DNA from: Phycisphaerales bacterium
GTDB lineage: Bacteria > Planctomycetota > Phycisphaerae > Tepidisphaerales > Tepidisphaeraceae
Length of the DNA stretch: 32,525 bases
Reading direction: 5' to 3'
Assembly (NCBI GenBank): GCA_020847545.1
Contig: JADLBV010000087.1
Span: forward strand, 1-32,525
The notes beneath the pieces were generated by a model, which saw only the letters and a list, made by a program, of their open reading frames with translations, did not search any database and had not been told where the DNA came from. Of this stretch, positions 1 to 32,525 are shown in pieces. Within the stretch, counting starts at the first letter, position 1. Every line of letters starts with the position of its first letter. The translations under genes were made by a program, and so were the position numbers.

Positions 1-1078
1 ACGGATGCTCCAGCGGGCCAAAGAGGTCTTTGGCGTGCAATATGCCCTGTCGGCCTCCAGCGGCAGCGCCGGCCTGCACGCGGCCACTGGGGCGGCCGGT
101 GTCGAAGTCGCCTCCGAAGTGATCACCAGCCCCATCACCGACATGGGCACGCTGATCGGCATCCTGTATCAAAACGCCATCCCCGTTTTTGCGGATGTGG
201 ATGACCGCACCTATAACCTGACCGCCAAGTCCATCGAGGCGGCCATCACCCCCCGCACGCAGGCGGTCATCGCGGTCCATCTGGCCGGCGCGCCGTGCCC
301 CATCGAGGAAATCGCCCAGCTTTGCAAGGCGAAAAACATCAAATTGATCGAGGATTGCGCCCAGTCCTTCGGCAGCCGATATCGCGGCCGACACGTTGGC
401 GGGTTTGGCGATCTGGGTTGCTTCAGCTTCAATGAATTCAAGCATCTAAGCACCGGCGACGGCGGCATTGTCGTGACCAACGACAAACAACTTTATGGCC
501 GTGCCCACAATTATGCGGACAAGTGTTATGACCGCCTTGGACAGGGGGATCATCTGAAGATGCTCTGCCCCAATTATCGCATGACCGAACTGCAGGGCGC
601 GGTGGGACTGGCGCAGTTTGACCGGCTCGATGGGATCGTGAAGACCCGCAACACGCTGGGCAACTGGCTCAATGAGCAATTGGCGACGATTCCCGGCATT
701 TTGCCGCCCAAAATCGTTGATGGCGGCCAAAGCAGCTACTGGTTTTACATGATCCGCATCGACGAACAAAAGCTGGGCATCAACCGCGATGAATTTGCCC
801 GAAGGCTCAATCTGGAAGGGATCGCCGCCGGAGCGGGGTATATCGAACGCCCGATGTATCAGGAGCCGGTCTTTGCCAACCGCAGTTTCTTCAATGGCGG
901 TGTCTGGCCGGCCGAGAAGTTGTCCGGCCGCGAATATGACTACCGCAAGGTCCATTGCCCCAATGCCGAAAAGGTGCTCCAGTCCGCCATCCGACTGTCG
1001 TTGCACGAAGGGTTCACGATGGATGATGTTCAGGATTATGTGAAGGCGATCCGAAAAGTGGCCGAGGGTGCGGCCTGA
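1..1078 (+). CDS. DegT/DnrJ/EryC1/StrS-family sugar aminotransferase (5' end outside window)
   Basis: PLP-dependent aminotransferase of the family that aminates keto-sugars or keto-cyclitols bound for surface glycans or secondary metabolites. The reading frame is open to the left edge, and the family normally has about 40 residues before the substrate loop seen here as SASSGSAGLH, so the true start lies upstream. Counting from the first in-window ATG (position 5), the PLP-contacting Asp is in IEDCAQ (about D117) and the Schiff-base Lys is in FNEFKHLSTGDGG (K146). The C-terminal LSLHEGFTMDDVQDYVKAI resembles the scyllo-inosose/2-deoxy-scyllo-inosose aminotransferase branch (StsC/BtrR-like), but this is an impression and not an alignment. 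The gene ends 18 bp before the stop of the convergent kinase gene. Family assignment is secure; the substrate is unknown. Confidence 0.9.
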   Translation, partial: RMLQRAKEVFGVQYALSASSGSAGLHAATGAAGVEVASEVITSPITDMGTLIGILYQNAIPVFADVDDRTYNLTAKSIEAAITPRTQAVIAVHLAGAPCPIEEIAQLCKAKNIKLIEDCAQSFGSRYRGRHVGGFGDLGCFSFNEFKHLSTGDGGIVVTNDKQLYGRAHNYADKCYDRLGQGDHLKMLCPNYRMTELQGAVGLAQFDRLDGIVKTRNTLGNWLNEQLATIPGILPPKIVDGGQSSYWFYMIRIDEQKLGINRDEFARRLNLEGIAAGAGYIERPMYQEPVFANRSFFNGGVWPAEKLSGREYDYRKVHCPNAEKVLQSAIRLSLHEGFTMDDVQDYVKAIRKVAEGAA

Positions 1079-1096
1079 TCCGTCGCCCGCACTTTT

Positions 1097-1939
1097 TTAG
1101 GTAGCAGCAGCCAGCGCGGCCGGGAAATGAATCGTAAACGTCGTTCCCTTCCCCACTTCGCTGGCGACTTCGATCCGTCCATTGTGACGCTCGACGATCT
1201 CCTTGCAGATCGACAACCCCAGCCCAGTCCCTTTGGGTTCACCCCGACGCGCGGTCCCCTTGGTGGTGAAAAAAGGCTCAAAAATTTTCGTCTGCAGTTT
1301 TTCTGGAATCCCCGGCCCGGTGTCGATCACCTGAAGCTTCACCTCATCGCCAGCCTCATTTAACGATGCCTTGATCGTCAGCGATCCACCCCGCCCAAGC
1401 ATCGCCTGGCGCGCGTTGATCAGCAGATTGAGCAACACCTGCTCCAGTTGCACCCCGTCGCCGTGGATCATCAAATCCGGCTGCACCTGCACGCGCAGCG
1501 CCACACCATCCTTTTGCGGGTCGCGCGCCATGACCAGCAACACCTCGTCGATGATCTTCTGCACCGGAACGACCCCGACACTGCATTCACCCCGCGCCAA
1601 CCCCAGCATTGATTGGCAGATTTTGCCGGCTTTTGACGAGCTTTGGAATGCTTTGGAAAGGGCCTTTTTAATCAGCTCCAGATCGGGCGATTCGCCTTGG
1701 GCGCTTTGCAGGGCGAATTGCGAATAGCTGACGATGGGGGTCAGCAGGTTGTTGAATTCATGGGCGATGACGGCCGCGATCGTGCCGATGGTCGCCAGTC
1801 GTTGCGATTCGGTCAGTTGTTGACGCAGATCGTCCAGTTGTTCCTGCGCCGCCGCGAGCTGGTCGGTGATGGCGGTTTCAAGGTTTGAAATTTGCGATGG
1901 GGTCTCACTCACCGATTCACTATCGGCGCAAGGTGGCAA
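1097..1939 (-). CDS. Soluble orphan sensor histidine kinase (HisKA + HATPase_c)
   Basis: Two-component kinase core without membrane segment or recognisable sensor domain. Residues about 20-50 form a short coiled coil. The H-box is AHEFNNLLTP with phospho-acceptor H60. The ATPase domain shows the N-box (NLLINARQAM, N175), G1 box DTGPG (206-210), F-box (FEPFF, about 220-224) and G2 box GTGLGLS (237-243), so it should be active. The upstream codon is TTG (1937-1939) and no clear Shine-Dalgarno precedes it; a start at the GTG ten codons in is possible and would lose nothing of the kinase core. No response regulator is adjacent, so its partner must be elsewhere. Such kinases resemble NtrB/ZraS-like cytosolic cores. 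The signal is unknown. Confidence 0.88.
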   Translation of the reverse strand: MPPCADSESVSETPSQISNLETAITDQLAAAQEQLDDLRQQLTESQRLATIGTIAAVIAHEFNNLLTPIVSYSQFALQSAQGESPDLELIKKALSKAFQSSSKAGKICQSMLGLARGECSVGVVPVQKIIDEVLLVMARDPQKDGVALRVQVQPDLMIHGDGVQLEQVLLNLLINARQAMLGRGGSLTIKASLNEAGDEVKLQVIDTGPGIPEKLQTKIFEPFFTTKGTARRGEPKGTGLGLSICKEIVERHNGRIEVASEVGKGTTFTIHFPAALAAAT

Positions 1940-1978
1940 AGTGCTTGATCAATCCCAACTGATCAGTTTAAGCGGCCT

Positions 1979-3085
1979 TTATCGGACGTTGGTGATATCC
2001 AGCAAGGTCTTTGCGACATAGCGCAACTGCTCCTCTGGCAGTTCCGGATAGATCGGCAACGCCAGGATTTCCCGGCAGGCCTGCTCCGTCACCGGAAGAT
2101 CCCCTTCCTTGCCACCCAGATAAGCAAAACAGGGTTGTAAATGCAGCGGCAGGGGATAATAAATCGCGCTGCCGATCCCGTTGTCCGCCAGTGCCTGTTT
2201 GATGTGGTCGCGGTTGGGGACTCGGATGCAATACTGGTTGTAAATGCTCTGGTTTTCCGGCTCGATGGGGGGGGTGTTGATGGCGCTGCCGGCCAGCAAC
2301 TTGTCATACATGGCCGCGTTTTTACGACGTTGGTCATGCCAGGCGTCGAGGTATTTAAGTTTGACCTCTAGGACGGCCGCCTGAATCGCCGCCAGGCGGA
2401 ACATGCCGCCGATCATCTCGTGATAATAGGTATGACCTGAGCCATGCACGCGCAATTTTCGGCATCGTTCGGCCAGATCATCATCATTGGTGCAGATCGC
2501 CCCGGCGTCGCCGAACGCGCCCAGATTTTTGGTTGGATAAAAGCTCAAACACCCGGCCAACCCCCACGAACAAGCCGGGCGACCATCGCGCCGGGCGCCA
2601 ATCGCCTGTGCGGCGTCTTCAATCACCACCAGATTGTGCCGGCGGGCGATCTCATTGATCCGCTCCATCTGCGCCATCTGACCAAACAAATGAACCGGCA
2701 GGATCGCCCTGGTGCGCGGGGTGATTCGTCGTTCAATGTCGGCCGGATCAATGTTGAAGGTTTTGGGATCGATCTCCGCAAAGACGGGTTTGGCCCCCAG
2801 CCGCGCGATGCACCCGGCCGTGGCGAAAAAGGTGAAACTCGGACATATCACCTCATCGCCGCTCTGAATACCGATCCCCATCAACGCGCACAAAATCGCA
2901 TCCGTCCCACTGGAAACACCAATGGCATGCCGAGTCTGGCAATAATCCGCCAGTTTCTTCTCAAACCGCTCCACATGCGGGCCAAGAATCAGCGACTGCG
3001 CATCGCAAACCTGATCCATCGCCCGCTGAATTTCCTCCCGCAACGGCGCATACTGCGGCACAAGGTCCAAAAGCTTCACATTCAT
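1979..3085 (-). CDS. DegT/DnrJ/EryC1/StrS-family aminotransferase (WbpE/WlbE-like)
   Basis: A 368-residue PLP aminotransferase. The start at the ATG 3083-3085 (MNVKLLDLVPQY) fits the family N-terminus; the frame stays open upstream to 3373, but that part is translated from the inserted repeat element and is not protein-like. Substrate-loop GVSSGTDAIL is at 56-65, IEDAAQAIG carries D157 and Q160, and the Schiff-base lysine is K186 in FYPTKNLGAFGDAG. The N-terminal pattern, including SLILGPHVE, is typical of enzymes that aminate UDP-3-keto sugars or similar nucleotide sugars in surface polysaccharide pathways; exact substrate not determinable. It sits downstream of a MITE insertion, whose left duplication ends only about 26 bp upstream of the ATG, so the promoter may have been replaced or disturbed. 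Confidence 0.92.
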   Translation of the reverse strand: MNVKLLDLVPQYAPLREEIQRAMDQVCDAQSLILGPHVERFEKKLADYCQTRHAIGVSSGTDAILCALMGIGIQSGDEVICPSFTFFATAGCIARLGAKPVFAEIDPKTFNIDPADIERRITPRTRAILPVHLFGQMAQMERINEIARRHNLVVIEDAAQAIGARRDGRPACSWGLAGCLSFYPTKNLGAFGDAGAICTNDDDLAERCRKLRVHGSGHTYYHEMIGGMFRLAAIQAAVLEVKLKYLDAWHDQRRKNAAMYDKLLAGSAINTPPIEPENQSIYNQYCIRVPNRDHIKQALADNGIGSAIYYPLPLHLQPCFAYLGGKEGDLPVTEQACREILALPIYPELPEEQLRYVAKTLLDITNVR

Positions 3086-3121
3086 CGAATTTACAGTACG
3101 CCAAGGGGGGCTAAAAACAAA

Positions 3122-3307
3122 CAGGGCAATCGCATTTATATTTCCTCCCTCCCCCGGTACTCCGGGGGAGGGTTGGGGAGGGGGGCCGTATCGCCGAATT
3201 CGAGGAAAAACCCCCACCCTTACCCTCCCCCGGAGTACCGGGGGAGGGGATAAAGAGGCTCTGCGGGCATTATGAATGCCGCTATAAATATAAATGCGAT
3301 TACCCTG
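3122..3307. mobile_element. MITE-like element, copy 1 (186 bp, 10-bp target duplication)
   Basis: Non-coding element with terminal inverted repeats. The left end reads CAGGGCAATCGCATTTATAT and the right end, on the other strand, CAGGGTAATCGCATTTATAT (one mismatch in 20). It is flanked by a perfect 10-bp direct repeat TAAAAACAAA (3112-3121 and 3308-3317), the sign of transposition. Inside are two GC-rich palindromes, 3147-3172 and about 3222-3248, which are inverted copies of each other around a GGTACTCC/GGAGTACC core, and a small hairpin GCATTATGAATGC near 3268. A second, roughly 90% similar copy lies at 24826-25007. No transposase is encoded. It fills nearly all of the 291-bp gap between the divergent genes at 3085 and 3377. 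Confidence 0.85.
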
Positions 3308-3376
3308 TAAAAACAAAGGGATGCTACCCACCCGTATTTGCGGAATATCCCTGAACTTTGTACTGTGATCCATCCA

Positions 3377-4390
3377 ATGGCAAGCAAATTACAGGGCATT
3401 TTCACCCCCAATCTTGTGCCGCTCGACAGCGGCGGGCAGATCAATGAGGCCGAATTGCGGCGGTATATTGACTGGTTGATCGCCAAGGGGGTTCATGGGC
3501 TGTATCCGAACGGTTCCACCGGCGAATTCACCCGTTTTACGGCCGAGGAACGTCGACGGATCATTCGCATCGTCTGCGATCAGGCACGTGGTCGGGTGCC
3601 GGTGCTGGCCGGGGCGGCCGAGGCCAATGTCAAGGAGACCGTCGCCGCCTGTGAGGCGTATTACGAGTTCGGCGCCCGTGCCGTGGCGATTGTCAGCCCG
3701 TTTTATTACCGCCTTTCCCCCGACAGTGTTTATGCTTATTTCCGTGAAATCGCGCTCAACAGCCCGATCGATGTCACGCTCTACAACATCCCGATGTTCG
3801 CCAGTCCGATTGATGTGCCGACGATCCGCCGGCTGGCCGAGTTTCCGCGCGTGGTGGGGATCAAGGATTCCTCCGGCGATGTGGCCTTCATGCTGCGGAT
3901 GATGGCGGCGGTGCAACCGATCCGCCCCGATTTTTCCTTCCTCACCGGCTGGGAAGCGGTGCTGGTTCCCATGCTCATCATGGGCGTGGACGGCGGCACC
4001 AACGCCACCAGTGGTATTGTCCCCGAAGTCACCCGCAAGATGTGGGATTTGACCAAAGCCGGCCAACTGGATCAGGCCCGTGCGATCCAGCTTCGATTGC
4101 TGGAACTGTTCGACACCATGTTGTACTCGGCCGACTTCCCGGATGGATTCCGGGCGGCGGCCCAGTTGCGCGGGTTTGATTTTGGGCGCGGCCGCCAGCC
4201 GATCAGCGAATCGCAGCGCATCGATCTGGATGCTCTGCAAAGCGTGCTGCAATGTATCCTGGCCGACTGGGGTTATGTTGATGCCCCGCAGGAAGGGTGT
4301 GCCATTCGCACCGGCAACATCCAGCGCGACCGCGTTGCGCAGGTGGCCGAGGCGGTCATGCAGCAGTTGCGGCAAAAAGGCGTTTTGTAA
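3377..4390 (+). CDS. DapA/NAL-family class I aldolase with C-terminal encapsulation-peptide-like tail
   Basis: A 337-residue member of the dihydrodipicolinate synthase / N-acetylneuraminate lyase superfamily, which makes or breaks C-C bonds of pyruvate with aldehydes through a lysine Schiff base. Visible: carboxylate-binding GSTGE at 46-50, catalytic Tyr136 in LYNIP, Schiff-base Lys163 in GIKDSSGD, and [11 protein letters not shown] around 203-213. The ATG at 3377 ([11 protein letters not shown]) matches the family start. Typical members are about 290-300 residues; this one has an extra C-terminal tail. After a linker (about 302-315) comes an amphipathic helix [19 protein letters not shown] (317-335), with hydrophobics at V320, V323, V327, M328 and L331. 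That layout resembles the peptides that direct enzymes into bacterial microcompartments. The BMC shell gene follows 18 bp later. Probably not biosynthetic DapA; a 2-keto-3-deoxy acid aldolase is more likely. Confidence 0.88.
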
Positions 4391-4408
4391 ACCACTCCAC
4401 GGACCACC

Positions 4409-5035
4409 ATGCAATCCCTGGCACTGATCGAAGTTCATGGTTGGGCGGCCTCGATGGCCGTGCTGGACGCCGCCGAAAAAGCCGCCGAGGTCGTGTTGGA
4501 ACAGGTTGAACTCAACGACCTGCTGGGCGCGTGCATGAAGCTCAGCGGCGAGTCGGCGGCGGTGGAAACCTCAGTCTCGGCGGCCATCGAAATGGCCCGT
4601 CAACTCAAGGCCTCGTGCGTGGCGCGGGCGCTTCTGTCGCCGGATCAAAAGGCGTGGAAAGTGATCGAAGCGCCGCCGGAATTCAGTCCCCTGATGGAAT
4701 GCAATGTCGTTTTTACGCCGGGGAAATCTTCCTCGGCATCACCGGAGAAACCCGTGAATGGCAATGGATCGTTCGCTTTGGGCTTGATCGAAACGCAAGG
4801 TTTAACCGCGGTGCTTGAAGCCATCGACGCCGCCTGCAAAGCCGCATCGGTCGAAGTCGTCGGCCGCGAAAAACTTGGCGGTGGTTATGTCACCGTCATC
4901 ATCAAGGGGGATGTGGCAGCGGTCAAAGCCGCCATCGAGGCCGGCAAAGCCCGCGTTGACAGCCTGGGCAAACTGATCGCCGCCCATGTCATCGCCCGTC
5001 CCAGCGAAGGGGTGTTGGGGTTGCTGCCCAAGTAA
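4409..5035 (+). CDS. Bacterial microcompartment shell protein with two BMC domains (BMC-T type)
   Basis: A 208-residue tandem-domain shell protein, the type that forms pseudohexameric trimers in microcompartment shells. The second domain (about 121-203) is canonical: FALGLIETQGLTAVLEAID, pore loop EKLGGGY (154-160), then VTVIIKGDVAAVKAAIEAG and HVIARP. The first domain (about 1-78) keeps the frame (SLALIEVHGWAASMAVLDAA, then AAVETSVSAAIEMA) but its pore loop VELNDLLGA (33-41) lacks the G-S/G-G motif. A linker rich in Ser, Pro and Asn (about 104-120) joins them. At the position of the PduT pore cysteine the alignment gives Asp36, so an Fe-S pore is not expected. No BMC-H or BMC-P gene is in the window, so this gene alone cannot build a shell. 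It is downstream of and probably co-transcribed with the aldolase. Confidence 0.9.
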   Translation: MQSLALIEVHGWAASMAVLDAAEKAAEVVLEQVELNDLLGACMKLSGESAAVETSVSAAIEMARQLKASCVARALLSPDQKAWKVIEAPPEFSPLMECNVVFTPGKSSSASPEKPVNGNGSFALGLIETQGLTAVLEAIDAACKAASVEVVGREKLGGGYVTVIIKGDVAAVKAAIEAGKARVDSLGKLIAAHVIARPSEGVLGLLPK

Positions 5036-5069
5036 TCGAAGAAAAAATAGACGCACAAACCCCCAGCCA

Positions 5070-5098
5070 CCCCTCTCTCAAGGTTGTTGAAAGAGGGG
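5070..5098 (+). terminator. Hairpin between convergent genes, likely terminator
   Basis: A 12-bp stem with one mismatch (5070-5081 with 5087-5098) and a five-base loop GGTTG lies 35 bp after the BMC-T stop and 37 bp from the stop of the convergent coiled-coil gene. No long T-tract follows, so rho-independent function is plausible but not certain; it could serve both directions. Confidence 0.5.
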
Positions 5099-5134
5099 AA
5101 GTAAGGTTTGCCATCTGGACGATTGGCCAACAAA

Positions 5135-5434
5135 TCAGGCGGCGGCTTCGGCGTGGTTCAGCCGGGCGCGGCCATTGTTGTTGTGATTCTGGGTTTCGGG
5201 GGCGATCCCCTGAAGCAGCTTGATCGGCGCTTCGGCGGCGACGGCCATCACACGCTCGAATTCTTCATTGATGTTGCTCTGCACGTCGCGCAGCTCTTCC
5301 TGAAGACGCTTGCGCTGATCGAGCAGGGCGGCCAGTTGCTCATCGAGCCGCTGCAACGTCACCATCTTCTGATGCGCTTTTTGAAACAATGCCACCGCGG
5401 GGGATGATTCGCGTGATGCTGAGTCGTTGGCCAT
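5135..5434 (-). CDS. Small coiled-coil protein of unknown function
   Basis: A 99-residue soluble protein. I chose the ATG at 5432-5434 (MANDSASRESS) because a strong ribosome-binding site, GGAAAGGAG, lies just upstream; the frame stays open further but that stretch is not protein-like. Residues about 14-70 form a heptad-rich coiled coil (VALFQKAHQKMVTLQRLDEQ, then LLDQRKRLQEELRDV). The tail is Asn/Ala rich (QNHNNNGRARLNHAEAAA). No enzymatic motif, signal peptide or membrane segment. It is convergent with the BMC-T gene and divergent from the broken exported-protein gene at 5684. I do not recognise a family. Confidence 0.7.
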   Translation of the reverse strand: MANDSASRESSPAVALFQKAHQKMVTLQRLDEQLAALLDQRKRLQEELRDVQSNINEEFERVMAVAAEAPIKLLQGIAPETQNHNNNGRARLNHAEAAA

Positions 5435-5539
5435 GTCCGGACTCCTTTCCGGTAAGAGTTGCCTGGCGCGATACGGCCGCGCCCACATCCTGTATCTTCG
5501 GCAGATTTGCCCGACATGCCCCAAACCAATGGGCATGTT

Positions 5540-5552
5540 GAACAAATTGTTC
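5540..5552. promoter_or_regulatory. Dyad GAACAAATTGTTC in divergent intergenic region
   Basis: A perfect 6+1+6 dyad in the 249-bp region between the divergent genes starting at 5434 (-) and 5684 (+). It resembles an operator. The form GAAC-N5-GTTC is one base longer than the LexA box of Firmicutes, so I do not call it LexA. No regulator is encoded beside it. Confidence 0.3.
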
Positions 5553-5593
5553 CACATTCCCCCCCGCGCGTCAATTGAAATAATGTTGGATTT

Positions 5594-5623
5594 TTGTCCG
5601 CTGGCGAATGCTGCGACTATAAG
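5594..5623 (+). promoter_or_regulatory. Possible sigma-70-like promoter
   Basis: TTGTCC (5594-5599), an 18-bp spacer and TATAAG (5618-5623) point towards the small exported-protein gene starting at 5684. The match is partial, and the promoter consensus of this organism is unknown. Confidence 0.3.
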
Positions 5624-5683
5624 TGCTTGTCAGCAATAGACTTCTATTGCAATCGGATAGGGGATCAAATCAGGACGGACGAT

Positions 5684-5942
5684 ATGAAGTTTGCGAAGTC
5701 GCACCTCTGGAAGGCCATGGGCTTGGGGCTGTTCGCCGATGGGCGCGGTTTTGGGTGTTGGCGCGGCCGACCATGAGCCGGTCACGAAGACCACCAACAT
5801 CAAACCCCGCAGGATGCTTAACAACATGATCAACCCACTGGCTAAAGGGCAAGACAACGCTCAATGCAGAGATTACCCCGCGCCGGCCGGATCGCCAACC
5901 GAAAAGTTCATGCGCGACAATGTAAATGGCCGATATGTGTAA
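5684..5942 (+). pseudogene. Small exported protein, split by a +1 frameshift in its signal peptide
   Basis: From the ATG at 5684, preceded by an AGGA-type ribosome site, the frame reads MKFAKSHLWKAMGLGLFA and then runs into an early stop near 5774. If one base is skipped at about 5738, reading continues MGAVLGVGAADHEPVTK to a stop at 5942. The joined sequence is a textbook signal peptide: basic start, a hydrophobic core of about 16 residues, Ala-Ala before Asp. It is followed by about 57 mature residues, basic and polar, ending NVNGRYV. Neither frame alone makes such a signal. It is therefore a recent pseudogene, a sequencing error, or programmed frameshifting; the site GCCGATGGG has no obvious slippery heptamer. 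Function unknown. Convergent with the gene ending at 5954. Confidence 0.5.
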
Positions 5943-5953
5943 ATTGGGGAAAT

Positions 5954-6445
5954 TCACAACGGCTGTGAGGCGTCGACGGGGTCGTCGGCCGACTTTTCAT
6001 CGTGCGGCTCTTGTTGAGTGGTCATGGCGGCGATGCTGGCGGAGAGGGCCGAAAGGATCGCCGGCCGGAGGATTTTGAAGACTTCCACCCCCAACCCACT
6101 GAAAAAGGATGGAGATTGGGGAGGGTTTTTGGACCCGTTGATTCTGGCCCATCGACGGATGATCCGATCTTCCTTGGTTGGCACGGCAACCCATGCCGTT
6201 GTAAAGCCTGCGGCGGCCGCCGTTCCCAAGGCGCTCCAAGGGTGGTTTTGGGTCAATTTTCGGATGTCGGCCATCCACCAAGCCCCTTTTTTCATCTCTG
6301 ACCAGACCTGAACCATCGCTTTTTTGGCCATCTCGGCCTGATCGGCCAGAAACTGCGATTCGGAGCGGGATGTCTCACTAGCCGCCGGTGCGCTGGTGGA
6401 GATCACATCCGAACCGGGTGCGTTGTTGATGTTTTCGGGATTCAT
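5954..6445 (-). CDS. Membrane-associated protein of DUF883/YqjD-like operon
   Basis: A 163-residue protein, third gene of a three-gene set. Residues about 33-60 are helical and charged (ADQAEMAKKAMVQVWSEMKK). Then comes LTQNHPWSALGTAAAAGFTT, the 'hPW.AlG.AA..G' arrangement that ends DUF883/ElaB/YqjD proteins in a membrane anchor. A second weakly hydrophobic stretch lies at about 121-142 (VEVFKILRPAILSALSASI). Its start overlaps the preceding gene by 68 nt in another frame, which suggests translational coupling. The related E. coli yqjD-yqjE-yqjK cluster places similar small inner-membrane proteins together. The role is inferred only from this resemblance: an envelope or stationary-phase protein. 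Confidence 0.68.
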   Translation of the reverse strand: MNPENINNAPGSDVISTSAPAASETSRSESQFLADQAEMAKKAMVQVWSEMKKGAWWMADIRKLTQNHPWSALGTAAAAGFTTAWVAVPTKEDRIIRRWARINGSKNPPQSPSFFSGLGVEVFKILRPAILSALSASIAAMTTQQEPHDEKSADDPVDASQPL

Positions 6446-6851
6446 ATTTTTCGACCGTTTTTTGTCTGGATTTGGCTTTGAACCTTTTCATGCCAAGGAT
6501 TGTTCCGCCAGCCAGCAACCCCAGAATCACAACCCCCACCACCAGGTTTCCCAGCCAGAGTCGGCCGCCAAAAAGCACCCCCAGTCCGCCGGCGACGCCG
6601 TCAAGCAGCAAAACCACCGCCGTGGCCAGAAACGCCGCGATGACACACAATCCGAGCAGGCCGAGGATTGTGTATAGGACCACCTGCCGAATCGACAGTT
6701 TCACGCCATCCCATCTGGCCGAGACGAAATAGGAGGCGTATTCCTTGAATTCTCCAATAAGTCCGCCAAGGCCGTCGGCGTGACCATTGTGGTCATCCGC
6801 CTTGGCCGCATGGGAGTTCTCATCGCGACTTTGCTCGGCTGAAAATGGCAT
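6378..6851 (-). CDS. YqjE-like putative holin/actin-type membrane protein (Phage_holin_3_6-like)
   Basis: About 157 residues with two strong hydrophobic segments: QVVLYTILGLLGLCVIAAFL (about residues 60-82) and LVVGVVILGLLAGGTILGM (about 104-122), separated by a Gly-rich turn. The N-terminus is polar and acidic/His-rich, the C-terminus basic. Length, two close helices and an upstream DUF883 gene match the YqjE/DUF1469 family. I place the start at ATG 6851 (MPFSAEQSRDE); an ATG at 6905 in frame is possible and neither has a good ribosome site. The last 68 nt overlap the next gene, so the final 20-odd residues may reflect a real long overlap or a frameshift shared between them. Confidence 0.68.
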   Translation of the reverse strand: MPFSAEQSRDENSHAAKADDHNGHADGLGGLIGEFKEYASYFVSARWDGVKLSIRQVVLYTILGLLGLCVIAAFLATAVVLLLDGVAGGLGVLFGGRLWLGNLVVGVVILGLLAGGTILGMKRFKAKSRQKTVEKYESRKHQQRTRFGCDLHQRTGG

Positions 6852-6929
6852 TGCGACAATTTCAAAAACCGCGATCGGCCGACGAACAGGTGGTACAAAG
6901 CCCATCGCCGGCCGGTCGCGTTGGAGGTA

Positions 6930-7244
6930 CTACCTTGATCTTCGCAGCAGGTAGCCGAACGCCAGGCCGATGCCCGCCGCGATTAGCAGCGATTTGATCG
7001 GACGTTCTTGGACATAATTTTCAAGATGTTGCTCCATGTCCCGGGCACGCTGGCGGCCTTCATCGTAATAATGGCCGGCCCGGTCGCGAAGATGCTCATA
7101 TTTTTCACGGGCGGCATCGCGGACCTGGCTTCCCATGTCGCGAATCTGTTCGCCGATCTGGGAGGCCGATTCTCGAAGATGGTGGCCGGTATGCCCTTCG
7201 CCTTTGCCTTGCTCGGCCGTGGCGGTTTCATTCATCCGACTCAT
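6930..7244 (-). CDS. DUF883/ElaB/YqjD-family protein
   Basis: A 104-residue protein with a long amphipathic helical region (about 20-78: ESASQIGEQIRDMGSQVRDA and onward, rich in Arg, Asp and Glu) and a C-terminal membrane anchor ERPIKSLLIAAGIGLAFGYL followed by basic LRRSR. This is the standard layout of the ElaB/YgaM/YqjD family, which in E. coli are inner-membrane, ribosome-associated proteins of stationary phase. The ATG at 7244 has a clear ribosome site, GAAAGGAG, 6-7 bases upstream. First gene of the three-gene set; its promoter must lie in the 245-bp divergent region 7245-7489, where AT-rich stretches such as TTCATTATTTTATGAATTAA (near 7390) are visible but no confident -35/-10 pair. 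Confidence 0.8.
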   Translation of the reverse strand: MSRMNETATAEQGKGEGHTGHHLRESASQIGEQIRDMGSQVRDAAREKYEHLRDRAGHYYDEGRQRARDMEQHLENYVQERPIKSLLIAAGIGLAFGYLLRRSR

Positions 7245-7489
7245 AAAATACTCCTTTCAAAAACGCATCGTTTGACGAACGATGACAACAAAACCGACTT
7301 TAATCTGGGTAAAAGTAGGTGTCAGCGCAGAAAATCCATCCATTTTTGTCCTGTTTCGAGCCGATGAATGACTTGTCAGTTGGAGATTTGTTCATTATTT
7401 TATGAATTAAGGCATCGCACATTTCAAAGGATGCGACCGCCAAAGGACCAAAACGGATCGAATGGCCATTTCAACGACAGGAGACAGCC

Positions 7490-8023
7490 GTGGGCATACG
7501 TGAAAAATTGAATCAAAATCAGGGAGTCACCACTGGCGTGACGGTGGGCGTCATTGTGCTGGCCTTGATTTTCATCATCTGGCAACTGGTCGGCGGCAAC
7601 TCGCGCGGGTCAATCCCCACGCAGGCGTTTTTCACTGTGGATAACGGGGCGACGTGGTTTGCCGATGACATCAACAAGCTGCCGCCGTTTGACCATGATG
7701 GCAAGCAGGCGGTTCGGGCGTTGATCTTCAAGTGCAAGGGTGGCAAGGAATTTGTGGGCCACCTGGAGCGATACACCCCCGAAGCCAAGGCGCAGATCGA
7801 GAAGATGCGTCAGGCCGTACCCAGTAAGGATGGCAAAGGCCCGCCGATGCCCCCGCCGGGACCGATGATGGGAGACCTCGCCTTCAGCGGCATGGAGGTC
7901 AAGGCGGCCGGCGCGCCCGATACCGCTTGGGTTAAGATGGCCGATTTCCAAAAGGCACAGGAAATCACCAAGATCAAATGCCCCGACGGCGATTCGAGCC
8001 AGATCGAACCGGTCGTTCCGTAA
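7490..8023 (+). CDS. Conserved single-TM protein of planctomycete type, function unknown
   Basis: A 177-residue protein that starts at GTG 7490 behind a good ribosome site (CAGGAGACAGCC-GTG). An N-terminal membrane helix, about 16-36 (VTVGVIVLALIFIIWQLV), is followed by a polar domain with FFTVDNGATWFADDINKLPP (about 47-66), FDHDGKQAVRALIFKC, GKEFVGHLERYTPEA and a Pro/Met-rich loop (about 121-127). Cys residues occur at about 80 and 162. I remember similar short proteins in Planctomycetota genomes but cannot name a family. The hydrophobic N-terminus without a cleavage site suggests a membrane-anchored domain facing the periplasm. It stands alone: divergent from the DUF883 operon and followed by a strong terminator. 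Confidence 0.78.
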   Translation: MGIREKLNQNQGVTTGVTVGVIVLALIFIIWQLVGGNSRGSIPTQAFFTVDNGATWFADDINKLPPFDHDGKQAVRALIFKCKGGKEFVGHLERYTPEAKAQIEKMRQAVPSKDGKGPPMPPPGPMMGDLAFSGMEVKAAGAPDTAWVKMADFQKAQEITKIKCPDGDSSQIEPVVP

Positions 8024-8053
8024 TCGGGACATGCAATTTCTGTAGGGTAATCC

Positions 8054-8096
8054 AAACCCGGAACCAGGTGGCGCAATCCGCCGGTTCCGGGTTTTT
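8054..8096 (+). terminator. Strong rho-independent terminator
   Basis: A perfect 12-bp stem (8054-8065 pairs with 8083-8094) with a 17-base loop runs into TTTTT at 8092-8096, 31 bp after the stop of the 7490 gene. The A-run at the other side is short, so it should work mainly on the plus strand while protecting against the convergent HlyD-type transcript. Confidence 0.85.
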
Positions 8097-8141
8097 GCTT
8101 GGATATCCCTGTACATGACTACTCATAAATCGGCAGGCAAA

Positions 8142-9749
8142 TTACAGGGAGAGGGAGGAGATTTTCGCGGTTTCGGTGTTGCTTGGGGAGGTTTTGCGGC
8201 GGGCGCGGAGAGTGTCGGTGGGGGAGGTTGTTGGTCCCAGTTTGATGCCGGCGCTTTCGAGTAGTTGGCGGCCCTGGCCCATTTGCAGGAGAAGCACCTG
8301 GTCGCCGGCCGAGAGGCCGCTGACGATTTGGACGTGGGTTTGATTGCTGGTTCCCACATCCACTTTTCGCGGCCGGGGGTGTCCATCGTGGCGCACGAAG
8401 ACGTAGTTGTCCTTGCCCACTGAATAGATGCACGCCAGTGGGACGGCCAAGACATCGCTGAGGCTGTCCACCAGGATTTCCACCTGCGCGCCCAGGCCGG
8501 GCTTGAGGTTGGCCGGGGTGTAATCCAGCGCCAGATCGACCGGATATTCCTTCAAGTCCGGGTTCCACCAGCGCTGGCTGTTGTCGGCCAGGACGCTGAT
8601 TTTAGTCAGCTTGGCCGACACCGGGTCGGGGATGCCGACGATCTTCACGATGGCCGGCTGGCCGAGGTGCAGCTTGGAGACCTGCGCCTCGGGCACGCGA
8701 ACAACCGCCTTCATTGAAGCGGTATCGGGCAGGCGCAACAGCAATTGACGTTCGCGAACGGATGTGCCTTCCTGAATCGGCGTCTGCTGGCTGCGGTCGA
8801 AGCTGGAGGAATAGACCACCATCCCATCGGCCGGGGCCTTGATGGTGCAGTTGGCCACCTGTTCCTGCATGTGTTCAACGCGCCGGCGGCGCAATGTCAC
8901 CGATTCGTCGCGCGCCTGTTCATCGGCAATTTTTTGCGACAGATTGCTGGCGTTTTCACGTTTGACCCGCGCCAGTTTCTGTTCGGCCTGCGCCAGGGCG
9001 TTTTTCTTGCTGGTCAGGTCTTTTTCATGGGTGTACTGCGCCAAGACCGTCACGGCGGTGGATTTTTTTTCCAGATCGTTTTGCGCGGTCAGCAAATCCA
9101 GTTCGCTTTTTTTGACATCGGCGGCCGTCACAAACCCCTTGGCGAACAAACTTCGCGTCTGGTTGAGGTCTTCCTGACGGTTTTGCAGCGTCGTCTCGGC
9201 CATTTCCTTGTTGCGCTGGGCCTCGGAGAGCAGTTGCGGATAAATCCCTTCGGTGTATTCCTGCAAATCGAGCTGGGCGAGCGTCAGTTCCACATGCGCC
9301 GCCTCCAGATTGGCGGCGTTGGTCAATTCCTGGATGCCGCGCTGCTCCTTGGAGGCCGTCAAATCCGCCTCGGCGCGCTGCAAATCCAGTGTTGAATCCT
9401 CCAATTTCTGCTTGATCTGCGAGGAATCGAGAATCAGGATCACATCCCCCTTTTTCACCGTGCTCCCTTCCTTGACCACGAAGGTGATGGCCGTCTGCCC
9501 CTCCACCTGGCAGGAGACGTCGATGTTGTTGATCGACTGCAACTCCCCATCCTTGGTGACGCGCACATCCAGCGTCATCGGCTCAACAGAATAATATGTG
9601 CCGGTGTCGATGGTGCCCGATGACCGCAGATAACTTCGCGCCACCCACGCCAGCCCCACGAGCAGCAACAACGCAACGGGCAACCCCACCCACAGCCGGA
9701 TGGACCAGCTTCGACCCTTGGCAACATTTGGAATCGGCACAACACTCAT
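8142..9749 (-). CDS. HlyD/MacA-type periplasmic adaptor of an efflux or secretion system
   Basis: A 535-residue membrane-fusion protein. It has an N-terminal membrane helix (about 19-40, LWVGLPVALLLLVGLAWVA), a first lipoyl half about 70-108 (SCQVEGQTAITFVVKEGSTV, GDVILILDSS), a long coiled-coil hairpin (about 110-300), the second lipoyl half VANCTIKAPADGMVVYSSS, then beta-barrel and membrane-proximal domains ending VLAVPLACIYSVGKDNYVFV. Adaptors of this class link an inner-membrane ABC or RND pump to a TolC-like channel. The TolC-like gene ends 12 bp upstream, so the two are almost certainly co-transcribed. No pump gene follows: the next gene is convergent. The ABC exporter at 26188-28338 is the only transporter in the window. 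Confidence 0.88.
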   Translation of the reverse strand: MSVVPIPNVAKGRSWSIRLWVGLPVALLLLVGLAWVARSYLRSSGTIDTGTYYSVEPMTLDVRVTKDGELQSINNIDVSCQVEGQTAITFVVKEGSTVKKGDVILILDSSQIKQKLEDSTLDLQRAEADLTASKEQRGIQELTNAANLEAAHVELTLAQLDLQEYTEGIYPQLLSEAQRNKEMAETTLQNRQEDLNQTRSLFAKGFVTAADVKKSELDLLTAQNDLEKKSTAVTVLAQYTHEKDLTSKKNALAQAEQKLARVKRENASNLSQKIADEQARDESVTLRRRRVEHMQEQVANCTIKAPADGMVVYSSSFDRSQQTPIQEGTSVRERQLLLRLPDTASMKAVVRVPEAQVSKLHLGQPAIVKIVGIPDPVSAKLTKISVLADNSQRWWNPDLKEYPVDLALDYTPANLKPGLGAQVEILVDSLSDVLAVPLACIYSVGKDNYVFVRHDGHPRPRKVDVGTSNQTHVQIVSGLSAGDQVLLLQMGQGRQLLESAGIKLGPTTSPTDTLRARRKTSPSNTETAKISSLSL

Positions 9750-9761
9750 GATGATTTTGAC

Positions 9762-11567
9762 TTACTCGGCGGAAGCCCTCTTGTTCATCAATACTTCCCG
9801 ATCCATCGCCTGACCCAGCGCCCCGGCGCGGGGGTCCACACGCAACGTCCCGGTCTCCTGTAGATACCGCAACACGGAAATCTGCAATTGCGCCCTCGCC
9901 TGATCGTAGGCATCCTGGGCGGTTAAAAGCGAACTTTGAGACTCCACCACATCGCGCGAAGTCACTTGCCCCTCTTTGAGCAACTCGCTTGCGTAATCAA
10001 GACGCCGGCGGGCCAGTTCGATCCCCAGCCGCTGAATTTCCAGCGATACTTGCGCCGAGCGGATCGCCCGCAGCGCATCGCGCGCCGAGATCGCCACCTC
10101 ATCCCGCTTTGATTCATACGCCCGCTGCGCCCGCTGCAACAAAATCAACGACCGTCGATAGGTGTTGCGTTCGGCCACGCGGTCCACCGGCAAATCCAAC
10201 GTCACCCCCGCGCCGTAATTCAACGTGCGATTTTCCAGGTCGGATGCCGGGCCAAACCCCACCGGATTGCCGACGCTCACATCCGCATCGAGGTCCAGAT
10301 CGGGCAAGAGGCCGTTTTTGGCAACCGACACCTGCCGGCGGGCATCATCCACCTGGTCGCGCGCGGTCTGGATGTCCAGCCGATAAAGCATCGCCAGCTT
10401 GATCACATCCTCCACCGGCGTGTTGGGCACTTCCAACGACAGCTCCACCGGAATCACTTCCAAATCCTGATCGATCGGCATCCCCAGCGCGATTTTGAAC
10501 CGGTCGATGGCACTCTGATACGACTCCTGCGCATCCACCAGCGAACTCTCGGCCGTCAACAATGCCTGCAATGACCGCTGTACTTCCAGAAAACTGATCT
10601 TCCCCGCCTCATAAAGCGCCTGCGTCCGTTCGGTGAGCGATGCGAGGTTTCGATAATTCAACCGACGATTGGACAAACCCTGCTGCTGGGTCAAAAGCCG
10701 GAAATATTGGGCGGCGATGTCCACGACAAATTGTCGGCGATAATCCTCAAACGCCCGCACCTGATAGACCATCTGCCGTTCACTGGAAATCAACGGTTCG
10801 AGGTTCACCATCCCCGCCCCGCGCAACAGCGGCACTGACCCGCTGAGCGCCACCTGTGCCGATTCCCCTTCGGTGATGGCCCCTGTGAGCGTATCCACAA
10901 AACTGACAAGGGTTTGCGCCACCACCTCGCCGCCGTAGGGGAGTTGCTGGCGAACACCGGCCGAGGCGGTGGCCGTCAACGCCGAACGGTATGCCACATC
11001 GCGCTGGCCACCCTTGTAATGCAATCCGGTGGTGACGAATGGGCGCGGCTCAAACAGATGTCGCTGCAAGGTCACATCCAGCGCGGCCAGATACAACCCT
11101 TCCATCTGCGTCTGATATTCGCGGCTGTGCTGAACGGCGTATCCAATGGATCGGAATAAATCCAGCTTCGCCCCCGGCGCATTGGGGGCGGGAGGCCCCA
11201 ATTCCAGCCGATCCGATCCCATCCGCCGATGCAATTCCTCCCCAAACAACGGCGGCAAATTGGAAACCGACTGTGTGCTGGGGACCGGCGGCCCAAGCGG
11301 CGCATCGGAGACTTCCACATGGGCCGGCTCAATGGGCGCGGTTGTTGGCGGAGGAAGCGGTGTGGTGGGAATTTCGGCAAAAGCCTTGGATGGCGGAACA
11401 GGTTCGACGGTGGTCGGCGCAGTGGATTGCGGCTGATATCCGAGTGTCGTTTCCTTGCGGTCCGCCAAAATGCGCTGCACCTGCTGGTCGGCCGAACGCC
11501 GATAGGCCTCCGGCGAACAACCGGCCAAGATCAGGCCGCTCAGGATGAACGAAATCGCCCTTTTCAC
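9762..11567 (-). CDS. TolC-like outer-membrane efflux lipoprotein
   Basis: About 601 residues. I take GTG 11565-11567 as start because it gives MKRAISFILSGLILAGC, a lipoprotein signal with lipobox LAGC and acylated Cys17; the frame continues upstream to 11819, but that piece overlaps the next gene's 3' end and is not protein-like. No good ribosome site is visible. Residues about 20-130 are Pro/Thr-rich. The rest shows the repeated helical hairpins of outer-membrane efflux proteins (QQQGLSNRRLNYRNLASLTE and the second repeat IQRLGIELARRRLDYASELL, followed by EGQVTSRDVVESQSSLLTAQ) and amphipathic strands such as RPFVTTGLHYKGGQRDVAYR. Forms a trimeric channel with the adaptor downstream. Confidence 0.85.
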   Translation of the reverse strand: MKRAISFILSGLILAGCSPEAYRRSADQQVQRILADRKETTLGYQPQSTAPTTVEPVPPSKAFAEIPTTPLPPPTTAPIEPAHVEVSDAPLGPPVPSTQSVSNLPPLFGEELHRRMGSDRLELGPPAPNAPGAKLDLFRSIGYAVQHSREYQTQMEGLYLAALDVTLQRHLFEPRPFVTTGLHYKGGQRDVAYRSALTATASAGVRQQLPYGGEVVAQTLVSFVDTLTGAITEGESAQVALSGSVPLLRGAGMVNLEPLISSERQMVYQVRAFEDYRRQFVVDIAAQYFRLLTQQQGLSNRRLNYRNLASLTERTQALYEAGKISFLEVQRSLQALLTAESSLVDAQESYQSAIDRFKIALGMPIDQDLEVIPVELSLEVPNTPVEDVIKLAMLYRLDIQTARDQVDDARRQVSVAKNGLLPDLDLDADVSVGNPVGFGPASDLENRTLNYGAGVTLDLPVDRVAERNTYRRSLILLQRAQRAYESKRDEVAISARDALRAIRSAQVSLEIQRLGIELARRRLDYASELLKEGQVTSRDVVESQSSLLTAQDAYDQARAQLQISVLRYLQETGTLRVDPRAGALGQAMDREVLMNKRASAE

Positions 11568-11643
11568 TGGAATAAACCAGTCTATCAGCCAAAGATGAAA
11601 ATCCCACCCCTTCCTGAAGATAACAAACGAAAAAAATGAAAAT

Positions 11644-12954
11644 TTATTCCCGTTCGGCGAACAATTTTGCCCAAACACCCCTCCTGTGTGCTGGCGCGGG
11701 ATGATTGGGTTGCAGTGTTGCCAGATGATCGTAAGCCCGTCGGCCGAGTTCGATCTGCCGGCCTGCCGATTCCAGCAGGGGCTGGCGAAGGTTCGGCGCG
11801 GCATTCCATTGTGATTCAATCGCCCGATGCAAACGCCCGGCCAGATCGGGTTGGTCGGCCGGTACGATCAGACATCCACCGGGAAATTGCCCCGCGATGC
11901 CGCGCATTTTGGCCGTGTAATATTCAGAAGCGACGATCCCCACCACCGGCACACCCTGCGAGAGCGCAAAAATGGCCGCGTGATAACTGCCGGTCATCAC
12001 AACCCGGCATTGGCCGACCCGTTCCATCACCTCCTGCGGCGTGTCCGGAGTCGGCCAATTGTCCGCGTCCATGAGTTGAGCAATGGATGACACATCCGAA
12101 TCCTCGGCCTGTAAAGCAATCGGGAGCGGTATCAACGGGGCATGAAGTTGTGTTGATCGCTCGGCCAGAACCGTCTTAAAAACGTGCAATTGATCGGCCA
12201 GTGCGCCGGCATACCCGGCCACGCGCAGATTCACCCCGATGCCATTGGACATGCGGTCATTTCTGACGCGATGGACCGCTTCGATCGCATCATCCCCCGT
12301 GGTGTCGAAATAGGGTGATTTCACGCCCATTTCATCCAGCAAAGGTTGGCTGGAGGCCGATTCGCGCAGGGTCAGAAGATCAAGCCGGTTCATCACGGCC
12401 GCGCCATATTCGCGCAGGGTCGAGTTGCGCAGCGGGCCAACGCCCTGGCCGACCATGGCGGTTAATTTGTTCATCGACTGCGCCATCGCCAGCGTCCCCA
12501 GCACCATGCGGGCCTGATGTTCAAACGGATCGGTGAGATACCCGCCGCCGGTGCCGACGACCAAATCCGCGTCGCGCACGGCCGAGAGGTATGCCCGCAT
12601 CGGCGCATCATCCTCGCCGCGGGTGCCCAGTAACAGACCCAGGATGGTTTGGATAAATGAACTACCCCGTCGGCGGGCGGTTTCGAGACGATGATAGAGT
12701 CGATCATGCACCATCACCGGAAGGGGGCAACCTTCAAGGATGGGTGTCAGCGCCCATTGGCGCACACCTTCGCACGACACTGGCCGAGCCTGTGGAACCA
12801 GCCGGGCAAGTCGTTGGGGATCGGCCGTCAGACAATGGATGATCGCGTTGGGAAATCGTTTGGCCAGCCGGGCGGCGGCAACCTGCAACATGGCGACATC
12901 ACCCATGTTGCGGAGCGAATAGGAGGAATTGTCCAGAAGAATTCGACGAATCAT
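11644..12954 (-). CDS. Polysaccharide pyruvyl transferase family protein
   Basis: A 436-residue protein of the PS_pyruv_trans family, which moves pyruvate from phosphoenolpyruvate to sugars of cell-wall or exopolysaccharides (WcaK, CsaB type). Seen: N-terminal ILLDNSSYSLRNMGDVAML, GTGGGYLTD, GQGVGPLRN and the conserved SYHAAIFALSQGVPVVGI with its catalytic-region His. The ATG at 12952-12954 overlaps the stop of the upstream PP-loop gene as ATGA, which fixes the start and indicates translational coupling; the 60 extra in-frame codons upstream lie inside that gene. About 76 bp separate it from the TolC-like gene downstream. Sugar acceptor unknown. Confidence 0.88.
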   Translation of the reverse strand: MIRRILLDNSSYSLRNMGDVAMLQVAAARLAKRFPNAIIHCLTADPQRLARLVPQARPVSCEGVRQWALTPILEGCPLPVMVHDRLYHRLETARRRGSSFIQTILGLLLGTRGEDDAPMRAYLSAVRDADLVVGTGGGYLTDPFEHQARMVLGTLAMAQSMNKLTAMVGQGVGPLRNSTLREYGAAVMNRLDLLTLRESASSQPLLDEMGVKSPYFDTTGDDAIEAVHRVRNDRMSNGIGVNLRVAGYAGALADQLHVFKTVLAERSTQLHAPLIPLPIALQAEDSDVSSIAQLMDADNWPTPDTPQEVMERVGQCRVVMTGSYHAAIFALSQGVPVVGIVASEYYTAKMRGIAGQFPGGCLIVPADQPDLAGRLHRAIESQWNAAPNLRQPLLESAGRQIELGRRAYDHLATLQPNHPAPAHRRGVWAKLFAERE

Positions 12955-14207
12955 GAATTTTGAGTGGGCGGGGGCGTGGGTTGGTTGGAACTCTGGCGAT
13001 TTTTTTGGCCCAGACCCAGAATTTTTTTGATCCGAGTGCGCAAGCCAACTTGTTCGCGAAATTTGCGATACCACATCGGCCGGGCGAGTTCCTTTAATCG
13101 GTCGTCCAGCGAGGCTTTCAAGGCGACGGTCCACGATCCATCGGTGCCGTGCATTTTGGCGACGCTGAGGATTTCGCGGATGGAAGTCGCCGCGTTGGGG
13201 ACCATATCCCGCCGATGCCAGTCGCGGATGAACTGGTCATCGACATCTTGGGCAAAACATTCGGGCAAACCCGCCCCCACCGCGCGGAACAGCAGAATCG
13301 AACGCAGACATTTATAACAGACGCCGCAGTTGCGGCTGAGGTCAGCGCCCTCGTAGCAGATGCGCAGGCCGCGCCGACCGGCGGGCCATTGGGCGATGGT
13401 TTTGATTTTCAGATACCGGTCAAATGCGGCGGCATCGTGTTCGATGGTGAAACCGAGACCCCCCAATCGCCAGTCCATCAATGGGCTGGAGCCCCAGGGA
13501 TTGGAAATTTTGCTGTATGGGTTGCCGCTGGCGATCTGCCCGCCGCGAAATCCCTTCTGAAACAGCAGCAGCACCGCCGCCAGCGCGCTGCCGTGCATGT
13601 GTTCCCAGTCTTCTTCCGGCGTGATGATCCGCCAGTTGGTCGCCACACGGGCCAGCGGCACACCCAGGTCGTCGGTAAGTGCCTGCGCCCTTGCCGAAGC
13701 GCGGGCAAACGTCTCTTTCTGTGACAGCGGAATGTCAAATCCGTGAACCATGACGGCCGCGCCAATCGGCCGGGCCAGCCGGCCGCACAATTTTTTGCAA
13801 TGCCGGTAGAGCGTGAAAGCGGCATCCGCCCCGCCGGAGAATGCCGAAACATATTTGTCGGGCGCGGGCGATGCTGATTCAGCCTCCAAATCGGCGGTGA
13901 TCGGAACCTGCGTGTACAGTTCGGGGCGGTAATGATGCCATGCATCCTGAAATTCGGTGAGATTTCGCAAAAGCGATGGCGACACCCGGCCATGAACGTG
14001 GATCGGCGTTTTTTTCTTCATCGCCTTGAACAGCACACCCACCAGAAACGAATCCATCGCATCGGTGATGGCGGGTACGAAGGCGTTGGCGACCGCATAT
14101 TGAAGCGTCAACGGCGCATCGCCGGCGCAGTCGATCCGGGCACTATAGAGGGTGGATTCCGGGCCGGCGGCCGGGTCATTGGGGCATATATATAAGGTAC
14201 GATCCAT
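12951..14207 (-). CDS. PP-loop ATPase-like protein with Cys cluster (QueC/ExsB-like), coupled to pyruvyl transferase
   Basis: A 418-residue protein. SAFSGGADAAFTLYRH (from about 121) is a variant PP-loop (SGGxDS/A) that binds ATP and activates a substrate as adenylate. Further conserved-looking blocks are VMVHGFDIPLS (about 153-162), IASGNPYSKISNPWGSSPLM (225-244) and IEHDA (256-260). A cysteine set C284, C294, C297, C300 (NCGVCYKC) resembles the zinc site of QueC-type 7-cyano-7-deazaguanine synthases. The order of blocks does not match QueC well, so I would not call it queC. The position, overlapping the pyruvyl transferase by 4 nt, points to a step in glycan or nucleotide-sugar modification such as amidation or thiolation. 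The C-terminus is basic and Gln/Pro rich. Confidence 0.65.
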   Translation of the reverse strand: MDRTLYICPNDPAAGPESTLYSARIDCAGDAPLTLQYAVANAFVPAITDAMDSFLVGVLFKAMKKKTPIHVHGRVSPSLLRNLTEFQDAWHHYRPELYTQVPITADLEAESASPAPDKYVSAFSGGADAAFTLYRHCKKLCGRLARPIGAAVMVHGFDIPLSQKETFARASARAQALTDDLGVPLARVATNWRIITPEEDWEHMHGSALAAVLLLFQKGFRGGQIASGNPYSKISNPWGSSPLMDWRLGGLGFTIEHDAAAFDRYLKIKTIAQWPAGRRGLRICYEGADLSRNCGVCYKCLRSILLFRAVGAGLPECFAQDVDDQFIRDWHRRDMVPNAATSIREILSVAKMHGTDGSWTVALKASLDDRLKELARPMWYRKFREQVGLRTRIKKILGLGQKNRQSSNQPTPPPTQNS

Positions 14208-14305
14208 CGTGGGTGCTCAATTTTTATCGGACGTTGGCCATTGAAAACACATTTTCCCGGCCTTGATATTGAATATGTATCGTCCGAATCCAAACCGAAC
14301 CGAAA

Positions 14306-15346
14306 TTAAAGCACCCAGGAGGCATTGTTGACCTCCACCGCAACCCCCCGGCGGGCGCTCTCCCGTGCCGCATCCAGCAATTGCATCGTCGGCAGAACAC
14401 TCGCGGCCGACACCGCCGGCAATCCCTCACCACGCACGGCAGCGGCGAATTGCGCCCAGATTTGTGACTCGCTCAACACGGCATCCGCGGTCGGCAGACG
14501 CGAAATCGAGCCTTCCGCCGGCATAAAATCCAGTTCGGCCCATCGCCGGGTGTCATAGTTGGCCGAGGATGGGCTTTGGCCGCTCCCCTTTGTCCCGTCG
14601 ATATGCCACCTTGGCGGCGGAAATCGCGTCGTTGTGTTGATCTCCACCATCCCGGCCGCCCCATTGTCAAAATCGATGCACACCCTTGCCAGATCATCAC
14701 AATCGCTCGACCAGATATTGCCCCGCAACTGTGCGAAGACCCGCACCGGCCGGCTCGGCCACATCAACCGCCACAACTGATCCAGAAAATGGCTCCCCCA
14801 GTCATACAGCCCCCCGCCCCCATAGGCCGATTCATTGCGCCAACCGGGATGAAATTCCCGTGCCGCCGGCCCCACGCAACTGGACCATTGCCCCAACCGG
14901 CTTTCAACATTGAACACCCGCCCGAAAACCCCCGCGCGAACATGATTCAAAACCGTCAGATAATCCACATCCCATCGCCGGTTGTGAAAGACGCTGAGAA
15001 TTTTCCCCCGTTTGTCGGCCTCCTCCACCATCATCCTGGCCTGCGACAAATCAATCGCCATCGGTTTTTCAACCATCACATGCATGTCGGCCCGCAGCGC
15101 GGCCATCACCTGACCAAAGTGCATCGCATTCGGCGTGGAGACCAACACCGCCGACACACGCCGATCCTTCAACATTTCGTCAATGGATTCATAACCCACA
15201 AGCCCCCGCGCGATTGCCATCTCCCGCCGTGCCGGCGTCGAATCCGCCACCGCGACAACCTGTACTCCCCGCGCATGGCGCATCCACACCTCATGCTCCG
15301 CGCCAATCCTCCCGAAACCGATGATCCCAACGCCCAGCTTGTCCAT
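14306..15346 (-). CDS. Gfo/Idh/MocA-family NAD(P)-dependent oxidoreductase
   Basis: A 346-residue sugar or cyclitol dehydrogenase. The Rossmann motif GFGRIG is at residues 10-15, the family EKPMA at 93-97 with catalytic Lys94, and the active-site block GGGGLYDWGSHFLDQ at 176-190 with D182 and H186. Length is typical. Start at ATG 15346, with AGGA about 9 bases upstream. The gene lies 98 bp upstream of the PP-loop gene and 98 bp downstream of the FHA giant, all on the minus strand, so it may head the glycan operon. The inferred role is making a keto-sugar or keto-cyclitol that aminotransferases such as those in this window can use; substrate unknown. WMRHARGVQVVAVADSTP fits an NAD-preferring acidic residue after beta-2. 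Confidence 0.88.
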   Translation of the reverse strand: MDKLGVGIIGFGRIGAEHEVWMRHARGVQVVAVADSTPARREMAIARGLVGYESIDEMLKDRRVSAVLVSTPNAMHFGQVMAALRADMHVMVEKPMAIDLSQARMMVEEADKRGKILSVFHNRRWDVDYLTVLNHVRAGVFGRVFNVESRLGQWSSCVGPAAREFHPGWRNESAYGGGGLYDWGSHFLDQLWRLMWPSRPVRVFAQLRGNIWSSDCDDLARVCIDFDNGAAGMVEINTTTRFPPPRWHIDGTKGSGQSPSSANYDTRRWAELDFMPAEGSISRLPTADAVLSESQIWAQFAAAVRGEGLPAVSAASVLPTMQLLDAARESARRGVAVEVNNASWVL

Positions 15347-15444
15347 GCGTTGATCCTGTAAAGTGATTGAACTACTTGGCGGGATTCATCCCGACATTCA
15401 AATGGACCGTGAAATTGTTGGCGTTACCAGGACATGAAATCGAA

Positions 15445-18400
15445 TCAAACCGCCATGGCGCGTTCGTTGGGATGATTTGGCGCGGCCGGTTCGGAGGGTT
15501 TGGTCGATTCATCCATCGCGCCGGCCATGGGAATGGCTGCTTGTCGAGTGCCTCTGGCGGCCGCGGCGATGAACACCGCAAAGAGCAGGATTACGATTCC
15601 CGCAGCGCCGGCGGCGTAGGTTGGTCGAAGGTCCGCGCCCATTCCCGCGATCGTCACCTTGGCCGGCTCCGGATAGGGGGTCTCTTTGGACTGTGCAACC
15701 AGCGCATCAAGCCGATCCCGGCGGGCTTTGAGTTCCTGTGCCGCCTGATCGCGCTGTGCCAAACTCGCCAGTCGACGGTCGATGTCTTCGCGGGCCGACT
15801 GCAATTGTTTGGATTTCTGGAAATACGCCTCGCGGGCCGAGGATTCCGTCTGTTGCGCCTCGGCCAGTTGTGTGCGTTTTTGTTCAACCAACTGAAGACG
15901 GGCCAGTTCCTCCTGTTCGCCGGCCTGTTTGTCTTGGGCGGCTGTCAACTCGCGGGTGCGCTCGTCGATGCGGTTTTGCAAGGTCGCGATGTCCTCGGCG
16001 ATCAGCCGGGCCGGTTCGCTCTCCTGTCCTTTTTGCACGACGTCTGCATATTGCCGGCGGGCTTCGTTTAATTCCTCAAGACGTTTTTCCAACTCGGCCG
16101 CCAGTGCCTGTTGTTCGGCCGGCAGACGCTGCGCCGGCGGCTGGGTCGCCAGAACGCTGCGTTGCACTTTTTGCAACATCTCCTCGGTGCGCTGTCGGCT
16201 GTCGGCCAGTTGCTTCTGACTGGCATCGATAATCCGCTGAAGCTGGTTGATCGCCTCGGCATAAACGCTGTCATCCCCCAGCAGGTCGCGCCGACGACGA
16301 ATCTGATCCTTGAGTCGATCCTCATCCGCCTTGAGCTTCTGTGCCTGTGCCGCCGTCTCCTCGCCGCCGCTCAAGGCGGCATTGTATTGGCGGGTGGTCA
16401 ATGCCAATTGCTCATTGAGGTCCTTCAATTCCTTGTCGTTTTCCCAGATTTTGCTGCGGCGCGCCTCCATTTTTTCATCCAGCAGACGTTTGAGGCCGGC
16501 GATGCGGTCGGCCTGTTCCTTCTGGCTCTGGATGAACTCCGCCGTCAGTTCCTGCACGGCATTTTGCAACTCAGCCACCGCCGCGACGTAATTTTGAAAC
16601 TCCGGATTGTCGTGCAACTGCCGCTGCACATCCGCGATCTGCTGTTGCAGACGCTGCGCCGCGCCATCGAGCTTTTGCCGCGCCTCATCCGCCTGCGAAT
16701 GGGTGCTGACGCGCACGCGCTCCAGCCGCATTTTCAGATCGTCCAGCGAGGCGCGCATGTTGCGCAACTCCTGGTCATCGGCCACGGCCGCCGCCACCGC
16801 GGAGGTTGACCCCGGCTGCGTGGTTGGCGATTGGCGGGCGTGATCCAATTCCCCCTTAAGCTGCACGGAACGCTCGGCCGCTTCATGCCACGCCTTTTCG
16901 GCGGCGGCCACTTCGCGTTCATAGGTCGCCAAATCCTCAACGGTTCGCATCCCGTGCAACCGGCCTTCAAGCTCGGTGATCTCGGCCGATCGCTGCTCGA
17001 CGATCCGCTGCGATTGCTCAATCGCGCCGTTCAATTCGCGCAACTGCTGTTTGACTTTTTCATACGCCAGCCGTTGATCGGCGATTTTCTGGTCGGCATA
17101 GAGCGCCGACATCAGCGCCGACATCCTGTCCTCATCCAACCTGGCCGATGCGCTTTGCCGACCGATGACCCATGTCGATGAATCCTGCCCCGTCCATTTG
17201 GCCTCGCTGAGCATCCGCGTGTAGTCCACCGCATCGTCCAGAAACCCCGCCTCGGCGTCGGCCCCCTGTTTGACGCGGTAAATCGCCTTGGCGCTGCTTC
17301 GCATTTCCGATTCTCCCAGCATCGCCTGCAACTGCTGGTCAATCTGCCGGCGTGACTGCTCGGTGGCCAGGTTTTGGTAAGTGATCGCCGCCTCCACACG
17401 CGACTCGCGCGGCATCAGATACCACGCGCCACCCCCCGCGGCCGCCGCGCACAGCAGCATCAAAAACACCAACACCGGAACGCTCCATCGTTTGCGCTTG
17501 CCCGATGGAATATTGGGCGCATCCCCGCTTCCGTGACGTTCACCCGCATTTCCAGGAGGTACGGTCGCCGCCGCCGCCACCGGAACCGATCCAAATGGAT
17601 CGCGCGGCGGCTGTGTCTGTGCCGCATGGGTATGATCTTCACCCGTATCGTGCGATTGATCGGTCGACGGCGCGGCCGCGGACTCATGCCCTTCGCCACC
17701 GAAAATCGGATCATCGGATGCCGGCGGCTGCATCTGCGAAAAGACATCCACCTCACGCACCGGCGGCATCGCCAGTCCATCAAAACCCGTTGTCGCCTGA
17801 CCGCGCGTCGATGATGCGCCGCCGGCGAATGGCGGAATCTCCACATCTTCAAAAACGGGCGTTTCTTCGGCCGGCACCTGCACCCGCTGACGGGCGAATG
17901 CCGATGGTTTGACCTTCGGTCGAGGCGGCATCACCATCCCCGGCCGGCGCATCGGCGGATGCTCCATCGGCGGTTCGGAAGTGGGCGATTCGGCCGCAGG
18001 CGCAAATTCAGTCGGTGACGATTCGGGGGGCTCCTGCCCGTGCAATTTCGGCAACTGCAACGGCATCCCACCCAGATATCCAATCGACTCGGCCGCATTT
18101 TCAGCGGGAGGTGATATCCCCACCATCTTCACCGGCTCGACTCGTTGGGGCTTTGCGGGCGTAGGGGCCGGCGGCTTGGGTGGTTCCTTGCGGGCGGCGG
18201 GTTTGGCCGGCGGGATGATGGGTTCGGTCGTCTCCAGTTTCAGCGGTTCATTTTCCACCGCCGCCGCTGGTTTCAATGGCTCGATCGTCGGCTCTTCGGC
18301 GCTCAAATCCAACGGCGGCACTTCATCTTCCGACACCGGCTTGAGCAAATCCTCAACCGATATCTCCTGGTCGAGCGATGATTCAACCACCGGATCATTG

Positions 18401-19977
18401 CCGCTGCCGCTGAATCGCTCGATGGCCGTGTCCAACTGGCTGTCGGAAATCTCCTCGGCTGTCGGTGTGATGCCTGGCGTTCCTTCAATCGCTTTTTCCA
18501 ACCCCTGGGCCGATTCGGGTGTCGGTTCGGTTCGATCAACGACCGATTCCCGCTCATCCTTCCTTCGCGGTCGCTTTCGATTTTTGCGGCTGGGGGTCAC
18601 TGAAACCGGCGTGGGCGCGGCATCCTCCGTCTCCAACGACTCCATCGCGATCAGCGGTTTTTCCGGCTCCTCAATCGGCCCAACCGGCGTCTCATCAACT
18701 GAAAAATCGAGCGGCGCCACGGCCTCATCAATCGCCGGCGGCTCGTTCAATTCATCCGCGAGGTCCACACCGGCCAATGGATCGGGCGATGGCTCGGGCA
18801 AATCAAGCTTGGTCGGTGTCGAACCAAAATCCACCCCATCCAAGTCCGACACCGGAATGGGCTTTTCTTCAATTTCTTCGGCGGGTGTTTCAACGGAGGG
18901 TTCTTGTGCCCGTTGGATTGCCTCGGCCGCGGCTTTTTGCAAATCCGTATTCGTTGCCGATGAGCTTAGTTTTTCTTCACGCAAATCCCGCGACACCAAA
19001 ACCTGCGGCGGTTCGGATTCCGGTTCATCCGGTTCGGGCAATTCCTCCACCACCTGATCGGACAATTTCGGCAGATCACGATCCGCATCGACATCCGCCA
19101 GCGGAATGGTGGCCGTGTCGTTTCCGCTGCCCACATCCGGATCGTGATCCAGATCAATCGCCGTATCGCCCAATACATCCAACGGCTCTGTCGCCGGCAA
19201 TGGCGAACTTTCGTCGGTGGGAGGTTGATCCTCGGTTGTCTGTTCAGTTTCCGAAACCGCCTGATCGGATGGTTCCCCGACCAGCGGCGCGGTTCCGACC
19301 AGGTGTTCCAGTTCATCGACTTCGGCCGGCTGTTCCTCGGCCGGCATGTAGAGCATTTCAGTCTCGCCGATCCGAATCTGATCGGAAAACTCCAACGCCT
19401 GTTGATGAATCTTGCGGCCGTTGACGAATGTGCCTGTTCGCGATCCCAGATCGCGGATGATCCGCCGGCCGCCCAGCTCGTAAATCACCGCGTGGGCGGT
19501 CGAGGCGCTATCTTCAATTAATGATATATCGCACGTCGGCCGACGACCGATCAAAATCACCCGCTGTTCGAGCGGGATCGGCATCTCGCCCCCATTGACG
19601 TGCATCGCCGCGGATGGAGCGCCGGCAGTGGCTTTTTGCCGCACCTTGGCTTTGGCCGAGACGCGAAACCGAAAACTCCCGATGTCGATCACGTCGCCGG
19701 GCTTGAGATCCGCCTCCGTGACCGGCTCACCATTGACGAAGGTATGTGTGCGGCTTTGCAGGTCGCGCAAATAGAGATGCCCATCATCGTTGATGATCAG
19801 GGCGTGTGCCTTGCTGACCTGGCGCGACAACAGATGCAGGTGGGCGTTATGGCGTGCCCCGATCAGCGTGGCCGGACGGTTGAGCGGCACAGGCGGCTTG
19901 CCCAGATGATGACCCTGTGGGATCAGCGTTGGACCGTTGCCGGCAGGCCTGCCATTCAAAGGTGATTCATCAGCCAT
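15445..19977 (-). CDS. Giant membrane protein: two FHA domains, Pro/acidic linker, TM, long coiled coil, TM
   Basis: About 1510 residues. FHA1 (about 37-110) has GAR, SRQVSKAH and TFVNG; FHA2 (about 139-211) is more canonical with GRRPTCDISL, SASTAHA and RTGTFVNG. FHA domains bind phosphothreonine peptides. Residues about 212-825 form a Pro/Glu/Ser/Asp-rich linker of low complexity. A membrane helix follows at about 831-851 (VPVLVFLMLLCAAAAGGGAW), then an almost unbroken coiled coil of about 590 residues, then a second helix at about 1453-1473 (GIVILLFAVFIAAAA) and a short tail. TM, coiled coil, TM is the layout of Wzz/GumC chain-length regulators. ATG 19977 (MADESPLNG) is preferred over the GTG 57 bp upstream. 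Could be a cell-envelope scaffold controlled by Ser/Thr phosphorylation; function unknown. Confidence 0.82.
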   Translation of the reverse strand: MADESPLNGRPAGNGPTLIPQGHHLGKPPVPLNRPATLIGARHNAHLHLLSRQVSKAHALIINDDGHLYLRDLQSRTHTFVNGEPVTEADLKPGDVIDIGSFRFRVSAKAKVRQKATAGAPSAAMHVNGGEMPIPLEQRVILIGRRPTCDISLIEDSASTAHAVIYELGGRRIIRDLGSRTGTFVNGRKIHQQALEFSDQIRIGETEMLYMPAEEQPAEVDELEHLVGTAPLVGEPSDQAVSETEQTTEDQPPTDESSPLPATEPLDVLGDTAIDLDHDPDVGSGNDTATIPLADVDADRDLPKLSDQVVEELPEPDEPESEPPQVLVSRDLREEKLSSSATNTDLQKAAAEAIQRAQEPSVETPAEEIEEKPIPVSDLDGVDFGSTPTKLDLPEPSPDPLAGVDLADELNEPPAIDEAVAPLDFSVDETPVGPIEEPEKPLIAMESLETEDAAPTPVSVTPSRKNRKRPRRKDERESVVDRTEPTPESAQGLEKAIEGTPGITPTAEEISDSQLDTAIERFSGSGNDPVVESSLDQEISVEDLLKPVSEDEVPPLDLSAEEPTIEPLKPAAAVENEPLKLETTEPIIPPAKPAARKEPPKPPAPTPAKPQRVEPVKMVGISPPAENAAESIGYLGGMPLQLPKLHGQEPPESSPTEFAPAAESPTSEPPMEHPPMRRPGMVMPPRPKVKPSAFARQRVQVPAEETPVFEDVEIPPFAGGASSTRGQATTGFDGLAMPPVREVDVFSQMQPPASDDPIFGGEGHESAAAPSTDQSHDTGEDHTHAAQTQPPRDPFGSVPVAAAATVPPGNAGERHGSGDAPNIPSGKRKRWSVPVLVFLMLLCAAAAGGGAWYLMPRESRVEAAITYQNLATEQSRRQIDQQLQAMLGESEMRSSAKAIYRVKQGADAEAGFLDDAVDYTRMLSEAKWTGQDSSTWVIGRQSASARLDEDRMSALMSALYADQKIADQRLAYEKVKQQLRELNGAIEQSQRIVEQRSAEITELEGRLHGMRTVEDLATYEREVAAAEKAWHEAAERSVQLKGELDHARQSPTTQPGSTSAVAAAVADDQELRNMRASLDDLKMRLERVRVSTHSQADEARQKLDGAAQRLQQQIADVQRQLHDNPEFQNYVAAVAELQNAVQELTAEFIQSQKEQADRIAGLKRLLDEKMEARRSKIWENDKELKDLNEQLALTTRQYNAALSGGEETAAQAQKLKADEDRLKDQIRRRRDLLGDDSVYAEAINQLQRIIDASQKQLADSRQRTEEMLQKVQRSVLATQPPAQRLPAEQQALAAELEKRLEELNEARRQYADVVQKGQESEPARLIAEDIATLQNRIDERTRELTAAQDKQAGEQEELARLQLVEQKRTQLAEAQQTESSAREAYFQKSKQLQSAREDIDRRLASLAQRDQAAQELKARRDRLDALVAQSKETPYPEPAKVTIAGMGADLRPTYAAGAAGIVILLFAVFIAAAARGTRQAAIPMAGAMDESTKPSEPAAPNHPNERAMAV

Positions 19978-20132
19978 GGTAGGTATCCGCCGTCGAGCAC
20001 GACCCCAAAAACCTCTTGTTAGACGTCTGGCCACCCTGGCATGTTCGTCAACCGTTTATTCTATCAGCATCCTCATCCCCACCGAAACAAAAAAGCCGTA
20101 TAAATCACAAAATCGAGTTATCGGACGCTGTT

Positions 20133-21704
20133 TTAATGCTTAAAGTGACGTTCGCCCGTCAGGACCAATGCCGCGCCCATCTTGTTGGCCAGATCGATCG
20201 TCTCCTGGTCTTTCAATGAACCGCCGGGATGAATGATGGCTTTGACTCCCGCTTCAAGCAACAACTGGGGCGCATCGGGAAACGGGAAAAACGCATCGGA
20301 AGCGGCCACGCACCCTTTGACCCGCTCGCCCGCCTTGGCAATCGCCAGCCTGGCCGCCGAGGGGCGGTCCATCTGGCCGGCCCCCGCCCCCATCAGCATC
20401 CGGTCCTTGCAGACAACGATCGCATTGCTTTTGACGTGTTTGCAAACCCGCCAGGCGAAGGCCAAATCTTCCATATCCTGTTCGGTCGGCTGACATTTGC
20501 TGGCGACTTTCCAATTGGACCGATCCCGCCCGGTCAAGTCGCGCTGCTGGACCAGGTAACCCCCGACAATTTTGTGCAAATGCAGCTCGGTGGCATCGTA
20601 TTGCCCGACAGGGCCAACCTCCAGAAGCCGGACATTCTTCCAGCGGCTGCGCAACAATTTGAGTGCATCTTCATTAAATACTGGCGTGACAATGACTTCC
20701 AGCAATTTGTCGATGGAAGTGATCGCCTGTGCCGCCTCCAGATCGACCGGGCGATTGAGCGCCACGATCCCACCAAACGCCGCCAGCGGATCGCCGGCAA
20801 AAGCACGTTGGAACGCCTCGGCGATGGTTTTTCCGGTGGCACAACCACAAGGGGTGGTATGTTTGACGATACATGCGGCCGGCTCGTCAAATTCCTTCAC
20901 CGCCGACAAGGCCCCATCGGCATCCAATAGGTTGATGTAGGATAACTCCTTGCCGTGCATCTGCTTAGCGAAAGCCACGGAAGCCTCGGCAGGCTTTTTG
21001 CCGACCAGAAGGGTTGCCTTTTGATGGGGGTTTTCGCCGTAACGTAAGTCCAGTGCCTTGTGGAGGTTAAGCACCATTCCAGCGCTGTCGATCTCGCCTG
21101 CGGTGGCCAGATAGTTGGCGATGACCGAATCGTATTCGGCCGTCCGGGCAAAGGCCCGTTGAGCCTGCTTGAGCCGATGTTTGCCGCAACTGCTGCCGTT
21201 GTGTTTTTCCAAGTCCCCCAGCACTTTTTCATAATGGTCCGGCGAGGTGACGACCAGCACGAATTTGTGATTTTTGGCGGCCGACCGGATCATACTCGGC
21301 CCGCCGATGTCGATGTTCTCAATCGCCTCCGCGAACGACACCCCCGGCTTTTGGACGGTCTGTTCAAACGGATAGAGGTTGATGCAGACCAGATCGATCG
21401 GCTCGATCCCGTGACTTCGCATCGCCTCGATATGCTGCGGGTTGTCGCGCAAGGCGAGCAGGCCGCCGTGGATTTTGGGATGGAGTGTTTTGATGCGTCC
21501 ATCCATCATTTCGGGGAATCCGGTCAGGTCTTCCACCTCTTTGACGGGCAATCCCGCCTGACGCAGAAACTTGGCCGTGCCGCCGGTGCTGATCAATTCC
21601 ACCTTGTATTGTTCATGTAACGTCCGGGCGAACTCCACCAAACCGGTCTTGTCCGAAACCGAAATCAGCGCCCGCTTCACCGCAACCAAATCTGACACAA
21701 CCAT
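20133..21704 (-). CDS. purH: Bifunctional AICAR transformylase / IMP cyclohydrolase
   Basis: A 523-residue cytosolic enzyme of the last two steps of de novo purine synthesis: formylation of AICAR by 10-formyl-THF and ring closure to IMP. The N-terminal cyclohydrolase part (about 1-200) shows ALISVSDKTGLVEFA, ELISTGGTA, GFPEMMDGRIKTLHPKIHGG and NIDIGGPSMIRSAAKNH. The transformylase part has LRYGENPHQKA, the catalytic KHTTPCG, SDAFFPFPDA, IHPGGS and the terminal GERHFKH. Complete length. The start is at ATG 21704 or at the GTG two codons later; AAAGG lies only 4 bases before the ATG, which suits the GTG better. It lies 56 bp downstream of the VWA gene and 155 bp upstream of the FHA giant. Confidence 0.97.
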   Translation of the reverse strand: MVVSDLVAVKRALISVSDKTGLVEFARTLHEQYKVELISTGGTAKFLRQAGLPVKEVEDLTGFPEMMDGRIKTLHPKIHGGLLALRDNPQHIEAMRSHGIEPIDLVCINLYPFEQTVQKPGVSFAEAIENIDIGGPSMIRSAAKNHKFVLVVTSPDHYEKVLGDLEKHNGSSCGKHRLKQAQRAFARTAEYDSVIANYLATAGEIDSAGMVLNLHKALDLRYGENPHQKATLLVGKKPAEASVAFAKQMHGKELSYINLLDADGALSAVKEFDEPAACIVKHTTPCGCATGKTIAEAFQRAFAGDPLAAFGGIVALNRPVDLEAAQAITSIDKLLEVIVTPVFNEDALKLLRSRWKNVRLLEVGPVGQYDATELHLHKIVGGYLVQQRDLTGRDRSNWKVASKCQPTEQDMEDLAFAWRVCKHVKSNAIVVCKDRMLMGAGAGQMDRPSAARLAIAKAGERVKGCVAASDAFFPFPDAPQLLLEAGVKAIIHPGGSLKDQETIDLANKMGAALVLTGERHFKH

Positions 21705-21760
21705 GCCTTTCGATAATCCAAGGATGCAGGTTAGCCCAAGCGGTGGCGGACGCCAAGGGC

Positions 21761-24700
21761 TTAACGTCCATCTCGTATGGCACGGCGTTTGGCCTGAGCC
21801 AGTCGGCTCATGCGGTCTTCCGGCGGCGGCTGATTGGATTCAGCCGTCGCCGGATCGTTTGTTGGCGACTGTGGGGAGGGTGGCGATTGGATCATGGGAA
21901 GATCACTTTGTGCCTGATTATTCGGCGAAATAGTCGATTCGGTTTGCCGCTGTTCGGCGGCGGATTGGCGAACTTTTCGCAAAACCGCCACGCCGGCGTT
22001 GGGGCCGGTGGATGTTGCGGGGGTGAGGCCGCCGAAAAGACGGTCCCATGCGGCATGGAAGAGGCGCTGGATGCCGATTGCGCTCCAGTCGATCCGACGG
22101 GCCGCGATATCCAGCAGGAGGATCATCAGGATGGCGTAGATGATCCCATCGGTGAGCAGCAGGGATGCCTTGCGGGAAATCAGGCCGGCGCGGTTGAAAA
22201 AATCAGCCGGTTGGTCAAACGGATGGATGACCCGGCCGCCGGTGCGGTTGGCCACCTGGATCGCGGCCGCATCGTTTGATTCCAGGTCGCGCAATTCCAT
22301 TGAGGCATCCACCACATAGGCCGCCGACACCCAGCCGGATGTTTCGGTCCCTTCCAATCGGACGGCCGCCAGATAGGCGCCGGGAGCGGCGGCATCAAAC
22401 TCTCCTTCGTAGCTGCCCGGTCCCACCTGAGACAGGCGGATGGTTCGTGTCGGACGGCGCGGATCGGGTGGCAAAATGGTGGCGGTGGCGCTGAGGAAAT
22501 TGCGAAAATATCCCTCCTCACCGACCACCTCGACCTCGATGCGGGCGTGGCCGGGGGTGGTGGGGGTGATGCGCGCATCGGCAAATGCGCCGGCCTGCGG
22601 ACGGATCACCCCGCGCACCACCTGCGCCCAGAACTTGTCGAACATCGATGAGCCGATCCAAGCCGATGCCCATCGGCCGGCCGCATCTGATGTGAAGGCC
22701 ACCGCCTGACCCAGGCCGATTCGCCACGACGCCAGCACCGGCAGTCCCTTGTCGTTCACCAGCGGCATTTGCAGGTACGGGCTGGTTTTGGGCCAGGTCA
22801 TCACCATCCCACCCAATTGGGCGAACGATCCCACCCCGGCGATCAGCGGCGAATCGGCATCCAACACGCGCGGCACAAACGGTTTTTCCTGAATCAGCAC
22901 ACTGCGCAGCGTGCGCGCCTCCTTGATGAAAACCTGCGGCAGCAACGCCGGATCGGTGATCGGATAAAATCGACCATGTCCCATTTGCGCCAGTTGGGAC
23001 AAGAGCTTGGTGTCGGCGTCATCCCCCACGCCGACGGTTGAAAGGGTCATGCCGGCGGCGTTCATTTTGTTGATGATCGCCTCATAATCGCCCGATTCGC
23101 TCTGGCCATCGGTCAGCAAGATCACATGCTTGACGGTGATGGAGGGATCGACTTTGGATAATGCCGTCACCGCTTCGCGCAACCCCGGCGCGATGTTGGT
23201 TCCGCCGGCCGGGGAGACTTGTCGAATCGCGCGCTCGGTGGCATCCGTGTGGTCATTTGGCCCCAGCGGCACAACCCAGGTGGGGCTTGAATCAAACGCG
23301 ACCACACCCACCTGATCCTGACTCCAGAGAGTCCGCAGCGCCAATATGGCGGACTCGTTGGCCAATTCCTGTTTGTTGTGCGTTGAACCGGCGATGGAGC
23401 CTCCCATCGAGCCGGAATGGTCGATCACCAGCACCAGCGCACCGGCCGGCATCATCCTTTGCGACGGCGGCTGACAATCAACCGGCAGGACCTTTTCCAG
23501 CTCCGAACCAATCCAGCCTCCGGCCCCAAACGCATCAGGCCCTCCCACCATCACCAGTCCACCCCCCAGATCGCGGACATATTGCGCCAGCAACTTGTCC
23601 TGCTGATCGTCCAGCCCGCCAAGCCCTTTGGGGATGTTTTCCAGCACCACCGCCTGATATTGCTGGAGATCCATCAGGTTTCGCGGGAAGGCGGTTGCCG
23701 AAAATCGACTCTCATCCAGCGACAATTGATTGCGCGCCAGCGCCCCCGCCAACGGCGACAATGTGCCATCCGATGGATGTCGAACATACAAAATTCTGCT
23801 TTTGCCGCGCACCATCGTGACCGCTTCGGAACGATTGTTGTCCAACAGCGTGTCGTTGACACCCTGATCGGCCTCGATGAAGGCGACAAACCGATGCACA
23901 CCCCCCGGCAACGCCGGCAACGGCAGGTTTACGACATTGGCGCCGGGGTGAAGGGTCAATAATTTTGTGGATTGCGCGCCGGTGGCGGCCGGTTCCAGAT
24001 CGACCGGCAGGCCGTCGATCAGCAAGGTCAGTTTCACTGTCACATCGCCCACATTGCGCGACCGCAGTCGCACGCCGAGTGTCATCGGCTCCCCTTCGTT
24101 GACCGAGACCGGGGCGATCAGGCCATCGAGCGCCACCTCGCGATTCAGGGCATATTGCAGCGGGGCCACATCAATCGGAACACGGGCGGCGGCGGCCAGT
24201 CGAATGGCCGCGTCCAGGTCGCCGGCGGTCTGGTTGCCATCCCAGAAGAGCACCAGCCGTTGCAATGTGTCATTCGGGAGGGTCGCCAATCCAAGGCGAA
24301 TGGCCTGAGCGACATCCGTGCCGGGTGTGGGTTTTCGGATGGCCGACTGCCCTTCGCGCAGATGAATGTCGGCGTATGCCTCCAGATGCGCTTCGTGATC
24401 AAAATCGATCATGCCGATGCGGTCGGCCGGCGGCTTTTCGCGCGCCTGGTCACGCACCACCTGCTCAATCGTCTGGCGGACTTTTCCCTGACCATTGGTT
24501 ACGACGGCGTCGGTGGATTGGCTGACATCCCGCAGCACCAGCACGGTCAAATCGCGAACGGGACGATTCCATCGCGCGCCGCCGATGAGCAAAATCATCG
24601 CCAGCAGCACCGCAAGCCGGATCGAAATCGCCACCCATCGGCGCAGCGCATCCAGCCCGGTCATGGATCGCACCCCCATCCAGACCATCAACCCGCCGAT

Positions 24701-24772
24701 CACCACGAACAGCCCAAACACCTGCCACGCCGGCAGAAACTCGAAGCTCAACCACGGAAGATCGGCGATCAT
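21761..24772 (-). CDS. Membrane protein with two VWA regions and a glutamine-amidotransferase-like domain
   Basis: About 1003 residues. Two N-terminal membrane helices (about 17-35 and 49-65), a first VWA-like region with VLVLRDVSQSTDAV (about 75-88), a beta-rich CARDB-like stretch, then a class-I glutamine-amidotransferase-like fold without visible catalytic triad (about 370-420: VLENIPKGLGG, YVRDLGGGLVMVGGPDAFGA). The second VWA has an intact MIDAS: VIDHSGSMGG (about 446-455), GGTNIAPGL and LLTDGQS. A third hydrophobic stretch follows at about 871-890 (GIIYAILMILLLDIAA). The Pro/Gln/Ser-rich tail is cytoplasmic. Related proteins sit beside BatA/BatB/MoxR genes in Planctomycetota; none are here. 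Start is ATG 24772, or the GTG one codon earlier; no clear ribosome site. Probably a metal-dependent envelope adhesion or assembly protein. Confidence 0.85.
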   Translation of the reverse strand: MIADLPWLSFEFLPAWQVFGLFVVIGGLMVWMGVRSMTGLDALRRWVAISIRLAVLLAMILLIGGARWNRPVRDLTVLVLRDVSQSTDAVVTNGQGKVRQTIEQVVRDQAREKPPADRIGMIDFDHEAHLEAYADIHLREGQSAIRKPTPGTDVAQAIRLGLATLPNDTLQRLVLFWDGNQTAGDLDAAIRLAAAARVPIDVAPLQYALNREVALDGLIAPVSVNEGEPMTLGVRLRSRNVGDVTVKLTLLIDGLPVDLEPAATGAQSTKLLTLHPGANVVNLPLPALPGGVHRFVAFIEADQGVNDTLLDNNRSEAVTMVRGKSRILYVRHPSDGTLSPLAGALARNQLSLDESRFSATAFPRNLMDLQQYQAVVLENIPKGLGGLDDQQDKLLAQYVRDLGGGLVMVGGPDAFGAGGWIGSELEKVLPVDCQPPSQRMMPAGALVLVIDHSGSMGGSIAGSTHNKQELANESAILALRTLWSQDQVGVVAFDSSPTWVVPLGPNDHTDATERAIRQVSPAGGTNIAPGLREAVTALSKVDPSITVKHVILLTDGQSESGDYEAIINKMNAAGMTLSTVGVGDDADTKLLSQLAQMGHGRFYPITDPALLPQVFIKEARTLRSVLIQEKPFVPRVLDADSPLIAGVGSFAQLGGMVMTWPKTSPYLQMPLVNDKGLPVLASWRIGLGQAVAFTSDAAGRWASAWIGSSMFDKFWAQVVRGVIRPQAGAFADARITPTTPGHARIEVEVVGEEGYFRNFLSATATILPPDPRRPTRTIRLSQVGPGSYEGEFDAAAPGAYLAAVRLEGTETSGWVSAAYVVDASMELRDLESNDAAAIQVANRTGGRVIHPFDQPADFFNRAGLISRKASLLLTDGIIYAILMILLLDIAARRIDWSAIGIQRLFHAAWDRLFGGLTPATSTGPNAGVAVLRKVRQSAAEQRQTESTISPNNQAQSDLPMIQSPPSPQSPTNDPATAESNQPPPEDRMSRLAQAKRRAIRDGR

Positions 24773-24825
24773 CACCCGTATTAGAGTTGGGATAAAGTCA
24801 ATCGGTCAAGACGACATGATCCTGA

Positions 24826-25007
24826 CAGGGCAAACGCATTTGTATTTCTCCCTCCCCCGGTATTTCCGGGGGAGGGCTGGGGAGGGGGCCGTATCGCCGA
24901 ATTCGAGGAAAAACCCCCACCCTAACCCTCCTCCGGAATACCGGGGGGGATAAAGAGGCTCTGCGGGCATTATGAATGCCGCTAATAATATAAATGCGAT
25001 TGTCCTG
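24826..25007. mobile_element. MITE-like element, copy 2 (182 bp, 10-bp target duplication)
   Basis: Second copy of the element at 3122-3307, in the same orientation and about 90% similar by eye. Ends: left CAGGGCAAACGCATTTGTAT; right, on the other strand, CAGGACAATCGCATTTATAT. The two differ at three of 20 positions, more than in copy 1, suggesting an older insertion. The flanking perfect 10-bp direct repeat is ATGATCCTGA (24816-24825 and 25008-25017). The inner GC-rich palindromes are kept with small changes. It lies in the 376-bp gap between the VWA gene start (24772) and the DUF559 remnant (25149); apart from the element I see nothing else there. Confidence 0.85.
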
Positions 25008-25148
25008 ATGATCCTGAATCTTCACCTATTTGGTAACATATGAAAGAAATCCAGCTCGGTTCGTTGCTGGGTTCCTCCCGCCATTTCCATTTGGCGCATA
25101 AAGCAGGCCCAATTGACCAATCAGCCCGGCAACGCGCACGATACGGTC

Positions 25149-25523
25149 ATGCCCCACAAGCGCGACGCCGACCGGCGGCTTCTGCGATTCGCTCGTCAGA
25201 TGCGCAAAAACCCCACCGATGCCGAGAAGAAACTCTGGTCATTGCTACGCGGCGGGCAGTTGGAGTGATATCACTTTCGCCGGCAGGTTCCCGTGGCCGG
25301 ATATATCCTCGATTTCTGTTGTCTGACGGCTGGCCTTGGTGTGGAGGCCGATGGCGGGCAGCACTTTGATGATCATGGGCTTCGCTATGATCGTCAGCGT
25401 GAAGATGCGATCAAACGCAAAGGCATTCGTATTCTCCGGTTTTCGGATGTGGATATTTTGAAAGACCCGCAGACGGTTCAGGCGGCGATCTATCGGGAGT
25501 TGACGGGAGATGAGGCGTGGTAA
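25149..25523 (+). pseudogene. DUF559 (Vsr/restriction-endonuclease-like) gene with in-frame TGA
   Basis: 125 codons that read as a complete DUF559 protein apart from one stop. Before it: MPHKRDADRRLLRFARQMRK, NPTDAEKKLWSLLRGGQLE. The TGA is at 25266-25268 (codon 40), exactly where the family has Gly in 'l-GyxFrRQ'; a GGA-to-TGA change restores it. After it: YHFRRQVPVAGYILDFCC, GVEADGGQH, RKGIRILRFSDVDIL, all typical of the nuclease-like core. DUF559 proteins have a Vsr-like fold; their function is largely unknown. A partial product from GTG/ATG codons near 25293 would lack the N-terminal helix. No Shine-Dalgarno is visible before 25149. It is surrounded by repeats, consistent with a mobile or decaying locus. 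Confidence 0.7.
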
Positions 25524-25560
25524 TGGTCAGTCAAATCGCTGCCGTAAACCCCCACCCCAA

Positions 25561-25588
25561 CCCTCCCCCGCGAGTACGCGTGGGAGGG
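25561..25588. repeat. REP-like hairpin
   Basis: A 12-bp stem with one mismatch around the loop AGTA (CCCTCCCCCGCG ... CGCGTGGGAGGG). With the preceding AAACCCCCACC it matches the right internal arm of the MITE copies at 3122 and 24826, but without terminal inverted repeats. It lies just after the DUF559 remnant. Confidence 0.6.
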
Positions 25589-25626
25589 AGAATTTGTAGG
25601 CACATTGCGCAAAGGAGTATCCATTA

Positions 25627-25692
25627 ACCCTCCCCCGGACTTCGGCAAGCTCAGTCGAGTCATATTTCCGGGGGACGGCAGGGCGGGGGCTT
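25627..25692. repeat. Interrupted REP-like hairpin
   Basis: AACCCTCCCCCGG (25626-25638) can pair with CCGGGGG (25668-25674), and the loop itself contains GACT...AGTC pairing. It shares the CCCTCCCCCGG arm with the MITE and the hairpin at 25561 but carries extra loop sequence (TTCGGCAAGCTCAGTC). The region 25524-25703 holds only these repeats. Confidence 0.5.
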
Positions 25693-25703
25693 GTGGATAA
25701 GGC

Positions 25704-26066
25704 TCATCTAAGCGCCATCCAAACCAGAATCATCACCAGCAACACCAGGGCCGCTCCGCCGATGATCTGGATTTGCTTTGCCCGTTGTTTGGCATCGGCG
25801 GCGCCGACGGCGGCCATGCGGGATTTGGTCTTTTGATATTTTTCCCGGCGCTTGCGGATGCAACCGGGGCAGACGAGCTGGTTGCCGTGTGATTCGAGCT
25901 TGTCACTGGGGAAAAATCGGCCGCAATCCGGGCAGGCCGACTGGGCCGACTGGCGCAACTGCTTTTGCGCTTCCTCACACGGAAGGCAATAATAATTGCC
26001 ATCACTGTCTTTGACGCGCGGCTTGCCATCGACGTCGATGCCGCAAACAGAACAAATCTTGGACAT
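25704..26066 (-). CDS. Tail-anchored zinc-ribbon protein
   Basis: A 120-residue protein with four CxxC pairs: C5/C8, C27/C30, C45/C48 and C66/C69, enough for two zinc ribbons. A basic stretch (RKRREKYQKTKSR, about 71-83) and a C-terminal membrane helix (IQIIGGAALVLLVMILVWMAL, about 98-119) follow, so the ribbons should sit in the cytoplasm at the inner membrane. ATG 26066 has AGGAAG about 8 bases upstream. No catalytic motif. It is the next gene downstream of the ABC exporter, 121 bp away, possibly in the same transcript. Role unknown; adaptor or regulatory function is a guess. Confidence 0.78.
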   Translation of the reverse strand: MSKICSVCGIDVDGKPRVKDSDGNYYCLPCEEAQKQLRQSAQSACPDCGRFFPSDKLESHGNQLVCPGCIRKRREKYQKTKSRMAAVGAADAKQRAKQIQIIGGAALVLLVMILVWMALR

Positions 26067-26093
26067 GATCTATACTTCCTGACAACAGAATTG

Positions 26094-26115
26094 CAGGTTC
26101 GAGCCTCGAAACCTG
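26094..26115 (-). other. Short inverted repeat between exporter and zinc-ribbon gene
   Basis: CAGGTTCGAG and CTCGAAACCTG form an 8-10 bp stem with one bulge. It lies after the exporter stop on the minus strand. No T-tract follows, so termination or mRNA-processing roles are only possible. Confidence 0.3.
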
Positions 26116-26187
26116 AGATAGATTCTTAATGATTTAACCTTGTCGGCGATAAAAATTCAAGTGTTCTTACCCGCGAAAACAGGGCAA

Positions 26188-28338
26188 TCAGGCCGGCGTG
26201 GTCAGGAGTTGGCGTTCGTACAGTTGTTGATAGGTTGGACAATTTTGCAGCAATTGTTCGTGCGGCCCTTGGCCGACGATCCGGCCGCGTTCCAACACGA
26301 TGATGGTGTCGGCCGACAGGATTGTGCTGAATCGATGGGCGATGATGAAGGTGGTGCGCTGGTGCATCAGGCTTTCGATTGCCTGTTGGATCAGGTGTTC
26401 GCTCTCGGCGTCCACCTGGCTGGTCGCCTCATCGAGCACCAGGATCGGATTGGCCTGATAGATCGCGCGGGCGATGCAGAGGCGCTGCTTTTGGCCGCCG
26501 GAGAGTTGGGCGCCGTTTTCGCCCACCAGCGTGTCATAACCTTTGTTTTTTTGCAAAATAAATTCATGCGCGAAGGCGCGGCCTGCGGCGTCGATCACGC
26601 GCTGGCGGTCGGGTCGATAATCCCCATAGGCGATGTTTTGTTCGATGGTCCCTGGGAAGAGGACAGAATCCTGCGTGACGATGCTGATCTGGCTGCGAAG
26701 GGAGCGCAGCGTCGCGTGTCGAATGTCCACGCCGTCGATCAGCACACTCCCCTGCTGTGGATCATAAAATCGGGGGAGCAGCGCCAACATGGTTGTTTTG
26801 CCGCTGCCATTGCGGCCGACCACCGCCACCGATTGGCCTTTGGGGACGGTCAAACTGACATCGATCAACGCCGGCCCGGAAGCATTGGGATAAGAAAAAG
26901 TGACGTTGTCGAACCGCACTTCGCGCTGGATGGGGGGGAGTTTGATCCGCGCGGATTCGTGTTGTGGCGAGGGCGGGGCTGATTTGCCATCCATCCGTAC
27001 ATCTCGACGGCGTTCGATCGGCACCGCCATTGTTTCAAAAATTCGCGTGGCGGCGGCGTTGGAACGTTGCAGGATGTTGTTGACCTTGGTCATTCGACGC
27101 AGCGAGTCTCCCATGCTCGCCAGGCAGGCCATCACCATCAGAAAATCATCCGGCTCCAGCGACCGCGCCTTGAGCACCAGATAGGCCGCGTACATCACGA
27201 TGCCGCCCACCAAAAGCAGTGTCAACGATTCGATGATCGGCCCGCTCATGGCGTCGATCTTGCTCATGCGAAGCTGCTGACGCACCCGATGAGCCATGAT
27301 CGCGCGATAACGGCGGCGCTCATAACTTTCGGCGGTTGAAGCCTTTACAACGCGAAGGCCCAGGAGCGTGCCTTCCAAGTGGCCAAGCATGTCCGAGGAG
27401 CTTTGGAGCATTTTTTTGCTGGCCCGGCGCATTTTCTTGCCGAATTTTCGGATCAGAACGTAGATCGCCGGGGCGAACAGCACGACGAAGAGCGTCAATT
27501 TCCAACTGAGCAGCATCGCCAGGCCGAACGCCATCACCGCGTTGATCGGTTGTTGGATGCTGTTGCCGAGGACTTGTTTGAACCCTTCCTGCAGGCCGTT
27601 GGCATCCTGTGTCAGTCGGCTGGTGGCGTCGCTGGTGCCGCGCAGGCCGAAAAATTCCAGCGGAATGTAAAGGACATGGTCGTAGAGGTGTCGTCGCAGG
27701 TCGTCGGTGGCCAGAATCGCGGCTTTTTCGGATAAATATTCCTGAAAAAACCGCACGAAATTGCCAAGCAGCGCCAATCCCGCCAACACGCCAAAGACCG
27801 CGCCGATCGCCAGCACCTTGTCTCGCGGTAGAAAGCTGGATGCCTGACGAACCGTGTGCCAATACCAGGGCAATGGTCGAAGCTGCAATGTCTGCGTGAG
27901 CTGCTCACCCTCGTGGCGGATGATCACTGTCGCCTGTTGCGCATTTGGGTCGGCCAGCGCGCCAACCACCGCGCCGGCATCTTCGTCGGTCGGTTTGGCG
28001 GAGGAGATGGTTAATTCATCGTTTCGCTGCAAGTGGTTGTCAGCGGCCAACTTGGCGTCTTTGATCTTGATGATCTGCACCGCGTGGCCATTTTCTGCCA
28101 ATGCCACGCCCAGTCGTGATTCGGCCACCTGTCGGTCAACCCAAGTCTGCACCCGTTCGCCATAAATCAGGACGCGCAGGATCGGCAACATGGCGCTGAG
28201 GCCGCTGGTGAAAAAAATTCCGGCGGCCAAAGCACAAAAAATCGATATGATGACGATCCGACGATGCGGCCAGAGGTATCGGCACGCCCGCCAGAAATCG
28301 GCGCTGCTTTTGTGATTGGACGAAGGCGTTTGGCTCAT
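26188..28338 (-). CDS. MsbA-type ABC exporter (fused TMD-NBD) with PDZ-like periplasmic insertion
   Basis: A 716-residue half-transporter; as a homodimer it should flip lipid-linked or amphipathic substrates. TM1 is at about 28-50 and TM2 at 174-196; usual MsbA homologues have a short loop between them, here about 115 residues. Residues 75-155 read like a PDZ domain: RLGVALAENGHAVQIIKIK, AADNHLQRNDELTISSAKP, ALADPNAQQATVIIRHEGEQ, LTQTLQLR. The remaining helices lie at about 265-295 and 365-410. The nucleotide-binding domain is complete: Walker A GRNGSGKT (508-515), Q556, signature LSGGQ (612-616), Walker B ILVLDE with E637, and H668. ATG 28338 has only a weak ribosome site. Divergent from the DegT gene at 28486 across 147 bp containing a small GGCGG/CCGCC hairpin (28415-28433). 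Confidence 0.93.
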   Translation of the reverse strand: MSQTPSSNHKSSADFWRACRYLWPHRRIVIISIFCALAAGIFFTSGLSAMLPILRVLIYGERVQTWVDRQVAESRLGVALAENGHAVQIIKIKDAKLAADNHLQRNDELTISSAKPTDEDAGAVVGALADPNAQQATVIIRHEGEQLTQTLQLRPLPWYWHTVRQASSFLPRDKVLAIGAVFGVLAGLALLGNFVRFFQEYLSEKAAILATDDLRRHLYDHVLYIPLEFFGLRGTSDATSRLTQDANGLQEGFKQVLGNSIQQPINAVMAFGLAMLLSWKLTLFVVLFAPAIYVLIRKFGKKMRRASKKMLQSSSDMLGHLEGTLLGLRVVKASTAESYERRRYRAIMAHRVRQQLRMSKIDAMSGPIIESLTLLLVGGIVMYAAYLVLKARSLEPDDFLMVMACLASMGDSLRRMTKVNNILQRSNAAATRIFETMAVPIERRRDVRMDGKSAPPSPQHESARIKLPPIQREVRFDNVTFSYPNASGPALIDVSLTVPKGQSVAVVGRNGSGKTTMLALLPRFYDPQQGSVLIDGVDIRHATLRSLRSQISIVTQDSVLFPGTIEQNIAYGDYRPDRQRVIDAAGRAFAHEFILQKNKGYDTLVGENGAQLSGGQKQRLCIARAIYQANPILVLDEATSQVDAESEHLIQQAIESLMHQRTTFIIAHRFSTILSADTIIVLERGRIVGQGPHEQLLQNCPTYQQLYERQLLTTPA

Positions 28339-28485
28339 GCAAAATGGCTTCCGGGTCGAAACTCTGCCTTATCGGGCAAGCTAAAGACCCGACATTGTAA
28401 TCTTCTTTAATCCCGGCGGACAGCACAACCGCCTGTGAGAACTTTAATTTCGATCATAAGACTTTGTAAACAATCAGGTTAACAC

Positions 28486-29631
28486 ATGGCTACTTCCATT
28501 CCCCTGTCAATGCCCGACATCTCTCCACGCGAAATTGAGGCGGTGGTGGATGCGTTGCAATCCAATACATTGTCGATCGGCCCGCGGATCGAGCAGTTTG
28601 AGCAGCAGTGCGCACAGGTGGCGGGAAGACGGTATGCCGTTGGGGTCAGTTCGGGGACGGCCGGCCTGCATTGTGCGCTGATGGCGGCCGGGATTGGTGA
28701 GGGGGATGAGGTGATCACAACCCCGTTCTCATTTGTGGCCAGCGCCAATTGCATTTTGTTTGTCGGGGCAAAGCCAGTCTTTGTGGACATTGATCCACGC
28801 AACTTGAACATCGATCTTGGGAAAATCGAGGGGGCCATCACCCCAAAAACCCGTGCCATTGTCGCGGTGGAGACCTTTGGCCATCCCGGTGGCATGGTGG
28901 AGTTGGAACAACTGGCACATCAACAGAGGTTGACGTTGATCGAGGACTGTTGCGAAGGGTTTGGCGGGCGGATTGATCGTCGTCCCATCGGGTCGTTTGG
29001 GCTGGCGGGGGTTTTTGGATTTCATCCCAACAAACAGATCACAACGGGCGAAGGGGGGATGATCGTCACGGATGATGAGGCGTTTGCCGACTCATGCAGG
29101 GCATTGCGTAACCAGGGGCGCGAAGGAACGGCGTGGCTGTCTCATCAGCGGCTGGGATACAACTATCGGCTTGGCGAGTTGAACGCCGCGCTGGGGTCGG
29201 CGCAGGTGAGCCGGCTGGATGAAATTCTCGAAAATCGCCGCCGAGTCGCCAACACCTACATGCGGCGGCTGATGGCCAACCGGTATCTGATCCTGCCGAC
29301 GCTGGATGAGCATGAGCTGGTGTCGTGGTTTGTATTTGTGGTGCGGCTCAACGACCTGTTCGCCGCGGCCGACCGCGACCGGATCATGGATGGCTTGCGG
29401 GATGAAGGGATCGGATGCAACAACTATTTTCCACCCATCCATCTACAGCCGTATATGATTGAACGATTTGGATACGCCGAGGGGATGTTGCCGGTCACGG
29501 AATATGTCTCGGCAAGAACGATCGCGCTGCCGTTTTTCTCGCAGATGACCGAACACCAGATCGCCAGGGTCTGTGACACACTCGAAAAACTATTGGAAAA
29601 AACCCTGATCAAACCCACTTCACGGTTTTGA
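28486..29631 (+). CDS. DegT/DnrJ/EryC1/StrS-family aminotransferase (perosamine-synthase-like)
   Basis: A 381-residue PLP aminotransferase. It starts MATSIPLSMPDISPREIEAV like enzymes that aminate 4-keto-6-deoxy nucleotide sugars (PglE, RfbE, PseC type). GVSSGTAGLH is at 53-62 and the Schiff-base Lys183 in HPNKQITTGEGG. The PLP-ring motif is IEDCCEGFG (152-160): D154 is kept, but the usual Gln of EDxAQ is Glu157, a change worth noting though some family members vary here. The C-terminal NYFPPIHLQPYM block, with its substrate-binding His, is intact. The product is an amino-sugar precursor for a surface glycan. It has weak AGG upstream of the ATG and is followed by a palindrome separating it from ino1. 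Confidence 0.92.
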   Translation: MATSIPLSMPDISPREIEAVVDALQSNTLSIGPRIEQFEQQCAQVAGRRYAVGVSSGTAGLHCALMAAGIGEGDEVITTPFSFVASANCILFVGAKPVFVDIDPRNLNIDLGKIEGAITPKTRAIVAVETFGHPGGMVELEQLAHQQRLTLIEDCCEGFGGRIDRRPIGSFGLAGVFGFHPNKQITTGEGGMIVTDDEAFADSCRALRNQGREGTAWLSHQRLGYNYRLGELNAALGSAQVSRLDEILENRRRVANTYMRRLMANRYLILPTLDEHELVSWFVFVVRLNDLFAAADRDRIMDGLRDEGIGCNNYFPPIHLQPYMIERFGYAEGMLPVTEYVSARTIALPFFSQMTEHQIARVCDTLEKLLEKTLIKPTSRF

Positions 29632-29640
29632 GCGATTCCA

Positions 29641-29680
29641 TCTCCCTGTAGTGGGCCTGAACAGACCCATTGCAGGGAGA
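29641..29680. terminator. Palindrome between convergent genes, probable bidirectional terminator
   Basis: TCTCCCTG (29641-29648) pairs with CAGGGAGA (29673-29680), with an inner TGGG/CCCA pairing (29652-29655 with 29666-29669). It starts 9 bp after the DegT stop and ends 5 bp before the ino1 stop. No T-tract. A similar TCCCTGTA...TACAGGGA arrangement occurs at 8106-8150 near the HlyD-type gene. Confidence 0.5.
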
Positions 29681-29685
29681 GGGAA

Positions 29686-30774
29686 TCAGCTCATCTCTCT
29701 GCCCTGAATAAACGCCTCGGTGCGCAGTTGGGCTTCGTGATCAGTGAACTGTTTTGGCGGCGACTTCATGAAATAGCTCGATGGACCGATCAGGGCGCCG
29801 CCGATGCCGCGATCCAGCGCCAGTTTGGCGCAGCGAACGGCGTCGATCACCACGCCGGCGCTGTTGGGAGAATCCCACACTTCCAGTTTGACCTCGCACA
29901 TCAGCGGCGCGCCGCCGAAGGCGGTCCCTTCCATGCGGATGTGACAAATCTTGCGGTCTTCCAGCCACGGCACATAGTCGCTGGGGCCGATGTGGATATT
30001 CGCATCGGACAATTCATGGTCCAACTGGCTGGTGACGGCCTTGGTCTTGGATGTTTTCTTTGATTCCAGCCGTTGACGTTCCAGCATGTTCATGAAATCG
30101 GTGTTGCCGCCGACGTTGAGCTGGTAGGTCCGTTCCAGCCGCACGCCGCGACGTCGAAACAGGTCCGCCAGCACGCGATGAACAATCGTCGCCCCTACCT
30201 GTGATTTAATATCATCCCCGATGATCGGCAGTTTTTTCTCTTCAAACCGTTGTGCCCATTGGGGCCTGGAGGCGAGAAAAACCGGAATGCAGTTGACCAT
30301 CGCACAACCGGCCTCCAGCGCCTGCTGGGCATACCATTCGGCCGCGTTTTGTGACCCCACCGGAAGATAGCAGACCATCACATCCGTACCGGTCTCTTTG
30401 AGTATCTTCGCCACATCGACCGCCGGCAGGGGGGATTCGGTGATGATCTGTCGTGGATATTGCCCCAGCCCATCGAGTGTTGGGCCGCGTTGTACCGGCG
30501 CGTTCAGATGCGGGACATCGCAAAACCGCAGGGTGTTGTTCGGCGGTGCGGCAATCGCCTCGGAGAGGTCTTTGCCGACTTTGGCGTCACTGATATCAAA
30601 CGCGGCCGAAAATTCGATGTCGCCGATGAAATATCCCCCAAGATCAACGTGCATCAACCCCACAACCGGCCGTTGCGGGTCGCGCATCGGGCGATAAAAC
30701 GACACACCCTGCACAAGCGAAGAGGCGCAATTCCCCACACCGACGATGGCAACACGGACTGTTTTCCCGGACAT
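29686..30774 (-). CDS. ino1: myo-Inositol-1-phosphate synthase (actinobacterial type)
   Basis: A 362-residue NAD-dependent enzyme that cyclises glucose 6-phosphate to inositol 1-phosphate, the first step to inositol lipids and related compounds. The NAD-binding start is [19 protein letters not shown] (6-24); other hallmarks are [37 protein letters not shown] and [15 protein letters not shown]. The short form with this N-terminus is the mycobacterial/archaeal type. ATG 30774 is 12 bp after the stop of the upstream gene at 30787, so they form a two-gene operon; no Shine-Dalgarno is visible (TTCCCTTCCCAT precedes the ATG). It ends beside the palindrome at 29641-29680. The cofactor site looks intact. 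Confidence 0.93.
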
Positions 30775-30786
30775 ATGGGAAGGGAA

Positions 30787-31479
30787 TTAACCCTGTAGCG
30801 TGAAGGTGTCAACCTGAATGTAACCATCGGGGAGTTTTGAGGACCAGACGGGGTAATCCCGGCCGGCGCGCAGCGAATGGGGATCGCCCGCGAGCGGACC
30901 CAGCGGAACGACGTTTAAGGGAAATAGCACGAGATACATATTGATGTTTACATCAGCCAGCGTGGTGGCGAGGTTGCCGGGGCGGTAATAGTCCTGTCGG
31001 CCGGCGCGGGAGCCTAAGGGGGTCCATAAGTCGCGCTCGCCGGAGAGCTGGATGGAAGGTTCCGACCAGTCGGGGGTGACTGGAATGGGTCGGCCGGTGA
31101 GCATCCATCCCGAAGTGACACCTTCATGGTGGCCTTGGATCAACAGAAGTAACTGGGCGCCGCGAAATTCCAGTTCGCCGCGCAGTCGGAGGGAGAGCGT
31201 TGCGTTGGTGAAATTGGTGGGACAATTTTGCTCGATGAAGAGGTTGCGGCCCCCATATTCGCGAATGGCTTCGGTCAGCGGCCCGCGGGTGTAGAGGCCC
31301 ATGAGCAGGTGAAGATAACCCGCGCCGGGCGGTGCGTGGTTGTAGTCGATCCACCAGGGTGCATAAGAGGAGATGATCCCATCGCGGACGGGAAGGGGTT
31401 TGACGCCTTGAAAGTTGTCGATCATGCCGTACCAGCCGCTTGGACCATTGTCGAAAGTTTCCTGATAGAAGATGTTCAT
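30787..31479 (-). CDS. Carbohydrate-binding-like beta-sandwich protein, function unknown
   Basis: A 230-residue protein without signal peptide. The opening FYQETFDNGPSGWYG and the closing PDGYIQVDTFTLQG are the kind of edges seen in galactose-binding/CBM-like jelly-roll domains. The middle is rich in Gly, Pro, Trp and Tyr (SYAPWWIDYNHAPPGAGYLH; LSLRLRGELEFRGAQLLLLI). I do not recognise a specific family, and no catalytic motif is evident. ATG 31479 has AAGG about 8 bases upstream. It is the first gene of the operon with ino1 and is divergent from the GntR/LacI-type regulator, which suggests sugar-responsive control. The absence of an export signal is odd for a carbohydrate-binding domain. Confidence 0.7.
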   Translation of the reverse strand: MNIFYQETFDNGPSGWYGMIDNFQGVKPLPVRDGIISSYAPWWIDYNHAPPGAGYLHLLMGLYTRGPLTEAIREYGGRNLFIEQNCPTNFTNATLSLRLRGELEFRGAQLLLLIQGHHEGVTSGWMLTGRPIPVTPDWSEPSIQLSGERDLWTPLGSRAGRQDYYRPGNLATTLADVNINMYLVLFPLNVVPLGPLAGDPHSLRAGRDYPVWSSKLPDGYIQVDTFTLQG

Positions 31480-31563
31480 AGGGCTAACCTTATTAAAACT
31501 GGATATAAGCTTATATAAAAAACATAAAAGATAAAAATATTTTGTAAAAAAAAGAAATTTTTG

Positions 31564-31591
31564 TTGACTAAATCATAATAGATAGCATACT
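31564..31591 (+). promoter_or_regulatory. Candidate promoter of the regulator in AT-rich divergent region
   Basis: TTGACT (31564-31569), a 16-bp spacer and CATACT (31586-31591) precede the regulator ATG at 31601 by 9 bp, so the transcript would start at or a few bases before the ATG: a leaderless mRNA, consistent with the lack of a ribosome site. The whole region 31480-31600 is very AT-rich compared with its surroundings and also must hold the divergent promoter and the operator. Confidence 0.45.
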
Positions 31592-31600
31592 AAAAAACGA

Positions 31601-32525
31601 ATGCTGCAAGTCTTATCCAAATCCGAGCATCTGGGAGAGAAGTTAAAGCAGGAGTTGTCCACAGGCCGGTTGGGGCTTGGGGAGCGGTTTTATTCGATTC
31701 CACAGGTGAGCGAGCGGTATGCGGTGTCGCCGGCGACGGCATATAAGGTGGTGTCGGGGTTGGTGAAGGATGGATATCTGCGGTCGCACCGGGGGAAGGG
31801 TTATTTTGTTGAGAAAAAACCGACCGGCCGGAAGCCGTCTTCGCCTGCGGCAGAGACGGGGTTGCGGACGCTGCTTTTGGTGAATGATTTTGGGGAATCG
31901 TCGCCGCCGGCCAAGGTGTTGGCGGGGATTCAGGATGCGTGTCGGGAGTCTCGGTATCGGTTTGAGATTATCTCGCTGAGCGATGGCAATTTTCTGGAGA
32001 TAGCGGCACGGGAGGATGTGGCGGGGTTGATCCTGGGGATCGACCGGGAGTCGACGCCGATCGCCAAAGTCACCAAGCCGAAAATCTGCATCGGCCACTG
32101 GGCCGACCCGGATGATGGGGTGATTTCGTTCATCGCCGATGCCGAGCGGGCGGCGACCGAGACGGTGCGGCATTTGTGCGGGCTGGGACATCAGCGGATC
32201 GCCTTTGTGCTGGGGGAGGCGTCGGCGCGGGTGACGACGCCGTTTTGTGCCCAAGTGGTGGCGGGTTTGCGGCGGGGGTTTCAGACCTATGGGCTGGAGT
32301 GGGATGAGGGGCTGCTGTACATGGACCTGCATCGGCCCGAATCGCAACTGATCGAGGAGTTTATTTCGACGTTTCGCGACAGGCAAATCACGGCGGCTTT
32401 TGTGCCGACGTGGTCGTCGGTGTTGCAACTGGTTCGACGGCTGCGACGGGAGGGGTTGTCGGTGCCGGATGATCTGTCGGTGGTGACCTATGGTGAAGAT
32501 CCACTGACGCCGCATATCCAGCCGG
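31601..32525 (+). CDS. GntR-type winged-helix / LacI-type sugar-binding transcriptional regulator (3' end outside window)
   Basis: Open from ATG 31601 to the window edge (308 codons). Residues 1-72 are a GntR-like winged helix: LGEKLKQELSTGRLGLGERF, recognition part IPQVSERYAVSPATAYKVVS (33-52), wing DGYLRSHRGKGYFVEKK. After a Pro/Ser linker (about 75-87) comes a LacI/periplasmic-binding-protein type effector domain: TLLLVNDFGES, VLAGIQDACRE, VAGLILGIDRE, CGLGHQRIAFVLGEA and VPDDLSVVTYGEDPLTPH. This AraR-like combination usually means a repressor relieved by a sugar. It is divergent from the CBM-like/ino1 operon and is its most likely regulator. The stop lies beyond the window. Confidence 0.88.
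   Translation, partial: MLQVLSKSEHLGEKLKQELSTGRLGLGERFYSIPQVSERYAVSPATAYKVVSGLVKDGYLRSHRGKGYFVEKKPTGRKPSSPAAETGLRTLLLVNDFGESSPPAKVLAGIQDACRESRYRFEIISLSDGNFLEIAAREDVAGLILGIDRESTPIAKVTKPKICIGHWADPDDGVISFIADAERAATETVRHLCGLGHQRIAFVLGEASARVTTPFCAQVVAGLRRGFQTYGLEWDEGLLYMDLHRPESQLIEEFISTFRDRQITAAFVPTWSSVLQLVRRLRREGLSVPDDLSVVTYGEDPLTPHIQP

Follow-up and report, generated by a model that had tools for sequence, protein, structure and literature searches.

What could a planctomycete do with a protein of 1510 residues that carries a pair of FHA domains at its N-terminus and a long coil between two membrane helices at its C-terminus? The window analyzed here, a stretch of 32,525 nucleotides (positions 1 to 32,525 of contig JADLBV010000087.1 from a Phycisphaerales bacterium), holds the gene on its minus strand, as are all its parts given below: it starts with an ATG at 19977 and its stop codon ends at 15445. 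A sequence-only reading of the same DNA had placed a giant FHA-FHA-linker-TM-coil-TM protein at 15445–19977. These coordinates proved exact, and the protein itself is confirmed by the ORF call, two FHA stretches in Pfam, hydropathy, dN/dS and recurrence in the family. From the N-terminus it consists of two FHA domains, an acidic, proline-rich linker of ∼617 residues and two membrane helices, TM1 and TM2, which enclose ∼599 mostly helical residues and are followed by a short tail. As reference for dN/dS we used the copy of Phycisphaerales MAG SJ572 (L008), the nearest named relative, which has the same start and is 81% identical overall. The pairwise value was 0.16 for the whole protein. By segment it was lowest at the end with TM2 (0.05) and in the coil (0.09), lay at 0.12 in the FHA part, 0.15 in TM1 and the N-terminal region of the membrane half and 0.23 in the linker, and reached 0.34 in the tail, the least conserved segment. 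Purifying selection acts on every segment; since dN/dS lies between 0.05 and 0.34 in all of them and other family members share the architecture, the gene is not a chance ORF. Promoter and tRNA scans yielded nothing useful. A viral origin was considered and found unsupported, with three pattern matches and no relative among them.

The Pfam FHA model (PF00498) matches the protein with 102.6 bits (cut-off 20.7, E = 1.6e-29) in two stretches, residues 38–100 for domain 1 (19678..19866) and about residues 137–212 for domain 2 (19342..19569; alignment A5). The pocket arginine, serine and asparagine are all present in both domains. Across 16 aligned FHA tandems there is no variation at S38, H41, N65, S142 and H145 and next to none at R128 and N169, positions which we take to be phosphothreonine-pocket residues; the pocket arginine of the first domain is missing in two tandems (L035 and L041). 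With serine, histidine and asparagine of the presumed pocket invariant in both or nearly both domains, the phosphothreonine-reading N-terminus proposed earlier holds as a prediction. Two FHA domains open all 14 long-form homologues with complete N-termini. FHA likeness extends to mycobacterial FhaB/FipA, GarA and OdhI, with scores under the curated cut-offs; these proteins are small, without linker or coil. Orthology to GltG was rejected, as the NCBIfam GltG model reached 77.7 bits against a cut-off of 650 and matched residues 137–267, the FHA part only. FHA-FHA-linker proteins of about 416–544 aa without the membrane half were also observed (L149 and L157 in genome G019, L144 in genome G004), and G019 carries several of them in addition to its giant. 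Locus L160 (G000:C32) encodes, at 7224–8168 on its minus strand, another FHA protein, which may include a zinc-binding part; a canonical Wzz/BY-kinase gene lies ∼4 kb away, together with a WecG-type transferase and a flippase.

The linker (residues 216–832; 17482..19332) had been put at roughly 600 residues and counts 617; it is acidic and proline-rich, with 15.6% proline and 124 acidic against 48 basic residues. Among the 14 long forms with complete N-termini its length ranges between about 608 and 2071 aa, thus varying more than threefold while the coil length is near-fixed. Three motifs occur in the linkers far above shuffled expectation, although they were picked from the very sequences counted (L026 was excluded from the counts): TEPTPESA at residues 483–490 (18508..18531; 9 of 19 linkers, 0.08 expected), YLGGMPLQLPKL (FIGGxP-like) at residues 634–645 (18043..18078; 10 of 19, 0.02 expected) and AMPPVREVDVFS (EVDVFS-like) at residues 736–747 (17737..17772; 10 of 19, 0.04 expected), the last located mostly 60–120 aa N-terminal of TM1. 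The recurring TEPTPESA-like motif contains threonine and is a candidate phosphothreonine site.

Hydropathy places TM1 at residues 833–854 (17416..17481) and TM2 at residues 1454–1474 (15556..15618), with 599 residues between them and a tail of 36 residues after (1475–1510; 15445..15555 with the stop codon). KRKR stands before TM1 and RGTR after TM2, so the positive-inside rule predicts cytoplasmic tails and a periplasmic coil. A coil enclosed by two membrane helices and facing away from the cytoplasm, as claimed before, agrees with this prediction, and an N-in/C-in topology with a periplasmic domain between two TM helices, as in Wzz and other PCPs, is found as well, in both cases from hydropathy and flanking charges only. 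The proposed coiled coil of ∼590 residues stood in part: the distance between the helices fits and heptad periodicity is modest (p < 0.05 in 5 of 15 coil windows versus 1 of 20 linker windows), but ∼120 residues at its start and ∼30 at its end are Wzz-like flanks. The segment is therefore divided into a Wzz-like N-terminal periplasmic region (about residues 855–975; 17053..17415), a long helical or coiled-coil region (about residues 976–1420; 15718..17052), ∼300 aa of which are missing from short-coil relatives, and a C-terminal periplasmic region (residues 1421–1453; 15619..15717) bearing a D-x-R before TM2 (D625 and R627 in alignment A4, nearly invariant). An AlphaFold2 model built on two alignment rows shows the middle as almost all helix; the whole model is poor (pLDDT 58.7, pTM 0.29), with pLDDT below 50 where the alpha/beta base of a PCP would lie. 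Sequence matches in the PDB were dismissed as coiled coils (best E 0.0027), and a relation to SMC/Rad50 as coiled-coil bias only.

Beyond the FHA part, the curated Pfam and NCBIfam models give no match for the membrane half. At E up to 1, PF02706 (Wzz) matches none of the 18 long-coil family members and nothing in the window protein; PF13807 (GNVR) matches neither the window protein nor the 18 members, and matches both canonical proteins of the genome weakly or well. Proteins matching PF02706 occur in all 11 family genomes tested, three of which have no long-coil giant (G005, G008 and G022). The sequence-only reading had pointed to a resemblance with Wzz/GumC chain-length regulators, and profile–profile comparison makes this likeness a probable homology. 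The Wzz profile was built from 22 of 24 Wzz loci, a fragment (L044) and a match in mid-ORF (L053) being dropped and three of those used (L062, L065 and L066) falling below the Pfam cut-off; the HlyD control profile comprised 20 of the HlyD loci listed. Because the hhalign comparisons are one-to-one, the controls and not the E-values carry weight. The N-terminal region scored 94.9% against Wzz with TM1, 69.7% without TM1 and 50–51% without TM1 and coil, compared with ≤1.0% for reversed Wzz, ≤4.9% for MreC and 0.4% for HlyD. For the C-terminal part Wzz scored 89.7%, and the reversed and HlyD controls stayed at 7.4% and 8.0%. The last helix and the N-terminal ∼150 residues of the membrane half match Wzz/GumC in register; the stretch before TM2 plus TM2, taken alone, shows no Wzz match (2.7% versus 4.1% reversed). 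Full-length comparison gave 97.3% and 97.8% in two runs, a score inflated by coiled-coil bias, since reversed sequences reach 21–48%. An HlyD-type adaptor (0.4–8.0% likeness to HlyD_D23 proteins) and an MreC-like protein (≤4.9% against the N region) were rejected on these comparisons.

In 392 genomes of the phylum the N-region profile found two proteins outside its own genome, a Wzz/BY-kinase protein (E 6e-4) and a RecG-like one, both names being assigned by reading the sequences; the RecG-like match arose by chance. When the family profile was run against the 1178 ORFs of the loci, the best non-family matches were mostly Wzz proteins from loci fetched by Pfam Wzz (L066, L057, L049, L060, L065 and L046), with the first HlyD-type ORF (E 0.024) ranking behind them and the RecG-like ORF standing among them. 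Matches in L088/L097, L089, L090, L101 and L102 are not independent, as it was the giant's profile that retrieved these loci. Searching the other way round, the Wzz model picks up the giants only weakly, at best with E 6e-4, and their N-part at 0.11, mixed with other ORFs. On the strength of these sequence comparisons we consider the membrane half very likely to be a distant homologue of Wzz.

The giants are longer than their presumed relatives, as had been claimed: the distance from TM1 to TM2 is 620–661 aa in 18 long forms (mean 629.5, sd 10.6) and, among 22 Wzz-type proteins encoded in the same genomes, 309–425 aa, which leaves about 240 extra residues of coil. A search with the membrane half matched 18 of 150 relatives, all in one family of 26 genomes; four of these long-coil copies are N-terminally truncated and 14 are complete. 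The profile of the 18 had matches in 25 out of 298 class genomes, 22 from the family of 26 and three from outside it, and it gave no membrane-half match in the family genomes G005, G014, G021 and G024, while in G021 an FHA tandem and linker run off the contig end. Deviating members were found in four genomes. G022 and G012 encode FHA-FHA-linker proteins whose TM helices lie 322 and 380 aa apart, and G008 and G004 encode proteins of 468–477 aa without FHA and with TM distances of 276 and 281. The absence of profile positions 238–544 from the G022 protein locates the site of length gain or loss. The two halves can be separate genes, as in G004, where another contig encodes an FHA-FHA-linker protein that lacks TM helices. 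Outside the family, the matches in G071 and G287 are Wzz/BY-kinase proteins. A protein of 2162 aa in G077, from another family of the class (L097, G077:C8; 9614–16102, minus strand), has a very long N-terminal coil followed by a TM-coil-TM end similar to that of the giant; it carries no FHA domain and, up to E 0.1, no Pfam match bar one at chance level.

In our reading, to which we assign a probability of roughly 0.4, the giant is a Wzz/PCP-like protein of the inner membrane that has diverged and lengthened; its cytoplasmic regulator would be the tandem FHA with its very long disordered linker, not a BY-kinase, and Ser/Thr kinases would set its clustering. Whether the gene is tied to glycan export, as the earlier reading suggested, was judged from its surroundings. 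In the window purH lies upstream, and downstream follow genes for a GFO/IDH/MocA oxidoreductase, an uncharacterized protein, a polysaccharide pyruvyl transferase, an outer-membrane-efflux-type and an HlyD-type protein. A protein of 418 aa without Pfam match (12951–14207, minus strand) adjoins the polysaccharide pyruvyl transferase. No neighbor is general across the 22 loci compared, and no polysaccharide neighborhood is conserved: purH stands beside the giant in three loci, GFO/IDH in three, and a protein of 475–492 aa, by Pfam of the CNNM/CorC type in L027, beside or near it in six (L027, L030, L032, L035, L039 and L040). An operon-based function was dropped, as the neighborhoods differ across loci. 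Two canonical Wzz/BY-kinase genes lie elsewhere in the giant's own genome, with a flippase-type gene and glycosyltransferases of the WecG type or group 1 as neighbors, and in these genomes generally the separate canonical Wzz/BY-kinase proteins sit inside polysaccharide clusters. With neighbors unconserved and canonical Wzz located elsewhere, glycan export is possible by homology and not indicated by position; for the specific link nothing was found in support.

The same observations bear on a strict form of the co-polymerase idea, in which the giant would act as a signal-controlled polysaccharide co-polymerase: unlinked genes would make a single housekeeping surface glycan, and the giant would determine its chain length or its export. 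The probable Wzz homology of the membrane half speaks for it, as do the polysaccharide pyruvyl transferase, HlyD-type, OEP-type and sugar-type genes on the same strand of the window and, in sequences read by eye, glycosyltransferases and an ABC polysaccharide exporter downstream in the close relative. However, such neighbors are not kept in the family (purH and CNNM/CorC recur in the few loci named above), and canonical Wzz, flippase and glycosyltransferases are present elsewhere in the same genome. We hold this explanation to be unlikely.

A role as envelope scaffold is likewise judged improbable. Here the PCP-derived coil would serve as an inner-membrane-anchored spacer or organizer, acting in envelope width, division or shape, with the FHA domains recruiting phosphorylated partners and without any part in polymer length. 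A near-fixed coil in 18 genomes next to a linker of free length would suit such a spacer, and so would a single-copy gene that is near-universal in one family and belongs to no operon, as well as the FHA-FHA-linker proteins without membrane half; however, coils of 276–380 aa in four family members indicate that the length is not indispensable. That the giant is an unrelated two-TM coiled-coil protein, its Wzz likeness being convergent through TM and coil bias, would fit the lack of a curated family match and the weak reverse search, but both ends of the membrane half match in register where reversed, MreC and HlyD controls fail, and we regard it as very unlikely.

A Wzz/PCP-like ring controlled by Ser/Thr kinases could work as follows. 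Hanks-type kinases, of which the genome has six matches, none adjoining the giant gene, might phosphorylate linker threonines, with the conserved TEPT(P)ESA motif as candidate, or partner proteins. FHA domains of the same or of neighboring chains would bind these phosphothreonines, and binding would gather or release the membrane halves, which like other PCPs may form a ring of helical hairpins into the periplasm. The state of the ring could then gate surface-polymer assembly or tie the inner membrane to the outer envelope. What the sequences show is the domain order, its conservation under purifying selection, the predicted topology and a probable relation to Wzz; the ring, phosphothreonine binding, the clustering and the controlled process are inferred. 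Such a mechanism is favored by the conserved serine, histidine and asparagine of the FHA pockets, the linker motifs above shuffles, the Hanks-type kinase matches and the Wzz profile likeness. Against it stand the missing Pfam Wzz/GNVR match, the weak reverse search and the unmatched piece before TM2, and furthermore the arginine gaps in the first FHA domain of L035 and L041, the unconserved neighbors, coil bias and the poor AlphaFold2 model.

Wzc-type regulators are controlled by tyrosine self-phosphorylation. The giant resembles Wzz/GumC/Wzc (PF02706, PF13807) in its two TM helices around a periplasmic domain of ∼120 residues followed by helices and in the matching ends, and differs from them by its coil length, the absence of a Pfam match and its location outside a polysaccharide cluster. 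In contrast to PCP-2a proteins of the Wzc type it has no C-terminal BY-kinase behind TM2 and carries the FHA tandem and long linker instead. Wzc itself is a PCP, and phosphorylation governs both the assembly and the dissolution of its octamer (PMC8285477). For Rv1747, an FHA-bearing ABC exporter of Mycobacterium tuberculosis, phosphorylation-dependent condensates and nanoclusters of its FHA domains and disordered linker are reported (PMC9312465); like the giant, it combines two FHA domains and a disordered linker with a membrane part, and it has a link to envelope precursors. However, in Rv1747 the linker lies between the FHA domains and the membrane part is an ABC transporter, and no homology to the giant was seen outside FHA. 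GltG of the Myxococcus gliding machine combines a cytosolic FHA domain, a TM helix and a periplasmic part within an envelope-spanning machine (PMC3169522), an arrangement shared with the giant; unlike the giant, it has one FHA, one TM and a TonB-like end. The cytosolic half looks like Rv1747 and the periplasmic half like Wzc; a PCP-like ring with its assembly or clustering set by Ser/Thr kinases is the simplest joint reading. In the literature searched for PCP or Wzz combined with FHA no such protein was found; the passages of PMC12419801 that mention Wzz and FHA are unrelated.

In its most far-reaching form, which we put forward tentatively and with more doubt than confidence, the proposal is that a PCP lineage replaced the tyrosine self-kinase by an FHA/phosphothreonine switch on a linker of 600–2000 residues, which would condense Wzz-like rings with a doubled, length-fixed coil, so that the global kinase state controls envelope polymer assembly or spacing throughout a whole planctomycete family. 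Coils of ∼280, 320–380 and 620–660 residues occur together in this family, which would make it a natural test of the role of coil length in PCPs. If a Wzz-like protein is indeed read out by FHA domains, surface-polymer or envelope assembly would come under Ser/Thr kinases and, via the linker, under clustering. This suggests a new wiring of Ser/Thr kinase signals to the cell envelope.
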